Shown here piece by piece: positions 1 to 64,000 of a stretch of 64,000 bases of DNA; position 1 is the first letter of the stretch; every line of letters begins with the position of its first letter. Under the pieces are notes generated by a model, which saw nothing but the letters and a program-made list of their open reading frames with translations, was not told the origin of the DNA and searched no databases. Position numbers and translations under genes: made by a program. Source of the DNA: Qipengyuania oceanensis (lineage in GTDB: Bacteria > Pseudomonadota > Alphaproteobacteria > Sphingomonadales > Sphingomonadaceae). The stretch lies in NCBI RefSeq assembly GCF_009827535.1, contig NZ_WTYN01000001.1:1674001-1738000 (forward strand), read 5' to 3'.

Positions 1-141
1 TGCCCCTTTGCACCCCCGGAACTCTGCGACCGCGACGGCCAGACGCCATCGCCCTAGCCGCAGAGACGTGTGAACATGGCTATTAGCCACCTAGGGGTTA
101 AAACGGATTAAAAGCCTTTTCGGAGGGCCCGGCCGACATGA

Positions 142-226
142 TGGTGCGGGTGGTGGGACTCGAACCCACACGTCCAAGGGACAGGGGATTTTAAGTCCCC
201 GGCGTCTACCATTCCGCCACACCCGC
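142..226 (-). tRNA. tRNA-Leu (UAA)
   Basis: Read on the minus strand, the segment folds as a class II tRNA. A 7-bp acceptor stem pairs 220-226 with 146-152, followed by discriminator A and an encoded CCA at 142-144. The anticodon loop reads CTTAAAA, giving anticodon UAA (leucine), and a variable arm precedes the canonical GGTTCGAGTCC T-arm. The encoded CCA and intact stems suggest a functional gene. Confidence 0.95.
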
Positions 227-353
227 AAGGCTCCGGCCGGAGCGCGCGCGTGTAGCCTGCGCGATGGCAGCCGACAATCTCGGCAATCGAGGGCCGGCTA
301 ATCGAAGGCTTGGCTATCGAAGGCGCTGGCGCCGGACGGGCGATGGAACCGCC

Positions 354-635
354 TCAGTCCTCGTTGAGCGCGATGCGCATTTCCTTGCCGGGCTTGAAAT
401 AGGGGACTTTCTTGGCCGGCACGTCGACGCTTTCCCCCGTCCGCGGATTGCGACCCTTGCGGGCCTCGCGCTCGCGGGTCGAGAATGCGCCGAAGCCGCG
501 CAGTTCCACCCTGCCGCCTTCGGCAAGCCGGTTGGCGATCTCGTCGAAGAAGATATCGACGATCTGCTCGACCTCTTCGGTCTTGAGATCGGGATTTTCC
601 TTGGCCATCGCCTGCAACAGTTCGGATCTGATCAT
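354..635 (-). CDS. ihfB: Integration host factor subunit beta
   Basis: A 93-residue HU/IHF-family protein, the usual length for IHF-beta. It starts MIRSELLQ and carries the conserved core [11 protein letters not shown] followed by the beta-arm region with RNPRTGE, which inserts into the DNA minor groove. With the alpha subunit (not in this window) it would form the heterodimer that bends DNA in transcription and recombination. The ATG at 635 has a GGGAGA ribosome-binding site about 8 nt upstream. The RGFGAF wording and C-terminal arm favour IHF-beta over plain HU. Confidence 0.93.
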
Positions 636-814
636 CGCGTTCTCCCGGCGGCTTTCGGCCCCTGTGCCGTTAGCGAGCTACTCGTCCTGACCCGTCGCCG
701 GAAACGCCTTTCCGGCTGGCTCCCGGTCGATGCCGAATGGTGCCAGAAGACCGTGCGAGAGGCAAGTTCACCGGTTAACATTTGTTAAAGCGGGCACCCT
801 TCCGCCCGGCACCG

Positions 815-1156
815 TCAGGCATCGGCGAGCAGGTCGCGTGCCGAGATGCCCAGCCGCTCGATCCGCGAGCGTATCTCGGGCCACTCCTGGGCCAGAAAAG
901 TTTCGCGCTCGCTGCTGCGCAGCCGGGCAGCCGCCCCCTGGACGACATACATGCCGACACCGCGCTGCACTTCGACCAGGCCGTCCGCCTGGAACTGCTG
1001 GTAGGCCTTCGCGACGGTCAGCGGGTTCGCCCCTTCCTCAGCCGCAAGCGCGCGGACCGAAGGCAGCATCTCGCCCTCGCGATAACGTCCTTCGATAATG
1101 GCGGCTGCGATCTGGTCGCGCAGCTTGAGGTAAACCGGGCGGCTTTGCTGGCTCAT
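815..1156 (-). CDS. GntR family transcriptional regulator (YtrA-like, short)
   Basis: A 113-residue protein with an N-terminal winged helix (RPVYLKLRDQI, then LPSVRALAAEEGANPLTVAK, the recognition helix) and only a short helical tail instead of a large effector domain. That architecture is typical of the YtrA subfamily of GntR repressors, which usually regulate adjacent ABC transporter genes; none is seen here. I chose the ATG at 1156 (MSQQSRP) over the one 30 nt upstream because an AGGGAC-like ribosome-binding site precedes it. It diverges from the peptide transporter gene. Target unknown. Confidence 0.85.
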   Translation of the reverse strand: MSQQSRPVYLKLRDQIAAAIIEGRYREGEMLPSVRALAAEEGANPLTVAKAYQQFQADGLVEVQRGVGMYVVQGAAARLRSSERETFLAQEWPEIRSRIERLGISARDLLADA

Positions 1157-1337
1157 GACAAGTCCCTTCGAGTGCATCAGTGCCATAATACAGCGCGGCG
1201 CGTCAAGCGCGGCGGCATGCGCATTTGCGCCCGCACATCGCGGTTTCGCTTGTAACTAATGCTTCACACTGGCGAATTCGCCGCTAGGGTGCGCCGCTTA
1301 TCTGCCGCCAACGGCAAGCATTACGGGACAGCAACGC

Positions 1338-2969
1338 ATGAAAGACATGGCTTTGTGGAACGAGGGCGACTGGATCGCAGCCATCGCATTTATCGTTCTG
1401 GTGGCCTTCCTGGCTATCGGAGGGTTGATCGCAGCCAGCAAGAAGCCGGAATTCGCGGGCCATCCCAAGGGCCTCTACATGCTGTTCTTCGCCGAGATGT
1501 GGGAGCGTTTCTCCTTCTACGGCATGCGCGCGCTGCTGATCTTCTACCTGACCCAGCACTGGCTTTTCAGCGACGGTGAATCGACCGTCATCTACGGTGC
1601 CTACGGCAGCCTCGTCTACATCACTCCCGTCCTCGGCGGCTGGCTGGCGGACCGCTATCTCGGCCAGCGCAAGGCGGTCCTGTTCGGCGGCGTGCTGCTG
1701 ACGCTCGGCCACCTGGCCATGGCGGTCGAAGGCGGCGGTGGTCAGAGCGATCCGGCGATCAACGTCTTCTGGCTCGCCCTTGCGCTGATCATCGTCGGCT
1801 CGGGCTTCCTCAAGGCGAACATCTCGGTGATGGTCGGCCAGCTCTACAAGCTCACCGACGTGCGTCGCGACGCGGCCTACACGATCTTCTACATGGGCAT
1901 CAACGCGGGCGCCGCCTTCGGCGTCATCCTCGCCGGTTATCTCGGCCAGACGATCGGCTGGGCCTACGGCTTCGGCCTCGCGGGGATCGGCATGCTCGCC
2001 GGCCTCGTCGTGTTCGTGATCGGCAAGGCCGCCCTGCTGGGTGCGGGCGAGCCGCCGGCCCTGCTCGCCAAGGGCAAGGAAATGGCGATCTACGCATCGG
2101 GCATCGGCGCGGTCGCGGTGATGTGGCTGCTGATCCAGTACCGCGAGGTCGTCCAGACGCTGCTGATCGTATCGGGCGTCGCCCTCCTCGGCTGGGTGCT
2201 GTTCCAGGCATTCAAGCTGCCCAAGGAACCGCGCGAACGCATCTTCGCGATCCTGTTTCTGATCGCGCTCAACCCGCTGTTCTGGGGTCTGTTCGAACAG
2301 GCCGGCGGCAGCCTCAACCTCTACACCGACCGCTTCGTGGCGATCGGCGACACGCCGGCATCGATCTTCCAGTCGATCAACTCGATCTACATCATCCTGT
2401 TCGCACCGGTCTTCGCCTTCCTGTGGCAGTGGCTCGGCAAGAAGGGCCTGGAACCGAGTGCGCCGGCCAAGTTCGCGCTGGCGCTGTTCCAGGTCGGCGC
2501 CGGCTTCCTGGTGTTCGTCTGGGGTGCCAACACGGTCGGCGCCGAAGTCATGACGCCGGTTCTGTTCGTCTTCCTGATCTACCTGCTGCACACCACCGGC
2601 GAGCTCTGCCTCAGCCCGGTCGGCCTGTCAGCGATGAACCGGCTGGCGCCCAGCTTCATGGCATCGCTCATCATGGGCGCGTGGTTCTACATGACCGCGG
2701 TCGGCAGCTTCGTGGCCGGCAAGATCGGCGAGGCAACGGGCGGCGAAAGCGGCGAGATGACCAAGGACGCGACGCTGGCCATCTACACCCAGATCGGCTG
2801 GGTCGGGATCGCCGTCGGCGCGGTCGTGCTGCTGCTCAGCCCGATCGTGAAGAAGTGGATGCACCTCGATACGCTGGCCGACGACAATGTCGGCGACGAC
2901 CTGCTCGGCAGCGAGGAAGTGGGCGAGCCGCAGGCCGCCGGGATGCATCCCGAAACCAAGCCCCGCTGA
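1338..2969 (+). CDS. POT/PTR2 family proton-dependent oligopeptide transporter
   Basis: A 543-residue, strongly hydrophobic protein with the hallmarks of the proton-coupled oligopeptide transporter (POT) family of the major facilitator superfamily. They are the ExxERFSFYG motif in the first helix (EMWERFSFYGM), PTR2 signature 1 (GGWLADRYLGQRKAV) and signature 2 (FYMGINAGA). It should import di- and tripeptides across the inner membrane using the proton gradient. About 12-14 transmembrane segments are apparent and the C-terminal tail is acidic. It stands alone and is followed by a strong intrinsic terminator, so it is probably monocistronic. Confidence 0.93.
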   Translation: MKDMALWNEGDWIAAIAFIVLVAFLAIGGLIAASKKPEFAGHPKGLYMLFFAEMWERFSFYGMRALLIFYLTQHWLFSDGESTVIYGAYGSLVYITPVLGGWLADRYLGQRKAVLFGGVLLTLGHLAMAVEGGGGQSDPAINVFWLALALIIVGSGFLKANISVMVGQLYKLTDVRRDAAYTIFYMGINAGAAFGVILAGYLGQTIGWAYGFGLAGIGMLAGLVVFVIGKAALLGAGEPPALLAKGKEMAIYASGIGAVAVMWLLIQYREVVQTLLIVSGVALLGWVLFQAFKLPKEPRERIFAILFLIALNPLFWGLFEQAGGSLNLYTDRFVAIGDTPASIFQSINSIYIILFAPVFAFLWQWLGKKGLEPSAPAKFALALFQVGAGFLVFVWGANTVGAEVMTPVLFVFLIYLLHTTGELCLSPVGLSAMNRLAPSFMASLIMGAWFYMTAVGSFVAGKIGEATGGESGEMTKDATLAIYTQIGWVGIAVGAVVLLLSPIVKKWMHLDTLADDNVGDDLLGSEEVGEPQAAGMHPETKPR

Positions 2970-3002
2970 CGCGGGCGCGCCGCCGGAACACTCCGGAATA
3001 CA

Positions 3003-3037
3003 AAAGGGCGGCCACTCGCGATGAGTGGCCGCCCTTT
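3003..3037 (+). terminator. Intrinsic terminator after the POT transporter gene
   Basis: A perfect 15-bp inverted repeat, 3003-3017 with 3023-3037, around a 5-nt loop (gcgat), AT-ended with TTT on the downstream arm and TTTCGTTT following. It lies about 35 nt after the transporter stop and is symmetrical enough to act in both directions. Confidence 0.85.
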
Positions 3038-3131
3038 CGTTTGCCCCGCAACCCCCCGTTGCGGTACCCGTAGCGGCGATCTTCCACCGGGCCGGGCTAT
3101 GCTGTAGCATGGCGCCAAGGGGGAGACTTGG

Positions 3132-3806
3132 ATGGATACGTCACTGGTTTCGCTGGCTGCCGCGAGCATCGCCTTCGTCGGCACGCATTTCGCGCTATCG
3201 CATCCGTTGCGTGCGCCGCTGGTCAAGGCGCTCGGCCCGAACGGTTTCATGGGCCTCTATTCGCTGGTCGCCTTCGCGACGCTGGGCTGGATGGCCCTTG
3301 CCTTCAGGTCCGCGCCTTCCTTCGACTTTCCGGGCTCGGGAGAGATCGGCTGGATTATCGTCTCGCTGCTGATGATCCCCGCCACCGTGCTGCTGCTGGG
3401 CTCCTTCGTCCGCAACCCCGCCTTGCCCGCGCCGGGGGCAGAGAAGCTCGCCCTGCAGGAGCCACACGGCGTCTTTCGCGTGACGCGCCACCCGATGATG
3501 TGGAGCTTCGCCCTGTGGGCGATCGCGCACCTGATCCTGTTCTGGAGCATGCGGACCACGATCGTCGCGCTCGCAATCCTCGTCCTCGCGCTGGTCGGTG
3601 CGCACATGCAGGACCGCAAGAAGGAACGCCTGATGGGCAGTGCCTGGGCCGAGTGGGAAGCGAAAACCAGTTACTGGCCGAAGTGGACCGCGCTGTTCTC
3701 GGCCGGCCCCGTGCTGTGGCTGGCAGGCATCGTGGCGTGGTTGCTGCTCACCTGGCTGCACATGCCGGCAGCGGGCATTCCCGCCGGCGCATGGCGGTGG
3801 CTGTAG
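3132..3806 (+). CDS. NnrU family membrane protein
   Basis: A 224-residue membrane protein with about six hydrophobic segments. It contains the family-typical GTHFALSHPLR near the N-terminus and the central RVTRHPMMWSF motif found in NnrU and related isoprenylcysteine-methyltransferase-like membrane proteins. NnrU was named from nitric oxide metabolism in denitrifiers, but no denitrification gene is present here, so the biochemical role is open. It is convergent with the crotonase gene downstream. Confidence 0.85.
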   Translation: MDTSLVSLAAASIAFVGTHFALSHPLRAPLVKALGPNGFMGLYSLVAFATLGWMALAFRSAPSFDFPGSGEIGWIIVSLLMIPATVLLLGSFVRNPALPAPGAEKLALQEPHGVFRVTRHPMMWSFALWAIAHLILFWSMRTTIVALAILVLALVGAHMQDRKKERLMGSAWAEWEAKTSYWPKWTALFSAGPVLWLAGIVAWLLLTWLHMPAAGIPAGAWRWL

Positions 3807-3845
3807 AGCAATCGGCGAGAATAGCCCTCACGGGCCTCCGGCGAT

Positions 3846-4643
3846 CTACCGACCCTTGAAGTCCGGCACGCGCTTCTCGATCAGCGCGTCGACGCCCTCC
3901 ATGTGATCGTCGGTCAGGTGCATCAGCGCCTGCGTGTTCGCCGCCATCTCGAGCGCGGTGTCGTAGCTGGTCGAGCGACCCTGCCGCATGAGGTTCTTGG
4001 CCTGCCTGAGAGCATGAGGCGGCATGACGGCGACCTTCGCCGCGAGGCCGCGCGCCTCGTCCATCAGGGTATCGGCTTCGACTACCCGGCTGACCAGCCC
4101 CCAGTCGAGCGCGGTCTGCGCGTCGATCACGTCGCCGGTGTAGAACAGCTCCGCCGCGCGCGCTTCGCCGATCACGCGCGGGAGGATCCAGGTGCCTCCA
4201 TCGCCGGGCACGATGCCGAGCTTGAGGAAGGTGACGCCGAACTTGGCCTTGTCGCTCGCGATGCGGATGTCGGCGAGGCAGGCGAGGTCGCAGCCGAGGC
4301 CGATCGCCGGGCCGTTGACCGCCGCGATCAGGGGCACGCGCAGCCCGTAGAGCGCGCGCAGGACCTTGTGGATGTTGTTGCGATAGCCGTCGGAAATGGT
4401 CGGCGCGTTGCCGCCGAAGGTACCGGTCCGCTCCTTCATCGCCTTGATGTCGCCGCCCGCGCTGAAGGCCCGGCCCGCGCCCGTGAGGATCACGCAGCGC
4501 ACGTCCATGTCGGCGTTGATCGCATCGCAGGCCTCGGCAAAGGCATCGCCGTCGCCCTTCGCGCCCAACGGGTTCATGGTGTCTGCCCGGTTGAGAGTGA
4601 GCGTGCGGACATGGTCGGCGGTGTCGATGGTGAGGAGGGTCAT
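3846..4643 (-). CDS. Enoyl-CoA hydratase/isomerase (crotonase) family protein
   Basis: A 265-residue crotonase-fold protein with the oxyanion-hole motif AFSAGGDIKAM and the second oxyanion segment NGPAIGLGCDLA. At the two positions that carry catalytic glutamates in classical enoyl-CoA hydratases it has Asp (GLGCDLA instead of CEL) and Phe-Leu (GVTFLKLG instead of PE). Classical hydration is therefore doubtful; an isomerase or another crotonase chemistry is as likely. The ATG at 4643 follows an AAAGGA ribosome-binding site; a longer reading frame to 4688 looks non-coding. Substrate unknown. Confidence 0.85.
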   Translation of the reverse strand: MTLLTIDTADHVRTLTLNRADTMNPLGAKGDGDAFAEACDAINADMDVRCVILTGAGRAFSAGGDIKAMKERTGTFGGNAPTISDGYRNNIHKVLRALYGLRVPLIAAVNGPAIGLGCDLACLADIRIASDKAKFGVTFLKLGIVPGDGGTWILPRVIGEARAAELFYTGDVIDAQTALDWGLVSRVVEADTLMDEARGLAAKVAVMPPHALRQAKNLMRQGRSTSYDTALEMAANTQALMHLTDDHMEGVDALIEKRVPDFKGR

Positions 4644-4777
4644 GAGCGGGAAATCCTTTCGCCCACCTCCATGCCACCGGCCATCCACTTCGTCACCCCG
4701 CAGTCACGGGCCAGCTCTCGCCAGTTTTGACAGGTTTTCTCCACGCCGCGATTCTCAAGTCGCGCCGGGACAGGCGA

Positions 4778-6700
4778 TCAAGCCCGCACTTCCTCGATGC
4801 CCGCCGAATTGTGCCGCAGCGCTTTGAGCACCGTCTCGACGATGTGCGGCGCGTTGAGGCCGGCCTCGTCATACTGCTTCGTCGGGTCGTCGTGATCCTG
4901 GAAGACGTCTGGCAGGCGCATGGTCCGCACCTTCAATCCGCCATCCGTCAATCCCTCGTCGCTGGCGAGCGTCAGTACATGCGCGCCGAGGCCGCCGATG
5001 GCACCTTCCTCGACCGTCACCACGACTTCGTGGCTGCGCATCAGCTTCTCGATCAGTGCGGTATCAAGCGGCTTGGCGAAGCGCAGATCGGCGACGGTCG
5101 TGGAAAGACCTTTGGCCTCGAGCTGGTCGGCAGCCTTCAGCGCCTCGTGCAAGCGCGTGCCGAGCGACAGGATGGCGACCTTCGAACCTTCGCGGACGAC
5201 ACGGCCCTTGCCGATCTCGAGCTTTTCCGGCGTTTCCGGCAAGTCCACGCCGACACCGCTGCCCCGCGGATAGCGGAAGGCGATCGGCCCGTCGTCGTAT
5301 TCGGCGGCGGTGTAGGTCATGTGGACCAGTTCCGCCTCGTCGGCCGCGGCCATGACCACGAAATTCGGCAGGGTCGCGAGATAGGTGATGTCGAAGCTGC
5401 CGGCGTGGGTCGCACCGTCGGCCCCGACCAGGCCGGCACGGTCGATCGCGAAGCGGACCGGCAGGTTCTGGATCGCGACGTCGTGGACCACCTGGTCGAA
5501 GGCGCGCTGGAGGAAGGTCGAATAGATCGCGGCGAAGGGACGCATCCCTTCGGCGGCCAGGCCGGCGGCGAAGGTCACGCCGTGCTGTTCGGCAATGCCG
5601 ACGTCGAAGGCACGATCCGGGTGCGCCTTGGCGAAGCGGTCGACGCCCGTGCCACTCGGCATGGCGGCGGTGATGGCGCAGATCCGGTCGTCGGTTTCGG
5701 CGAGCTTGGCCAGCGTGTCGCCGAAGACGTTCTGGTAAGCGGGCGGGCCGCCCGCGCTCTTCTTCTGTTCGCCGGTGACGACGTCGAACTTGGCAACGCC
5801 GTGATACTTGTCGGCGCTGTTCTCCGCCGGGGCATACCCCTTGCCCTTGGTCGTCACGACATGGACGAGGACCGGTCCCTGTTCGCTGTCGCGCACGTTC
5901 TCGAGCACGGGGATCAGGTGGTCGAGATTGTGCCCGTCGATCGGGCCGACGTAGTAGAAGCCGAGCTCTTCGAACAGGGTCCCGCCGGTGACCATCCCGC
6001 GCGCGTATTCTTCTGCCTTTTCGAGGCCGGAATGGACCTTGCGGCTGAGCTTCTTGGAAAGGCGCGAGGCAAGGTTGCGCAGGCCGAGATATTCGCTGCT
6101 CGAGACCATCCGCGCCAGGTAAGCCGAGAGGCCGCCGACCGGCGGCGCGATCGACATGTCGTTGTCGTTGAGGATCACGACCAAGCGATTGCCGGCCTGT
6201 TCGGCATTGTTCATCGCTTCGTAGGCCATGCCGGCGCTCATTGCGCCGTCACCGATCACCGCGATGCCCTTGCCCGGCCGCCCGCGGAGCTTGTTGGCGA
6301 CCGCGAAGCCCAGCGCGGCGGAGATCGAGGTGCTCGAATGCGCGGCGCCGAACGGATCGTATTCGCTTTCGGTCCGCTTGGTGAAACCACTGAGGCCGCC
6401 GCCCTGGCGCAGGGTGCGGATGCGATCCCGGCGACCTGTGATGATCTTGTGCGGATAGGCTTGGTGGCCGACGTCCCACACCAGCCGGTCTTCCGGCGTG
6501 TTGAAGACGTAATGGATCGCCACGGTCAACTCGACCACGCCGAGCCCGGAGCCGAGATGGCCGCCCGTCGAGCCGACGGCGTCGATCATCTCGGCGCGCA
6601 GTTCGTCGGACAATTGGCGCAGCTGCGCCTGGTCGAGCTTGCGAAGGTCGTGCGGCGTGTCGACGGTGTCGAGCAGGGGCGTGTCAGGCGTATTCGTCAT
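4778..6700 (-). CDS. dxs: 1-deoxy-D-xylulose-5-phosphate synthase
   Basis: A 640-residue, full-length Dxs. It condenses pyruvate and glyceraldehyde 3-phosphate to DXP, the first step of the MEP pathway to isoprenoids, and also supplies thiamine and pyridoxal synthesis. Visible features are [13 protein letters not shown] with the catalytic histidine, the thiamine-diphosphate motif starting [16 protein letters not shown], and the central transketolase region with [15 protein letters not shown]. The ATG at 6700 is about 60 nt downstream of zur. It probably shares transcripts with the minus-strand genes above it. Confidence 0.97.
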
Positions 6701-6758
6701 CGGGAACCAGCCCTAGCCCCGCCGTGCCTGCTTGTCGATGAACAGGTTGCAGTCGTGA

Positions 6759-7223
6759 CTAGACGCAATCGGCGCATAGTCCGCGCAGTTCGACCACCGG
6801 CCTGACTTCGGAGAAACCCGCGGCATTGCCCGCCGCGCGCAGCGAGGACGTCAGCTTGTCGTCGTCGAAGTGGCTCGCCGTTCCGCAATCGTCGCAGATC
6901 AGGAAGATGCAGTCGTGGCGGCAGCCGGGGTGCGTGTTGACGAGGTAGGCGTTGGCGCTCTCGATCCGGTTGGCCAGATTGGTCCGCACGAACAGGTCGA
7001 GGATGCGATAGACGCTGTTGGGCGCGACGCGCTTGCCGCGGGCGGCGGAGAGGTTGTCGGCGATATCATAGGCCGAGGCGGGGCGATCGTGCCGCGCCAG
7101 CTCCTCGAACACGGCGGCGCGCATGCCGGTCCATTGTTCGCCTGCTTCCGTTAGCGCGACGCGCGCTTCTTCGACGAGTTGCTTGCCCGAATGTTCGTGA
7201 TGCGTGTGTGCGTGGCTTGCCAT
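6759..7223 (-). CDS. zur: Fur family regulator, zinc uptake regulator Zur-like
   Basis: A 154-residue Fur-superfamily repressor. The N-terminus is histidine-rich (SHAHTHHEHSG), followed by the winged helix (PASAYDIADNL, VAPNSVYRILDLF) and a metal-binding domain with HPGCRHDCIFLICDDCG and a C-terminal CADC. The CxxC pairs form the structural zinc site. Zur subfamily membership is inferred from the pattern and the H-rich N-terminus; Fur or Mur-type regulation cannot be excluded. The start is either the ATG at 7223 or one 9 nt upstream; no clear ribosome-binding site distinguishes them. Confidence 0.8.
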   Translation of the reverse strand: MASHAHTHHEHSGKQLVEEARVALTEAGEQWTGMRAAVFEELARHDRPASAYDIADNLSAARGKRVAPNSVYRILDLFVRTNLANRIESANAYLVNTHPGCRHDCIFLICDDCGTASHFDDDKLTSSLRAAGNAAGFSEVRPVVELRGLCADCV

Positions 7224-7259
7224 GCGCCGCAATATAGCGTGCGCATGTGCGTTTCGCCA

Positions 7260-8096
7260 CTAGTTGCGCTGGAAGTCCGCCCGATAGACACCGGGGTAAA
7301 GGCGCTTAAGGGCCGCGACCTTGGGCGCATCCCACCGCTGGATATAACCGTGGCGAGAGTTCTTCGCGGCGAAGTCCTGGTGATAGTCCTCGGCAGGATA
7401 GAAGGCCTGCGCACGGACGATATCCGTGACGATCGGCCGGTCCCATTTACCGCTCGCCTTCATCTGCGCGAGATAGGCCTTGGCGACGGCAAGCTGTTCC
7501 GCCGACATGGGCGCCAGTTCGGCATTGTAGTGCGCGCCGCGATCGGGGCCCTGGCGGTTCTTGAGCGTGGGATCGGCGATGACCGCGAAAAAGATCCGGA
7601 GCAGCTGGTCGTAACGGATGACGCTGGGGTCGTAGACGACCTTCACCGATTCGACGTGATCGGTCACGCCCGAAGAGACGAGCTTGTAATCGGCCTGGCG
7701 GGCGGTGCCGCCGTGATAGCCGGAGACCGCGCTCTTGACGCCTTTCACATGGCTGAAGACGGCTTCCACACCCCAGAAGCACCCGCCGGAAAAGATCGCG
7801 GTCTTGAGGCCGCCGGTTTCCTTCGACGTGCGCTCTGCAGCCGGTGCGTTGACGATGTTCTCGCTGGCGAAGGCGGGTTGCTGGCAAGCGGACAGCGCAA
7901 GGCCTGCAGCTGCCAGCAGCGGCAGCGCGCGGCGCGTCAGAACGGGAGGATGGCGGCGATCGCCGCGCTGATCGAACCGAAATGGGCCGAACCCGCCTGC
8001 GCGCCCACTATCGCCGCGCCAGCTGCGAAGCCAATTGCGAAATTGCGATAGAGGTCGGCGGTGAAGAGTCCCATCAGTCGGTCCGTTCTGTGTCAT
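7260..8096 (-). CDS. msrA: Peptide-methionine (S)-S-oxide reductase MsrA, probable lipoprotein
   Basis: The catalytic domain is clearly MsrA: the GGCFWGVEAVF motif holds the nucleophilic cysteine, followed by GYHGG and YHQDF. It reduces S-methionine sulfoxide in damaged proteins. Just before it lies a lipoprotein-like signal (TRRALPLLAAAGLALSAC), which suggests an exported, membrane-anchored enzyme. The start is uncertain. The only ordinary codon upstream is the ATG at 8096, but residues from there to the signal look like a frame-shifted shadow of the 45-aa ORF at 7937-8074. A CTG at 7940, overlapping that ORF's TGA, would give exactly the signal peptide. Confidence 0.85.
   Translation of the reverse strand: MTQNGPTDGTLHRRPLSQFRNWLRSWRGDSGRAGGFGPFRFDQRGDRRHPPVLTRRALPLLAAAGLALSACQQPAFASENIVNAPAAERTSKETGGLKTAIFSGGCFWGVEAVFSHVKGVKSAVSGYHGGTARQADYKLVSSGVTDHVESVKVVYDPSVIRYDQLLRIFFAVIADPTLKNRQGPDRGAHYNAELAPMSAEQLAVAKAYLAQMKASGKWDRPIVTDIVRAQAFYPAEDYHQDFAAKNSRHGYIQRWDAPKVAALKRLYPGVYRADFQRN
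7937..8074 (-). CDS. Small 45-residue membrane-associated protein (hypothetical)
   Basis: A small reading frame beginning MGLFTADLYRNFAIGF and ending in a hydrophobic AAIAAILPF. The central Gly/Ala-rich stretch (AIGFAAGAAIVGAQAG) could form one transmembrane helix. Its stop TGA overlaps a CTG in the MsrA frame that begins MsrA's lipoprotein signal, which suggests translational coupling. The sequence type resembles short one-helix proteins common in sphingomonads, by recollection only. No strong ribosome-binding site is seen. Function unknown. Confidence 0.5.
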   Translation of the reverse strand: MGLFTADLYRNFAIGFAAGAAIVGAQAGSAHFGSISAAIAAILPF

Positions 8097-8164
8097 GTCA
8101 TCGGTCCATCTAGCGAAAGATCCGTTGCCATTGTGTGAACATGCCGGTTGTCCGGGGTTAGGCA

Positions 8165-9754
8165 TCAGTGCCGGAAATGGCGCATCCCGGTGAAGACCAT
8201 CGCAAGGCCCGCCTCGTTCGCAGCCGCGATCACCTCCTGGTCGCGGATCGACCCGCCCGGCTGGATCACCGCGGTCGCGCCCGCTTCGGCTGCCGCGATC
8301 AGACCGTCGGCAAAGGGAAAGAATGCATCGGAGGCGACCGCGCTACCGACCGTGCGCGACTGGTCCCAACCGTATTTCTCCGCCGCCTCGGCCGCTTTCA
8401 TCGCGGCGATCCGCGAACTGTCGCGCCGGTTCATCTGGCCCGCGCCGATCCCGGCGGTGGCCCCGTCCCTGGCATAGACGATGGCGTTCGACTTCACATG
8501 GCGCGCCACCGTCCAGGCGAACAGGCAGTCTTTCAGCTCCTGCTCGCTCGGTTCGCGCTCGGTGACGACTTTCAACTCGTCGGCAGTGATCGCGCCATTG
8601 TCGCGCGTCTGCACCAGCAGGCCGCCCGCGATGACGACCTGGGTCACGCCCGGACGGCGCGGATCGGGCAATCCATCGGTGATGAGGAGGCGCAGGTTCT
8701 TCTTGGCGGCGAAGGCGGCGCGCGCGGCCTCGTCCGCGCCCGGTGCAACGACCACCTCGGTGAAGATCTTGCAGATCGCTTCGGCCGTCGGCCCGTCGAG
8801 CGGGACATTGGTGGCGACGATCCCGCCGAATGCACTGACGCTGTCGCATTCGAGCGCCGCGTGCCAGGCATCGAGCAGGTTGTCGGCCTGGGCGACACCG
8901 CAAGGGTTGGCGTGCTTGACGATGACCACTGCAGGCTTGCCGCCGGCGAATTCCGCCGCGAGTTCGAGCGCGGCATTGGCATCGTTGTAATTGTTGTAGC
9001 TGAGTTCCTTGCCCTGCACCTGTTCGGCCTGCGGAAGGCCGGGTGAAGGTACGCGCCGCGGGACATAGAGCGCCGCCTGCTGATGCGGGTTCTCGCCGTA
9101 GCGCAGCGTCGACACCAGGTTCGAGGCCATGGCGCGCGTCTGCGGGAATGTTTCGCCCTGGTCGGCATAGGCGAACCACTGGCTGATCGCCGCATCGTAG
9201 GCAGCCGTCGCGGCGAATGCCTTGGCAGCCATGCGCTTGCGGAAATCGAGCGAGGTCGCCCCGTCCCGCTCCTCCAGCTCGCCGAGAAATGTCTCGTAGT
9301 CGGAAGGATCGGTCAGGATCGTGACATATTGGTGATTTTTGGCCGAGGAGCGAACCATGCTGGGACCGCCGATGTCGATGTTCTCGATCACCTCGTCGCG
9401 TTCTGCGCCTTTGGCGACGGTCGCTTCGAACGGATAGAGATTGACGACCACCAGGTCGATCGCGCCGATGTCGTGCGCTTCCATGGCTCGGGCGTGCTCG
9501 GGATTGTCGCGCACGGCCAGCAGGCCGCCGTGCACCGTGGGGTGAAGCGTCTTGACCCGGCCGTCCATCATCTCGGGAAAACCGGTCAGCTCGGACACGT
9601 CCTTCACCTCTAGGCCCGCATCGCGGAGCGCCTTCGCGGTACCGCCGGTCGAGACCAGTTCGACACCGCGCGCGGCGAGCGCCTTGCCCAGTTCCGCCAG
9701 CCCGCTCTTGTCCGAGACCGAAAGCAATGCCCGGCCGATTGTCACTTCGCTCAC
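8165..9754 (-). CDS. purH: Bifunctional AICAR transformylase/IMP cyclohydrolase
   Basis: A 529-residue PurH catalysing the last two steps of de novo IMP synthesis: formylation of AICAR, then ring closure. The N-terminal MGS-like IMP cyclohydrolase domain shows [22 protein letters not shown] and [14 protein letters not shown]. The C-terminal transformylase domain has [10 protein letters not shown] with the catalytic Lys-His pair. The start codon appears to be GTG at 9754, 7 nt after the stop of the heparinase-like gene. rpe, heparinase-like and purH are tightly spaced and probably co-transcribed. Confidence 0.96.
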
Positions 9755-9761
9755 GTTATGC

Positions 9762-11654
9762 TTATCCCATTTTCTTGAGCAGCCAAGGGAAGTTCCCCCC
9801 GCCGCGCGATGTCATTCCCTGGATGACGAGCTGGCGGGTCTGGCGCGGGCGGCCCTGCCCATCGACCCACAGGCTGTCCTCGATTGCCAGTTCGCCATGT
9901 TCGGCAGCGCCATCGCCGCCGAGCCGGAATTGCCAGTACGACCCGTCCGGCAAGGCAAGGCCGGCGCCGCGCCCGTCGTCGGACAGGCCGATGTCGATCC
10001 CGGGCGCGAGATGGAACCGGATCGCGTAAGCGATCTTGCCGCGCTGCCCCTTCTTGCGGGCCGGCGCGAGCACGTCCTCGCCGCGCAGCTCGGTGCCGTC
10101 GTCACGCAGCATCAGGATCCGCCGGTGCGTGAGCGCATAGCGTGCGGCATAGCCATTGTGGCTGGCCTCGATGGTAATTGCCCCCGCTTCTCCGGATACC
10201 GGCTCGCGCCGCTCGACGTCCACTTCCTCGACGCCCTTGCCGAGCGCGCCGTTGATCAGCACCGCCGTCGAATTGACGTTGTCGAGCACCAGCGTCGAAT
10301 GCGCTGCAGTGGCGCGAAGGCCCTGCTCGATCCGGACCGGGACCATGCCGCCAGCCCATGCGCCGCCGCCGCAATTGACGACGATCCGCTGGGTGCCGTG
10401 CGAGAACTCGAAAGCCAGGGTGGAGGCGCAGCCGTGGCGCGAATTGGTGCCGCGTGGCGGGGGCGCCGCATCGAATTGCAGGATCGCGTTACCGGCCCTG
10501 ATCCGGTGGAAGCCCCACTGCCCCGTTTCGCGCAGGGCCCGCTTGCGGATCCCGCTCGCCTCGACCAGCGAGGCCAGCCGCTCGGTCGATACGGCCCCCG
10601 CGCCTTGCCAGCTGCCAAGCCCTCCATCCCCGTGCCGCAGCGCGAGCAGCGGCGGAACCAGCAGTTCCTTCATCGTGCCGAGCATCGCCGGCGGCGCTCT
10701 GCCGGTCGCCTCGTAGCAGGCGGCCAGGTCGACGAGCAGCGCGATTGCTTCCATCTGGGCGACCGGACTGCGCGAGCAATTGCCGCCATCGTCGTGGATG
10801 AAATCGCCGAGTGCGCGCACGAGCCCTGCCTCGCCGTAGAGCCGGCGCGGCTTGCCATCGGGCAGTAGCAGGCCTGCGGCGGTAATCGCGCACCACGCCG
10901 CCACCCGGGCGAAACCGTCTGGTGCCTTGTCGGCCTTGCGATCGAGCCAGTTGGCGCAGGATGTCAGCTGCTTGAGGGCGCGCCCGCGCAGCTTCCCGTC
11001 GCCGCTCGAGAACAGCAGCGGCGCGTGGACGAGCCAGCCCATGACGCGCAAGGCGGTATGCTCGATCTCCCAGGCCGGGTTCTTCGCCTGCTCGCCATTG
11101 GCGGCAAGCCAGCGGACCAGCAGGCTCTCGGCCAGCCTTGCGCATTCCTCGCGCGAGCCGGCCATCGACAGGTCGCGCAGCCAGGTGAAACCGTGCAGCA
11201 TCCGCTCGACCGGCGGCGTCGAGCGCGCCGCACCGGCCATGTCGACCTGCTCGATGGGCAGCTTGAGCCCGTGGACCAGAAAATGCCCGGTGCGCAGCGC
11301 CATCCCGGCGGCGCGATCTCCGGTCAGCGGGCTCGACACGGTGGCAAGGATCCGCGGTGCCGAGGGCCGGCCGAACGGCACGGAAAGCAGGGCCGACGGC
11401 AGGCCGAGCCGGTAGGCGACGCGCGTCAGCCGGTCGCCGAGATGCGCGCGCGGCGGAGCAAGATCGGAAGGCACAAGTGCGCGAGCGGGTTCGAGCGGCT
11501 CGATCTCTTCTTCCGGCGCAGGCGGGATGGCAGTGGCGCGACGCTCGCGCCGCATCGGCTCGAGTCCGGGGATCAGCGGGATGGCGCGCGCCGCGTCCGC
11601 AGGCGATTCGAGTTCTTCCAGCTCCTCGTCGCGGCTGCTGGCGGCCATGTCCAT
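9762..11654 (-). CDS. Heparinase II/III family protein
   Basis: About 630 residues. An alpha-helical toroid-like N-terminal half is followed by a beta-rich half with the region [19 protein letters not shown], which fits the heparinase II/III C-terminal domain of polysaccharide lyases. No signal peptide is visible; the N-terminus is an acidic, Pro/Glu-rich segment, unlike exported lyases. The start at 11654 (MDMAAS) or 11648 lies a few bases after the rpe stop; upstream extension to 11795 overlaps rpe and looks spurious. Substrate is unknown. A similar gene beside purH is, to my recollection, common in sphingomonads. Confidence 0.8.
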
Positions 11655-11658
11655 CGCG

Positions 11659-12360
11659 CTACGCCGCTCCCTTCGAGGCGGCGCCTTCGCCGGCACTGCC
11701 GCCCGCCTGCTTGAGCGCGGCGATATTGGCCGCATAGCGCTCCGGCCCGCCTTTGAAGGTGGCACTGCCCGCGACCAGCACGTCAGCCCCTGCATCGATG
11801 CACAGTTTCGCCGTTTGCGCGTTCACCCCGCCATCGACCTCTAGGTGGATCGGCTTGCCGAGCTTGTCGATCGACTTGCGGATCGCCTCGATCTTGCGCA
11901 GTTGCGAATGGATGAAACTCTGCCCGCCGAAGCCCGGATTGACGCTCATCACCAGGACCAGGTCGACTTCTTCGAGCAGGTAGTCGAGCATCTTGGCCGG
12001 AGTGCCGGGATTGAGCACCACCCCCGCCTTCTTGCCGAGCGCCTTGATCGCCTGCAGCGTGCGATGGATGTGGGGCCCTGCCTCGGGATGGACGGTGATG
12101 ATGTCCGCGCCCGCTTCCGCGAACTCCTCGAGATAGGGATCGACCGGCGCGATCATCAGGTGGACGTCGAAGGGCTTGTCGGTATGCGGCCGCAGCGCCT
12201 TCACCACCGCCGGACCGATGGTGATGTTGGGGACGTAATGGCCGTCCATCACGTCCACGTGGATCCAGTCGGCTCCTGCCGCATCGATAGCGCGAATCTC
12301 CTCGCCCAGCCGGGCAAAATCGGCCGAGAGGATCGAGGGCGAAATGAGCGGTGCGGACAT
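11659..12360 (-). CDS. rpe: Ribulose-phosphate 3-epimerase
   Basis: A 233-residue TIM-barrel epimerase interconverting ribulose 5-phosphate and xylulose 5-phosphate. It begins with the typical [17 protein letters not shown] and shows [18 protein letters not shown] with the metal-binding histidine and catalytic Asp, then [12 protein letters not shown] and VDGGVN for phosphate binding. The C-terminal tail after [14 protein letters not shown] is a short Gly/Ala/Lys extension. It is the first gene of the minus-strand run that continues into the heparinase-like gene and purH. Confidence 0.96.
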
Positions 12361-12510
12361 GGGTGCCGATCGTGCGAGGGTGCCTGCCTTCCCGGTTACG
12401 CGGGGCAGGGGGCGCTCTCAAGCGAGGACGCCGCCTTTTCCACACCGCACGGGCGCGAATTGCGCCGGGCAGAGCTTCAAATCGCCCGAACCGACCGCTA
12501 GGCAGCGGCG

Positions 12511-12780
12511 ATGGCCACTCCGCGCAAGCTCACCGACAATTTCGTCGCCACGACCGTCGACGACGAGATCGTTATCGTGGACATGGCTGGGGGCGAGCTG
12601 TTTTCGCTCAAGGGCACGGCACGCGCGGTCTGGGAAGCGATCGACGGCGATACACCGGTCGATGCCATCGCGCAGGCGATGGCGGCGCGCTACGACGTGA
12701 CGCCCGACGAAGCGGGAGCGGATATCGCAGCGCTGGTCGGCGAACTCGAGGCCGCGGGACTGGTCGCCGGGCGGTCCTGA
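12511..12780 (+). CDS. PqqD family protein (RiPP recognition element, lasso B1-like)
   Basis: An 89-residue protein with the PqqD fold: an N-terminal beta region (DNFVATTVDDEIVIVDMAGGELFSL in two strands), then GTARAVWEAIDGD, and helices ending in VGELEAAGLV. PqqD-like proteins bind leader peptides of ribosomally made, modified peptides and deliver them to modifying enzymes; free-standing versions beside an asparagine-synthase-like enzyme are the B1 proteins of lasso peptide clusters. The next two genes, a 45-aa peptide and an asparagine-synthase homologue, follow in the same orientation, so this is probably their recognition protein. Confidence 0.85.
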   Translation: MATPRKLTDNFVATTVDDEIVIVDMAGGELFSLKGTARAVWEAIDGDTPVDAIAQAMAARYDVTPDEAGADIAALVGELEAAGLVAGRS

Positions 12781-12839
12781 GTGAACGAGCCTTTGCAGAT
12801 CGCTCGAGAATCCGTATGGTGCGGGTTCGGAAGTCGCCA

Positions 12840-12977
12840 ATGTACGAAAAACCCAGCCCCAAGCGCCCCGAGCGCGCGCCCTGGCGCAGGCCCCGCCTCG
12901 AGCGGCTGGGCGCTATCCGCGACATCGCCGGACCTCCGATTCCCTTCCTGCAAGCGGCCGGCAACAAGCATTCCTGA
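12840..12977 (+). CDS. Candidate RiPP precursor peptide with lasso-type leader motif (45 aa)
   Basis: The ATG at 12840 follows a GGAAG ribosome-binding site with 6-nt spacing and encodes 45 residues between the PqqD-like and asparagine-synthase-like genes. Residues 15-30 read W-x2-P-x-L-x3-G-x5-A, matching the lasso leader pattern YxxPxLxxxGxxxxxT, with Trp for Tyr and Ala for the usual Thr; GAIRDIA parallels the common GSFRDLT. The remaining 14-15 residues (GPPIPFLQAAGNKHS) would be the core. They contain no Asp or Glu, which a classical lasso macrolactam needs at position 7-9. The product may therefore be unusual. Confidence 0.7.
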   Translation: MYEKPSPKRPERAPWRRPRLERLGAIRDIAGPPIPFLQAAGNKHS

Positions 12978-12998
12978 GCCTGCGCGCGTCGCATTGCG

Positions 12999-14861
12999 AT
13001 GATTGCCGCGCTTCACGGAGGGCCGTTTCCCGACGGAGCCCGGAAAGCAGTCGCACGTGCCCTGACGCTGGGCCGGGGGGCGGCGCGAGACAGCTCGGGC
13101 GCACTCACCGATTTCCAGTGGCTTGGCCCGGCCGGACAGCATTTCGGCCGGTTTGGCCCGGTCTGCGCACTGGTGCAGGGATGGATCGACAATGCCGGTG
13201 ACCTTGCCGGCCAACTCGAACTCGCCGATGCGCATCCCGCCCGGGTCTATGCCGCGGCGCTGGTCCGCTGGGGGGATGACGCTGACCGCCACGTGGTCGG
13301 CAACTATGCCGCCATCGCCGAACTCGCCGACGGAAGCCTGCGCCTCGCCCGCTCGCCATGGGACGCGCCGCCGCTCTACCACCACCACGCAGCCGGCAGC
13401 ACGGTCGTCTCGCCGCTCTTGCGCGCGATCTTTGCCGCAGGGGTGCCGCGCCGGCTGGACTACGACCGGGTCATCGACGAACTCGCCTACGTTTGGCGCG
13501 ACGGCGAGGAGCGCGGCTGGTACCACGATGTTCTGCAAGTCCCGCTCGGCTGCGCGATAACGTACGGATCATCGGGGCGCAGGCTGGACAGATGGTATTC
13601 GGTCGACGAGCTTCCGCAGGTCCGGTTCGCCGATGATCCGGACTACGTCGAGGCGGCGACCGCCCTGCTCGACGAGGCGGCCCGTAAGGCACTGGCAACA
13701 TGCCGCCGCCCTGCCATCGCGCTGTCCGGCGGGCTCGATTCTCCGCTCGCTGCGGCCGCGCTGACACAGGCCATGCCCGAACCGCAGCGGCTGACCGCCG
13801 TCACCTTTGCGCCGCATCCCGATTGGGACGGCATCGCGCCGCCGGGCACGATCGGCGACGAAACCGAAGTCGCCCGCGCTTTCGCGGAACACAACGGGCA
13901 GATCGAGCTGCACGAGGCCGACCCGCAGCAGGGCGGCTTCGACTTTCGCGCCGACGAGATGTTTCGCGCGATGCAGGTCTACGCCCCCGGACTGGCCAAC
14001 GTGGGCATGATGCACGGTGTCTGGGCGAAGGCGGCCGAGCTGGGATGCGACATGCTGTTCACCGCCGACCTGGGCAACCAGACCGTGAGCGATGCGGGCC
14101 GCTGGGCCTATGTCGAATACGCGCGGCGCGGCAAATGGGGCGAACTTGGCAAGCTGCTCGATGCGCGCGCGGGCGACAGCCGCAGCATGGCACGCAAGAT
14201 CGCCGCGCTCAGCATCCTGTCGCAACTTCCGGCGGCGGCACGGCGGATGCTGCGCGGCGTGGTCCACCCCGAAAGGCGCGACATGACCGCCTTGTTCACG
14301 CTGTTGTCGGCCCGTGCGCGACGAGAGAGGCGCGGCGCCTGGAACGACGTGACCCTTGGCCGAAGCCGTAGGGAGGTGATTCGCAATGCCGCGCTGCAGG
14401 CAAACGGGCCCGCTGCCGACGTCCACCTCGCCTTCGAGCAGCTTTACGGGCTGCGCCGCCGTGACGTCATGGCCTATCGACCGCTCGTGGAGTTCTGTCT
14501 CGGCCTGCCGACCGAACAATTCGCGAGCCAGGGCGTCGAGCGCCGCCTTGCACGGCGGATGGGCAAGGGCCGGTTGCCCGAGGCACATCGCCTCGCAGCG
14601 GCCACGGGCCAGCACAACGTCGACTGGCATGCCCGCCTGACGCCTCGGCGCGAGGAATTGCTGGCCTATACCGACGCGCTCGCCGGTCACCCGTGGCTGT
14701 CCGAAACGATCGACCTGTCCCGGATGCGCGACCTGCTCGAACGATGGCCCGATACGTCGGACTTTTCGTGGGACGAGGGCATGTCGCGCGCCATGGCCCT
14801 GCCGCGGATCGTCCTCGCCGCGAGATTCATCGCCATTGCCGAGGGGCGCAACGATCTGTGA
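12999..14861 (+). CDS. Asparagine synthase-related protein (lasso cyclase-like)
   Basis: A 620-residue homologue of AsnB. The N-terminal glutaminase-like domain begins MIAALHGG and lacks the Cys2 nucleophile of true glutamine-dependent AsnB. The ATP-pyrophosphatase loop ALSGGLDSPLAAAAL (around residue 242) is intact. Loss of Cys2 with retention of the synthase loop is typical of lasso peptide isopeptide-forming cyclases (C proteins) and related amide-forming enzymes. The gene starts 21 nt after the candidate precursor and 0.2 kb after the PqqD-like gene. No B2 leader protease or exporter is adjacent. Confidence 0.85.
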   Translation: MIAALHGGPFPDGARKAVARALTLGRGAARDSSGALTDFQWLGPAGQHFGRFGPVCALVQGWIDNAGDLAGQLELADAHPARVYAAALVRWGDDADRHVVGNYAAIAELADGSLRLARSPWDAPPLYHHHAAGSTVVSPLLRAIFAAGVPRRLDYDRVIDELAYVWRDGEERGWYHDVLQVPLGCAITYGSSGRRLDRWYSVDELPQVRFADDPDYVEAATALLDEAARKALATCRRPAIALSGGLDSPLAAAALTQAMPEPQRLTAVTFAPHPDWDGIAPPGTIGDETEVARAFAEHNGQIELHEADPQQGGFDFRADEMFRAMQVYAPGLANVGMMHGVWAKAAELGCDMLFTADLGNQTVSDAGRWAYVEYARRGKWGELGKLLDARAGDSRSMARKIAALSILSQLPAAARRMLRGVVHPERRDMTALFTLLSARARRERRGAWNDVTLGRSRREVIRNAALQANGPAADVHLAFEQLYGLRRRDVMAYRPLVEFCLGLPTEQFASQGVERRLARRMGKGRLPEAHRLAAATGQHNVDWHARLTPRREELLAYTDALAGHPWLSETIDLSRMRDLLERWPDTSDFSWDEGMSRAMALPRIVLAARFIAIAEGRNDL

Positions 14862-15062
14862 GCTGCGCTCGGGCAGCGATCCGCGCTCGCCACGCCCTTT
14901 GAAGGTGAACGGCGAAGGCTTACGCAATTAAGCCACAATTCAGCGGCAACGGGCCATTATTGGTGCACATTGGGGGCCGATCGGCGCGCGCGTCGCGCCG
15001 GATTTCCCCTTGCGATTTCCGCGAAAGGCACAATTTGCGTGCCGGAAAGAACACGTTCCACG

Positions 15063-15569
15063 ATGAACATGACGACAAAACTCTCGACCGTTATCTCCGC
15101 CGCGGCGGCGACCGCCATGGTGTTCGCGATTCCGACTGCGGCCCAGGCCCAGTACCGGCAGACCATCTCGAACAATCCGGCCAAGTGCCAGTCGGGCGGC
15201 GGCAAGCCGGCCGTCTGGATCACGATCAACAACGTCTCGGCATCGCGCGGCACACTGCGCGTGCAAAGCTACCGCGGCACGTCGGCGGACTGGCTCAAGA
15301 AAGGGCGCTGGCTCAGCCGCATCGAACTGCCGGCCAGGGCCGGGCAGATGAACGTGTGCATGCCCGTGCCCGAAGCCGGGACCTATGCGATCGCGATTCG
15401 CCACGACCTCAATGGGAACGGTGATACCGACCTCAGGGAAGACGGCGGCGGCATGTCGAACAACCCGTCGATTAACATCTTCAATCTCGGCAAGCCGAGC
15501 CATACGAAGACTGCCTTCAGCGTCGGCAACGGGGTCAAGTCGATCACGATCAACATGCGGTACTGGTAA
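15063..15569 (+). CDS. DUF2141 domain-containing secreted protein
   Basis: A 168-residue protein with a clear Sec signal peptide (LSTVISAAAATAMVFAIPTA, cleavage after AQAQ-type residues). The mature domain contains the DUF2141 signature: AGTYAIAIRHDLNGNGDTD, in which D-x-NGNG-x-D resembles a calcium-binding loop, followed by GGGMSNNPS. Function of the family is unknown. The start at 15063 was chosen because the signal peptide begins there. A related paralogue lies at 20835-21332. Confidence 0.85.
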   Translation: MNMTTKLSTVISAAAATAMVFAIPTAAQAQYRQTISNNPAKCQSGGGKPAVWITINNVSASRGTLRVQSYRGTSADWLKKGRWLSRIELPARAGQMNVCMPVPEAGTYAIAIRHDLNGNGDTDLREDGGGMSNNPSINIFNLGKPSHTKTAFSVGNGVKSITINMRYW

Positions 15570-15596
15570 CCGCACGCGAGGTGCGGGGCACTGCGA

Positions 15597-16505
15597 TCAG
15601 CCGCCCCGTTTCGCTTTCCATAATTCCCACAGGACGCCCGGCGCGGCCAGCAGCGGGTATTTCTCGCGGAAGGGAGTGACTTCGAGCGCGACGCCCGTGT
15701 GGCGCTCGATCTTCCAGGCCGCATAGCGCGAGGCGCCGTCGAATGTCGTACTCGCCTTGGCGAGGCGCACGAGGTTGAGCGGCTTGCCTAGCCGCCTTCG
15801 GCTTGCCCACCAGTCGCGCACACGCGCCTTCTGCGGCTCGGGCATGTGCGGAATGATGATCTCGCCGCTATCGGTGCCGCCCGCACGCTCGAACGCGATG
15901 CCCTGCGCGGCAAGCGCCAGCGGCAGCAAGCCGTCGAAGTGCGCCGCATTGACCGACAGGATCGAATCCTCGCGTCCGGGCTTCTCGACCCGGAACTCGG
16001 CTTGGTAGGTCGCGCGAAACAGCGCGCGCCAGAAGTCTTCGGCCGTTCCCTTTTCCGGGCCCAGTGCCACGGCCAGCCGCGCCGCCGTCTGCGCCGCTGC
16101 ACCGATCGCATCGCGCACGGCATCCTCGCTGGCCGCCTCGCGGCTCCAGACCAGCGCCGAAGGCTGGACGAAACGGGCCCAGATGGTCGTATCGCGCAGC
16201 TCGCCGCGCGCGGCCTCGGCAAAGGTCTCCATCGCCATCGTCGCGACCTTCGCGCGCAGCGTCTCGCCCTCGTAATCCCACTCGTGATAGCTGACCCTCG
16301 GCCAGATCCTCTCGCGCTGCGGGCCAGGCAGCAGGATGTAGAAGTCGAGCACGCCTTCGCGCGATCCGGTTCGCAGGTTCGAACCGTAGAAAAGCACGGC
16401 CAGCGCATCGCTGCCCTGCGCGAGCCTGGCGGCAAAGGCGCGTGCGGCAGGGTCCACATCGCGCGCAAGCTGCGCCTCCACGCGTTCGGCCAGCGCCTCG
16501 CTCAC
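15597..16505 (-). CDS. Uncharacterised protein, possible Tam41-like nucleotidyltransferase
   Basis: About 302 residues. Near residue 40 it has LFYGSNLRTGSREGVLDFYI, a GS-x-n-D pattern of the nucleotidyltransferase fold, and later a segment (AKVATMAMETFAEAARGELRD, then WARFVQPSALVW) that loosely parallels Tam41/Mmp37, the CDP-diacylglycerol synthase known from mitochondria. The adjacent upstream gene is a diacylglycerol kinase, which would make its phosphatidate substrate. This assignment is inference from weak motif similarity. The GTG at 16505 has a GGAG ribosome-binding site; a TTG at 16523 is the alternative. Confidence 0.55.
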   Translation of the reverse strand: MSEALAERVEAQLARDVDPAARAFAARLAQGSDALAVLFYGSNLRTGSREGVLDFYILLPGPQRERIWPRVSYHEWDYEGETLRAKVATMAMETFAEAARGELRDTTIWARFVQPSALVWSREAASEDAVRDAIGAAAQTAARLAVALGPEKGTAEDFWRALFRATYQAEFRVEKPGREDSILSVNAAHFDGLLPLALAAQGIAFERAGGTDSGEIIIPHMPEPQKARVRDWWASRRRLGKPLNLVRLAKASTTFDGASRYAAWKIERHTGVALEVTPFREKYPLLAAPGVLWELWKAKRGG

Positions 16506-16527
16506 GAGGTTCGCTCCACGCAACCGC

Positions 16528-17565
16528 TCACGGAACGACGAAGGTCAGCGGTGCGCCTTGCGCGACCCGGTAATGGCCGGGAGGAAAGGCCTCGCCATCG
16601 AGGATGAACTGGTCTTCCAGGTCGACTTCGAACGCCTCGACCGCGCAGCGATGCAGCCCGGCCTTCTCGAGCCAGTCGGGCAGATAGCCCGCGATCACCG
16701 CCGGCAGCACCGCCATGATCCGCCTGCGCGGATGGTCGAGGATCGCGATCTTGAGCGCGCCGTCCAGCCCGTCGAACAGCTTGATCCCCATCGGGAGGCG
16801 GTGGAGGGTGGACGCAAGCAGTATCGCGCGCCTGCCAGGTTCGCCGAACGGGCTGCGCGGCATCGGCCTGCCATCCGGCAGCAGCCGCATGTCCATCGCC
16901 ACGCCGCGTCGCCAGGCGTTGCGGTCGCTCCCGAAGAACGTCTGCAACATGCCCCACAGCGCCGTCACGCCGACCGCGAGGCTGTCGAAAGCGCCCAGCC
17001 GATGCGCGTCCTGTCCGGCCTTTACCGCGATGGTGAACGCGCCTGCACCGAAGAAGAAGCCGCGGACGCTGCCCGATCCATCGGCGAGGCCGCTGATCTC
17101 GAGCGGGCGGCGCTCGATCCGCTTGCCCGTGGCGAAGGCATCGACCGCCTCGCTCAGCGACCAGCCGGCCGGCGCGCCGAGATCGACATTGAGCGCATTG
17201 GTCTTGCCCTTGGGCAGAACCGCGATCTCGGGCCAGTCGTCGCCGAACACCGTCTGGCCTGCGCTCAGCACGTCGCGCACCGTGCCGTCTCCGCCGTTGA
17301 TGACCAGGTAGTCGATACCGTCGCGCGCGAATTGCAGCAGCGTCTCCGCGATCCGCTCGCGCCCGTGCGGCAGCCGCACCGTTACGTTGGGCAGGTTGGC
17401 GGCGACCAGGTCCTGCCCCTTGTTGCGATGGCTGCGCGGATTGTAGATCACGCCCACTCGGGGCGGCTCCCCAGGCGCGGAGCGTTTGCGCCGCACGGGG
17501 GCATCGGGGGCCGTATGGGCCACCCCGCCGTGCAGATCGCCGAACTGATGGATGCGCTCGCTCAT
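16528..17565 (-). CDS. Diacylglycerol kinase family (lipid kinase) protein
   Basis: A 345-residue DAGK-catalytic-domain protein. It shows VGVIYNPRSHRNKG at the nucleotide-binding start, VINGGDGTVRDVLSA (the GGDGT ATP-binding motif) and LPKGKTNALNVDLG in place of the usual LPxGTxND. It would phosphorylate diacylglycerol or a similar lipid. About 35 N-terminal residues precede the domain. Its stop is 5-23 nt from the start of the downstream nucleotidyltransferase-like gene, so the two are probably an operon concerned with phospholipid metabolism. Confidence 0.88.
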   Translation of the reverse strand: MSERIHQFGDLHGGVAHTAPDAPVRRKRSAPGEPPRVGVIYNPRSHRNKGQDLVAANLPNVTVRLPHGRERIAETLLQFARDGIDYLVINGGDGTVRDVLSAGQTVFGDDWPEIAVLPKGKTNALNVDLGAPAGWSLSEAVDAFATGKRIERRPLEISGLADGSGSVRGFFFGAGAFTIAVKAGQDAHRLGAFDSLAVGVTALWGMLQTFFGSDRNAWRRGVAMDMRLLPDGRPMPRSPFGEPGRRAILLASTLHRLPMGIKLFDGLDGALKIAILDHPRRRIMAVLPAVIAGYLPDWLEKAGLHRCAVEAFEVDLEDQFILDGEAFPPGHYRVAQGAPLTFVVP

Positions 17566-17638
17566 ACGAGGGCGTGCCTTAGCCGCGCCTCCTCAACTCC
17601 GGCTAGGATTTTCTGGCGGTTGAGGTAACCTGTGCGCC

Positions 17639-18856
17639 ATGCTCACAACCGACCTGCTCGATGCCGCACAGGGCGAATCCGCGACGATCGTCGCGCTGCG
17701 CCGCGCAATCCACCGTGAACCCGAACTCGGTCTCCAGACGCCCATGACGCTGGCCAAGGTGCGCGATGCGCTCGCCGACCTGCCGCTGACATGGAAAACC
17801 GGCGGCAAGACGACCGGCGCGGTGGCCACCCTCAAGGGCGGAAAACCCGGCGCCACCGGTCACGGCCGGGTGCTGCTGCGCGGCGACATGGACGCTTTGC
17901 CCATGGAAGAGCGGACCGGGCTCGATTTCGCCTCGACCATTCCCGGGCGGATGCACGCCTGCGGTCACGATACGCATACCGCCATGCTGGTCGGCGCGGC
18001 GCGGATCCTGGCAGCGCGGGCAGGCGATCTGGCGGGCGAGGTGCAATTCATGTTCCAGCCCGGCGAGGAAGGCTATCACGGCGCGCGCCACATGCTCGAC
18101 GACGGGCTGATCGACCCGCTGCCCGATGCCGCCTTCGCGCTGCATATCATGCCCAACTCGCCTTATGGCCGCATCGCCGGACGCGCGGGGCCGCTGATGG
18201 CGGCGGCCGACCAGTTCACGATCACCGTCAAGGGCGCGGGCGGCCATGCCTCGATGCCGCACGACACGCGCGATCCGCTGCCCGGCTCCGCCGCGATCGT
18301 CACGGCGCTTCAGACGATGGTCACGCGCCGGTTCAGCGCCGCTTCGCCCGTGATCGTCACCGTCACCCAGTTCCATGTCGGAACGGCCCATAACGTCATC
18401 GCCGACGAGGCGGTTCTGGGCGGCACGATGCGCACCCTGTCCGCATCGCACCGGGCGAAGGTTCATCAGCTGCTGCGCGAAACCGCGGTGCTGACAGCCC
18501 AGGCGCACGGGCTGGAAGCCGAGGTGGAGATCACCCCCGGTTTCCCGGTGACCGTGTGCGACGGGCGCGCCGTGGTGCTGGGCGAGCGCATCTCGGGCGA
18601 GCTGTTCGGCGAGGAAGCCTGGCACGCGCTCGCGGACCCGATCATGGGAGCGGAAGACTTTTCCTACCTGCTCGAGAAAGTGTCCGGCGCGATGTTCTTC
18701 CTGGGCGTCGCGGCAGATGGCGAAGACTGGAAGAGCTGCTGCGCGATCCATTCGCCGCGGATGACGGTCGACGAAGGCGCGCTGCCCAAAGGCACGGCGA
18801 TGCTGGCCGGTTGTGCGGTGGAGTTCCTCGAGAACGGATTTTCGACGCCGGGCTAG
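17639..18856 (+). CDS. M20 family metallo-amidohydrolase (hippurate hydrolase-like)
   Basis: A 405-residue amidohydrolase of the M20D group. The metal-binding motifs are GRMHACGHDTHTAML (Cys/His ligands), FQPGEEGYHGARHML and a late MGAEDFSYLL. This group removes acyl groups from amino acids (hippurate, N-acetyl amino acids or diaminopimelate intermediates). No signal peptide is visible, so it should be cytoplasmic. It is divergent from the lipid kinase gene and followed by a tRNA on the opposite strand. Substrate cannot be read from the sequence. Confidence 0.92.
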   Translation: MLTTDLLDAAQGESATIVALRRAIHREPELGLQTPMTLAKVRDALADLPLTWKTGGKTTGAVATLKGGKPGATGHGRVLLRGDMDALPMEERTGLDFASTIPGRMHACGHDTHTAMLVGAARILAARAGDLAGEVQFMFQPGEEGYHGARHMLDDGLIDPLPDAAFALHIMPNSPYGRIAGRAGPLMAAADQFTITVKGAGGHASMPHDTRDPLPGSAAIVTALQTMVTRRFSAASPVIVTVTQFHVGTAHNVIADEAVLGGTMRTLSASHRAKVHQLLRETAVLTAQAHGLEAEVEITPGFPVTVCDGRAVVLGERISGELFGEEAWHALADPIMGAEDFSYLLEKVSGAMFFLGVAADGEDWKSCCAIHSPRMTVDEGALPKGTAMLAGCAVEFLENGFSTPG

Positions 18857-18890
18857 TACCGTGAGGGGCTTGGCCGCTTCGACTAAAGAC

Positions 18891-18967
<77 letters not shown>

Positions 18968-19110
18968 ATTTCGCCGTGCGAGGCCGGTGCGCTTAGCAAA
19001 GCCCCTGTGCGGCGCAAACCCCATATCGCGCGAAAGCCCATTTATGCGCTCGCATCAGGGTGCCGGTTAGCGATTTGGCAACCCGATCAGCCGTATTCCT
19101 GCGACTCGTC

Positions 19111-19509
19111 ATGAGCGTTCCGTTTCATCATTTCGACATCGAGAGTGAAGTCGCCCCGCCTGCCGAGCTCGATCTCGAGCTGCCGCTGACGCACGACTTC
19201 GCGCGCAAGTGGGACGCGCTGCACCGGGATGCAGCCAGGATCGCCGCATTCGCCCAGTTCGCGAACGAGAAGTCCGATCCGCGCATCCGCGATTTTCCCC
19301 AGCGCGCAGCAGAGGCGCTGGCATGGAACCGCGCGCTGGCGGCCCGGTCGCTCGACGATCTCGCCGCCGTGCTGACCCCCGGCCTGCTCGCCCTGCGCCT
19401 GATCGAGGCGGAGGGACGCGATCCGACCGCTGCCGCGGTCAACCTGTGGCGGGAATTCCACCGGGCGCGCAGCGCCCTGCTCGACCTGGTCGAGGTCCGC
19501 GCCGCCTGA
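19111..19509 (+). CDS. Hypothetical protein (132 aa)
   Basis: Starts [14 protein letters not shown] and is largely helical, with a mixed acidic/basic composition and no signal peptide or membrane segment. The segment [32 protein letters not shown] is amphipathic. I do not recognise the family. It sits 60 nt before mmcB in the same orientation, which makes co-transcription likely. The upstream extension to 19060 has no support; the ATG at 19111 is the natural start. Confidence 0.7.
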
Positions 19510-19568
19510 GCCAGCCGGCCGACGCCTGGCCGCTTGACCAGGTTCCCTTTCTGTTCCTATCAAGCGCC

Positions 19569-20075
19569 ATGGCTGCCGCGCTTGATTCGCTTTCCGATAC
19601 CGCTTCGTGCCCGCTTCCCGCCGATGCCGCAGGCGTGGCGCGCGGCATCATGCGCCTGTTCGCGCGCAACAACATCTGGTGCCTGCCCGAGATGCCGCTG
19701 CGCGGCGGGCGGCGCGCAGACCTGATGGGGATCGATGCCAAGGGGCAGGTCATCATCGTCGAGATCAAGGTGCAGCGCGGCGACCTGCTGGGCGACGGCA
19801 AATGGCCCGATTACCTCGATCATTGCGACCGGTTCTACTGGGGCGTGCCGCCAGGGCTCGATCGCAGCCCGCTCGAAGGGCTCGATTACAAGCCCGATTG
19901 CTGCGGCATCATCGTCGCCGATGCCTATGACGCTGAAATCATCCGCCCCGCCCCCTCGCACCCGCTCAACGCGGCGCGGCGCAAGAAGGAAATCGAGATG
20001 CTGGCGCGCGCCTCGATGCGGCGCTTGACGGTGGGCGTCGATCCCGATTGCGTGCCGTGGGGCCAAGGCGAGTAG
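19569..20075 (+). CDS. mmcB: MmcB family DNA repair protein
   Basis: A 168-residue protein with a PD-(D/E)xK nuclease-like core: RRADLMGIDAKGQVIIVEIK, giving the D and ExK residues, preceded by RGIMRLFARNNIWCLPEM. This matches MmcB (formerly DUF1052), an alphaproteobacterial protein implicated in mitomycin C resistance and DNA repair in Caulobacter. The catalytic-site pattern suggests nuclease activity. The start at 19569 gives the family-typical N-terminus. Confidence 0.85.
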   Translation: MAAALDSLSDTASCPLPADAAGVARGIMRLFARNNIWCLPEMPLRGGRRADLMGIDAKGQVIIVEIKVQRGDLLGDGKWPDYLDHCDRFYWGVPPGLDRSPLEGLDYKPDCCGIIVADAYDAEIIRPAPSHPLNAARRKKEIEMLARASMRRLTVGVDPDCVPWGQGE

Positions 20076-20154
20076 CATCGTCCGGCAAGGCCCGGCGCCG
20101 GCCGACCACGACAAGGCACTCGTCGCCGCGCTCCTGCCGCGCTAGAAGGACGAC

Positions 20155-20874
20155 ATGGTCGCCGCGATCCTCCTGTCCGCTCTCGCCATGACCGCGATCG
20201 TCGCGGTCCGCTATCTGGCGACCAGCGGCTTTTTCGCCTGGCTCACCGACCGGACGAGACCGGGTCATCACGATGCGCTCAAGCCGCAGATCCGCAAGGA
20301 AATCGCCTGGTCGCTCGCCTCCGCAGCGATCTACGGCATCCCGGCGGGAATCGTCGCCTGGGGCTGGCAGGAGCGTGGCTGGACGAAGATCTACACCGGC
20401 TGGAGCGACTATCCGCTGTGGTATCTGCCGGTCGCGCCGCTGCTCTACCTGCTCGCGCACGATACCTGGTTCTACTGGACGCACCGGTGGATGCACGTGC
20501 CGCGGCTGTTCCGCACCATGCACGCCGTCCACCATGCCAGCCGCCCGCCGACCGCCTGGGCGGCGATGAGCTTTCATCCGTGGGAAGCGATCACCGGGGC
20601 GATCGTCATTCCCGCGCTCGTCTTTCTCATCCCGATCCATGTCGCGATGCTGGGAACCGTGCTATTGGTGATGACCGTGATGGGGGTCACCAACCACATG
20701 GGGTGGGAGATGTTTCCGCGCCGGCTGGTTCACTCGGCGTTAGGGGGCTGGCTGATAACCGCGAGCCATCACCAGCGGCATCACGAAGAATACCGCTGCA
20801 ATTACGGGTTGTATTTCAGGCATTGGGACAAGTTATGCGGGACGGATCGGGGACTTTCGCGAAGCTGGGATTGA
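20155..20874 (+). CDS. Sterol desaturase/fatty acid hydroxylase family protein
   Basis: A 239-residue integral membrane protein with the histidine boxes of the di-iron fatty acid hydroxylase superfamily: HDTWFYWTHRWMH, HAVHHAS and HHQRHHEEY. These bind two irons used to oxidise an acyl or terpenoid chain in the inner membrane. Related proteins hydroxylate carotenoids (CrtZ-type) or fatty acids in sphingomonads; the substrate is not determinable here. Its 3' end overlaps the start of the following DUF2141 gene by 40 nt. Confidence 0.88.
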   Translation: MVAAILLSALAMTAIVAVRYLATSGFFAWLTDRTRPGHHDALKPQIRKEIAWSLASAAIYGIPAGIVAWGWQERGWTKIYTGWSDYPLWYLPVAPLLYLLAHDTWFYWTHRWMHVPRLFRTMHAVHHASRPPTAWAAMSFHPWEAITGAIVIPALVFLIPIHVAMLGTVLLVMTVMGVTNHMGWEMFPRRLVHSALGGWLITASHHQRHHEEYRCNYGLYFRHWDKLCGTDRGLSRSWD

Positions 20875-21332
20875 CAGGGCTGGCCATGGCACTGGCGACG
20901 GGCGGGTTGCCTGCCAACGCCGGTGAAGGATCGGGCGCGCCCGCTACCCGGGCGACGGGCGGCGACGTATCGATCACCGTCACCGAAATGCGCAACGCCA
21001 AGGGCACGGTCCTGGCCTGCATGACATCGGACCCGGAGCGGTTTCCGAAGTGCCGCGGCGATGCCGATGCCTACATGGTCAAGGTTCCGGCGGGCAAGGC
21101 CGCGCACCTCACATTCAAGGACGTGAAGCCGGGCCGCTATGCGATCGCGCTGCTCCATGACGAGAACGGCAACGGCAAGGCCGACCGCGCCCTGGGCATG
21201 ATGCCCAAGGAAGGGTTCGGCTTTTCGCGCGATGCACCGGTCAAGATGGCCCCGCCCAAGTTCGGCGATGCCGCCTTCGACTACAGCGGCAAGTCGACCA
21301 GCCTGACGATCAGGATGCGCTACATGCTGTGA
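20835..21332 (+). CDS. DUF2141 domain-containing secreted protein (paralogue)
   Basis: A 165-residue exported protein with a signal-like N-terminus (KLGLTGLAMALATGGLPANA). The DUF2141 core includes ALLHDENGNGKADRALG, a D-x-NGNG-x-D loop like that of the protein at 15063, and a following PKEGFGFSRDAP. The ATG at 20835 overlaps the end of the hydroxylase gene; an internal ATG at 20886 would shorten the signal. The overlap suggests co-translation with the membrane hydroxylase. Function unknown. Confidence 0.82.
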   Translation: MRDGSGTFAKLGLTGLAMALATGGLPANAGEGSGAPATRATGGDVSITVTEMRNAKGTVLACMTSDPERFPKCRGDADAYMVKVPAGKAAHLTFKDVKPGRYAIALLHDENGNGKADRALGMMPKEGFGFSRDAPVKMAPPKFGDAAFDYSGKSTSLTIRMRYML

Positions 21333-21431
21333 AGCGTTTGGCCGCGCTTCCCGCGATAATCTTTAATCATATGTTTACCATGCTGCTCCAGAACGGACCT
21401 CGACCAATGCTCAACGGGGGCTTTCGAGGCG

Positions 21432-23471
21432 ATGGACACTCTGCGCGGACAATTCGATCCGGCTGATTTCAGCGAGGAATTGCAGGATTACGACCTTGCC
21501 GAGGACGAAGGTGCGCCCGAGCCGCCGCCATCGCCGATTGGCCAGGACGAGCGCCGCATGCAGGTGCGCGCCTATAACCACTGGGCAGGGCTGCTGGGCG
21601 ACCGCGCTTTCCCTTCTATCGAGGACCTGGAACCCGAAACGCTCGACGATTTCGGTCCCTATTCGGTGCTGCTCGACTTCTCGAACGGCATCGAGGACCC
21701 GCATGTCCGGTTCGTCGGCACCGAGCTTGCCGGTGAATGCGACATCGTGGAAGGGATCGAGCAGCTCTCGGACGTACCGAGCCGCTCGCTGCTCAGCCGC
21801 ATCACCGATCACTACATGCAGATCCTCGCCAACCAGGCGCCGATCGGCTTCGAAGCCGAGTTCCTGAACCAGCGCGAGCGCACGATCCTCTATCGCGGGA
21901 TCCTGCTGCCCTATTCGAGCGACAACGACACGATCGATTTCATTTTCGGCGTGATCAATTGGAAGGAAGTCGCCGACCAGCAGACCACCGACGAACTGCT
22001 GCTCGAGATCGATCAGGCGCTCGAAGGCGCACCCGCGCCGGTTGGCGCTTCCGATAATGACGACAACGTCCTCGACCTGTCGAGCTACGGCAACCGCGAG
22101 CCGGAGACGCAGGAAGATGATGCCGGTGTCCTCGAGCCGCGCCTGACGCGCCCGAGCTTCGCCTCGCTGCTGACGCCGGAAGGTTTCGACGAGGAAGACG
22201 AGGACGAGGACGACTTCTCGCTTCCCGCCAACTGGAGGCTGTCGGATCCGACCGCGGAGACCGACGGCGACTATGCCGACGACAGCGCCGACGTTTACGA
22301 CGAGGATTTCGATCCGGAAACGGATGGCGAGGACGACGAGGAAGACGGCATCGAACTGGGCCTTTCGCGGCTGATCGAAAGCGAGTTCGAACGTGCGGAA
22401 CGCGCCGAACGCAAGCCGATCGACCTGGCCGCGCTCGACATCGCGCAGGACGCGATCGATCCCGACGCGGCTGGTTACACCACCCGGGAATTCGACTTCG
22501 GGACCGGTGGCGAAGCCGATCCCTTCGCGATCGCAGCGCAGGACGAGCCAGTCGCCGAAGCGGAGGATGCCGCCATCGGAGCGGAGCCTTTCGAAGAGGA
22601 AACTTTCGAGGAAGAGTCGCTCGACGAGGAGGCTTTCGAGAACGATTACGCCGAGCCGGGCGAATTCGAGGACATCGATCTCGACGATCCGTTCTCCGAG
22701 GCGGCAGAACCGGCCGACCACGCCGAAGCGTTCGACCCGGAGATTCCGTTGACCATGGCCCCGATGCCGATTGGCATGGAGACCCCGGCTGCGGATTCCG
22801 AAGTTGCCGGAGAAGAAATCTCGGAAGACGACGCGCCGATCGCGCTCGAGCCCGAGGATCCCGACGCTGACGGCCTTTACGACGCTCTCGCCGATGCCCG
22901 CGAACTGGCCCAGGTCGCGCAGCACAGCGAGGATCGCAGCCGCACCGCACTCTATGCCGCGGTCGGCCGGGCCTACGACGTAAGCCTCGCTGCGCAGGAC
23001 GCGCCGGACGATTTCGCCGAACTGCTCGATGAAAGCGGCCTGACGGCGCAGGATCGCGCGCCGATGACCCCGGTCGTCAAGCTCGTCTTCGGTGCCGAAT
23101 ACGACAAGACCCGCCTGACCGAATATGCCGCCGCGCTCAGCTATGCCCATCGTCTGGGAATCGCGCGCGGAAAGCTCGGCAGCTTCCTTTACGAAGCCGA
23201 GGGCGGCCTCAAGGGCGTGGTCAGGGAAGAGCGCCGGATGCGGCGCGAGGAAGCGGGCAAGCCCGTCGAGACGCGCACTGCCCCGCGCGAGGCGCTGGCG
23301 AAGAAATTGCGCGCGATCGACGGCATAGATCTGGCCGACATCCCTGTCGACGGCGAGGAATTCGCGCTGGTGATGATCCGCCGCACGCCCGAAGGCGACA
23401 TCGTGGTGCTGGGCGAGATTGCCGACGACGTGCCGCTGATCGAGCGTGCCGCGCGCAAGATCCTCGGCTGA
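21432..23471 (+). CDS. PAS_5 domain protein with long acidic region
   Basis: A 679-residue cytoplasmic protein. Residues about 40-185 form a PAS_5-type domain (YNHWAGLLGDRAFPSIEDLE, then VRFVGTELAG and a final FIFGVINW). Residues about 195-500 are extremely acidic and low in complexity, rich in Glu and Asp. The last 180 residues are again ordered and mostly helical. PAS_5 proteins are common and poorly understood in alphaproteobacteria. The start at 21432 lies 99 nt after the previous stop. It has no output domain I recognise. Confidence 0.78.
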   Translation: MDTLRGQFDPADFSEELQDYDLAEDEGAPEPPPSPIGQDERRMQVRAYNHWAGLLGDRAFPSIEDLEPETLDDFGPYSVLLDFSNGIEDPHVRFVGTELAGECDIVEGIEQLSDVPSRSLLSRITDHYMQILANQAPIGFEAEFLNQRERTILYRGILLPYSSDNDTIDFIFGVINWKEVADQQTTDELLLEIDQALEGAPAPVGASDNDDNVLDLSSYGNREPETQEDDAGVLEPRLTRPSFASLLTPEGFDEEDEDEDDFSLPANWRLSDPTAETDGDYADDSADVYDEDFDPETDGEDDEEDGIELGLSRLIESEFERAERAERKPIDLAALDIAQDAIDPDAAGYTTREFDFGTGGEADPFAIAAQDEPVAEAEDAAIGAEPFEEETFEEESLDEEAFENDYAEPGEFEDIDLDDPFSEAAEPADHAEAFDPEIPLTMAPMPIGMETPAADSEVAGEEISEDDAPIALEPEDPDADGLYDALADARELAQVAQHSEDRSRTALYAAVGRAYDVSLAAQDAPDDFAELLDESGLTAQDRAPMTPVVKLVFGAEYDKTRLTEYAAALSYAHRLGIARGKLGSFLYEAEGGLKGVVREERRMRREEAGKPVETRTAPREALAKKLRAIDGIDLADIPVDGEEFALVMIRRTPEGDIVVLGEIADDVPLIERAARKILG

Positions 23472-23534
23472 TCGCGGCCGCTTTTTCCGAATAACGGGTG
23501 ACTTGCCCGCACGCTTCGCGCTAGCGGAGCGGGC

Positions 23535-24635
23535 ATGGACTTCATCCACGGGCCGCCTGTCCGCATCGAACCCTATTTCGGCTATCGCTCCGCCACCTGC
23601 CTGACGATTTCGGGCAGGGCGCTGCGCGCGAACAAGCCCGGCCTCGAGAAGCGCGGTCGGCTACAGGCGATCCGCACAATGATCGCGCAGTTCGCTTCGC
23701 GCGAGGAGCCCGACCTGGCCGTCGAGCTCGAACTGAAATCGACCGCCGGTGTCACTACTCGTCATGCCGCGACGACCGATCGCGAGGGCTACGTCCATTT
23801 CGACCTGCCGCTTTCGCCGGCATGGGACCAGCCCGAGCATACGCGCTGGGAAACGGTGACCTTCCACTGGCGCAATCGCCACGGCGCTGCCTGCGTCGAC
23901 GGCTACGTGCTGGTTCCGGGGACGGCCGACGGGTTGGGTGTCATTTCCGACATCGACGATACGATCATCGAAACCGGCATCACCGGGGGCTTCAGATCGG
24001 TGTTGAGGAATTGGCGCCGGGTGATCGCCCAGATGCCGGAAGAACGGCTCGCCGTGCCGGGCGTCGATGCCTTCTACGGATCGCTCGGCGGCGGGGCCGT
24101 TCTGAGCAGCGAAGAGGGTCATGCCGGCGAACGCCTGAACGCCACGCGTCGGCCGTTCTTCTACGTCTCGTCGAGCCCGTGGAACCTGTTCGCCTATCTC
24201 GTCGCCTACATGCACGTGCGCAAGCTGCCGCTCGGGCCGATCCGCCTGCGCGACTGGGGGCTCAACCGCGAGACCTTCGGATCGTCAAGCCACGGGGCCC
24301 ACAAGACCCAGGCGATCCAGCAGATCCTCGATTTCTATCCGGAGCGCAAATTCGCGATGATCGGCGACGATACGCAAGGCGATTTCGCCGCCTTCTCGCA
24401 GATCGCGGTCGGCAACCCGGAACGGATCGCGGCGATCTTCATTCGCAGCGCCGGCGATGCCCTGTCTCCCGAAGAGGAAACGGCGAGGCAGACGATCGAG
24501 AATGCCGGCGTCCCGCTGTGGACGGGCAATGATTACACGACGGGTCACGAATTTCTCGCCGCGATCGGCCTCGACGGCGACGGAGAAGCGAGCGAGATCG
24601 TCGATGCAGTCGAAGACGAGCAGGTGAACGCATGA
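23535..24635 (+). CDS. App1-type phosphatase domain protein (DUF2183)
   Basis: A 366-residue protein. The second half carries the HAD-like motif GVISDIDDTIIETG (DxDxT nucleophile), then FYVSSSPWNLF and a late MIGDDTQGDF, as in the DUF2183 domain of yeast App1, a Mg-dependent phosphatidate phosphatase. A phospholipid substrate is plausible but unproved in bacteria. The N-terminal third is a beta-rich domain. Its stop overlaps the next start in ATGA, indicating coupling with the esterase gene. Confidence 0.85.
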   Translation: MDFIHGPPVRIEPYFGYRSATCLTISGRALRANKPGLEKRGRLQAIRTMIAQFASREEPDLAVELELKSTAGVTTRHAATTDREGYVHFDLPLSPAWDQPEHTRWETVTFHWRNRHGAACVDGYVLVPGTADGLGVISDIDDTIIETGITGGFRSVLRNWRRVIAQMPEERLAVPGVDAFYGSLGGGAVLSSEEGHAGERLNATRRPFFYVSSSPWNLFAYLVAYMHVRKLPLGPIRLRDWGLNRETFGSSSHGAHKTQAIQQILDFYPERKFAMIGDDTQGDFAAFSQIAVGNPERIAAIFIRSAGDALSPEEETARQTIENAGVPLWTGNDYTTGHEFLAAIGLDGDGEASEIVDAVEDEQVNA

Positions 24636-25606
24636 CGACGAACAGAACCAGGAGATGGGCGATGGTCACGGCATTGGTGGTGGGGGTGCTCGCGCTCGCC
24701 GGGTTCGGCATCTGGCGCATTGCCGTGGCCCAGGGTTCGGCCGCAACGCTCGACTGGATCGATGCGCGCTTCGTTCGCGAGCGGGCATCGAGCCTGGTTG
24801 CTGAAGATCGTTACGGCCCGGCGAACAACCAGAATGTCGAACTGTGGGTGCCCGAAGGACCGCCGCCCGAAGGTGGATGGCTGCTGGCGGTGTTCGTTTA
24901 TGGCGGCGGCTGGCATTCGGGCGATACGGCGAGTTACCGCTTCGTCGCGCGGACACTGGGCGAGCGCGGTTATGCGACGGCGCTGGTCGGTTACCGGCTG
25001 GTCGGCGATGGCGGAAAGTTTCCGGCGATGCTGGAGGACACGGCGGCGGGCGTCGGCGAGGCGCTGGCACTCGCAAGCGCCGCCAGCGATGTCTCGGCGA
25101 CAAAGACTGTGCTGATCGGCCATTCGGCGGGGGCCTACAACGTCCTGATGCTCGGCCTCGACCCGCAATGGCTGGCGGGCGCAGGGGTCGACCCGGAACG
25201 CATCGGCGGCGTCATCAGCCTTGCCGGGCCTGCCGACTTCTACCCCTTCACGAGCGATTCGGCGCGCAACGCCCTCGGCAACGCGCCCGACCCGCAGATG
25301 ACCCAGCCGATCCATTTCGCGCGCAGCGATGCCCCGCCGATCCTGCTGATGCACGGGACCGCCGACGATGTCGTCCGGGTGCGCAATTCGCGCGCACTGG
25401 CGGAGGCGATCCGGACGAGCGGTGGCAGGGTCGCGGAGCGCGAGTTCGAAGGCATGGGCCACGCGGGGATCATCATGGCACTGAGCGCGCCGTTCGCGCA
25501 GGGAGACAAGGTGATCGATCCGCTGCTCGCTTTCCTGCGCGCAGGCACTGCCGGACGGGGAGCGACCGATGCGCCTTCAGTTCCGGTTCAGGGCGAAAGC
25601 GGCTAG
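24632..25606 (+). CDS. Alpha/beta hydrolase, carboxylesterase-like
   Basis: A 324-residue protein with one N-terminal membrane anchor or signal (residues about 10-32) and an alpha/beta hydrolase domain. It shows VFVYGGGWHSGD in the oxyanion-hole region, LIGHSAGAYN as the nucleophile elbow (GxSxG), and a late LLMHGTADDVV and GMGHAG supplying the acid and histidine. It resembles the BD-FAE and kynurenine-formamidase-like esterases. It overlaps the App1-type gene by 4 nt, so the two may act on related lipid or ester substrates. Confidence 0.85.
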   Translation: MTTNRTRRWAMVTALVVGVLALAGFGIWRIAVAQGSAATLDWIDARFVRERASSLVAEDRYGPANNQNVELWVPEGPPPEGGWLLAVFVYGGGWHSGDTASYRFVARTLGERGYATALVGYRLVGDGGKFPAMLEDTAAGVGEALALASAASDVSATKTVLIGHSAGAYNVLMLGLDPQWLAGAGVDPERIGGVISLAGPADFYPFTSDSARNALGNAPDPQMTQPIHFARSDAPPILLMHGTADDVVRVRNSRALAEAIRTSGGRVAEREFEGMGHAGIIMALSAPFAQGDKVIDPLLAFLRAGTAGRGATDAPSVPVQGESG

Positions 25607-25617
25607 ACCTCGACCCG

Positions 25618-26973
25618 ATGCGCATCCGTGCCACTCTGGTTTCCCTAGCCGCGGTCTTCGCGCTCGTGGCGCAGCCCGTCGCGGCGCAATCCGTCCTGCG
25701 CGACGCGGAAACGGAGAAGCTGCTCGACGACATGGCCGCGCCACTGGTCGAGGCGGCCGGGCTCGAGCCGGAAAACGTCGATATCGTTCTGCTCAACGAT
25801 CCCTCGCTCAACGCTTTCGTCGCGGGCGGACAGGCGATCTACATCCACAGCGGACTGATCGATGCCGCGGATACGGCAAACGAAGTACAGGGCGTGATCG
25901 CCCACGAGCTCGGCCATATTACCGGCGGGCACATCATCCGCTACGGCGAAGGCGCGAGCAAGGCGGGCAAGGTCTCGATCCTGTCGATGCTGATCGGGCT
26001 AGCAGCGGCAGTCGCCGGGGCAGGCGATGCGGCGATGGGCGTTATTGCCGCCGGCCAGCAGGCCGCGATGGGCAAGTTCCTCGCCTTCACCCGGGTGCAG
26101 GAATCGTCCGCCGATGCCGCGGGCGCGGAGTATCTCTCCGAAGCCGGCATTTCGGGACGCGGCTCTTTGTCCTTCTTCAAGAAGCTGCAGAACCGCGAAT
26201 TCCGCTATGGCTACAGCCAGGACGACGACCAGGAATTCGTCCGCACCCACCCGCTTTCCGGCGATCGCATCGCGCGCCTGCGCGAGGATTACGTGAAGGA
26301 CGCTGCGTGGGAAGCGCCCGACGATCCGGTGCTGCAGGCGCGGTTCGAGCGCGCGAAGGCCAAGCTTTCGGGCTATCTCGACGAGCCCAAGGCGACCTTG
26401 CGCGATTTTCCCGAGAGCCGGACCGACGTGCCCGCGCGCTATGCCAGGGCATACGCGTTCCACAAGTCTGCCTACATGGACAAGGCGCTGGCCGAAACCG
26501 ATGCGCTGCTCGCGAGCGATCCGGACGATCCCTATTTCCTCGAGCTGAAGGGGCAGGTGCTGCTCGAATCGGGCAAGCCGGACGAAGCCCTGCCGCTGCT
26601 GCGCCGTGCGACCGAATTGACCGGCAACGAACCACTGATCGCCTCGACCTTCGGCCACGCGCTGATCGCGACCGAGGATGCGAGCCATCACGAAGAGGCC
26701 GCACGCGTACTCAAGGCAGCGGTAGCGCGCGATCGCTACAACCCCTTCGCCTGGTACCAGCTCGGCGTGATCTACGGCGCGCAGGGCGATATTCCACGCG
26801 CGCGGCTCGCCAGTGCCGAACAACAGGTGATGAGCGGGAATTATCCCGAGGCGCTGCGCAGCGCTCAGGCCGCCGAGGCCGGACTGGACAAGGGCACTCC
26901 GGACTGGATCAGGGCACAGGACATCTCGATGCAGGCGCGCGCTGCGCTGGAGCAGATGCGCGACAAGCGCTGA
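25618..26973 (+). CDS. M48 family metalloprotease with TPR repeats (BepA-like)
   Basis: A 451-residue periplasmic protease. A signal peptide (LVSLAAVFALVAQPVAAQ) is followed by the M48 catalytic domain with VIAHELGHITGGH (HExxH zinc motif) and a downstream Glu ligand region (SSADAAGAEYLSEAG). The C-terminal half contains tetratricopeptide-type repeats. This is the architecture of BepA/YfgC, which monitors assembly of outer-membrane proteins such as LptD. The ATG at 25618, 12 nt after the previous stop, begins the signal peptide. Confidence 0.9.
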   Translation: MRIRATLVSLAAVFALVAQPVAAQSVLRDAETEKLLDDMAAPLVEAAGLEPENVDIVLLNDPSLNAFVAGGQAIYIHSGLIDAADTANEVQGVIAHELGHITGGHIIRYGEGASKAGKVSILSMLIGLAAAVAGAGDAAMGVIAAGQQAAMGKFLAFTRVQESSADAAGAEYLSEAGISGRGSLSFFKKLQNREFRYGYSQDDDQEFVRTHPLSGDRIARLREDYVKDAAWEAPDDPVLQARFERAKAKLSGYLDEPKATLRDFPESRTDVPARYARAYAFHKSAYMDKALAETDALLASDPDDPYFLELKGQVLLESGKPDEALPLLRRATELTGNEPLIASTFGHALIATEDASHHEEAARVLKAAVARDRYNPFAWYQLGVIYGAQGDIPRARLASAEQQVMSGNYPEALRSAQAAEAGLDKGTPDWIRAQDISMQARAALEQMRDKR

Positions 26974-27001
26974 CGGCGATCGGATTACAGGTGGGGCAAA
27001 C

Positions 27002-27691
27002 ATGAAACAGCATTTGATCACGGCGGCGCTTGCGCTCGTCTTCGGATTTCTAGGGGCAGGTATCTGGCAAGTCAGCGGGGCCGGAGATTCTTTCACGCGG
27101 ACCTATCTGATCGAAAACGCGGACGTGCTGCCGGAGATGGCTCAACGCCTCCAGCGCATGGAGATGGAAAAGCAGCTGGCCGGTGCCGGCGATGCGACGC
27201 AGCCTTTCCCCGGCGCGATCATCGGTAACCCCAACGGTTCGAAAACGATTGTCGAGTTTACCGATTACGCGTGCGGATACTGCCGTCAGACCGCGCCAGA
27301 ACTCGCGGCGATGGTCGCCGCCGATCCCGAACTGAAGATCGTCATCCGCGAATGGCCGATCTTCCCGGGGAGCGAGAACAGCGCGCGTATGGCGCTCGCC
27401 GCTGCCAAGCAGGGCAAGTATCGCGCGTTCCACGATGCGCTGTTCGCCAAGGGACCGCCGACTACCGAGACCATTCGCGCGGCAGCCACCGAGGCCGGGC
27501 TCGACATGGAGCGGGCACAGGCAGACGGGATGTCGCCCGAAGTCACGCAGGAACTCATGCAGAACATGCAGCTGGCGCAAGCTTACGGCTTTTCGGGCAC
27601 GCCGAGCTTCGTGATCAACGGCCGCCCCTACGAAGGCGCCATTGGCCGGGCCGCGCTCGAGCGCGCGGTGGACCAGCCCGCCGACAGTTGA
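27002..27691 (+). CDS. DsbA family thiol:disulfide interchange protein
   Basis: A 229-residue protein with an N-terminal membrane anchor or signal (AALALVFGFLGAGIW) and a thioredoxin-fold DsbA domain. The active site is FTDYACGYCRQTAP (C-G-Y-C), and the cis-proline loop appears as GFSGTPSFVINGRPY. It resembles the Com1/BdbD group, oxidising or isomerising disulfides in the periplasm. It follows the BepA-like gene by 28 nt and overlaps the next gene in TGATG, forming an envelope quality-control operon. Confidence 0.9.
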   Translation: MKQHLITAALALVFGFLGAGIWQVSGAGDSFTRTYLIENADVLPEMAQRLQRMEMEKQLAGAGDATQPFPGAIIGNPNGSKTIVEFTDYACGYCRQTAPELAAMVAADPELKIVIREWPIFPGSENSARMALAAAKQGKYRAFHDALFAKGPPTTETIRAAATEAGLDMERAQADGMSPEVTQELMQNMQLAQAYGFSGTPSFVINGRPYEGAIGRAALERAVDQPADS

Positions 27692-28677
27692 TGCGCCTGC
27701 GGGTCGCCCTTCCCGCCGGCGCGGCCGCGCTGCTGTTGCTGCTCGCGCATCCGCCTGGCGCTCTGGCCGCTCCTTCGGACGAACTGGCCCGATCCTTTGC
27801 CGAACTGCAGGCGCGCGACCGCTATCTGCTCGATGTCGGCTGGAAACTGGCGACCGGCAATGCACCCTATTGCGCCGATGCCGCGCCTGCGATCGGCCTG
27901 CTGGTCACCGATATGGCGGCATACGGGAAGCAGGGCCCGGCACTGCGGGAGGCGCTAGACCTGCCGGGCGACATCGCCTCGCTCGCGGTCGCGAACGGCG
28001 GCCCAGCGCAGCTTGCCGGCATCCGGCCGGACGCGCCCCTGCTGGCGCTCGGCGGGGAAGACCTGCTTGCGCCCAGCGCGTCCGACGCGCCCGCGTGGCA
28101 GCGCGCACAGCGCCTGCATGAAACGATCGACCGGTCGTTGCGCGAGAACGGCAAGGTCGCGATCACCTGGCGTGACAGCCCCGACAGCGTCGTGACTGCA
28201 GAAATTGCCGGCATTCCCGCCTGCGCGAGCCGCTTCGAGGTCTGGGACGACGGCACGCGAGCCTCGGCCGAAGGGACGCGCGTGATCTTCGGGCGCGACT
28301 TTCCCGGCTTCGGCTATCCCGAAGCCGAGTTCGCCGCCGCAGTAGCGCACGAAATGGCGCACAACCTGCTCGGCCACCGTGCATGGCTGGCCGAGAACGG
28401 GCGCAAGCGGAAGAACATCCGCCTGACGGAGCGCGAAGCGGACCGGCTGATGCCATGGCTGCTCGCCAATGCCGGTTACGACCCCGCCGCCGCGAAACGC
28501 TTCATGGAGCGCTGGGGCCCGGCGCACGGTGGCGGTCTGCTGCGCAAGCGCACGCATGACGGGTGGGACGAGCGGGTCGACCAAATCGACGCCGAGCTGA
28601 CGCAGGTCGCGCAAGTGCGGGCCGGTAACGGCCCCGCCGACTGGGCGACGCATTTCCGCCGCGAGATCGAGCCCTAG
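27691..28677 (+). CDS. Exported metallopeptidase with HExxH motif and PDZ-like region
   Basis: A 328-residue protein with a signal peptide (LPAGAAALLLLLAHPPGALA). Residues about 85-175 contain a PDZ-like segment (LAVANGGPAQLAGIRPDAPLL). The catalytic domain has AAVAHEMAHNLLGHRAW, an M48-type HExxH zinc site, then READRLMPWLLANAGYD, a plausible third-ligand region. It starts within the stop codon of the DsbA gene (TGATG). Together with the upstream protease it suggests periplasmic proteolysis. Confidence 0.8.
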   Translation: MRLRVALPAGAAALLLLLAHPPGALAAPSDELARSFAELQARDRYLLDVGWKLATGNAPYCADAAPAIGLLVTDMAAYGKQGPALREALDLPGDIASLAVANGGPAQLAGIRPDAPLLALGGEDLLAPSASDAPAWQRAQRLHETIDRSLRENGKVAITWRDSPDSVVTAEIAGIPACASRFEVWDDGTRASAEGTRVIFGRDFPGFGYPEAEFAAAVAHEMAHNLLGHRAWLAENGRKRKNIRLTEREADRLMPWLLANAGYDPAAAKRFMERWGPAHGGGLLRKRTHDGWDERVDQIDAELTQVAQVRAGNGPADWATHFRREIEP

Positions 28678-28690
28678 GCCTTGGCCGGTG

Positions 28691-29308
28691 TCAGGCCGCC
28701 TCGCTCTCCAGCGCGGCCTTGTACATCGACGCGAGCGGCTTCTCCATCACCCGGCGGACCATCGGTTCGAAGAATTCCAGCGGTTCGCTCTCGTAATCCG
28801 GGTCGAAGGCGGCCTGGTCGTACTTCTCGCAGAATTCGCGACACGCCTCGAAATGCGGATTGTCGCGGAACTTCTCCCGCGCGTTCTGGTCCATGCCGAG
28901 GAAGTGGAAATAATAGTAGCCCTGGAATGCGCCGTGATTCTGGCAGATCCAGTGGATTTCCTCGGTGACGAAAGGCTTGATGATCGATGCGCCGACTTCG
29001 GGATGATTGTAGCTGCCCAGCGTGTCGCCGATGTCGTGCAACAGGGCCATGACCACGTATTGCTCGCTGCGCCCGTCGCGATGGGCGCGAGTCGCGGTCT
29101 GGAGCGAATGTTCGAGTCGGCAGACGGGGAAGCCGCCGAAATCACCGTCGAGCAGCTTGAGGTGTTCGAGCACGCGGTCGGGCAGGCCCTTGGCGAATTC
29201 GCGGTATTCCCCGCCGATGATCGCCCAGTCTTCCTTGGTGCCTTCCTTCATCTCGCGGAATTTCGCCCGTTCGGCGATGCCGTGCGCGGTCTGTTCGCTG
29301 ACGTCCAT
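28691..29308 (-). CDS. HD domain-containing protein (possible di-iron HD oxygenase)
   Basis: A 205-residue protein with the HD-superfamily metal motifs: CRLEHSLQTATRAHRDG, then VVMALLHDIGDTLG and a later NHGAFQGYYYF. The H-x-LQTATRA arrangement resembles PhnZ-like oxygenases as well as ordinary HD phosphohydrolases. Which chemistry applies cannot be settled from the sequence. The start at 29308 has an excellent GAGGAGAG ribosome-binding site. It is divergent from the LytS-like kinase gene. Confidence 0.8.
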   Translation of the reverse strand: MDVSEQTAHGIAERAKFREMKEGTKEDWAIIGGEYREFAKGLPDRVLEHLKLLDGDFGGFPVCRLEHSLQTATRAHRDGRSEQYVVMALLHDIGDTLGSYNHPEVGASIIKPFVTEEIHWICQNHGAFQGYYYFHFLGMDQNAREKFRDNPHFEACREFCEKYDQAAFDPDYESEPLEFFEPMVRRVMEKPLASMYKAALESEAA

Positions 29309-29378
29309 GATGCTCTCTCCTCGGTTGCCTATCCTAGCGTCTGGCGCACCCTCGTGCAATTCGTCTAGGGGTAGGGCC

Positions 29379-30602
29379 ATGGCCGTGCTGCCGTTCCAAC
29401 CCACGCCGTTCTTCGCCAACAAGAACCGCGCCTTCTGGAACCTGCAATTCGCAGGCTGGGGCGGCGTGCTGGTGTTCCGCACCGTTTCCGGCCTTGCCGG
29501 CGGGCAGGACCTGTCGTTCTTCGTCATTCCGCTGATCGAGGCGATTACCGGGTTCTCGATCACCCTCATTCTCTCGACCATCTATGGCAAGCTGATCACC
29601 CGGCGCCCGCTGGTGACCTGGGGGGTCAGCGCAATCGTACTGGCGGTGGCGGTGATGGTCTTCGCGTTCATCACGGCCTGGGTGCTGAGCCTGACACGCC
29701 CCGACAGCGAGACCAGCTTCACCCAGTTGCTGATCGGCTACCTGATCTTTCCCATGACCCTGCTCGGCGCATGGTCGGCGCTTTACTACGCGATCAATTT
29801 CTTCCTCCAGGTGGAACAACAGGCCGACCAGCTCGAGCGGCTGGAAGCGCAGGCGACCAGCGCACAGCTCGCGATGCTGCGGTACCAGCTCAACCCGCAC
29901 TTCCTGTTCAACACGCTGAATTCGATCAGCACGCTGGTCCTGCTCAAGCAGACCGAACCGGCCAATGCGATGCTGATCCGCCTGTCATCGTTCCTGCGCC
30001 ATACGCTGGTGACCCAGCCGGGAAGCAAGGTGACGGTCGCGCAGGAGGTCGAGACGCTCCAGCTCTACCTCGGGATCGAGCGCATGCGGTTCGAGGAGCG
30101 GCTGCGGACCGATTTCCGCATCGATCCCGATGCCGCGGATGCCTGCCTGCCTTCGATGCTGCTTCAGCCGCTGGTCGAGAACGCGATCAAATATGCCGTG
30201 AGCCCGCAGGAAGAAGGCGCGCATATCGGCCTGTCGGCTCAACTCGTCGGCAACCGCTTGCGGATCGCCGTATCGGACACCGGACCCGGCTTGTCGGCGA
30301 GCGGGGAGCAGCTAACACTGCCGGCCGCCATTGCAGGAGAAGGACACACAGTTTCGACCGGGGTGGGACTAGCTAATATCCGGGACCGGCTGGCGCAGGC
30401 CTATGGCGAGGATCACCGGTTCGAGATCCGCACCCCGCCCGAAGGCGGCTTCACCGTCATAATCGAAATCCCGCACGAACCTTCCGAAGACGGCTCCGCG
30501 ACGGCGGCCGCCAAGGCAGAAATGAAACAAGAAGGCACTTCGCCCGTTGATCGGGATACCGATCGCGGAGAGGGCCGCTTTGCCAGTGGAATACACGCAT
30601 GA
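29379..30602 (+). CDS. LytS/YehU-type sensor histidine kinase
   Basis: A 407-residue membrane histidine kinase. Four hydrophobic segments occupy residues about 20-150. A coiled coil (EQQADQLERLEAQATSAQ) leads to the His_kinase domain with LRYQLNPHFLFNTLNSIS, where the phosphorylated His lies in NPHFLFN. The ATPase domain has LVENAIKYAV, SDTGPGLS and GVGLANIRDRL. A GGGGTAGGG ribosome-binding site precedes the ATG at 29379. It overlaps the LytTR response regulator by ATGA and is its evident partner. Confidence 0.92.
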   Translation: MAVLPFQPTPFFANKNRAFWNLQFAGWGGVLVFRTVSGLAGGQDLSFFVIPLIEAITGFSITLILSTIYGKLITRRPLVTWGVSAIVLAVAVMVFAFITAWVLSLTRPDSETSFTQLLIGYLIFPMTLLGAWSALYYAINFFLQVEQQADQLERLEAQATSAQLAMLRYQLNPHFLFNTLNSISTLVLLKQTEPANAMLIRLSSFLRHTLVTQPGSKVTVAQEVETLQLYLGIERMRFEERLRTDFRIDPDAADACLPSMLLQPLVENAIKYAVSPQEEGAHIGLSAQLVGNRLRIAVSDTGPGLSASGEQLTLPAAIAGEGHTVSTGVGLANIRDRLAQAYGEDHRFEIRTPPEGGFTVIIEIPHEPSEDGSATAAAKAEMKQEGTSPVDRDTDRGEGRFASGIHA

Positions 30603-31396
30603 CTATTCGCACCATCATCGTCGACGACGAGAAGCTCGCCATCCAGGGTCTGCAGCTGCGGCTTGAACCCTTCGAGGACGTCGAGATCATCGATACCTGC
30701 TCGAACGGGCGCGAGGCGATCCGCAAGATCAAGACCGAGAAACCCGACCTCGTCTTCCTCGACATCCAGATGCCCGGGTTCGACGGGTTTTCCGTGGTGA
30801 AGGGCGTGATGGAGATTCAGCCGCCGCTGTTCGTCTTCGTCACCGCGTACCAGGAACACGCGATCCGCGCGTTCGAAGCCAATGCGGTCAATTACCTGAT
30901 GAAGCCGGTCGACGAGGACAAGCTCGCCGACACCATCGAGCGGGTCCGTCGCCGGATCGCTCAGAAGGGCGCCATCGAGGAAGCAGAAAAGCTCAAGACC
31001 GTCCTAACCGAGGTCGCGCCGGAGGCCGCCGAGGAGTTTGCCGACAGCGAGGCGGAAACCTCCGGCCGGTACGAGAAGCTCATCAACGTGAAGGATCGTG
31101 GCCAGATCTTCCGCGTCGAGACCGATTCGATCGAGCACATCGAGGCGGCGGGCGACTACATGTGCATCTACACCGGCGACAATTCGCTGATCCTGCGCGA
31201 AACCATGAAGGACCTCGAACGGCGGCTCGATCCGCGCAAGTTCCAGCGCGTCCACCGCTCGACGATCGTCAACCTCGACCAGGTACGGCAGGTCAAGCCG
31301 CACACCAACGGCGAGTGCTTCCTGGTGCTCGACAGCGGCGCCGAGGTAAAGGTGAGCCGCTCCTACCGGGATGTCGTGGCGCGCTTCGTCCACTGA
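30599..31396 (+). CDS. LytTR family response regulator
   Basis: A 265-residue response regulator. The receiver domain begins IRTIIVDDEKLA, with the phospho-acceptor Asp in LVFLDIQMPGFDG and the conserved Lys in YLMKPVDEDK. The C-terminal LytTR DNA-binding domain has HIEAAGDYMCIY and FQRVHRSTIVNLDQV. It acts with the LytS-like kinase encoded just upstream. Its stop overlaps the nadC start (TGATG), so nadC is probably read from the same transcript. Regulon not identified. Confidence 0.93.
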   Translation: MTIRTIIVDDEKLAIQGLQLRLEPFEDVEIIDTCSNGREAIRKIKTEKPDLVFLDIQMPGFDGFSVVKGVMEIQPPLFVFVTAYQEHAIRAFEANAVNYLMKPVDEDKLADTIERVRRRIAQKGAIEEAEKLKTVLTEVAPEAAEEFADSEAETSGRYEKLINVKDRGQIFRVETDSIEHIEAAGDYMCIYTGDNSLILRETMKDLERRLDPRKFQRVHRSTIVNLDQVRQVKPHTNGECFLVLDSGAEVKVSRSYRDVVARFVH

Positions 31397-32256
31397 TGGC
31401 TTTCCAACTCACCGGTTTCGACCTCGACGCATTCGTTGCCGATACGCTCGCCGAGGATCTCGGCGAAGGATTGCCGGGCGGTGGGCGCGACGTCACCAGC
31501 GAGAGCGTGATCCCCGCCGACGCGCGTTTCTCGGGAGTCATGGACACCCGCGACGCGATCCATGTCGCAGGCCTGCCGGTCGCCGAGGCTTTCTTCCGCA
31601 AGCTCGATCCGGGAATGCAAGTCGAGATCCTCATGGAGGAAGGCGCGCAGGTCCCTGCCGGCACCGACCTGATGCGCCTCGAAGGCAATGCCCGCGCCAT
31701 GCTGACGGCGGAACGGGCTGCGCTCAACACCGTCCAGCACCTCTCCGGCATCGCGACCATGGTCGCGCAATATGTCCGCGCGATGGACAATCCGGATTGC
31801 ACCCTGCTCGATACGCGCAAGACCATTCCGGGCCTGCGTCACCTCGAGAAATACGCCGTGCGCATGGGCGGCGGCTCAAACCATCGCATGGGCCTGTGGG
31901 ACGCGGCCATGATCAAGGACAACCACGTGCTGGTAGCCGGTTCGGTGAGCGAGGCCGTGCGCCGGGCGGTCGAGGCGGGCGTCGAGGAAATCATCTGCGA
32001 GGTCGACCGGATCGACCAGATCGAACCGGCGCTGCAGGCGGGTGCGACGCGCCTGCTGCTCGACAACATGGAGCCTGAACGGTTGCGCGACGCGGTTGCG
32101 CTGGTGGCCGGTCGGGTCCCGACCGAGGCCAGTGGCGGGATCAATCTAGAGACCATCCGCGCCAAGGCGGCGACCGGTGTCGACTTCGTCTCGGTCGGGC
32201 GACTGACGCAGAGTGCGCCTGCCGCCGATATCGGGCTCGATTTCACACCATTGTAA
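31396..32256 (+). CDS. nadC: Nicotinate-nucleotide diphosphorylase (carboxylating)
   Basis: A 286-residue quinolinate phosphoribosyltransferase that makes nicotinate mononucleotide from quinolinate and PRPP in NAD synthesis. Visible signatures are LAEDLGEG, RDVTSESVIP, ERAALNTVQHLSGIAT, LLDTRKTIPGLRHLEKYAV and VEASGGI-like EASGGINLETI. The ATG at 31396 overlaps the response-regulator stop; the longer upstream frame is a shadow of that gene. nadA and nadB are not in the window. Confidence 0.95.
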   Translation: MAFQLTGFDLDAFVADTLAEDLGEGLPGGGRDVTSESVIPADARFSGVMDTRDAIHVAGLPVAEAFFRKLDPGMQVEILMEEGAQVPAGTDLMRLEGNARAMLTAERAALNTVQHLSGIATMVAQYVRAMDNPDCTLLDTRKTIPGLRHLEKYAVRMGGGSNHRMGLWDAAMIKDNHVLVAGSVSEAVRRAVEAGVEEIICEVDRIDQIEPALQAGATRLLLDNMEPERLRDAVALVAGRVPTEASGGINLETIRAKAATGVDFVSVGRLTQSAPAADIGLDFTPL

Positions 32257-32326
32257 GGCGCTCGCGCATTGCCAGCCGTGGGACGGCGTGGCAGGCTCGC
32301 GGTTTCAACAGGGGAGGAACAGGCCC

Positions 32327-32746
32327 GTGCGTCCGCAAGCTATCCGCAATTTCGACTATCTCTATCTCGGCTCGCTGGTGCTGGGCGTTATCAGCTTCGT
32401 GCTGAATTACGATGCGATCATCGCCGAAGTGCAACGCGAAACTGCCGCCAACGGGATGGAAATGGGCGGCGGCCTTGCCATCGGCAGCCTGATCTTCGGC
32501 CTCATCGTCAGTCTGGCCCTGTGGTTCCTCGTCTCGCGCTTGCGGATCGAGATCGTCAAATGGGTGCTGGTGCTGTTCTTCGTGTTCGGACTGATCGGAA
32601 TGCCCGCCGTGTTCGCCCAGTTGCCGAGCCTTCATGCGGTCATCAGCCTGATCGTCACCGTGATGCAGGCGATCGCGATCTATTTCCTCTTCACCCCCGA
32701 AGCCAAGGCGTTCTTTGCCGACAAGGGCGGCAATCACATCGACTAG
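32327..32746 (+). CDS. Hypothetical membrane protein (139 aa)
   Basis: About four transmembrane helices can be seen: YLYLGSLVLGVISFVLNY, LAIGSLIFGLIVSLALWFLV, WVLVLFFVFGLIGMPAVF and AVISLIVTVMQAIAIYFLF. The start is taken as the GTG at 32327 because a GGGGAGG ribosome-binding site lies about 9 nt upstream; an ATG at 32213 would overlap nadC. I do not recognise a named family. It is followed after one base by the RNase T2 gene. Confidence 0.75.
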   Translation: MRPQAIRNFDYLYLGSLVLGVISFVLNYDAIIAEVQRETAANGMEMGGGLAIGSLIFGLIVSLALWFLVSRLRIEIVKWVLVLFFVFGLIGMPAVFAQLPSLHAVISLIVTVMQAIAIYFLFTPEAKAFFADKGGNHID

Positions 32747-32747
32747 G

Positions 32748-33455
32748 ATGTCGCGACGGGTCGTACCGTTTCTAGTTGCATTCGCGCTCGCCTTGCCCGC
32801 GCAGGCGATGGCGCAGGCCTATCAGTGCAAGCAGCCTTTCATCATGCAGGTCCCGAGCGTGGAGCGGGACGGGCCGGTGCGCGAACTGCCGGTCACCGGC
32901 TACACGCTCGCCCTGAGCTGGAGCCCGGAGTTCTGCCGCACGCGCGAGGGCCAGCAGCGCCATTCGGTACAGTGCTCGGGCACGGCCGGCCTGTTCGGCC
33001 TGATCGTCCACGGGCTGTGGCCTGAAAGCGGGCGCAGCTGGCCGCAATGGTGCCCGGCGAAGCGCGGCCCGCGCCCGAGCGAATTGCGCGCCAATATCTG
33101 CCTCACGCCGTCTGCACGGCTGCTCGCGCACGAATGGGCCAAGCACGGCAGCTGCATGACGAGCAATCCCGCGACCTACTACAAGGTCGTGCGCATCCTG
33201 TACGGAGCGCTCGCCATGCCCGATCTCGATTTCCTCTCGCGCCGCGAAGTGCTGACCGCGGGCGACCTGCGCGAGGCGTGGTTGACCGCCAATCCCGGCT
33301 GGCGCGGCAAACGCATCGGCATAGAGCTTAACGCGCGCGGCTGGCTGGAGGAATTGAGGCTATGCTACGGCAAGGATTTCATGCCGCGGCATTGTCCCGC
33401 GCAACAGCTCGGGGCGAAGGACGGCGAGCGGCTCCGGATCTGGCGCGGGCTCTAG
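32748..33455 (+). CDS. Ribonuclease T2 family protein
   Basis: A 235-residue exported endoribonuclease. The signal peptide is VVPFLVAFALALPAQAMAQ. Both catalytic segments are intact: CAS I LIVHGLWPES (catalytic His in HGLWP) and CAS II LAHEWAKHGSC (HEW-x-KHG). The enzyme cleaves RNA in the periplasm or outside the cell through a 2',3'-cyclic phosphate. Several Cys residues suit disulfides. It starts 1 nt after the previous stop. Its end overlaps the convergent tadA gene by 4 nt. Confidence 0.92.
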   Translation: MSRRVVPFLVAFALALPAQAMAQAYQCKQPFIMQVPSVERDGPVRELPVTGYTLALSWSPEFCRTREGQQRHSVQCSGTAGLFGLIVHGLWPESGRSWPQWCPAKRGPRPSELRANICLTPSARLLAHEWAKHGSCMTSNPATYYKVVRILYGALAMPDLDFLSRREVLTAGDLREAWLTANPGWRGKRIGIELNARGWLEELRLCYGKDFMPRHCPAQQLGAKDGERLRIWRGL

Positions 33456-33907
33456 CGCCGTTCGCGGAAGAACCCGCGCAGCAGCTCGGCCGATTCGTTT
33501 TCGCCCATCCCGGAATACAGCTCGGGCCTGTGCAGGCACTGCGGGTGCGCGAACACCCGGGCACCATGCTCGACCGCGCCGCCCTTGGGGTCGGGTGCAG
33601 CGTAATAGACCCGCGCGATCCGGGCATGGACGATGGCTCCGGCGCACATGGCGCATGGCTCGAGCGTGACGTAGATGTCGCACCCATCGAGCCGTTCCTG
33701 ATGGAGTGCCGACGCGGCGCGCCGGATCGCCAGGATCTCGGCATGGGCGGTGGGATCGTGCGATTCGCGCGGTTCGTTGTGCGCTTCGGCCACGATCTCG
33801 TCCCCGCGCGCGACCACCGCGCCGATCGGCACTTCGCCCGCTTCGGCCGCCTTTCGTGCCAGTTCCAGCGCGCGCTGCATGGGATGGGGGATCGGCCAAG
33901 TCGCCAT
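33452..33907 (-). CDS. tadA: tRNA-specific adenosine deaminase
   Basis: A 151-residue zinc-dependent deaminase of the CDA fold. It shows VPIGAVVARGDEIVAEAHN, the catalytic DPTAHAEILAIRRA (His-Ala-Glu) and TLEPCAMCAGAIVHARI (PCxxC zinc ligands). It converts A34 of tRNA-Arg(ACG) to inosine, which is normally essential. The start at 33907 (MATWPIPHPM) gives a normal TadA length; an upstream extension to 34303 runs antisense through rpmB and is not supported. Confidence 0.93.
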   Translation of the reverse strand: MATWPIPHPMQRALELARKAAEAGEVPIGAVVARGDEIVAEAHNEPRESHDPTAHAEILAIRRAASALHQERLDGCDIYVTLEPCAMCAGAIVHARIARVYYAAPDPKGGAVEHGARVFAHPQCLHRPELYSGMGENESAELLRGFFRERR

Positions 33908-33970
33908 GAAATCGGCGCTACAACGCCCGTCGCCCGCCCGCAACGACGCGTGGTCCTGCGTCGGTCTTGC

Positions 33971-33999
33971 TTGACGGAATCGCCAGGCCCCGTTATGCG
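33971..33999 (+). promoter_or_regulatory. Predicted rpmB promoter
   Basis: TTGACG (33971-33976), a 17-nt spacer and TATGCG (33994-33999) lie about 57 nt before the rpmB start. The first 8 spacer bases (GAATCGCC) are identical to those at the rplM promoter candidate at 60058, which supports a shared ribosomal-protein promoter element. Confidence 0.5.
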
Positions 34000-34055
34000 C
34001 GCGCCTTTCCGGACCTTCGGGCCCGTCGACAACCCATAACTGAACGAGATTCATC

Positions 34056-34346
34056 ATGTCGCGTATTTGCGAACTGACCGGCAAGGGCCGCCAGGTAGGC
34101 CACAACGTGAGCCACGCCAACAACAAGACCAAGCGGGTGTTCCTGCCTAACCTGCAGAACGTCACCCTGATGAGCGAGAAGCTGGGCCGCAGCTTCAAGT
34201 TCCGCGTGTCGACCCACGGCCTGCGCTCGGTCGAGCACAATGGCGGTCTCGACAACTGGTTGCTCAAGACCCGTGACGAGAAGCTTTCGACCAACGCGCT
34301 CAAGGTGAAGCGCGAACTGAAAAAGGCGGCGAAGGAAGCCGCCTGA
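34056..34346 (+). CDS. rpmB: 50S ribosomal protein L28
   Basis: A 96-residue L28. It starts [20 protein letters not shown], the conserved N-terminus, followed by the basic [11 protein letters not shown] segment and the [18 protein letters not shown] region typical of alphaproteobacterial L28. It is transcribed alone, with a promoter candidate about 60 nt upstream and a strong hairpin terminator at 34383, which lies inside the end of the convergent gene. Confidence 0.96.
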
Positions 34347-34359
34347 GCCTTTCAGGCTT

Positions 34360-35379
34360 TCAGCCCTGCTGGATTTTCGATGAAGCGCGCGGCTTTCCGC
34401 GCGCTTTTTCGTGCGTGCGTTCCTGCCAGCGCAGCTGAAGCAACAACGTCCGCTGGTGGCGCATGAAATTGTCGTCCGAGATCACCCAGACGGTGAACGA
34501 TCCGTCGGCCCGCGGCCGGACGGCGATCCCCTCGTAGTTGTCGCTTGGTAGCGGTGGCTGCAGGCGCGCCACCACCCGGCCGGTCCAGACCTCGCCCGAT
34601 GCGATCTGCGCTGGGTCGGCGAGCACTATCAGGCATCGGAAAGCGGGTGGCACACCGAAGCGCCAGGTCCGCATGATCACCAGGAGCCGGCCATCGGGCA
34701 GCGCCGCCGCGCCAGTCGGGCTGTAGCCCTCCGGCCCCTTGAAGCGGAACGCGAGCGGTTCCCCCTTGCCGAGCGGATCGCCGGGAAAGAGCAGCGCGGG
34801 CGAGCCGGCATCGCCGCCGCGCGATTCGGCGATGACCACGAAGCGCCCATCGGGCAGCCGTTCGATCGCCTCTGCACCGGAGCGCGCAGGCCAGCCGCCC
34901 GTCCCGGGCAGTCTGGCAGTCTTCCGCTCGCCGTCAGCGGACACCCGCTCGATCGTGTTGAGGTTCTCGTAGGACCCCCAGATCATGCCCGTCTCCGGGT
35001 CATGCGCCAGCGCCTCGAGATCGGACAGGCGCTTGTCCTGCGCGCCGCCCGGTCGGAAATAGCCGAGTTCGCCAGCAGCGATGTTCCGGCCCGGCGGCAC
35101 CGCGATACGCATGAACCGCGCCTTGTCGGACGCGGCCAGCAGCGTGGAGCCGTCGGTCATGGCGAGCGCCGAAAAGCCGCCGAAATGCTCGTTGCGGCTC
35201 TCCAGCTCCCACGCTCCCTCGACTTCCATCTCGCCGACCTTGGCGGGCAGGCCGCTCAACCGCGTGACGGTCACGCCCTCGTCGTGACGCAAGGGCGGCA
35301 AGGGCATCCGCCACCACAAGCCGGGGGCGAGGCCGGCAACCAGCAGCACGATCAGGAAAAGCCGGATTCGGCGCATCAT
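34360..35379 (-). CDS. Esterase-like activity of phytase family protein
   Basis: A 339-residue protein with an N-terminal signal or anchor (IRLFLIVLLVAGLAPGLW) and a beta-propeller-like domain with motifs of the phytase-like esterase family: FGGFSALAMTDGSTLLAASD, LEALAHDPETG, GAEAIERLPDGRFVVIAE and NYEGIAVRPRADG. Family members are often annotated esterase-like; the actual substrate is unknown. The extreme 3' end of the coding sequence contains the rpmB terminator hairpin of the opposite strand. Confidence 0.82.
   Translation of the reverse strand: MMRRIRLFLIVLLVAGLAPGLWWRMPLPPLRHDEGVTVTRLSGLPAKVGEMEVEGAWELESRNEHFGGFSALAMTDGSTLLAASDKARFMRIAVPPGRNIAAGELGYFRPGGAQDKRLSDLEALAHDPETGMIWGSYENLNTIERVSADGERKTARLPGTGGWPARSGAEAIERLPDGRFVVIAESRGGDAGSPALLFPGDPLGKGEPLAFRFKGPEGYSPTGAAALPDGRLLVIMRTWRFGVPPAFRCLIVLADPAQIASGEVWTGRVVARLQPPLPSDNYEGIAVRPRADGSFTVWVISDDNFMRHQRTLLLQLRWQERTHEKARGKPRASSKIQQG
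34383..34409 (+). terminator. rpmB intrinsic terminator (inside convergent gene)
   Basis: A perfect 10-bp stem, 34383-34392 with 34397-34406, a 4-nt loop (cttt) and a run of five T. It lies 37 nt after the rpmB stop and within the last codons of the convergent phytase-like gene. Confidence 0.8.
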
Positions 35380-35430
35380 GCCGTCGGCTTGGCCAGCGCC
35401 CGGCCACCGGTCAAGCCGTTGGCTGCCAGC

Positions 35431-36393
35431 CTAGCGATCGACGAACAGTAGTGGGTCTAGCCGTGCGTCGCGCCACATGATGCTCCAGTGCAGGTGCGGG
35501 CCGGTCGCCCTGCCGCTCGCGCCGACCGTGCCGAGCCGCTGGCCCTGCGTCACCCGCTGGCCCTCGCGCACGTCAATGCTGGCTGCGTGAAGGAAAGCGC
35601 TGTTGAGGCCCTGTCCGTGGTCGATGATGATGAGATGCCCCTCGAGGCTGAACGGCTCGGCAGCGGCAAGCGTCACCACGCCATCGGCCGGCGCGACGAA
35701 GGGTGTGCCTGCGCCGGGTGCGATGTCGAGGCCGGTGTGATAGCTGCCGGGTTCGCCGCGATAGATGCGCTGCGAGCCGAAGCGCCCGGAAATGCGCCCG
35801 CGTACCGGCCAGACGAAATCCTGCGCCCACCCACGGCTGTCGCTGCCGGTCGCGCGCGCTGCCTGGATGCGGTTCCACTCGGCCTCGCGCACGTTCTTCC
35901 AGAAGCTCTCGCTCATTCCGCCGGGAGTCTTGGCGACATTGACCCGCTCGATATCCCAAGCGCGCGGCTCGATCGTGTAGCGCTCCTCGCGGGTGCTCCC
36001 GTCTTCGAGCAGCGCCGAAAGTATCGCGATGCCGCCTGCGTCGCGATCGAAAGCGGCGAAGAAGCGTCCCTCTGCATCGACAACCAGCGTGTCACCGTTG
36101 AGCGTGGCGCGCTTCGTGTCCGCCGGCACGATACCGCGCAGCCAGCCCCCTTGCGTGAGCTCGGCGCGGATTACCGCGGAATCGGATTGCTCGAGAAAGC
36201 TCGTGCCGGTGCGCAACCCGCGCGGCGACGGCTGCGTCGCGGCGACGGGGACAGATGCCGTTCCTGCAGGTGCTCCGGCAGCTCGGGGTGTGGCCACGGT
36301 CGCGCTTGGTGCGGGAGCATCGGGGATCACGGCCTGACAGGCAGCGAGTGCCGACGCGGCGATGCAAGTCATTGAAAAATTGCGGGCTCTCAT
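35431..36393 (-). CDS. M23 family metallopeptidase, lipoprotein
   Basis: A 320-residue protein with a lipoprotein signal (CIAASALAACQ, lipobox LAAC) and a Pro/Ala-rich linker. The C-terminal LytM/M23 domain shows YHTGLDIAPGAGTPF (His and Asp zinc ligands), HLIIIDHGQGLNSAFLH and GPHLHWSIMW (HxH ligand). All zinc ligands are present, so it is probably an active peptidoglycan DD-endopeptidase of the envelope rather than an activator. It overlaps the start of its neighbour DUF2093 gene by 4 nt. Confidence 0.9.
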   Translation of the reverse strand: MRARNFSMTCIAASALAACQAVIPDAPAPSATVATPRAAGAPAGTASVPVAATQPSPRGLRTGTSFLEQSDSAVIRAELTQGGWLRGIVPADTKRATLNGDTLVVDAEGRFFAAFDRDAGGIAILSALLEDGSTREERYTIEPRAWDIERVNVAKTPGGMSESFWKNVREAEWNRIQAARATGSDSRGWAQDFVWPVRGRISGRFGSQRIYRGEPGSYHTGLDIAPGAGTPFVAPADGVVTLAAAEPFSLEGHLIIIDHGQGLNSAFLHAASIDVREGQRVTQGQRLGTVGASGRATGPHLHWSIMWRDARLDPLLFVDR

Positions 36394-36593
36394 GCCCGGT
36401 CAATGAGTCTCCGGCTGGCGAGTTCCGGGCTGGCATAGGCTTCCTGCCGCTTCACGCTCCAGTAGCGCAGCTCCTCGAGCGGTACGGGCTCGCCCGAGAC
36501 GGCGCAGATCACGTGCTGGCCGGGCCGCATGACGCGAAAGCCGTTCGGGCCGTAGACGAGCTTGGCTTCGGAATTTCCGGAATTCATCAACAT
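36390..36593 (-). CDS. DUF2093 domain-containing protein
   Basis: A 67-residue protein with the family-typical VYGPNGFRVMRPGQHVICAVSG and LEELRYWSVKRQEAYASPE. DUF2093 is a small alphaproteobacterial family of unknown function, commonly beside xseA. Here it lies 25 nt after the xseA stop and overlaps the M23 peptidase gene by 4 nt, so xseA, this gene and the peptidase gene form a likely operon. Confidence 0.85.
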   Translation of the reverse strand: MLMNSGNSEAKLVYGPNGFRVMRPGQHVICAVSGEPVPLEELRYWSVKRQEAYASPELASRRLIDRA

Positions 36594-36617
36594 GCCGCGG
36601 GTGATAGCAGCGCGCTG

Positions 36618-38105
36618 CTAGCCGAACAAATCATCTTGTGCCGAGGGCCCGGCAGGCTTTCGCTTTTGCGGTTGCGGCCTGGGCTTGCGCCGGAGCGGGT
36701 CGGACGGCGCGCCTTCTCCGGCGGGCACGACGGCGAGCGACCCGTCGGAAAAATCGATCGTCAGCCGGTGCTCCCTCGCAGCGATTTCACGACTGCGGAC
36801 GAGATTGCCTTCTTCATCGGTCACCATGGCGAAACCGCGTTCGAGCGGGGCCTTGGGATCGAGCGAGGCGAGCAGACGGGTCAGCGAATCGAGCTTGCCC
36901 GCCTCGAGCGCGTAGCGCCGACCGAGCATGGCCGGATCGAGCCGCTGGCCGGCGAGCCGCTCGCGCGCACGGCGCAGCTCGCTCGTCAGCATGGCTGGCG
37001 ACAGGCGCGCGGCCTGCAGGCGCTCGCGCCCCCTGGATGCTCGGTCCGCCAGCCCGCGCCTCATGCGTTCGGCCAGGTCGTCCAGCCGCTGCGCCTGCGG
37101 TTGCAGCAGCGCTTCGGGCCTTGGCAACCGGTCGCCACGCGCCTGCAGGCGTTCACGGCCCAATTGCACGGGGCGTAGGGCACAGCGCCGCTTGCGATGT
37201 GCGAAGTCCTCCAACGTCGCCTGGAGGTCCGCTCGCACCGGCACTGCCATTTCTGCCGCGGCCGTGGGTGTCGGGGCGCGCATGTCGGCGGCATAATCGG
37301 CAAGCGAGGTGTCGGTTTCGTGGCCCACCGCGCTGATCGTCGGGATCGGGCAATCGGCGATGGCCCGGACCACGACTTCCTCGTTGAACGACCACAGGTC
37401 CTCGATCGATCCGCCGCCGCGCGCGACGATCACGAGGTCGGGGCGCGGCACCGGACCGCCCGGCTCGATCGCCGCGAAGCCGCGTACCGCAGCAGCGACC
37501 TGCTCCGCCGCCCCCTGTCCCTGCACCAGCACCGGCCAGACGAGCACATGCGTCGGGAAACGGTCCGCCAAGCGGTGGAGGATATCGCGAATCACCGCCC
37601 CGGTCGGCGAGGTCACCACGCCGATCACCTTGGGCAGGAACGGCAGGCGCTGCTTGCGGGCGCTGGCGAACAGCCCCTCCGCCTCCAGCCGCAGCCGGGT
37701 CTTCTCCAGCAGCGCCAGCAGCGCGCCCTCGCCCGCCAGTTCGAGGCTGTCGATCACGATCTGGTATTTCGAGCGGCCGGGATAGGTCGTCAGCTTGCCG
37801 GTAGCCACTACTTCCAGCCCGTCTTCTGGCAGGAAGGTCAGCCGCTGCGTATTGCCGCGCCACATGACCCCGTCGATCACGGCCTTGTCGTCCTTCAGCG
37901 CGCAATACATGTGGCCTGACGCCGCCCGTTTCACGCCCGACAGCTCGCCGCGCAGGCGGACATGGCCGAAGCGATCCTCCACCGTGCGTTTCAGCAGGTT
38001 GGAAATTTCGCTGATCGACAGTGGCGCGGCGTTGTCGCCCGCCCTGTCACGCGCTACCAGCCCGCCCGAACCGTCGTCGTCATCGTAATCGGGAGAGCCT
38101 GCCAT
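36618..38105 (-). CDS. xseA: Exodeoxyribonuclease VII large subunit
   Basis: A 495-residue XseA. The N-terminal OB-fold region reads [29 protein letters not shown] in parts, followed by the catalytic core with [37 protein letters not shown] and [20 protein letters not shown]. The long helical C-terminal region follows. With XseB it degrades single-stranded DNA. The start codon at 38105 shares two bases with the divergent purD start; an AGGA ribosome-binding site lies inside purD coding sequence. Confidence 0.95.
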
Positions 38106-39396
38106 GAATGTCCTGCTGCTGGGGTCGGGCGGCCGCGAACATGCGCTGGCGTGGAAGCTGGCGCAATCCCCCTCCCTTACGAAACTCTATGCTGCCCCCG
38201 GCAATCCGGGCATCGCGCAAGAGGCCGAACTGGTTTCCCTCGATGCAACCGACCATGACAAAACGGTTCGTTTTTGCCAGGAGAACGCGATCGGCCTGGT
38301 AGTCATTGGCCCCGAAGCGCCGCTGGTCGACGGACTGGCCGATTCGCTTCGTGCTGCCGATATACCGACTTTCGGCCCGTCGAAGGCCGCTGCCCGGCTC
38401 GAAGGCAGCAAGGCATTCACCAAGGCGCTGTGCGACCGTGCCGGGATTCCCACCGCAGGGTACGCCCATACGAGATCGCTCGACGAGGCGATGGCCGCGC
38501 TCAACCGGTTCGAGGCACCCTACGTGCTGAAAGCGGACGGGCTCGCGGCGGGCAAGGGCGTGGTCATCGCGGGGACGCGCGCAGAGGCCGAGGCCGCATT
38601 GGCCGACATGTTCGACGGGCAATTCGGCGAGGCCGGCGCGGAAGTCGTGATCGAGGAATTCCTCGATGGCGAGGAAGCCAGCTTCTTCGCGCTGACCGAC
38701 GGGGAAACCGTGATCCCCTTCGGAACGGCGCAGGATCACAAGCGCGTGGGTGAGGGCGACACCGGCCCCAACACCGGTGGCATGGGCGCCTATTCGCCCG
38801 CGCCGGTACTGACGGGCGAGTTGCAGGCCGAGGTCATGCGAACGATCGTGGAACCGACAGTGCGGACCATGGCGGCAGAGGGGATTCCCTATTCCGGCGT
38901 GCTCTACGCCGGGTTGATGCTGACCGAGAACGGCCCGCAGCTGATCGAGTACAATTGCCGTTTCGGCGACCCGGAATGCCAGGTGCTGATGGCGCGGCTC
39001 GAAAGCGACCTCGTCACGATCATGCTTGCCTGCGCCACGGGCACGCTGGCCGAGCTTCCGGCCGCGAATTTCTCGCACGACACCGCGCTGACCGTGGTCC
39101 TGGCCGCCAACGGCTATCCCGGTACGCCCGAAAAAGGCGGTGCGATCGACCTGGGCGATGCCGAGGCGAGCGGAGCCAAGGTGTTTCATGCAGGCACTGC
39201 CCTTGAAGAGGGGCAACTGGTCGCCAATGGCGGCCGCGTGCTCAATGTCACCGCGACCGGGGCGAACGTCACCCAGGCACAGGCGGGCGCCTATGCCGCG
39301 GTCGACGCGATCGCCTTTCCGACCGGCTTCTGCCGCCGCGATATCGGCCAGAAGGAGATCGCGCGCGAGCAGGCTCGCGAAGTCGCCCAGCCCTAG
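38104..39396 (+). CDS. purD: Phosphoribosylamine--glycine ligase
   Basis: A 430-residue ATP-grasp enzyme of de novo purine synthesis (GAR synthetase). It begins [19 protein letters not shown] and shows [12 protein letters not shown], the ATP-grasp lysine region [15 protein letters not shown], and [13 protein letters not shown] and CRFGDPECQ. The start overlaps the xseA start in a CATG palindrome, and the GGGAGAG ribosome-binding site is within xseA. Its stop overlaps the stop of the convergent membrane protein in a CTAG palindrome. Confidence 0.96.
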
Positions 39397-40193
39397 GCGG
39401 CGCCGACTTCCTTGCGTCCGGCCCGCTGGGGGACCAGCACCACCAGCAGGACGATGGCAGCCAGCAGCACGGCCGACGCAATTGGGCGGCTCAGATCGAG
39501 GCCGCCCTTGTCCACCGGCTTATCGAGAAGGTCTCCGACCACCGCGCCGAGCGGCCGGGTCAGGATGAAGGCCGTCCAGAACAGCGCCACGCGGCTGACA
39601 TTTGTCGTCAGGTAAAGCACCGTCAGCAAGGCTAGCGCGCTGCCGAAGATTATCGCCGCCCCGGAATAGCCGAGCGAACCGTCCGCCACCCAGTCGCCCA
39701 GCGCCGTGCCCAGCGTCTGCGAAAAGGTGATCGTCAGCCAATAGTACAGTTCGGCCTTGGGCGTATGGACGGATTCGACCGAGATCGTACCAAGGTTGGT
39801 CCGCCAGACGACAAGGGAGGCGACGACGAGACCGAACAGCAGCAGCGAGCCACCCGGATAGCCGAGCCCGAGCGACCGGGTCGCGAAATCGGCCAGCGTC
39901 GTTCCCGCAGTGGTCGAGGCGATGATGGTCGCCCAGTAGAGGAAAGGGTGGAACGCGCGCGCCCTGATCTGCAGCCATACGAGCGCAGCCAGGACAGCGC
40001 CGAATATCAGCGTGCCCACGACGTAACCGTTGAGGCCCGATTGCCCGGCCGTCGCCGTCGTCTCGCCCAGCCAGCTCATGCTGACCGTATCGCCCATGGT
40101 CTCGCCGAAAGTGGTGGCGAGGATCTTGATGATCCAGAACCCCAGCGTCACCGCGGGCACTTTCGTCAGGGCGTCTTTCATCGCGGCATCCAT
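39393..40193 (-). CDS. DUF347/COG4705-type membrane protein
   Basis: A 266-residue integral membrane protein built of repeats. [21 protein letters not shown] is followed by related segments ([59 protein letters not shown]), each with a small-residue D motif. This is the pattern of the DUF347 (COG4705) family, of unknown transport function. The gene is divergent from the LuxR-type gene at 40291. Confidence 0.85.
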
Positions 40194-40290
40194 CGTGTAT
40201 CTCCTGCAGACCGGATGCGATCGATACGCGTGTTGCCCCGCGACAGCGCGTAAGCAGGAGTTGAAATGCCCCCAGTTCAGCGATTGTCCG

Positions 40291-40788
40291 ATGAAGGCTG
40301 ATCGCCTCCGCTGGCGAATTCCGATTGCCGAGGGCGTCGTCGCCTTCCAGCTTCTGGCGGCGATCTTCTTCCTCGCGGACAGCTGGAGCGAGCGCGATGC
40401 CGGCGGCTTAGCGCTGGTGGAGATCGCGGTTGCGCTCGCCCTGTTCGCCGGGGCGGTGTTCGGTGCCTACGCCTTGCGGACGCTGCTCGAGCAAGCCCGT
40501 CGGCAGGAAGAGGCGCTGACGATCGCGCGCGGCGCTCTGGGTGAATTGATCGAGCGGAAATTCACTGCGTGGCGGCTTTCCGGGGCAGAAGCTGCGATCG
40601 CGCTGCTGGCGCTCAAAGGCTTCACGGTGGCGGAGATCGCCGGGATGCGCGGATCGGCCGAAGGAACGGTCCGCTCGCAACTGAGCCAGGTCTACGCCAA
40701 GGCGGGCGTCTCCAGCCAGGTGATGCTGATGTCGCTCTTCCTCGACGATCTGCTCGACGACGAGCAAGCGGCACTGCTGCAGGAGTGA
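40291..40788 (+). CDS. Membrane-anchored LuxR-type helix-turn-helix protein
   Basis: A 165-residue protein. Two hydrophobic segments (VVAFQLLAAIFFLA and LVEIAVALALFAGAVFGAYA) precede a LuxR/GerE-like helix-turn-helix (LSGAEAAIALLALKGFTVAEI, GSAEGTVRSQLSQVYAKAG). It has no receiver or autoinducer domain, so it would be a membrane-tethered DNA-binding protein. The start at 40291 places the first helix near the N-terminus. It is divergent from the DUF347 gene, a possible target. Ligand and regulon unknown. Confidence 0.78.
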   Translation: MKADRLRWRIPIAEGVVAFQLLAAIFFLADSWSERDAGGLALVEIAVALALFAGAVFGAYALRTLLEQARRQEEALTIARGALGELIERKFTAWRLSGAEAAIALLALKGFTVAEIAGMRGSAEGTVRSQLSQVYAKAGVSSQVMLMSLFLDDLLDDEQAALLQE

Positions 40789-40877
40789 TCGCGGACGAAC
40801 ATTTGCCGGATTTGACCCAGCGCAATGCAGTAGCGCCGGTGATGGGCCAGTACTGCGGGGCCATCAACGGAGGTCCC

Positions 40878-41249
40878 ATGCGCACACGTCTCTTTCTGTC
40901 AGCCATGCTCGCCACAACCGCGCTCCTGCTCGGTGCCTGCCAGACCGCGGACGCGCAGGAAGCGATCGACAGTGCGACACCCGCGCCGACCTCGAGCTTT
41001 GCGCAGGGTGTATGCGGTGCGTGTCACGCGGTCGAAGCTCCTTCGCACTCGCCCAATCCGCAAGCGCCGACGTTCGTGGATATCGCCAATAGGCCGGGCA
41101 TCAGCGAGGAATCGCTCGCCGACTGGCTGAAGGACGCGCACAATTATCCCGACGTGATGGATGTCGATCTCGGCGAAACCGACGCCGAGGAGCTGGCAGC
41201 CTACATGCTGACGCTGCGGTCGCCGGACTACGTTCGCCTGCCCGACTGA
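40878..41249 (+). CDS. Class I cytochrome c-like protein
   Basis: A 123-residue exported protein with a lipoprotein-like signal (MLATTALLLGACQ) and one haem-c motif, GVCGACHAVEAP (CxxCH). The distal Met is probably in the NYPDVMDVDLGETDAEELAAYM region. It would be a small mono-haem electron carrier, possibly lipid-anchored. The ATG at 40878 follows a GGAGG ribosome-binding site. Partner oxidase or dehydrogenase is not evident nearby. Confidence 0.85.
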   Translation: MRTRLFLSAMLATTALLLGACQTADAQEAIDSATPAPTSSFAQGVCGACHAVEAPSHSPNPQAPTFVDIANRPGISEESLADWLKDAHNYPDVMDVDLGETDAEELAAYMLTLRSPDYVRLPD

Positions 41250-41256
41250 TCGCGGG

Positions 41257-42252
41257 TCAGGCGAGCTTTGCCGCCATCAGCGCCTGCATGTCGGTTTCCG
41301 GACGCGGGCCATAGTGGCTGATCACTTCGCTGGCCGCGATGGCGCCGCGCCGCAGGCACCGCTCGAGCGGCTCGCCCGCGACATGCCCGGCGAGGAAGCC
41401 GGCAGCGAACTGGTCCCCCGCCCCCGTGGTGTCGACCACCTTGTCGACCGGCTCGGCAGCGACTTCGGCCCGCGCGCCATTGGCGACGGCGACGGCTCCC
41501 TTGGCGCTGCGGGTGGCGACGAGCACCGGAACCTTGCCCGCGACCTTGGCGAGACCTGCCTCGAAATCCGCTTCGCCGGTCAACGTCGCCAGTTCGTGTT
41601 CGTTGACGAACAGGATGTCGATCACCCCGTCTTCGATCATCTGGCGGAAATCGTCGCCGTGGCGATCGATCACGAAACTCTCGCTCGCGGTGAAGGCGAC
41701 CTTGCGTCCGGCCTTGCGGGCGACGTCGATCGCCCGGCGCATGGCGCGGCGTGGTTCTTCCGGATCCCACAGATAGCCTTCGAGATAGAGGATCGCCCCG
41801 CTGGCGATGACGTCCTCGTCGAGCGCGCCGGCCGGCAGAAACTGGCCCGCGCCCAGGAAGGTGTTCATCGTCCGCTCACCGTCGGGCGTCACGAAGATCA
41901 GGCAGCGGCCCGTCGGCGGCTCGGAATCGCGCATCGGCGTGTCGAAGTCGATGCCGGCGGCGCGGATGTCATGCGCGAAGATCTCGCCGAACTGGTCCTT
42001 GGCAACCTGGCCGATGAATGCGCACCTGGTGCCGAGCTGTGCCAGCCCGGCCAGAGTGTTGGCCGCCGACCCGCCGGATTTCTCGGTGGCCTGACCCATG
42101 GCGGCATAGAGCGTGTCGGCTCCCTCGGCATCGACGAGCGTCATGCCGCCGCGATTGAGGCCGAGCTTGGCGATCGTCTCGTCCTCGCAAGAGGCAATGA
42201 TATCGACGATGGCGTTGCCGATCGCGATGACGTCGTATTTCGTGTCGCTCAT
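41257..42252 (-). CDS. Adenosine kinase (PfkB/ribokinase family)
   Basis: A 331-residue sugar/nucleoside kinase. It starts DVIAIGNAIVDIIASCED and shows GGSAANTLAGLAQLG (PfkB signature 1 region) and VDTTGAGDQFAAGFLAG (signature 2 with the catalytic Asp). The length and GNAIVDI start match the alphaproteobacterial adenosine kinase group. It would salvage adenosine to AMP. The gene is convergent with the cytochrome gene. Confidence 0.9.
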   Translation of the reverse strand: MSDTKYDVIAIGNAIVDIIASCEDETIAKLGLNRGGMTLVDAEGADTLYAAMGQATEKSGGSAANTLAGLAQLGTRCAFIGQVAKDQFGEIFAHDIRAAGIDFDTPMRDSEPPTGRCLIFVTPDGERTMNTFLGAGQFLPAGALDEDVIASGAILYLEGYLWDPEEPRRAMRRAIDVARKAGRKVAFTASESFVIDRHGDDFRQMIEDGVIDILFVNEHELATLTGEADFEAGLAKVAGKVPVLVATRSAKGAVAVANGARAEVAAEPVDKVVDTTGAGDQFAAGFLAGHVAGEPLERCLRRGAIAASEVISHYGPRPETDMQALMAAKLA

Positions 42253-42371
42253 GGAAATTCCTGCAGGGAGGGGAAAGTTTGCGCGCGCCTAGCGGTTTGA
42301 ACGGCGCAGGCCAAGACCGCCCTGTCGTCGCAGTGGCTGCGGGTGCGTTGACTAAGCCTGCGCAGCCCCCG

Positions 42372-43076
42372 ATGAAGAGCGCCGTCATGGTGTCGCTTCC
42401 CGCATCCTTCGCGCGCGCTTTCGGGCAATTGGGCGACCCGGCGATCCTCCGGGTGCTGGGCAAGACGCTGGCGATTACGCTGGCGGTCTTCGCGGTGCTG
42501 GGCCTGGCACTGTGGTATGCCTTGTCGTCGGCGATCGAGGGCTGGGGCTATTCGCTCGGCAGCGAGATCGGCGCGCTGGTCGCCGTCCTGCTGACGGCCT
42601 TGGGCGGCTGGCTGCTGTTCCGGCTGGTGGCGCTGTTCGTCCTCCAGTTTTTCGCCGGCGAAGTGGTCGAGGCGGTCGAGGCACGTTTTTATCCCGAGAA
42701 AGCCGCGCAGGTGCGCGCAATTCCGATCCGCGAGGAAATGCAGCATGCCGCGCGCGGCGCGCTGCGAGCGCTGGCCGTCAATGCGATCGCCCTGCCCTTC
42801 GCGCTGGTCCTACTCGTGACGGGGGTCGGCACCGCGATCCTGTTCTGGGCGGTGAACGGCTGGCTGCTCGGCCGCGAACTGCAGGACATGGTCTGGCTGC
42901 GCCACCGTCGCTCGCCGGACGAGAAACCACCGGTCGGTGCGCTCCAGCGCTTCTTGCTCGGCGGAGCGACCGCCGGGCTGATGTTCGTCCCCTTCCTCAA
43001 CCTGCTCGCCCCCGTGATCGGAGCGGCGAGCGCCACCCATCTCGTCCATCGCCGTCGGGAGGCGGCCTCCGCATGA
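42372..43076 (+). CDS. EI24 domain-containing membrane protein (CysZ-like)
   Basis: About 234 residues with four hydrophobic regions and the EI24/CysZ pattern: LGKTLAITLAVFAVLGLALWY, then GWLLFRLVALFVLQFFAGEVVEAVEARFYP and a final LLGGATAGLMFVPFLNLLAPVIG. In E. coli CysZ is a sulfate channel, but EI24 proteins are diverse and no cysteine genes are adjacent. Start at 42372 or 42387 is undecided. The stop overlaps the next lipoprotein start (ATGA). Confidence 0.83.
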   Translation: MKSAVMVSLPASFARAFGQLGDPAILRVLGKTLAITLAVFAVLGLALWYALSSAIEGWGYSLGSEIGALVAVLLTALGGWLLFRLVALFVLQFFAGEVVEAVEARFYPEKAAQVRAIPIREEMQHAARGALRALAVNAIALPFALVLLVTGVGTAILFWAVNGWLLGRELQDMVWLRHRRSPDEKPPVGALQRFLLGGATAGLMFVPFLNLLAPVIGAASATHLVHRRREAASA

Positions 43077-43504
43077 AGCTGAAGACCTTGGGCACTCTTG
43101 CCATTGCCGCGCCGCTGCTCGCCGCCTGCGTTTCGCCGTCGCGCGAGCCGGTCGCCTATCCCTCGCGCCCGCAAGCGAACGTGCCGGCGCAAGTACCGGT
43201 GATGACGCCCGCCGCGCCGAGCGCGAGCTTCATTCCGCCGCAAGTGATGAGCGGCGCGGGGCTCGAGAGCGTGATCGGCCGCAACGAGACGGCGCTCGCC
43301 AATTTGTTCGGCTCACCCGCGCTGTCGGTCGTCGAAGGCGATGCGCGCAAGCTTCAGTTCCGCGGCCCGCAATGCGTGCTCGACGTATTTCTCTATCCGC
43401 TGAAACCGCGCGCCGAGCCGAGCGCCACGTGGATCGAGGCGCGCCGTGCCCAGGATGGCCGCGATGTCGACCGCGCCGCCTGCGTGGCGGCGCTGCGACG
43501 TTAG
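43073..43504 (+). CDS. Hypothetical lipoprotein (143 aa)
   Basis: The lipoprotein signal KTLGTLAIAAPLLAACVS (lipobox LAAC) is followed by a Pro/Ala-rich linker and a small domain beginning SGAGLESVIGRNETALANLFG. The part LQFRGPQCVLDVFLYPLK and a late AACVAALRR give two Cys that may pair. I do not recognise a named family. It is coupled by ATGA to the EI24 gene. Its stop overlaps the convergent sufA stop by a few bases. Confidence 0.78.
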   Translation: MKLKTLGTLAIAAPLLAACVSPSREPVAYPSRPQANVPAQVPVMTPAAPSASFIPPQVMSGAGLESVIGRNETALANLFGSPALSVVEGDARKLQFRGPQCVLDVFLYPLKPRAEPSATWIEARRAQDGRDVDRAACVAALRR

Positions 43505-43857
43505 ACCATGAAGCTTTCGCCGCAGCCGCACGCGCCCTTGGCATTGGGATTCTCGAAAACGAACCCGGCGGTGAAATCATCCTCGACCCAGTCCATCGTG
43601 CTGCCGACGAGATAAAGAACCGACGCGCCGTCGATGTAGAACACGCCGCCGGGCGTCTCGATCTTCTCGTCCATCGCGACTTCCTCGGTCACGTAGTCGA
43701 CCGAATAGGCAAGGCCCGAACAGCCGCGCCGCGGAGTCGACAGCTTGACGCCGATCGCATCGGCGGGAGCCTTGGCCATCAGGTCGGCGACGCGCTGCTC
43801 GGCGGCAGGCGTCAGCATGACGGCGGCGGGGCGCTGGCGCAGTTTGGTTTCGGTCAT
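43501..43857 (-). CDS. sufA: Iron-sulfur cluster assembly accessory protein, SufA/IscA-type
   Basis: A 118-residue A-type carrier. The three conserved cysteines appear in RRGCSGLAYSVDYV and GACGCGESF, and the fold-typical segment VLYLVGSTMDWVEDD precedes them. It would carry Fe-S clusters from the SufBCD scaffold to apoproteins. It is the last gene of the suf operon; its ATG at 43857 overlaps the stop of the DUF59 gene. SufA versus other A-type carriers is decided by context. Confidence 0.92.
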   Translation of the reverse strand: MTETKLRQRPAAVMLTPAAEQRVADLMAKAPADAIGVKLSTPRRGCSGLAYSVDYVTEEVAMDEKIETPGGVFYIDGASVLYLVGSTMDWVEDDFTAGFVFENPNAKGACGCGESFMV

Positions 43858-44378
43858 CAGAGCATTCCCAGTTCGAGGCGGGCCTCGTCGGTCATCTTGT
43901 CCGGACCCCACGGCGGATCCCATACGAGATTGACCTCGGCATCGCGCACGCCCGGCACGCTGGCGGCGCGCAATTCCACTTCGCCGGGCATGGTCTCGGC
44001 GACCGGGCAATGCGGAGTGGTCAGTGTCATGGTCACCGTGACCGACGATTCGTCGTCGACCTCGACGCCGTAGATGAGGCCGAGATCGTAGATGTTCACC
44101 GGGATTTCCGGATCGTAGATTTCCTTGAGAGCCGCCACGACCGCTTCGTAGAGATCGCCGCCAGGCTCGCCCGCTTTCAGCCCTTCGGGCTTCTGCTGCA
44201 GGAAACCTTCGAGGTAATCGCGCTTGCGCTCGAGTTTTTCGCTCATGGTTTCGGCCGGTGCCTCGTCCGGATCGACCGCGTCTTCGACCCGCGCGCGCGG
44301 CGGCTTGGCCGGGGCGACGACATCCTCGGTGGGCGACGGGGCCACGATGTAGTCCTTGTTGTTGGTCTGGTCGTCCAT
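43857..44378 (-). CDS. SUF system DUF59/MIP18-type Fe-S assembly protein (SufT-like)
   Basis: A 173-residue protein. The first 70 residues are a charged, Pro-rich extension. The DUF59 domain follows, with AVVAALKEIYDPEIPVNIYD and LTTPHCPVAETMPGEVE (conserved Cys in the HCP motif) and ending VNLVWDPPWGPDKM. Such MIP18-family proteins act in maturation of Fe-S enzymes and are common in suf operons. It lies between sufS and sufA with 10-nt or shorter gaps. Confidence 0.9.
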   Translation of the reverse strand: MDDQTNNKDYIVAPSPTEDVVAPAKPPRARVEDAVDPDEAPAETMSEKLERKRDYLEGFLQQKPEGLKAGEPGGDLYEAVVAALKEIYDPEIPVNIYDLGLIYGVEVDDESSVTVTMTLTTPHCPVAETMPGEVELRAASVPGVRDAEVNLVWDPPWGPDKMTDEARLELGML

Positions 44379-44388
44379 TGCCTTCGTC

Positions 44389-45576
44389 CTAACCGAAAAT
44401 TGCCTTGGTCCGCTCGATGCCGCGGATCAGTGCCTCGACGTCGCTCTCGTCCGAGTAGAGGCCGAAACTGGCGCGCGCGGTGGCGGGTATGCCGAGATGG
44501 TCCATCAGCGGCTGGGCACAGTGGTGGCCGGCGCGGATGGCGACGTTCTCTTCGTCCAATATGGTGCCGAGATCGTGCGGATGAACCCCGTCGAGCGCGA
44601 AACTGACGATCCCGGCGCTTTCCTCCGGGCCGAACAGCGTGATATCGTTCATCCGGCGCAGCGCGTCGCGGGTCCGGGCGACGAGCGCGCGCTCGTGCGC
44701 CTCGATCAAGGCCAGACCGATGTTCGAGACGTAATCGCAGGCGGCGGCAAACCCGATCGCCTCGACGATCGCGGGTGTCCCTGCCTCGAACCGCTGCGGC
44801 GGCGGAGCATAGGTGCTGCCCTCGAAAGTCACGCGTTCGATCATCGCGCCGCCACCCTGCCACGGCGGCATCGCATCGAGCAGGTCTGCCCGGCCCCACA
44901 GCGCCCCGATACCCGTCGGGCCGTAGAGCTTGTGCGCGCTGAAGGCATAGAAATCGCATCCGAGCGCGGCGACATCGACCGCGAGCCTCGGCACCGCCTG
45001 GCAACCGTCGACCAGGAGCCTTGCGCCGACAGAATGCGCCAGAGCGGCTGCGCGGGCGACATCCAGTTCGCTGCCGAGCACGTTCGAGACATGCGCCAGC
45101 GCCACCATCTCGTGATCGCTGGTCAGCATGGCTTCGGCTGCGTCGAGATCGATCCGCCCGTCCTCGGTCAGCGGGCATACGTCGACCTGCCATCCGGCGA
45201 GTTGCCAAGGCACGATGTTCGAGTGATGCTCCAGCTGGCTGAGCAGGACGCGCCCCTTGGCGGGATAGCTGTAGGCGACGAGGTTGATCGCCTCGGTCGC
45301 ACCGCGCGTGAAGACGATCTCGTCCTCCTGCGCGCCGATGAACTTCGCCACGGTCCGCCGCGCCGCCTCGTAGCCGAGCGTCATCTCGGCGCTGCGCGAA
45401 TAGACGCCGCGATGCACCGTCGCGTAATCCTTGCCGAGCGCGGCAGCGACAGCGTCGATCACCGCGCGCGGTTTCTGCGCGGTCGCGGCGGTGTCGAGGT
45501 AATGCCACGGCTGCCCGTCGGCCGTCACCATGCCGGGAAAGTCGGCCTTGCGCGAAAGGACCCGCCCCTCGCTCAT
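44389..45576 (-). CDS. sufS: Cysteine desulfurase SufS
   Basis: A 395-residue PLP-dependent group II cysteine desulfurase. Visible are YLDTAATAQKPRAVID, HRGVYSRSAEMTLGYE, the PLP lysine in FYAFSAHKLYGPTG, and the persulfide-forming cysteine in IRAGHHCAQPLM. It supplies sulfur from cysteine to the SufBCD scaffold. No SufE is encoded in this operon. The ATG at 45576 overlaps the sufD stop (ATGA). Confidence 0.95.
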   Translation of the reverse strand: MSEGRVLSRKADFPGMVTADGQPWHYLDTAATAQKPRAVIDAVAAALGKDYATVHRGVYSRSAEMTLGYEAARRTVAKFIGAQEDEIVFTRGATEAINLVAYSYPAKGRVLLSQLEHHSNIVPWQLAGWQVDVCPLTEDGRIDLDAAEAMLTSDHEMVALAHVSNVLGSELDVARAAALAHSVGARLLVDGCQAVPRLAVDVAALGCDFYAFSAHKLYGPTGIGALWGRADLLDAMPPWQGGGAMIERVTFEGSTYAPPPQRFEAGTPAIVEAIGFAAACDYVSNIGLALIEAHERALVARTRDALRRMNDITLFGPEESAGIVSFALDGVHPHDLGTILDEENVAIRAGHHCAQPLMDHLGIPATARASFGLYSDESDVEALIRGIERTKAIFG

Positions 45577-46325
45577 GGGCGCGAATCCAGCTTGGCGAGG
45601 GCGAGTTCCAGCAACCGCTCGCTCTCGGACTCGTCGTCGAGCGCCACGAAGGCATCGCCGAGGAAGGCCTGCACCAGCAGGCGACGCGAAAGTTCGGGCG
45701 GAATGCCGCGCGCGGCCATGTAATAGCGCGCCGTCTCGTCGAGCTGGCCGACGGTCGCGCCATGCGCGCATTTCACGTCGTCGGCGAAGATTTCGAGCTG
45801 CGGCACGGCATTCACGCTCGCGCCCTTTTCCAGCAGCAGGCCTTTGAAGCTCTGCGCCGCATCGGTCTTCTGCGCATCGCGAGCGACCTCGATCGTGCCG
45901 AGGAAATTGCCCGTGCCCTTGCCCCAGTGAACCGAGCGGACGACCTGGTTGCTGGTCGCCTCGGGCTCGGCATGGTCGAGCCGGGTCACGATTTCGCGGG
46001 TGCTCTCGCTTCCGCCCAGCGTCACGCCGCCGAGTTCGAAATGGGCACCGCGCGCAAGTCGAACCTCGACTTCGAGCCGGGTGTATTCGCCGCCGGTCAG
46101 CACCGCGAACAATTCTGCCCGCGCGCCTTCGCCCAAGGTGAGCCGCACGCGATGGACGCCGGCATGCTGGTCGCCGAGAACGAGCGCATGGCGACGGGTT
46201 TCCCCCGCGGCCAGCTCGATCTCCTTCCAGTTGTCGAGCGCCTCCGGCGTGAGCGCGGCCAGCCCTTTCGAGGAGGCATAGCGCCACGCCTCGTCGCGCG
46301 TGGTCGGGAGCGTGGCGAGCGTCAC
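45573..46325 (-). CDS. sufD: SufD, Fe-S cluster assembly scaffold subunit
   Basis: About 250 residues, shorter than E. coli SufD. The beta-helix core shows GGVTLGGSESTREIVTRLDH, NQVVRSVHWGKGTGNFLGTI and the conserved DDVKCAHGATVGQLDETARYY. With SufB and SufC it forms the SufBCD scaffold. The start is read as the GTG at 46325, overlapping the stop of the upstream gene (GTGA); the ATG frame upstream to 46388 overlaps that gene's coding sequence. Confidence 0.93.
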   Translation of the reverse strand: MTLATLPTTRDEAWRYASSKGLAALTPEALDNWKEIELAAGETRRHALVLGDQHAGVHRVRLTLGEGARAELFAVLTGGEYTRLEVEVRLARGAHFELGGVTLGGSESTREIVTRLDHAEPEATSNQVVRSVHWGKGTGNFLGTIEVARDAQKTDAAQSFKGLLLEKGASVNAVPQLEIFADDVKCAHGATVGQLDETARYYMAARGIPPELSRRLLVQAFLGDAFVALDDESESERLLELALAKLDSRP

Positions 46326-46744
46326 TTCGCGCCTACCCGCCTTTCGGCTAGGAACCGCATGCCGGCCTGATGCGCCGCGTCGAGGCACGGCTTGAGGCTT
46401 TCGGCATGCGCCTGCATCATCTCGCTGCGCTCCTTGCGCGGAATATCCATCGCCGCGATGCGGTCCATCGTCTCGACCTCGGGCGCGAAGCAGCGCAGCA
46501 TCGCGCCGCAGCGGATCGCGTCGACGTCCTCGTCACCGCTGCTGGTCTTGATGCGGCAGCGCAGTTCGCCGTCCTGCTTGTAAACGCCGCCCTTCCATTT
46601 CTCGAGCTCGCGCCCGATCACGACGATTTCCTCGGCGACTTCCTCGCTCGGCGGGATCTCGAGCATCTCGTCAACCGGAATGCGCTGGGGCGTGGTGGCA
46701 GTGAGAGCCGCTTGCGCCAGCAGCAGGGAGAGAAACAGGCTCAT
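46322..46744 (-). CDS. Hypothetical secreted protein in the suf operon (140 aa)
   Basis: The N-terminus MSLFLSLLLAQAALTATT looks like a signal peptide. The mature part contains EEIVVIGRELEKWKGGVYK and then RCRIKTSSGD, RCGAMLRCFAPE and PCLDAAHQ, giving four cysteines. An exported cysteine-containing protein is unexpected inside an Fe-S assembly operon. It overlaps sufC (TGATG) and sufD (GTGA), so it is translationally coupled to both. I do not recognise its family and cannot assign a function. Confidence 0.72.
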   Translation of the reverse strand: MSLFLSLLLAQAALTATTPQRIPVDEMLEIPPSEEVAEEIVVIGRELEKWKGGVYKQDGELRCRIKTSSGDEDVDAIRCGAMLRCFAPEVETMDRIAAMDIPRKERSEMMQAHAESLKPCLDAAHQAGMRFLAERRVGAK

Positions 46745-47493
46745 CACGCAGTCTCCATCACGGCATCGTAACCTTCGTTTTCGAGCCGCAGGGCAAGTTC
46801 CGGCCCGCCGGTCGCGGCGATCCGCCCGTTGGCAAGAATACTGACCTTGTCCGGCTTCACCACGTCGAGCAGGCGCTGGTAATGGGTGATCAGCAGCACG
46901 CCCTTGTCGGGCTTGCGCATGATCGCATTGATGCCTTCGCCGACCACGCGCAGCGCATCGATGTCGAGCCCGCTGTCGGTCTCGTCGAGCACGGCGAACT
47001 TCGGATCGAGAATGCCCATCTGCACCATCTCGGCGCGCTTCTTCTCGCCACCGGAAAAGCCGACGTTCACATTGCGCTTGAGCATGTTCATGTCGAGCTT
47101 GAGAAGACCGGCCTTCTCCTTTGCCAGCTTGAGGAATTCGCCGCCGGTCAGCGGCTCCTCGCCGCGAGCCTTGCGCTGGGCATTGGCCGCCTCGCGCAGG
47201 AACTGCACGTTCGACACGCCGGGGATTTCGACCGGGTACTGGAAGCCGAGGAACAGGCCAGCAGCGGCGCGTTCGTGCGGCTCCAGGTCGAGCAGATCCT
47301 GCCCGCAGAAGCTGACCGACCCGCCCGTTACCTCGTAGCCGGGCCGCCCGCCGAGCACATAGGCGAGCGTCGACTTGCCTGCGCCATTGGGGCCCATGAT
47401 CGCGTGGATTTCGCCCGCAGGCACGGTCAGCGTCAGCCCGTCGAGGATGCGCTTGCCGTCGATTTCGGCGGAGAGGTTTTCAATGTTCAGCAT
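46744..47493 (-). CDS. sufC: Fe-S cluster assembly ATPase SufC
   Basis: A 249-residue ABC-type ATPase. Walker A is MGPNGAGKSTLAYVLGG, the signature is VGFSGGEKKRAEMVQM and Walker B is FAVLDETDSGLDIDAL. SufC energises cluster building on SufB/SufD. The ATG at 47493 lies 9 nt after the stop of the small membrane protein gene. Full length and no missing motif. Confidence 0.96.
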   Translation of the reverse strand: MLNIENLSAEIDGKRILDGLTLTVPAGEIHAIMGPNGAGKSTLAYVLGGRPGYEVTGGSVSFCGQDLLDLEPHERAAAGLFLGFQYPVEIPGVSNVQFLREAANAQRKARGEEPLTGGEFLKLAKEKAGLLKLDMNMLKRNVNVGFSGGEKKRAEMVQMGILDPKFAVLDETDSGLDIDALRVVGEGINAIMRKPDKGVLLITHYQRLLDVVKPDKVSILANGRIAATGGPELALRLENEGYDAVMETA

Positions 47494-47502
47494 GCGAAAG
47501 GG

Positions 47503-47703
47503 TTACTCGTTGATCTCGTAAAGAATGTCGGCGACCTGGGGGACGAGGAATGCGGCGATCCCGGCGAACACCAGCGCGACGAAGATGCCGAAGCTCGATC
47601 CGCCGTGCTTCAGCGACTTAAGCAGCGAAGCGACCGAGATCGCGCAGCACAGGAAGAAGCCGACCAGTACGGTCGTCGGGTCGGCCAGGAATCCGCTAAG
47701 CAT
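47503..47703 (-). CDS. Small two-helix membrane protein in the suf operon (66 aa)
   Basis: Two transmembrane segments (TTVLVGFFLCCAISVASLL and FGIFVALVFAGIAAFLVPQV) joined by a basic, Gly/Ser-rich turn (KSLKHGGSS). The start ATG at 47703 overlaps the end of the DUF559 gene by 8 nt. I recognise no family. The Cys-Cys pair in the first helix is notable. Its coding potential is supported by position in a coupled operon. Confidence 0.7.
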   Translation of the reverse strand: MLSGFLADPTTVLVGFFLCCAISVASLLKSLKHGGSSFGIFVALVFAGIAAFLVPQVADILYEINE

Positions 47704-48205
47704 GGTGTCCCCCCTTGGACGGTTTGGAATTCTGGTGATGCCTGCGCCGCGCTTCCTGCTTGTCGCCGATGCGCATTCGCATCCCTGCAGTGATCCGCGC
47801 GAGCACGGCGTCCATGTCGGTGAGGATGTCGGACGCCTTGATCCGCATCACGCGGATGCCGACGGCCTCGAGGCTCTTGTCGCGCCGCTTGGCGAGCGCT
47901 TCGTTCTCGCCTTCCTCGTCGATGTCGATCGCCATGCCGAGGCTGTGACAGCCGAAGTCGACGATCGCGCTGCCGATGACCATGTGGCGGGTGAACTTGT
48001 GCCGGCCGAGATCGGCCTTGGCGAATTTCTCGGCGAGCGCCTTGTGCGCCTCGGTCGAGTGCCGCCGCATGTCGCGCGCACGCTCGTGCAGCGCATCGAG
48101 GCGGGACTCGCTGATTTCCCAACCGCGGCCCTTCTTCTTGATCGAAGGGGCTTCGTCGGCGGTCTCGGATGGATCCTTGAGCTTGAGGGTTTTCTTCTCG
48201 CTCAT
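47696..48205 (-). CDS. DUF559 (Vsr-like PD-(D/E)xK) domain protein in the suf operon
   Basis: A 169-residue basic protein. The central part resembles DUF559 endonuclease-like domains: [20 protein letters not shown] supplies a D and a core strand, then [21 protein letters not shown] and [12 protein letters not shown]. Such domains have the Vsr/PD-(D/E)xK fold. The ends are rich in Lys/Arg/His. Why a nuclease-like protein lies between sufB and sufC is not evident. It overlaps the sufB stop by ATGA. Confidence 0.78.
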
Positions 48206-49698
48206 CCGACCGATCCTTCAAGGCTGATAGCCAGAAGCTTCTGCGCTTCGACGGCAAATTCCATCGGCAGCTCTTTCAGCACCTCTTTCGCGAAGCCGTT
48301 GACGATCAGCGCCATCGCCTCCTCCTCGTCCAGCCCGCGCTGCATGGCGTAGAACAGCTGGTCGTCGGAAATCTTGCTGGTGGTAGCCTCGTGCTCGATC
48401 TGCGCGCCGGGGTTCTTCACCTCGATATAGGGCACGGTATGCGCTCCGCACTGGTCGCCGATCAGCAGCGAATCGCATTCGGTGCGGTTGCGCACGCCGT
48501 CGGCATTGGCGGCTACGCGCACCAGCCCGCGATAGGTATTGTTGCTGTGGCCTGCCGAAATGCCCTTGGAGATGATGGTCGAGCGGCTGCCCTTGCCGTT
48601 GTGGATCATCTTGGTGCCGGTATCGGCCTGCTGGTAATTGTTGGTCACCGCGACCGAGTAGAACTCGCCCACGCTGTCTTCGCCGTTGAGCACGCAGCTG
48701 GGATACTTCCACGTCACCGCGGAGCCCGTCTCGACCTGCGTCCAGCTGACCTTGCTCCGGTCGCCCTGGCACAGCGCGCGCTTGGTGACGAAATTGTAGA
48801 TGCCGCCCTTGCCGTTCTCGTCGCCCGGATACCAGTTCTGGACGGTCGAGTACTTGATCTCGGCGTCTTCCATCGCGACCAGTTCGACCACCGCGGCGTG
48901 GAGCTGGTTCTCGTCGCGCATCGGCGCGGTGCAGCCTTCGAGATAGCTGACGTAGCTGCCCTTCTCGGCGACGATCAGCGTGCGTTCGAACTGGCCGGTA
49001 TTCTCCGCATTGATGCGGAAATAGGTGGAAAGCTCCATCGGGCAGCGCACGCCTTCGGGCACGTAGACGAAGGTGCCGTCCGAAAAGACCGCGCAGTTCA
49101 ACGTGGCGAAATAGTTGTCGCGCTGCGGCACGACCTTGCCGAGCCACTTTTTCACGAGCTCGGGATATTCGCGGATCGCCTCGCTGATCGAGAGAAAGAT
49201 GACGCCCGCGCGCTTCAATTCCTCGCGGAAGCTGGTGGCCACGCTCACGCTGTCAAAGACGGCATCGACCGCGACCTTGCGGGCGCCCTTCACCCCGGCG
49301 AGCACTTCCTGTTCGCCCAGCGGGATGCCTAGCTTGTCGTAGACGCGCTTGATCTCCGGATCGAGCTCGTCGAGCGATTCCAGTTCCGGCTTCTTCTTGG
49401 GCGCGGCGTAATAATAGGCGTTCTGGTAGTCGATCTTCGGATAGCCGAGCTTCGCCCAGTCCGGCTCTTCCATCTCCTGCCACATGCGGAAAGCCTTGAG
49501 GCGCCAGTCGAGCATCCATTCGGGCTCGTTCTTCTTGGCGGAGATGAAGCGGACGGTATCTTCCGTCAGCCCCTTCTCGGCGAATTCGGTTTCGATGTCC
49601 GACGACCAGCCGTGCTCGTAATCGGCGACCTTCTCGGCGGCTTCACGGGCTTCGGCGTCCATTTCCGGCTTGGCCTGGATATCGATGTCTTCGTTCAT
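48202..49698 (-). CDS. sufB: Fe-S cluster assembly scaffold SufB
   Basis: A 498-residue SufB. Conserved segments include [80 protein letters not shown] and [20 protein letters not shown]. It is the main scaffold on which Fe-S clusters form. The start at 49698 (MNEDIDIQ) overlaps the stop of the Rrf2 regulator gene. A longer frame to 49797 lies inside that regulator. Confidence 0.96.
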
Positions 49699-50105
49699 GC
49701 CATTTCTTCCATTCGCGCCAGCCGCGTCAGCGGGATGGCCGCCAGCGCTCCGCGCAATGCATCGTTTACGATCGGCCAATGCGGCTTGACCGAGCATTCA
49801 TGCTCGACCGAACACTCGACCCCCTCGACGCAGGCGGTAAGCGCGATCGGCCCTTCGACTGCCTCGACGATGTCCGCGACACTTATCGCGGCTGCCGGGC
49901 GCGCGAGTTGCAAGCCGCCGCCTGCCCCGCGTGTCGAGCGCAGCAACCCGGCCCGCGACAGGACGCTGACCAGCTTCTGGACCGTCGGCAAGGGCAGGCC
50001 GGTCTCTGCCGCGAGTTCGGTCGCACTGGTCCGCTCCCCGCCGCAATGGCGGGACGCGGCGCACATCGTGACGACGGCGTAATCGGCTAGGTTGGACAGG
50101 CGCAT
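49695..50105 (-). CDS. Rrf2 family Fe-S regulator of the suf operon
   Basis: A 136-residue Rrf2/IscR-type regulator: a winged helix ([20 protein letters not shown], then [20 protein letters not shown] and [14 protein letters not shown]) followed by three cysteines in [13 protein letters not shown] that would ligate a Fe-S cluster. This pattern matches the SUF-linked Rrf2 group. It heads the operon and very likely autoregulates it through the palindrome immediately upstream of its start. The ATG at 50105 is preferred over 50120, which falls in the operator. Confidence 0.92.
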
Positions 50106-50110
50106 GACTA

Positions 50111-50131
50111 ATCGGACCAAATTGTTCCGAT
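50111..50131. promoter_or_regulatory. Predicted operator of the suf regulator
   Basis: A 21-bp palindrome with half-sites ATCGGA and TCCGAT; 9 of 10 base pairs match about the centre. It ends 6 bp upstream of the regulator start codon and overlaps the start site expected from the promoter at 50136-50164, as for a repressor. Binding by the Rrf2 protein is inferred. Confidence 0.6.
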
Positions 50132-50135
50132 TGGC

Positions 50136-50164
50136 GAGTTAGTGGCGGAAAACCGCCATTTCAA
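50136..50164 (-). promoter_or_regulatory. Predicted suf operon promoter
   Basis: On the minus strand, TTGAAA (50159-50164), a 17-bp spacer and TAACTC (50136-50141). The spacer is itself a GGCGG-TTTT-CCGCC inverted repeat (50144-50157), possibly a second operator. The expected start is near 50129, inside the 21-bp palindrome. Confidence 0.5.
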
Positions 50165-50208
50165 CCGAAATGCCCTTGTTGCGAGTCATTAGCAGCACGG
50201 CTTTCGAC

Positions 50209-51159
50209 TCACTCGTCGGGCAGGGGAGCGACATTCGGCTTGATCTCGCGGAAATTCCTCACGTCGAGCAGTTTGGAGAGGATCGGACTCTCCGAATCGC
50301 CGAGCCGCGCGGGCGTGCGCCCGGCAAACAGCCTGACCTCGCGAATCAGGTGCGACTGGTCGTAGAACTGGTTGAGCAGGTCGGCGACCTGTTCGTCGGT
50401 CGTCGAAGGGTCCTGCAGCAGGGCGACCACGCGCAGCGCGCGATACTTGCGGATCAACAGCTTGGGCGAAACGCCGAAATAGCGCTCGACCAGCCGCTGG
50501 ACCTGTCGGATGGAATAGCCGGTGCGTTCGGCGAGTTCGGCGATGTCGGGATTGTAGCTCGACGACATCCAGCCGGAGACCTCGCCCATGAGCGCCATGT
50601 GCCGCGGGTTCACGGGCTTGAACTTCGAGGCGATATGCCCTGCGAGTTCGCCACACAGGGCAGCCGGATCGCGCTTTTCGTCGACATAGTCGGCCCGCAG
50701 CCTGGCGCACAGCTCGATCATTTCCTCGCCGAGGATCGCGCCGGCATCGTAGAGCCTGTCGCGGGCGGTGTTGGCCGGCATGCCGGTCAGCGCGGCCCAG
50801 CCCAGCGGGGACAGCGAGGCGCCGATGCAATGGAATGGTCCTTCGACCTCGAACGGGGCGGCGTAAGTCAGGGGTGCGAGCAGCGAGACCGGGTACGAAC
50901 GATCCGAATGCTTGTCGAAATGCATGACCCCCTTGCCGTGCATGTAGACCATCAGCGATCCGACCGCGGCAGGCTGGATATCGCGAATGTCCTGCTCGTC
51001 GCAGCGGAAGTAGAAGAAGGTCGTGACGAACGGGCGGAGAGCTTCGGGCGGCTCGATATATTCGAGCACGATTTCGCTCGCAGGGGTGAGCGCAGCGGAA
51101 TCTCCGGAGAGATTCTCATCATCCGGATGCGACCCCGAATGTGCCCCTTTGGCGACCAT
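50209..51159 (-). CDS. AraC family transcriptional regulator
   Basis: A 316-residue protein with an N-terminal sensor-like domain (YIEPPEALRPFVTTFFYFRC) and a C-terminal AraC-type double helix-turn-helix: IAELAERTGYSIRQVQRLVE and PKLLIRKYRALRVVALLQDP, then QVADLLNQFYDQSHLIREVR. Start ATG at 51159 gives MVAKGAHS. Upstream on the same strand lies an orphan intrinsic terminator at 51198-51238, so it may be controlled by attenuation. Target genes unknown; pyrD is divergent. Confidence 0.85.
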   Translation of the reverse strand: MVAKGAHSGSHPDDENLSGDSAALTPASEIVLEYIEPPEALRPFVTTFFYFRCDEQDIRDIQPAAVGSLMVYMHGKGVMHFDKHSDRSYPVSLLAPLTYAAPFEVEGPFHCIGASLSPLGWAALTGMPANTARDRLYDAGAILGEEMIELCARLRADYVDEKRDPAALCGELAGHIASKFKPVNPRHMALMGEVSGWMSSSYNPDIAELAERTGYSIRQVQRLVERYFGVSPKLLIRKYRALRVVALLQDPSTTDEQVADLLNQFYDQSHLIREVRLFAGRTPARLGDSESPILSKLLDVRNFREIKPNVAPLPDE

Positions 51160-51197
51160 GGCCGCCGCCCTTGCCACAAGTCGCCGGAAAGTCGAAC

Positions 51198-51238
51198 AAA
51201 AAAAGGGCGGCCATCCGGTTAGGGATAAGCCGCCCCTT
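51198..51238 (-). terminator. Orphan intrinsic terminator on the minus strand
   Basis: Read on the minus strand: a 10-bp stem (51229-51238 with 51202-51211, one G-T pair) with an inner 4-bp stem in the loop, followed by seven T (51198-51204). No annotated minus-strand gene ends here; it lies about 40 nt upstream of the AraC-family start. Confidence 0.75.
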
Positions 51239-51311
51239 GAAGTAGAGGAACTCGTTGCTGAATGCCTCGAGCCCTTCGGGTCGCAGGGGCTCTTTACGGC
51301 CAACGGTGATT
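51198..51311 (-). ncRNA. Candidate small RNA or leader/attenuator
   Basis: The orphan terminator needs a transcript. About 75 nt upstream of it on the minus strand is a TACAAT -10 candidate (plus coordinates 51317-51322), with no good -35. Between them a hairpin with GAGCCC/GGGCTC arms is visible. A transcript of about 110 nt from near 51311 could be a small RNA or an attenuated leader of the AraC gene. Speculative. Confidence 0.3.
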
Positions 51312-51364
51312 CGGAGATTGTATGGAATCGACACGGTAGGCCGTGCTTGCCATAGGCCGGAACG

Positions 51365-52393
51365 ATGCTCTTCAAACTTCTCCGCGCGCCCGTGTTCGCA
51401 CTCGATCCAGAAACCGCCCATGGCCTGACGGTCGCCGGGCTCAAGGCGCTGCCCGCGGGAAATCCGCCGGAACCCGGGCCGCTGGCGGTAGAACTCGCCG
51501 GCCTCCGGTTCGCGAACCCGATCGGCCTCGCCGCAGGCTTCGACAAGAATGCCGAAGTGCCCGACACCATGCTCGGCCTCGGCTTCGGCCATGTCGAAGT
51601 CGGCTCGATCACCCCCCTGCCCCAGGCCGGAAATCCCCGCCCGCGCCTGTTCCGGCTGGTCGAGGACCGGGCGGTCATAAATCGCATGGGTTTCAACAAC
51701 GAAGGCGGCGAGGCGGCTGCCGCGCGGCTGGCCCGGCGTCACGGCCGGGGCGGCATCGTCGGGATCAATATCGGCGCGAACAAGGATTCCGAAGACAGAA
51801 TCGCCGATTACGCGACCATGGCGCGGCTGATGGCCCCGCTCGCCGATTATCTCACGGTCAACATCTCGAGCCCCAATACGCCGGGGCTTCGCGCCTTGCA
51901 GGACGAGGCATCGCTCACTGCGCTGCTCGATGCGGTCATCGAGGCCAAGGGGGCCAGCGCGGTGCCGATCTTCCTCAAGGTCGCGCCCGACCTGCAGCCC
52001 GGCGATATCGACGCGATCGCCAGGATCGCGCTGGACAGGCATCTGGCGGCGCTCATCGTTTCCAACACCACGATCGCGCGGCCCGCACTCGGCTCGGTCC
52101 ATCGCGACGAGACCGGCGGCCTGTCGGGAGCGCCGCTCAAACCGCTGGCGCTCGAGCGGTTGCGCGACTTTCGCAAGGCCACTGGCGGGCGACTTCCGCT
52201 GGTCGGCGTCGGCGGCATCGCCAGCGCCGAGGATGCGTGGGAGCGCATACGGGCAGGCGCGAGCCTCGTGCAGCTCTACAGCGCCATGGTCTACGAAGGG
52301 CCGGGCCTCGCTCGGCGCATCGCCAGCGGATTGGAACGCCTGATGCGCCGCGACGGATTTTCCTCGATTGCCGAAGCCATCGGAAGCGAATAG
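51365..52393 (+). CDS. pyrD: Dihydroorotate dehydrogenase (quinone), class 2
   Basis: A 342-residue membrane-associated flavoenzyme oxidising dihydroorotate to orotate in pyrimidine synthesis. It shows FANPIGLAAGFDKNAEVPD, INRMGFNNEGG, NISSPNTPGLRALQ (catalytic Ser region) and VGVGGIASAEDAWERIRAGA, with the N-terminal amphipathic extension of class 2 enzymes that reduce quinone. It is divergent from the AraC gene and 10 nt upstream of ggt, suggesting joint transcription with it. Confidence 0.95.
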   Translation: MLFKLLRAPVFALDPETAHGLTVAGLKALPAGNPPEPGPLAVELAGLRFANPIGLAAGFDKNAEVPDTMLGLGFGHVEVGSITPLPQAGNPRPRLFRLVEDRAVINRMGFNNEGGEAAAARLARRHGRGGIVGINIGANKDSEDRIADYATMARLMAPLADYLTVNISSPNTPGLRALQDEASLTALLDAVIEAKGASAVPIFLKVAPDLQPGDIDAIARIALDRHLAALIVSNTTIARPALGSVHRDETGGLSGAPLKPLALERLRDFRKATGGRLPLVGVGGIASAEDAWERIRAGASLVQLYSAMVYEGPGLARRIASGLERLMRRDGFSSIAEAIGSE

Positions 52394-52403
52394 CGTCGCT
52401 GCC

Positions 52404-54128
52404 ATGATACGCCAGACGATAGCATCGCTCGCCGCACTCGCACTTGGCGCCTGCGCGACTTATCCCGCCACCCAGGCAGACGCCGTCGGCACCACCGGCC
52501 CCGCCAAGCAGCTCGGCGCAGTCAGCGCCGCCGATCCTCGGGCGCAGGAAGCGGGCGAGGCCATGCTGATGGCCGGCGGCAGCTCGACCGATGCGGCGAT
52601 AGCGGTGATGCTGGCGCTCACGGTTGTCGAGCCGCAAAGTTCCGGCATCGGGGGCGGCGGCTTCTACGTGCGCGGCAGCGCCGATGGCGCGATCGAGACG
52701 ATCGACGGGCGGGAAAAGGCACCGTCCGGCGCCACGCCCGAGTGGTTCCTCGATGCGGAAGGCAAGGTGCCGCCCTTCATGGAATCGGTCCGCAGCGGAT
52801 TGTCGGTCGGCGTACCCGGCAACATCGCGCTGGCGGCCAAGGCCCATGCCGATCACGGCAAGCTGCCGTGGGCGAAACTGTTCGAACCGGCGATCGCCCT
52901 CGCGCGCGACGGTTTCGAGATCAACAAGCGCCTGAATGCAACACTCGACGATGCCGAGAACCGCGCCGGTTTCAGCGCGGCCGGGCGCAAGATGTTCTAC
53001 GACGCGGCAGGCGAACCCCTCCCGGCAGGCTCGATGGTGAAGAACGAGCGCCTGGCGCAGACCTTCGACGCGATCGCCAAGGCCGGGCCTTCCGCATTCT
53101 ATTCGGGGCCGCTCGCGCGCGAAATCGCCGCGACCGTGGCCGCCGATACACCGCGCCCCGGCGCGATGACCGAGGCCGATGTCGCCGCCTATCGCGCGAT
53201 CGAGCGCGACGGGGTCTGCGGCATGTACCGCGCCTACCGCATCTGTTCGATGGGCCCGCCGACTTCGGGCGGTGTCGCAGTCATCCAGATGCTCGGCCAG
53301 CTCGAGCGCTTCGATCTCGCGGCGCTGGGGGCGGAAAACCCGGTGACCTGGCACCTGTTCCTCGAATCGCAGCGGCTCGCCTATGCCGATCGCGAACTGT
53401 ACCTGGCCGATAGCGATTTCGTGAAAGTGCCCGTCGCCGGGCTGATCGATCCCTCTTACCTTGCGAAGCGCAGCGCGCTGATCTCGCCCGATACGACCAT
53501 GCAGGCCGTCCGCGCCGGAACGCCGGCCGGAGCGCCGAGCGCGCTCGCCGACGGTGACGAGCCCGAAGAACACGGCACGTCACATTTCGCGGTCGTCGAC
53601 AGCGACGGGACGATGGTGAGCTATACCTCGACCATCGAAGGCTCGTTCGGCTCGGGCCTCGTCGCGGGCGGCTTCTTCCTCAACAACGAGCTGACCGACT
53701 TCAGCCGCGCGCCTGTCGTCGACGGACGCCTCGTCGCCAACCGGGTGGAAGCGAACAAGCGCCCGCGCAGTTCGATGTCGCCGACCGTCGTGTGGGACCC
53801 GCAGGGCCGTCCCTTCATGGCAGTCGGAGCGGCGGGTGGACCGACCATTCCGGTCCAGACGGCGCGCAGCATCATCGGCGCGATCGACTTCGGGCTACCG
53901 GCAGAAGAATCGATCGGCCTCCCGTTCACCATGGCTTTCGGCAATGCGATCATGCTCGAGGAAGGCACCTGGATGGCCGACGCCGTGGCCGCCTTCAAGG
54001 CGCTCGGCCATGCCGAGGTCAGCGTGCGGCCCGCACCGGTCAAGGGCGGCGCGGTCCTGCGCACCGAAGCCGGGTGGGAGAGCGCGCGCGATCCGCGTCT
54101 GCTCGGGATGCTGGGCTACACCCCCTGA
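52404..54128 (+). CDS. ggt: Gamma-glutamyltransferase, probable lipoprotein
   Basis: A 574-residue gamma-glutamyltranspeptidase. The lipoprotein-like signal TIASLAALALGACAT (lipobox LGAC) is followed by the large-subunit segment SSGIGGGGFYVRG. The autoprocessing/catalytic Thr lies in EEHGTSHFAVVDSDG and is followed by GSFGSGLVAGGFFLNNELTD. It would cleave or transfer gamma-glutamyl groups of glutathione in the periplasm. The start at 52404 gives the signal peptide; an earlier ATG at 52368 overlaps pyrD. Confidence 0.93.
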   Translation: MIRQTIASLAALALGACATYPATQADAVGTTGPAKQLGAVSAADPRAQEAGEAMLMAGGSSTDAAIAVMLALTVVEPQSSGIGGGGFYVRGSADGAIETIDGREKAPSGATPEWFLDAEGKVPPFMESVRSGLSVGVPGNIALAAKAHADHGKLPWAKLFEPAIALARDGFEINKRLNATLDDAENRAGFSAAGRKMFYDAAGEPLPAGSMVKNERLAQTFDAIAKAGPSAFYSGPLAREIAATVAADTPRPGAMTEADVAAYRAIERDGVCGMYRAYRICSMGPPTSGGVAVIQMLGQLERFDLAALGAENPVTWHLFLESQRLAYADRELYLADSDFVKVPVAGLIDPSYLAKRSALISPDTTMQAVRAGTPAGAPSALADGDEPEEHGTSHFAVVDSDGTMVSYTSTIEGSFGSGLVAGGFFLNNELTDFSRAPVVDGRLVANRVEANKRPRSSMSPTVVWDPQGRPFMAVGAAGGPTIPVQTARSIIGAIDFGLPAEESIGLPFTMAFGNAIMLEEGTWMADAVAAFKALGHAEVSVRPAPVKGGAVLRTEAGWESARDPRLLGMLGYTP

Positions 54129-54212
54129 CACTTGCCGCTACGGTTCGTGGAGCCTAGAGCCGCGCACAGACGCCGGAAAGCGGCGGGTCGCATTGGGAGC
54201 AGGAGCGCCAAT

Positions 54213-56015
54213 TTGCTGAACGATATCGATTCGGCCAGGAATCTCGTCGAGCTGTTCTTCAAGCGAGCCGACGAACGCAGGGACAGCCCCTTCCTGGGGG
54301 CGAAGCACGAGGGCGAGTGGCGCACGAGGACATGGGGCGAAGTCGCCAACCAGGTCTGCGTTTTCGCGGAAAACCTGCGCAAGCTGGGGCTGGGCGACGG
54401 CGACCGGGTCTGCCTCGTCAGCGAAAACCGGCCCGAATGGTGCATCGCCGATCTCGGCATCATGGCCGCAGGCTGCATCACCGTGCCCGCCTACACCACC
54501 AATACCGAGCGCGATCACGCACATATCCTCGACAACTCGGGCGCGAAGGCCGTGATCGTCTCGACCGACAAGCTGGCCCAGCCGCTGATCCCGGCGATCT
54601 TTCGTACCGGTATCGTCGAGCACATCATCCCGATCGACGAGGTGCGCGGGTACCAAGGCGGAAACCTGGAATGCCACAGCTGGTCGTCGATGATGGAAGG
54701 CGATCCGGTCGCTGCGCGCAGCGCCGTTGAGACGCGGCTTGCAGGCATCGACCGCAAGACGACCGCCTGCATCATCTACACCAGCGGTACGGGCGGAGCT
54801 CCGCGCGGCGTCATGCAGCATCACGGGGCGATCCTGTGCAATGTCGCGGGCGCGGCCGAAATCCTGATCGAGGACTTCGGCATCAGCAAGGACGAGCGGT
54901 TCCTGTCCTTCCTGCCGCTGAGCCACGCCTACGAGCATTCGGGCGGCCAGTTCCTGCCGATCGCGGTCGGCGCGCAGATCTACTACTCCGAAGGGCTGGA
55001 AAAGCTCGCGAGCAACATCGAGGAAACCAGTCCGACCATCATGGTCGTGGTCCCGCGCCTTTTCGAAGTGCTGCGGACGCGCATCATGAAGCAGATCGAG
55101 AAGCAGGGCGGCGCAGCCAAGACGCTGATGGACAAGGCGCTGGAGATCGGCGAGCGCAAGGCGGCCGGTAAGGCACGGCTGCGCGACAAGCCGGTCGATT
55201 TCGTCATCGGCAAGTTGCTCCGGCCCAAGATCCGCCAGAAGTTCGGCGGTAGGATCAAGGCGATGGTTTCGGGCGGCGCGCCGCTCAATCCCGATGTCGG
55301 CATCTTCTTCGAATCGATGGGGCTGACGATGCTCCAGGGCTATGGCCAGACCGAGGCCGGCCCGGTCATCAGCTGCAATCGCCCGGCCGCCGGCATTGCC
55401 ATGCACACCGTCGGCCCGGCCATGCGCGGGGTCGAGCTGCGGATCGCGGAGGATGGCGAAATCCTCTGCCGCGGCGAGCTGGTCATGCACGGCTACTGGC
55501 AGAACGATGCCGAGACCCGGCGCGCACTGCAGGATGGCTGGCTGCACACCGGCGATATCGGACACATCGACGATCGCGGAAGGATCGTGATCACCGATCG
55601 CAAGAAGGACATGATCGTCAACGACAAGGGCGACAACGTCGCGCCGCAGAAGCTGGAAGGCATGCTGACGCTGCAGCCGGAGATCGCGCAGGCGATGGTC
55701 AGCGGCGACAAGCGGCCCTACATCGTCGGCCTGATCGTGCCCGATGCGGAGTGGGCGCTGGAATGGGCGAAGGCGAACGGCGAGAAGTTCGATCTCGCCG
55801 CCTTGCAGGATCTGCCCGCCTTTAGGACAGCGATCCGCGATGCGATCGATCGGGTGAACAAGGACCTCTCGGTGATCGAGAAGATCCGCCAGTTCACCTT
55901 TGCCGACGAAGGGTTCACGATCGAGAACGAGGAAATGACGCCGAGCATGAAGATCCGCCGTCACAAGATCCGCGATCGCTACCAGGACAGGCTCGACGGC
56001 CTGTACCGGCACTGA
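54213..56015 (+). CDS. Long-chain fatty acid--CoA ligase (AMP-binding)
   Basis: A 600-residue acyl-CoA synthetase. The AMP-binding motif is IIYTSGTGGAPRGVM, followed by GYGQTEAGPVIS and GWLHTGDIGHIDDRGRI, and the C-terminal PSMKIRRHKIRDRY contains the catalytic-lysine region. It activates fatty acids to acyl-CoA for oxidation or lipid synthesis. The start is read as TTG at 54213, with an AGGAG ribosome-binding site about 8 nt upstream; the longer ATG frame at 54132 looks non-coding. Confidence 0.93.
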   Translation: MLNDIDSARNLVELFFKRADERRDSPFLGAKHEGEWRTRTWGEVANQVCVFAENLRKLGLGDGDRVCLVSENRPEWCIADLGIMAAGCITVPAYTTNTERDHAHILDNSGAKAVIVSTDKLAQPLIPAIFRTGIVEHIIPIDEVRGYQGGNLECHSWSSMMEGDPVAARSAVETRLAGIDRKTTACIIYTSGTGGAPRGVMQHHGAILCNVAGAAEILIEDFGISKDERFLSFLPLSHAYEHSGGQFLPIAVGAQIYYSEGLEKLASNIEETSPTIMVVVPRLFEVLRTRIMKQIEKQGGAAKTLMDKALEIGERKAAGKARLRDKPVDFVIGKLLRPKIRQKFGGRIKAMVSGGAPLNPDVGIFFESMGLTMLQGYGQTEAGPVISCNRPAAGIAMHTVGPAMRGVELRIAEDGEILCRGELVMHGYWQNDAETRRALQDGWLHTGDIGHIDDRGRIVITDRKKDMIVNDKGDNVAPQKLEGMLTLQPEIAQAMVSGDKRPYIVGLIVPDAEWALEWAKANGEKFDLAALQDLPAFRTAIRDAIDRVNKDLSVIEKIRQFTFADEGFTIENEEMTPSMKIRRHKIRDRYQDRLDGLYRH

Positions 56016-56021
56016 GCGCGG

Positions 56022-56549
56022 CTAGGCGGCCTCCGCCTCGATGAATTCCGGGTAGAAGCTGGGTGCCTGGGTCGACCACCCGGGCGCAGTCGCCGCGGCC
56101 TCGCTCAGCGACTGGAGAAGGATCTTGCGCCGCTCCGGCCGGATCTGCGGCAGCGCGGCGGCAGCGCAGAACGCGCTCGGCAGCCATGGCCTGGCGCTCG
56201 CGCCAAGCAGTCGTTCGTAGAGGAACCGGAAGGCCGCGAAGCTGGCGAGCCGTTCCTGCCCGAGATCGAAGGCGGCAATCCGGGTCAGCGCGCCCAGAAA
56301 GCCCTCGATGCCGTCGATGCTGCCCTCGGAAGGGATCGTGCTGCGGAGCGCCTTGAGATCCTGGTAGGCGACGTACTGCCGACGGATCGCGGCATTCTCG
56401 CCAGCATCGCGCGCCCATAGTTTGAAAGCGTCCTGCCGGCCCAGCCCGATATCCAGGCTGCGTCGGATGTAGCGCTGCTCGCACGGCGCGAAGCCTGCGA
56501 ACTCGCGCATTTCGGCGATGGTCATCGAAGCGGTATTCGTGACAGCCAT
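56022..56549 (-). CDS. Hypothetical protein (175 aa)
   Basis: Mostly helical and soluble, beginning MAVTNTASMTIAEMREFAGF, with REFAGFAPCEQRYIRRSLDIGLG and later a Trp/Phe-rich ending (GWSTQAPSFYPEFIEAEAA). No signal peptide or membrane helix is visible. I do not recognise the family. The gene lies 63 nt after the thiS-thiG fusion on the same strand. The ATG at 56549 follows a GGGGGC stretch; ATG at 56564 is an alternative. Confidence 0.68.
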   Translation of the reverse strand: MAVTNTASMTIAEMREFAGFAPCEQRYIRRSLDIGLGRQDAFKLWARDAGENAAIRRQYVAYQDLKALRSTIPSEGSIDGIEGFLGALTRIAAFDLGQERLASFAAFRFLYERLLGASARPWLPSAFCAAAALPQIRPERRKILLQSLSEAAATAPGWSTQAPSFYPEFIEAEAA

Positions 56550-56612
56550 TGTCTGTGCCCCCATGTTGCAAGGGCACATTCCCGCAGTTTGGTTAACGAG
56601 CGGTAACCACGA

Positions 56613-57620
56613 TCAAATTAATCCGGCGAGCGGGCTGGACGGGTCGGCATACTTGCGGGTCGCCATTCGGCCGGACAGATAGGCATGGCGTCCGGCTTCC
56701 ACGGCAAGCTTCATCGCGCGCGCCATGCGAACGGGGTCCTTCGCCTCGGCAATCGCGGTGTTCATGAGCACGCCATCGCAGCCGAGCTCCATCGCGACCG
56801 CCGCATCGCTTGCGGTACCGACCCCGGCATCGACGAGGACGGGCACGCTCGCGCCTTCCTTGATGAGGCGGATCGTCACGCGGTTCTGGATTCCCAGACC
56901 CGATCCGATCGGCGCACCCAATGGCATCACGGCAACCGCACCCGCTTCCTCCAGCTGCTTCGCTGCGATGGGGTCGTCGACGCAATAGACCATCGGCAGG
57001 AAACCTTCGTTCGCGAGCGTCTCGGTCGCCTTCAGCGTTTCCCGCATGTCGGGATAAAGGGTTTTCGCCTCGCCCAGCACCTCGAGCTTCACGAGATCCC
57101 AGCCACCCGCCTCGCGCGCCAGGCGCAGCGTCCGGATGGCCTCGTCGGCGGTGAAGCATCCGGCCGTATTGGGCAGGTAGGTGATCTTCTTGGGATCGAT
57201 GTAATCGGTCAGCATCGGCGACTTGGGATCGCAGACGTTCACGCGGCGGACGGCGACCGTCACGATTTCCGCGCCCGATGCCTCCAGCGCGGCGGCGTTC
57301 TGTTCGAAATCCTTGTACTTGCCGGTGCCGACGATCAACCGCGACCGGAAGGTGCGACCAGCCACGGTCCAGCTGTCGTCATCCAGCACTGCCTGGTGAT
57401 CGCCGCCGCCGACGAAGTGCACGATCTCGAGCACGTCGCCGTCGCGAAGCTGCACTGACTGAAGGCTCGATCGCGGGGCTATCGCGCCATTGTGTTCGAC
57501 CGCGACCTTTTCCGGCGCGAGGTCGAGCTCCCGCACGAAATCGGCGACGGTCGTCGCGCTCGTGCGGCGGCTTTCGCCGTTTACGGTCACTGTGATGGTC
57601 TGGATGTCGGTCGCGCTCAT
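56613..57620 (-). CDS. ThiS-ThiG fusion: sulfur carrier/thiazole synthase
   Basis: A 335-residue fusion. Residues 1-75 are ThiS-like, ending in EIVHFVGGG, the glycine tail that normally becomes a thiocarboxylate. The rest is ThiG, with [13 protein letters not shown], the Schiff-base lysine region LVKLEVLGE and [14 protein letters not shown]. ThiG forms the thiazole phosphate of thiamine from DXP, dehydroglycine and ThiS-COSH. The domain order matches the known PRK11840 family. Start ATG at 57620 is preferred over a TTG at 57641. Dxs in this window supplies its DXP. Confidence 0.92.
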
Positions 57621-57637
57621 GCGCGCCGAGATAGCGT

Positions 57638-58009
57638 TCAATGCGCGCTGCGCAAGTTCAACACGTGCCCGACCGAGACCATGATGACGCCGATGATCGT
57701 CAGCACTGCCTCCTGGGCGCCGTGCGGAGAAGCCAGTGCGCCGCCCATGAAGGTAAGCCCCATCATCGCTACGACGAAGGGCGCTGCACGGCGATGCCGG
57801 ATCGCGCCCCAGCCGATCGCGACGCCCGCGATCACGCAGGCCAGCGCCAGCCCGACTTCATGGATGACAGGCGCGAGCAGGAAGCTGCCGCCGATGCCCA
57901 GACCCGAAAGGATGACCAGGCTGGCTACGCAATGGAGCGCGCACAGGCCGGACAGGACCACGCCGGCGCGATCCATCCGGTCGCGAATCGAGTGCAGGGT
58001 GAAACGCAT
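57638..58009 (-). CDS. MerC domain-containing membrane protein
   Basis: A 123-residue protein with about four transmembrane helices and the MerC motif [15 protein letters not shown] (CxxxxC pair) in the first. MerC proteins were described as mercuric ion importers, but many stand alone and may carry other soft metals. No mer genes are near. The stop is 18 nt from the thiS-thiG start. A 17-bp palindrome, ATGT-N9-ACAT, at 58024-58040 lies about 15 nt upstream of its start. Confidence 0.82.
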
Positions 58010-58023
58010 GCGGGCATTTATCT

Positions 58024-58040
58024 ATGTGACGATGTAACAT
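58024..58040. promoter_or_regulatory. Candidate Zur-type operator upstream of the MerC gene
   Basis: ATGTgACgatGTaACAT: an imperfect palindrome with ATGT/ACAT ends and inner AC/GT pairs, located 15 nt before the MerC start. The TAACAT half resembles alphaproteobacterial zinc-uptake-regulator boxes. The window also encodes a Zur-like protein. Assignment is tentative. Confidence 0.35.
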
Positions 58041-58111
58041 TCTTCAAGGGCTGTCGCTCGGTCGTCGCAATTGACTTGCGAAGCCGTGTCGGGATCACCA
58101 CAGGAGTGGGC

Positions 58112-59173
58112 ATGACAAGCAGCGTTCGATCTGCATCCGCAACCGACTTCGCCGTCGCCACCAGGCCTGCCCCGCGTGCGATGGCGATCTGGCTGTTCTG
58201 CGTCGCCGTCATGGTGGTCGCGATCGTCGCCGTCGGCGGCATTACGCGCCTGACGGAATCGGGCCTCTCCATCACAGAGTGGAAACCGGTCACGGGCGTA
58301 CTTCCGCCGCTCAACGAAGCGCAATGGCAAGCCGAATACGCGGCGTATCGCCAGATCGGGGAGTTCCAGCAGGTCAACGGACCGGCCGGAATGACGCTGG
58401 CCGATTACAAGTTCATCTATTTCTGGGAGTGGCTGCACCGCCTGATCGGCCGGGCGATCGGCCTGGCCTTCGCACTCCCGCTCGCCTGGTTCTGGATCCG
58501 CAAGCAGATCCCCCAAGGTTACACGCCGCGCCTGGTCGCGCTGCTCGCGCTGGGCTCGCTGCAGGGCGTGTTCGGCTGGTTCATGGTTCGCAGCGGCCTC
58601 AACGGCACGATGACCGATGTGAGTCATTTCTGGCTATCGATCCACCTCTGCACCGCGCTGTTCACGCTGGCCGGCCTGATCTGGACTGCGCTCGACCTGC
58701 TGCGTCTGGACAGCATTCCCGACGCGCGCCCTGCACGAATCACCCTGTTCACCTTCGGTGTTGCGCTGGTCCTCTTTCTCCAGCTGCTGCTGGGTGCGTG
58801 GGTCGCCGGTCTGAACGCGGGCTACGCTTCGGACACATGGCCGCTCATGCAGGGCAGGCTCATTCCCGAGTTCGACCAGTCGCGCGGATTGTTGTGGGCC
58901 ATGACCCACGATCCCTACCTCATCCATTTCATGCACCGTTGGTGGGCATGGGTCGCGGTTGCCGTGCTGGTCACTTTCGCCCGGAGGCTGCGATCGTTCG
59001 AACGCCGGGCATCCAAGGCGGTGCACACCACTTTCGGAATACAGATATTCCTCGGCATCGCGGTGGTCCTCAGCGGCATGTCGCTGTGGCTGGCCGTCGC
59101 GCATCAATTTGTCGGCGCGCTGCTCGTGGCGAGCGTAGCCTGGGGCGCGCATGTCCTGGGGCGCGTCAGATAG
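58112..59173 (+). CDS. ctaA: Heme A synthase (COX15/CtaA type)
   Basis: A 353-residue membrane protein with about eight helices and the CtaA/COX15 signatures ITRLTESGLSITEWKP, EWLHRLIGR, GLQ-type SLQGVFGWFMVRSGL, WVAGLNAGYASDTWPLM and HFMHRWWAW with haem-ligand histidines. It oxidises haem O to haem A for cytochrome c oxidase. The ATG at 58112 has a CAGGAG ribosome-binding site. It is divergent from the MerC gene. Confidence 0.94.
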   Translation: MTSSVRSASATDFAVATRPAPRAMAIWLFCVAVMVVAIVAVGGITRLTESGLSITEWKPVTGVLPPLNEAQWQAEYAAYRQIGEFQQVNGPAGMTLADYKFIYFWEWLHRLIGRAIGLAFALPLAWFWIRKQIPQGYTPRLVALLALGSLQGVFGWFMVRSGLNGTMTDVSHFWLSIHLCTALFTLAGLIWTALDLLRLDSIPDARPARITLFTFGVALVLFLQLLLGAWVAGLNAGYASDTWPLMQGRLIPEFDQSRGLLWAMTHDPYLIHFMHRWWAWVAVAVLVTFARRLRSFERRASKAVHTTFGIQIFLGIAVVLSGMSLWLAVAHQFVGALLVASVAWGAHVLGRVR

Positions 59174-59241
59174 GCTGCGGCGAACGGGTCGCCCGGCATT
59201 CCCGGCTGGCATTGACTCATGGGTTTGATTAACACGCCGCC

Positions 59242-59991
59242 ATGGGCAGCAAAGCTGACATGGCGGGCGCAAGCAGACGGCGGTTTCTCGAAGTTGCCGG
59301 GGCCGGCGCGATCGCGGGCCTGGTTGCTCTTGCACGGCCGCACCCTCTTGCGGCCCGCGACGTCCGCGCGATCACTCCGCCAACGGGCCGCCGGATCCTG
59401 ACGCGCGGGCTCGAGCGTACGCTCTTCGACGGTAAGCAGATCGTCGTGCGGCGCAAGTGGGCGATCGACTTCGTGCCCGAGACGAACGGCTGGACGGTTG
59501 CCGGGGAGCTGATCGGCGTGGAGGTCGACGTGCCCCTGCCACTCGCTCCGCTGGCGAACATCGAGAAGAACAGGCCGGTGTCCGAAAGCTTTCCCATTCG
59601 CCTCGATGGCGAGGGCCTGATTCTCTACGGACAGGGCCGGGCGAGCAAGCTCGACATGGACCAGGTGGCCTCCGCTGCAAGCGAGGTCATCGCCTCGGCC
59701 GGCACGTCTGCGATCGACCAGCGTGCCGCGCGCATGTTCGTCGGCCAACTGGGTCAGGCTGCTAATTCGCTGATGTCGCTGTTCCCGCAGGACCTGTTCT
59801 TTCCCTCGACCGAGCCGGTCACCGATCGCCGGACGATGGATCTCGCCAATGGCCTCGTCGGCGAAATGGAGATGCGTTACGCGGCCACTGCGGATGGCGG
59901 CACCGGACTTCTCCGGACCAGCAGGCGGCTGGTGACGACCCGTATCGGCGGCGAGAGCATGGAATCGGCCGAATTGTGGGAGCTCGCCTGA
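59242..59991 (+). CDS. Tat-exported hypothetical protein (249 aa)
   Basis: The N-terminus has a twin-arginine signal, SRRRFLEVAGAGAIAGLVAL, suggesting export of a folded protein to the periplasm. The mature part (RRKWAIDFVPETNGWTVAGE, then SFPIRLDGEGLILYGQG) is beta-rich; I recognise no cofactor motif. No ribosome-binding site is obvious at 59242. An ATG 18 nt downstream is possible. Function unknown. Confidence 0.75.
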   Translation: MGSKADMAGASRRRFLEVAGAGAIAGLVALARPHPLAARDVRAITPPTGRRILTRGLERTLFDGKQIVVRRKWAIDFVPETNGWTVAGELIGVEVDVPLPLAPLANIEKNRPVSESFPIRLDGEGLILYGQGRASKLDMDQVASAASEVIASAGTSAIDQRAARMFVGQLGQAANSLMSLFPQDLFFPSTEPVTDRRTMDLANGLVGEMEMRYAATADGGTGLLRTSRRLVTTRIGGESMESAELWELA

Positions 59992-60057
59992 GCCGGTTCT
60001 GGCGGCACCAATTTGCGCACGGTATTATTTTACCTCTCCGCAGACGCCCGGTTTTGC

Positions 60058-60086
60058 TTGACTGAATCGCCTTTCGCAGCCAATTG
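60058..60086 (+). promoter_or_regulatory. Predicted rplM-rpsI promoter
   Basis: TTGACT (60058-60063), a 17-nt spacer and CAATTG (60081-60086), 89 nt before rplM. The spacer starts GAATCGCC exactly as in the rpmB promoter candidate at 33971. The -10 is weak, so the element is supported mainly by that shared sequence. Confidence 0.4.
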
Positions 60087-60174
60087 GCGCGCACTTCGCG
60101 AACCGGGCGTGCCCGGATTGCGATTCTGTCGCGCCCCGGCGTGATGCGAACATTCAGAAACGGAACATCAGCCC

Positions 60175-60654
60175 ATGAAGGCTCTCAGCAAGATCACCCG
60201 GTCGATCAAGCCGGCCGAGGTCGAAAAGAAGTGGCACATCATCGACGCCGACGGCCTCGTCGTCGGTCGTCTCGCCGCGATCATCGCCAATCACCTGCGC
60301 GGCAAGCACAAGCCGAGCTTCACCCCCCACGTCGATTGCGGCGACCATGTCGTCGTCATCAACGCGGACAAGGTGCGGTTCACCGGCAAGAAGCTGCAGG
60401 ACAAGCGCTATTACAAGCACACCGGCTACGCCGGCGGCATCAAGGAAACCTCGCCGGCCAAGGTGCTCGGCGGCCGTTTCCCCGAGCGCGTCCTCGAAAA
60501 GGCGGTCGAGCGGATGATTCCGCGCGGCCCGCTTGGTCGCCAGCAGATGAAGGCCCTTCACCTCTACAACGGCACCGAGCACCCGCATGACGGCCAGAAG
60601 CCCGAAGTGCTCGACGTCGCTTCGATGAACCGCAAGAACAAGGTCACCGCATAA
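60175..60654 (+). CDS. rplM: 50S ribosomal protein L13
   Basis: A 159-residue L13. The N-terminal [20 protein letters not shown] is followed by [32 protein letters not shown] and [20 protein letters not shown]. This is typical for the early-assembling L13. Its stop overlaps the rpsI start in TAATG, forming the standard rplM-rpsI operon. Confidence 0.97.
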
Positions 60655-61172
60655 TGGCTGACGAAAACAACACCGTGTCCGATCTCGCCGATCTCAAGGA
60701 CATCGCGGGCGACGCCCCCGAAGCCGACGCAGCAGATATCGCGCAGACCGCCGACGTTCCGCTGCGCGAGCAGGAACTGGACCAGCATGGCCGCGCCTAC
60801 GCGACTGGCCGCCGCAAGGATGCCAAGGCTCGCGTTTGGATCAAGCCGGGCACCGGCAAGATCACGATCAACGGCCGCGACCAGGAAGTGTATTTCGCAC
60901 GTCCGACGCTGCGCCTGATCATCGACCAGCCGTTCTCGATCACCGAGCGCCAGGGCCAGTATGATGTCATCGCCACCGTTCGCGGCGGCGGTCTCTCGGG
61001 CCAGGCAGGGGCCGTGAAGCACGGCATCAGCCAGGCTCTCACCAAGTTCGAGCCGGCGCTTCGCGGCACGGTCAAGGCAGCAGGCTTCCTGACCCGCGAC
61101 AGCCGCGTGGTCGAGCGTAAAAAGTACGGCCGGGCGAAGGCTCGCCGCAGCTTCCAGTTCTCGAAGCGCTAA
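60654..61172 (+). CDS. rpsI: 30S ribosomal protein S9
   Basis: A 172-residue S9. The first 42 residues are an acidic extension ([20 protein letters not shown]). The core then begins [21 protein letters not shown] and ends with the canonical [18 protein letters not shown], the tail that touches P-site tRNA. The acidic extension is usual in this bacterial group and does not indicate a fusion. It shares an operon with rplM. Confidence 0.97.
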
Positions 61173-61201
61173 GCGCCTTCCCGAACTCTACATCCGATAC
61201 G

Positions 61202-61233
61202 AAAAGGGGCGGCCTCGCGGGGCCGCCCTTTTT
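61202..61233 (+). terminator. rplM-rpsI intrinsic terminator
   Basis: A GGGCGGCC stem (61207-61214 with 61221-61228), flanked by AAAA on one side and a run of five T on the other. It lies about 30 nt after the rpsI stop. Confidence 0.8.
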
Positions 61234-61257
61234 CATTCCGGAGTGCGTTGCGCCGGT

Positions 61258-61455
61258 TCAGCGCTGCATGACCAGCAATCCCCAGGCGAGACCCGTCCCC
61301 GCGAGGAACAACGGCCAGGACCACAGCATCGTCGCATCGCCCATGTGCAGGTTATGAATTGCGAGCTGCCCACCGGTCGAGCCCGTCGAACCGATGATCA
61401 GCGCGATCACCCAGGTCAGGATCACCCCGAGGGGCACGGCTTTCACAAATTCCAT
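61258..61455 (-). CDS. Small two-helix membrane protein (65 aa)
   Basis: Two hydrophobic segments: VKAVPLGVILTWVIALIIG and a C-terminal MLWSWPLFLAGTGLAWGLLV, separated by a polar turn with GSTGSTGGQLAIHNLHMGD. The ATG at 61455 is taken as the start; a GTG immediately before it is possible. The family is not recognised, but the two clean helices in a short ORF support coding. Confidence 0.62.
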   Translation of the reverse strand: MEFVKAVPLGVILTWVIALIIGSTGSTGGQLAIHNLHMGDATMLWSWPLFLAGTGLAWGLLVMQR

Positions 61456-61581
61456 CACGACGCCCCCGTGGCTCGTTAGTGCGGTCTCCTGGTCGCCTTA
61501 TCGGCCACCGGGCTTGCCCAATTGCAGCCAAAGCCGGTTAATACGGTTTTAGGGTTTCGATCCGGTTAGCGCCGCATCAGG

Positions 61582-62442
61582 TCAGTGTACGGGCGGATCG
61601 GTTCGTGGCACCTGGTTGACGGGGGCGACCGGCTCGCCGGGTACGCGCGGCGGCATCGCGTCTTCCGGCACGTCGACGATCTGCATGTCGGCGGTATCGA
61701 CATTGTCGAGATTGCGTACGCACACCTCCAGCTTCTCACCATCCCAGTGGATCTCGTTGAAGCTGGGCGGCGTCGAGCGCACGCGTTGCGACAGCGTGCC
61801 CGCTCCGATCATCCGGACCGATCCGTGAACCGTCTCCTCCATGATATCGAAGGCATCGTGGACGTGGCCCGAGAGAACCGCGAGAACCGGGCGCTTCGAC
61901 AATTCTTCCAGCGCATTCTGGCCGTGGCGGGTCAGGGCCGTACCCTGGGTGCCGACTTCGCGCAGCGGGTGATGCGCAGTGACCAGTGCCCGGGTGCCTT
62001 CGGGAAGGGCATCGATCGCGGTCAGGCATCTGGCGAGCGCTTCGTCGGTGATCCAGCCTTTCGACCAATTGAGCCGCGGCTGCCACCGGCGAACTGTCTT
62101 TAGGGGCACGATCGCGAGACCGGGCAGGTCGATTTCCTTCTCGACCTTGTCCTCTATCGCGCGGATCCGTCGATACGGATCGAAGAACCGTTCGATCGGG
62201 TTGAAATAGGGCATGTCGTGGTTGCCGATTTCGACCGTGACCGGCGCATCGAGCGAATTGATCCAGTGGGTTGCCGCATCGAATTCGCGATGCCGCGCAC
62301 GCATCGTGAGATCACCCGTTATCGCGACGGCGGCAGGGCGTTTCTCGGCGATCTCCTGCTTTACCCAGTCGAGCGCGCGATTGTCCTCGAGGCCGAAATG
62401 AATATCGCTGAGGTGGAAAAGCACCGTGCCGGACTGGGTCAT
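61582..62442 (-). CDS. Calcineurin-like metallophosphoesterase
   Basis: A 286-residue metallophosphoesterase with the complete metal-site series: FHLSDIHFGLE, ITGDLTMRARH, IGNHDMPYF, LVTAHHPLRE and LSGHVHDAF. The C-terminal tail is Pro-rich (PPRVPGEPVAPVNQVP). Its start overlaps the stop of the upstream lipid kinase gene (TGATG), so the two are co-translated. Substrate unknown; a lipid phosphate is possible given the partner. Confidence 0.88.
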   Translation of the reverse strand: MTQSGTVLFHLSDIHFGLEDNRALDWVKQEIAEKRPAAVAITGDLTMRARHREFDAATHWINSLDAPVTVEIGNHDMPYFNPIERFFDPYRRIRAIEDKVEKEIDLPGLAIVPLKTVRRWQPRLNWSKGWITDEALARCLTAIDALPEGTRALVTAHHPLREVGTQGTALTRHGQNALEELSKRPVLAVLSGHVHDAFDIMEETVHGSVRMIGAGTLSQRVRSTPPSFNEIHWDGEKLEVCVRNLDNVDTADMQIVDVPEDAMPPRVPGEPVAPVNQVPRTDPPVH

Positions 62443-63290
62443 CAGGCGGTCGCTAGCAGATCGACGTCGGCTTCGGCCAGCACGACTTCCTCTACCGGTT
62501 CGCCCAGGGTCGGCTCGCCGTCGATCGACAGTTCGATGGGCGCTCCGGTGGCTCCGGCAAGGACCAGGCGGTCGAAAGTGCCAAGTGTTTCATGCGGGCC
62601 TTCGCGGAAACGGCGGATCAGCATCTTCCAGCCCTGGGCAATATAGTCGCCGAGCGTTTTGGGGTTGTAGGCAACCAGCCGCAAGCCGGCGTCGCACGGG
62701 CAGATCTCGACCAGCGGGTAGCCTTCGCGATCGCCCACATCGGGCTCGCGGATGCACAGCTGCGCTTCGTCGCCGACAGTCTTGGCATAGGCCTCGCCCG
62801 CCTCGTCGACCATCTGCTGGATGTCAGCCTCGCGCATGGCCTCGCGCACGGTGTACCACGACGTAGCGGGTCCCGCCGAGAGACCGACCAGTGCATCGCC
62901 GTGCGCGGAGCGTGCCACATTACGCCGCACGACCCGCGCCCCGCCACTAGCGACCTGCGCGACGATATCGGCCGGCTCCGCTTCGCCGTGCAGCTGGTGC
63001 GAGAGCAGGTTCATCGTGCCGCCGGGAAGTACGAGGACCTTTCCTTTCCAGCCGTAGAGGCCGGTCACGCAGCTGTTCACCGTTCCGTCGCCGGTGAAGA
63101 TGGCGAGAATGTCGATGTTGGACCCGGCCAGCGTTTCGGCGGTCGGCAAGTCCTCGTCCGGAAAGCAGATCGAGCGGCACAGGTCGAAGCCCGCCCCGCG
63201 GAAGGCCGTGGCGAGGTCGTCGACCGCCTCGGGACTGTAGCTGCCGCTGGCCGTGTTCGCGACGAGGCAGACTGTCTGCTGGTTGTCCAT
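62442..63290 (-). CDS. Lipid kinase (diacylglycerol kinase family)
   Basis: A 282-residue protein with a DAGK catalytic region: VCLVANTASGSYSPEAVDD, ILAIFTGDGTVNSCVTGL (TGDGT where GGDGT is usual) and VLVLPGGTMNLLSHQLHGE, matching the LPGGTxN motif. It should phosphorylate a lipid acceptor. The start at 63290 (MDNQQTV) is preferred over one 15 nt earlier. A second family member is at 16528-17565. Co-translated with the metallophosphoesterase. Confidence 0.82.
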   Translation of the reverse strand: MDNQQTVCLVANTASGSYSPEAVDDLATAFRGAGFDLCRSICFPDEDLPTAETLAGSNIDILAIFTGDGTVNSCVTGLYGWKGKVLVLPGGTMNLLSHQLHGEAEPADIVAQVASGGARVVRRNVARSAHGDALVGLSAGPATSWYTVREAMREADIQQMVDEAGEAYAKTVGDEAQLCIREPDVGDREGYPLVEICPCDAGLRLVAYNPKTLGDYIAQGWKMLIRRFREGPHETLGTFDRLVLAGATGAPIELSIDGEPTLGEPVEEVVLAEADVDLLATA

Positions 63291-63305
63291 GGTGATTGAG
63301 CGCAA

Positions 63306-63592
63306 AAATGGCGCAGGTGTTCCCGGAGCCCTTGCAGATTGCGCTTACGCGCCGAATCACGCGATTTCCGGCAATTATGCGTCGGAACATAACAGATCAG
63401 CGACATCGTGTTGCGCACGCAGCGCTGTTCGTCCGCCGAAACTTGCGGTTCGTCGGCGTCGCCATGCCGTCGGTCCAATCGCCGATTCGCTCGTCGAGCA
63501 GCGGATGCGCCCTCCCACCGTGCCACGTAAACAAGAGCTCATGAGGACTGCAGAAACGACCGGCCGGGCCGGTCCCGATCTGGAGAGAAACG
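63306..63592. other. Intergenic region, no gene seen
   Basis: About 300 bases between the lipid kinase start and the UrcA-family gene. No convincing reading frame with a ribosome-binding site was seen. Near its right end is a short GC-rich inverted repeat (GACCGG-CCGGTC, about 63560-63580). Divergent promoters are expected here but none could be read with confidence. Confidence 0.5.
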
Positions 63593-63889
63593 ATGAAAAC
63601 CTATCTTGCAGCCTTCGCCGCCATTGCAGCCGTCGCATCGGCAGTTCCCGCTTCTGCGGAGACCCAGCCGTCCGAACGCGTCTATTTCGCCGATCTCAAC
63701 CTCGATACCGCCCAGGGCCAGAGCGAACTGCGCCAGCGCCTCGATCGCGCAGCCTACAAGGTGTGCCGCTTCGATGCAGACGGCCAGCTTCGCTCGACCA
63801 ACGCGGAACAGCAGTGCGTTCGCCAGGCGCGGACCGCAGCGAAGATCCGGGTTGCGCAGATCATGAAGGAAGAACGTCTCGGCGGCTGA
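63593..63889 (+). CDS. UrcA family protein
   Basis: A 98-residue exported protein. A Sec signal (LAAFAAIAAVASAVPASA) precedes the UrcA domain: VYFADLNLDTAQGQSELRQR, then AAYKVCRFDA and EQQCVRQARTAAK, with two cysteines that could form a disulfide. UrcA is a small alphaproteobacterial secreted family of unknown function. A GGAGAGA ribosome-binding site precedes the ATG. It is monocistronic, ending in a strong terminator. Confidence 0.88.
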   Translation: MKTYLAAFAAIAAVASAVPASAETQPSERVYFADLNLDTAQGQSELRQRLDRAAYKVCRFDADGQLRSTNAEQQCVRQARTAAKIRVAQIMKEERLGG

Positions 63890-63940
63890 ATACCGCAAGC
63901 CGGACGCGATACCGGCGGGTGCGATGCACCCGTCACCTCA

Positions 63941-63982
63941 GGCCCGAGCCGGAAGCAGTCCCCCGGCTCGGGCCGTTCTTTT
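63941..63982 (+). terminator. Intrinsic terminator after urcA
   Basis: A perfect 12-bp stem (63941-63952 with 63963-63974), a 10-nt loop, and GTTCTTTT downstream. It lies about 50 nt after the UrcA-family gene stop. Confidence 0.8.
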
Positions 63983-64000
63983 CGTGTCGCGAAGAGCGGC

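Follow-up and report, generated by a model that had tools for sequence, protein, structure and literature searches.

Three adjacent genes in the window (the whole 64,000-nucleotide stretch of Qipengyuania oceanensis DNA that was analysed), together with one gene elsewhere in the genome, may make up a lasso-like RiPP pathway whose leader peptidase acts in trans and whose ring-closing position has an amide in place of an acid. We give this reading of the pathway an even chance of being correct. The three genes, A, B1 and C, are real genes of lasso type. A preliminary description of this DNA had taken them for the corresponding lasso parts, as is borne out by PF05402 and PF00733 matches and by the fold of C; its lasso reading stands for the gene parts, but not for the core, which offers no Asp or Glu and belongs to a family with mostly Gln. 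With no Asp or Glu in the core, the locus does not agree with an ordinary lasso interpretation.

The gene order, 5′ to 3′, is rpe, B1, A, C and a DUF2141 gene, with rpe on the minus strand and B1, A and C all on the plus strand. B1 (12511-12780, plus strand) encodes a PqqD-type RiPP recognition protein of 89 aa that matches PF05402 at 69.8 bits (cut-off 23.4 bits) and is the only protein that this profile matches in the whole assembly of 2.87 Mb (14 contigs, completeness 100); with a precursor at its side it supplies the PqqD-like RRE protein expected of a lasso locus, while scoring 45.8 bits against the NCBIfam lasso PqqD model NF033530, under the cut-off of 70. A (12840-12977, plus strand) is a precursor peptide of 45 aa whose core has Gln8, as read from its translation and from relatives beside orthologous cyclases. 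Its ribosome-binding site, CGGAAG, was read directly and ends 6 nt 5′ of the ATG; translation might instead begin at another ATG in the same frame, 24 nt upstream. Profile searches of Pfam and NCBIfam returned no family for A, and NCBIfam returned none for three of its relatives. C (12999-14861, plus strand) is an asparagine-synthetase-like cyclase of 620 aa, matching PF00733 at 41.7 bits (cut-off 21 bits). The conserved flanks are rpe on the left (11659-12360, minus strand, PF00834), which is not thought to belong to the pathway, and the DUF2141 gene on the right (14970-15569, plus strand, PF09912, given from its first possible start; an ATG also lies at 15064, and the gap between C and the DUF2141 gene is 206 nt in the window). 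The preliminary description had set out this arrangement, namely a PqqD-type protein, a 45-aa peptide with its own ribosome-binding site, a 620-aa asparagine-synthase homologue without Cys2 but with SGGLDS, and flanks of rpe and DUF2141 with no B2 adjacent, and the gene calls and profile matches agree with it in all of these points.

In C, residue 2 is Ile, so that the Cys2 nucleophile is missing, and SGGLDS is kept at 243-248. Against the NCBIfam lasso cyclase model NF033535 the protein scores 87.4 bits, under the cut-off of 525. It is the strongest of the four PF00733 matches in its own genome and the only one to span the domain, and its AlphaFold2 model (pLDDT 86.3, pTM 0.89) has the full asparagine-synthetase fold, so that the AS-like cyclase of a lasso pathway is represented by both profile and predicted structure. 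The best match among solved structures is the hydroxyamidotransferase TsnB9 (Z 27.1, 515 residues, 3.3 Å), followed by beta-lactam synthetase (Z 26.6) and E. coli AsnB (Z 25.4). A cyclase tree of 61 rows, drawn from the best matches and fetched regions and not from every match in the 72 C-positive genomes, places C in one clade of 42 with support 100/100; the cyclases of Glu8 and Asp8 peptides are nested within this clade, and three canonical Asp9 members fall outside it. The tree leaves out the cyclases, about 49-53% identical to C, of the loci that gave seven of the 50 precursor peptides described below (L231, L233, L234, L239, L242, L243 and L245). Loss of the catalytic Lys of asparagine synthetase was considered as a mark of Gln8 cyclases and rejected, since related cyclases outside the clade are also without it. 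When positions were ranked for specificity between 36 Gln-type clade members and 11 outgroup cyclases, 200, 356, 530 and 539 were among those ranked, and no chemistry is drawn from them because the history of the clade accounts for them equally well. In G142 and G405, where stops had appeared in the genome search, the extracted reading frames of C are free of internal stops.

The precursor is where the locus departs from the canonical plan. The leader of A is MYEKPSPKRPERAPWRRPRLERLGAIRDIA and its predicted core GPPIPFLQAAGNKHS, with Gln8 and neither Asp nor Glu. The cut site was placed so that Gly is residue 1, which makes the leader end in D-[V/I]-A, with Val or Ile at -2. In Bradymonas BsfA, Val or Ile at this position was demonstrated by Duan and colleagues (PMC10368454), who also give it in silico for Sphingomonadales, and the predicted acceptor is Asp8; the main text of their paper contains neither ‘Gln’ nor ‘glutamine’. 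The register is uncertain by one: the distance from leader motif to Gly1 is one residue under the usual, and strict YxxPxL spacing would give Gln7 and put Ala at -2. In both registers a Gln falls within positions 7-9 and no acid does; because the Asp or Glu acceptor is thus lacking from the window's core, we do not class its product as a lasso peptide. The preliminary description was silent on the lack of Asp and Glu in the core.

Relatives of A were collected by a motif that fixes leader residues only (-16, -13, -11, -7, -3, -2 and -1) and leaves the core untouched. After three unrelated frames (L055, L210, L218) and three peptides of Asp9 cyclases outside the clade (L150, L155, L156) had been set aside, the 56 distinct matches left 50 cores. 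The lasso leader signature Y/W-xx-P-x-L is present, with W, P and mostly L in 50/50, a conservation that is partly by construction because the motif itself demanded P and an aromatic residue and limited the choice at L. The ring position is Gln8 in 43 cores, Gln9 in two, Asn9 in two, Glu8 in two and Asp8 in one. G241 and G116 have natural Glu8 loci, G281 and G415 Gln8 loci. One of D, E, N or Q is thus found at positions 8-9 in all 50, as against 6 to 28 of 50 for comparable intervals that leave out position 8. Elsewhere in these cores Gln makes up 26 of 798 residues, and the Gln8 codons are of both kinds (31 CAG, 12 CAA). Residue 1 is Gly in 37/50, with Asn1 or Gln1 in some cores, and the last residue, Ser in 49 and Thr in one, is better conserved than Gln8. 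Neither Asp nor Glu occurs anywhere in 28 of the 43 Gln8 cores, the window's among them, or at positions 7-9 in 29/43; Asp7 is also present in 11 and Asp9 in four (one core has both), and a canonical cyclase could use these. The lasso peptides otherwise known to us have an acid at the ring position. Since acid and amide interchange at position 8 within one cyclase clade, that position is best explained as the ring-closing site, and is probably the site of reaction even where it holds an amide.

A peptide of this family lies beside 41 of the 42 clade cyclases; for the 42nd, in the fragmented genome G105, it is on another contig, with B1. Given these family peptides beside clade cyclases, A as a chance open reading frame was rejected. 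The preliminary description had named a cyclase without the peptide, or a peptide frame not conserved in relatives, as evidence against its reading, and the relatives gave neither. Purifying selection on the frame is mild, pN/pS being 0.54 when 11 peptides are pooled and 0.26-0.29 in comparison with the three nearest, and the core of Q. intermedia, GPPVPFAQAAGNKHS, is near-identical to GPPIPFLQAAGNKHS at a C identity of only 49%. With the one motif tried, precursors at 16 more distant cluster loci were mostly not found. Three stretches in viral_contigs also matched the pattern, none of which was confirmed as a viral copy.

The missing B2 peptidase has a candidate far from the locus. The preliminary description had called for a search of the whole genome with PF13471, and this gave exactly one match, a protein of 137 aa (G000:C1:871254-871667) about 815 kb from C, so that a genome without the protease could be rejected. 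This solo B2 scores 64.1 bits against NF033537 (cut-off 33) and retains Cys80 and His114 of the peptidase; it is the predicted lasso-type peptidase of the pathway. Its neighbours are acsA and a DUF326 gene to one side and, to the other, an acyl-CoA-dehydrogenase gene (gcdH), a GST gene and a fahA-like gene; gcdH, maiA and fahA are names of our own reading. Among 397 genomes sampled from the GTDB family, with C-like proteins scored at E<=1e-20, a C-like protein was present in 72, PF13471 in 186 and PqqD in 130; both PF13471 and PqqD accompanied C in 72/72, a figure that counts every lasso-type C and not this clade alone, and PF13471 was found in 114 of the 325 C-negative genomes. Within Qipengyuania, where 23 of 60 genomes have C and 31 of 60 a relative of the solo B2, that relative is present in 23/23 C-positive and 8/37 C-negative genomes (Fisher p=3.6e-10, a statistic that ignores kinship). 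Two of the eight C-negative carriers have weaker matches (G425, 36%; G437, 30%) and two have partial ones (G444, G462). The same site upstream of gcdH was found for 12 of the 26 B2 loci compared, and an unlinked protease, one of the options that the preliminary description had offered, is thus what the genomes point to.

In the 42-member clade, B2 is local in 17 genomes and of the trans type in 16, of which 12 lie upstream of gcdH; in G105 it is on the other contig, with B1 and A. Among the remaining eight, G297 has a local-type B2 that has moved, G158 and G088 have it 6-9 kb away (in G088 B1 is about 9 kb from A and C, together with a B2), and five genomes (G002, G119, G181, G231, G115) have a B2 of another kind. 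Local and trans B2 occur together in 0/42, as judged by matches to this genome's B2. In the B2 tree the 12 proteins from the gcdH site and four from the Pontixanthobacter group form one clade (100/98), from which the local B2s are separate (98/98). That the local B2 simply moved to the gcdH site is therefore unsupported in general, the trans B2s forming a 16-row clade of their own; G297 alone has a B2 that looks like a moved local one. Rather, a trans peptidase seems to have taken the place of the local one, several times when judged by eye on the cyclase tree. The trans-type B2 is not exclusive to this pathway, because it is also present in genomes without this C (G016, G127, G143, G314, G345 and several Qipengyuania) and, in Pontixanthobacter, adjoins another RiPP-like cluster. 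It clearly illustrates how a core enzyme of a RiPP pathway can be maintained at a second fixed chromosomal site, and much of the family would escape search rules that insist on a B2 in the locus or on Asp/Glu as acceptor.

The surroundings of the locus are stable. The synteny comparison that the preliminary description had proposed shows purH, a heparinase II/III-like gene, rpe, C, DUF2141 and a 308-aa gene to be common to 18/18 other genomes compared, so that a peptide locus holds one position across genera. Relatives with a local B2 have the order B1-B2-A-C (17 loci); rpe stands beside nine of these, the fetched stretch is too short in seven, and G415 has none within 1.5 kb upstream. A gene for a fused ABC exporter (PF00664 and PF00005) directly follows C in 29 of 43 loci checked, and DUF2141 does so in six (the window, G061, G245, G282, G085 and G115), eight of the 43 being left unassigned as their stretch was short or without a match. 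The fuller plan is B1-(B2)-A-C-D, of which the window retains B1-A-C, both the local B2 and the exporter being absent; the window has a reduced form of the locus, because most relatives carry the exporter directly after C. The presence of this gene in most relatives suggests that the product of the pathway is secreted, and for a conserved secreted peptide we infer that a role as a signal fits at least as well as one as an antibiotic. That most relatives have the exporter had escaped the preliminary description, the gene being absent from the locus here.

The textbook lasso reaction adenylates a carboxylate, and a carboxamide is no substrate for it; asparagine-synthetase-like enzymes are already known to make lactams, amides and nitriles. 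In the pathway that we favour, B1 would bind the WxxPxL leader of A, as its family does, and the solo B2 would cleave after Ala(-1) and before Gly1, where Val or Ile at -2 agrees with the Bradymonas precursor that has been tested. C would then activate the side-chain carboxamide of Gln8 in the freed core with ATP and join it to the amine of Gly1, giving a ring of eight residues and a tail of seven. The bond would most likely be an amidine, formed through an AMP-imidate that the N-terminal amine attacks, or, next, a lactam, formed either with release of ammonia or after deamidation. For GPPIPFLQAAGNKHS the calculated [M+H]+ is 1533.817 when linear, 1516.791 after loss of NH3 (a lactam from Gln) and 1515.807 after loss of H2O (an amidine, a nitrile or a head-to-tail ring); the register one residue shorter would give 1476.796, 1459.769 and 1458.785. 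The ABC exporter encoded beside C in most relatives would carry the product out; that gene is absent from the window's locus. For this lasso-like peptide family in Erythrobacteraceae we propose tentatively, as something possible rather than probable, that the amide of Gln8 (or Asn9) is adenylated and that the amine displaces AMP to leave a macrocyclic amidine instead of a lactam. Amide adenylation by an AS-like RiPP enzyme has a precedent, since passages of a preprint (PMC13060819) report that PesC, in making a nitrile, converts a C-terminal amide to an AMP-imidate by adenylation. If position 8 closes the ring, the family would provide dozens of natural precursors with an amide where known lasso peptides have an acid, and, as the clade has both Gln and Glu kinds, swaps between them would probe the chemistry of lasso cyclases directly. 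If true, the proposal would extend lasso-type rings past acidic acceptors and add a new type of macrocycle to those of AS-like enzymes.

Other routes to a product have to be weighed. It is rather unlikely that C or another enzyme converts Gln8 to Glu by deamidation before a normal carboxylate lactam to Gly1 is formed; the ring would then be an ordinary isopeptide, and nothing but the residue encoded and the layout of the genes would be unusual. The Glu8 and Asp8 members in the same cyclase clade are what one shared bond would lead one to expect, and the fold of C is that of carboxylate-activating synthetases. However, the neighbours examined include no deamidase gene that is conserved at the locus, and it is hard to explain why Gln should be retained in 43/50 cores if Glu served. 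A second route, which we consider unlikely, has the C-terminus as the target, for example in a head-to-tail closure via the conserved Ser, with Gln8 merely a recognition residue. The C-terminal carboxylate is a competing target given the Ser or Thr at the end of 50/50 cores, and other AS-like RiPP enzymes, TsrC, ScdTA and PesC, act on C-termini according to passages of PMC13060819. Yet the canonical Asp9 relatives outside the clade likewise end in Ser, so that the terminal Ser is unconnected with the loss of the acid, and the constant D, E, N or Q at the otherwise variable positions 8-9 would be left unexplained.

The loss of local B2 and exporter could also mean that the locus here is a decaying remnant whose product is no longer made, which we regard as very unlikely. 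The window does differ in these two genes from most relatives, but its three frames are intact, its core has stayed near-identical to that of Q. intermedia while the cyclases have diverged, the pN/pS against the nearest peptides is 0.26-0.29 and the B2 has kept its Cys and His. Transglutaminases use Gln, and B2 matches PF13471, Transglut_core3, but that B2 should form an acyl-enzyme at Gln8 after the leader cut and pass it to Gly1 is hardly credible, as the conserved cyclase would be idle, the Glu8 and Asp8 members would not be served, and Gln8 peptides go with two separate B2 clades.

Of an unlinked B2, and likewise of an amide as ring acceptor, we found no earlier report in openly licensed papers; listings of such PMC papers, a weak guide, contained no lasso peptide closed by Gln or as an amidine and no unlinked B2. 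Among 12 of the 13 matching passages of a 2026 review (PMC13352647) no Gln acceptor appears, and the main text of a paper on Qipengyuania genomes (PMC9241875) is without the words lasso, RiPP, antiSMASH and bacteriocin. Helpers away from the cluster are known, namely the PAD of citrulassins (PMC12971885) and lanthipeptide proteases (PMC8960859), as far as the passages concerned describe them. The closest likeness is to lasso pathways with separate B1 and B2 such as bsf of Bradymonas sediminis (PMC10368454, in part), which share the PqqD-type B1, a C without Cys2, the PF13471 B2, the aromatic-xxPxL leader, Ile or Val at -2 and, with most relatives of the window's locus, exporter D; here, by contrast, Gln or Asn replaces Asp or Glu at the ring position, B2 and D are absent from the locus, and the immediate neighbours include no kinase or nucleotidyltransferase. 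PesC of the nitrilobacillin pathway is another AS-like RiPP enzyme, for which adenylation of a peptide amide is reported, but in the account given in PMC13060819 its site is the C-terminus of the peptide and its product a nitrile, with no ring. Citrulassins resemble the present case in that a lasso pathway depends on an unlinked gene, whereas their PAD is, in the relevant passages of PMC12971885, a tailoring enzyme and not a leader peptidase; lanthipeptides with unclustered proteases share the leader protease away from the cluster, but belong to another RiPP class with another protease family (PMC8960859, in part). Metanodin, as passages of PMC12670498 present it, is an expressed lasso peptide whose novelty lies at position 1 and not at the acceptor, and its Asn there has counterparts in the Asn1 and Gln1 of some cores of this family.

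The trans-type B2, the solo leader peptidase (PF13471) encoded away from the AS-like cyclase C, is present in four genomes (G143, G314, G345 and G127) in which C is absent at E<=1e-20. Since a PqqD gene lies roughly 5-10 kb from this B2, the peptidase probably works for a different cluster in these genomes. In Pontixanthobacter luteolus (G245), it is the last gene of a second RiPP-like cluster (L222 1-10703, minus strand), whose frames, named by eye, are glycosyltransferase-like, AS-like, PqqD, sulfotransferase-like, HprK-like and Asp-hydroxylase-like. The AS-like protein of this cluster matches the window's C at 27%, and a resembling gene series is given in PMC10040529. One B2 may be shared in G245 by this cluster and the Gln8 locus, the B1-A-C locus with Gln at position 8 of the inferred core.

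In most relatives a fused ABC exporter gene sits between C and DUF2141 (e.g. L229 6929-8590, L233 6754-8427 and L240 6756-8522), whereas none is found there in the window. The 308-aa gene adjoining DUF2141 (window 15597-16523, minus strand) gave no Pfam match and is kept in this position in all 18 other genomes compared. In G015, two tandem precursor genes are followed by one cyclase (L050 4200-4633), and their cores differ (GKPVPFRQAHNNRKS versus GKPVPVLQDAGNRKS).
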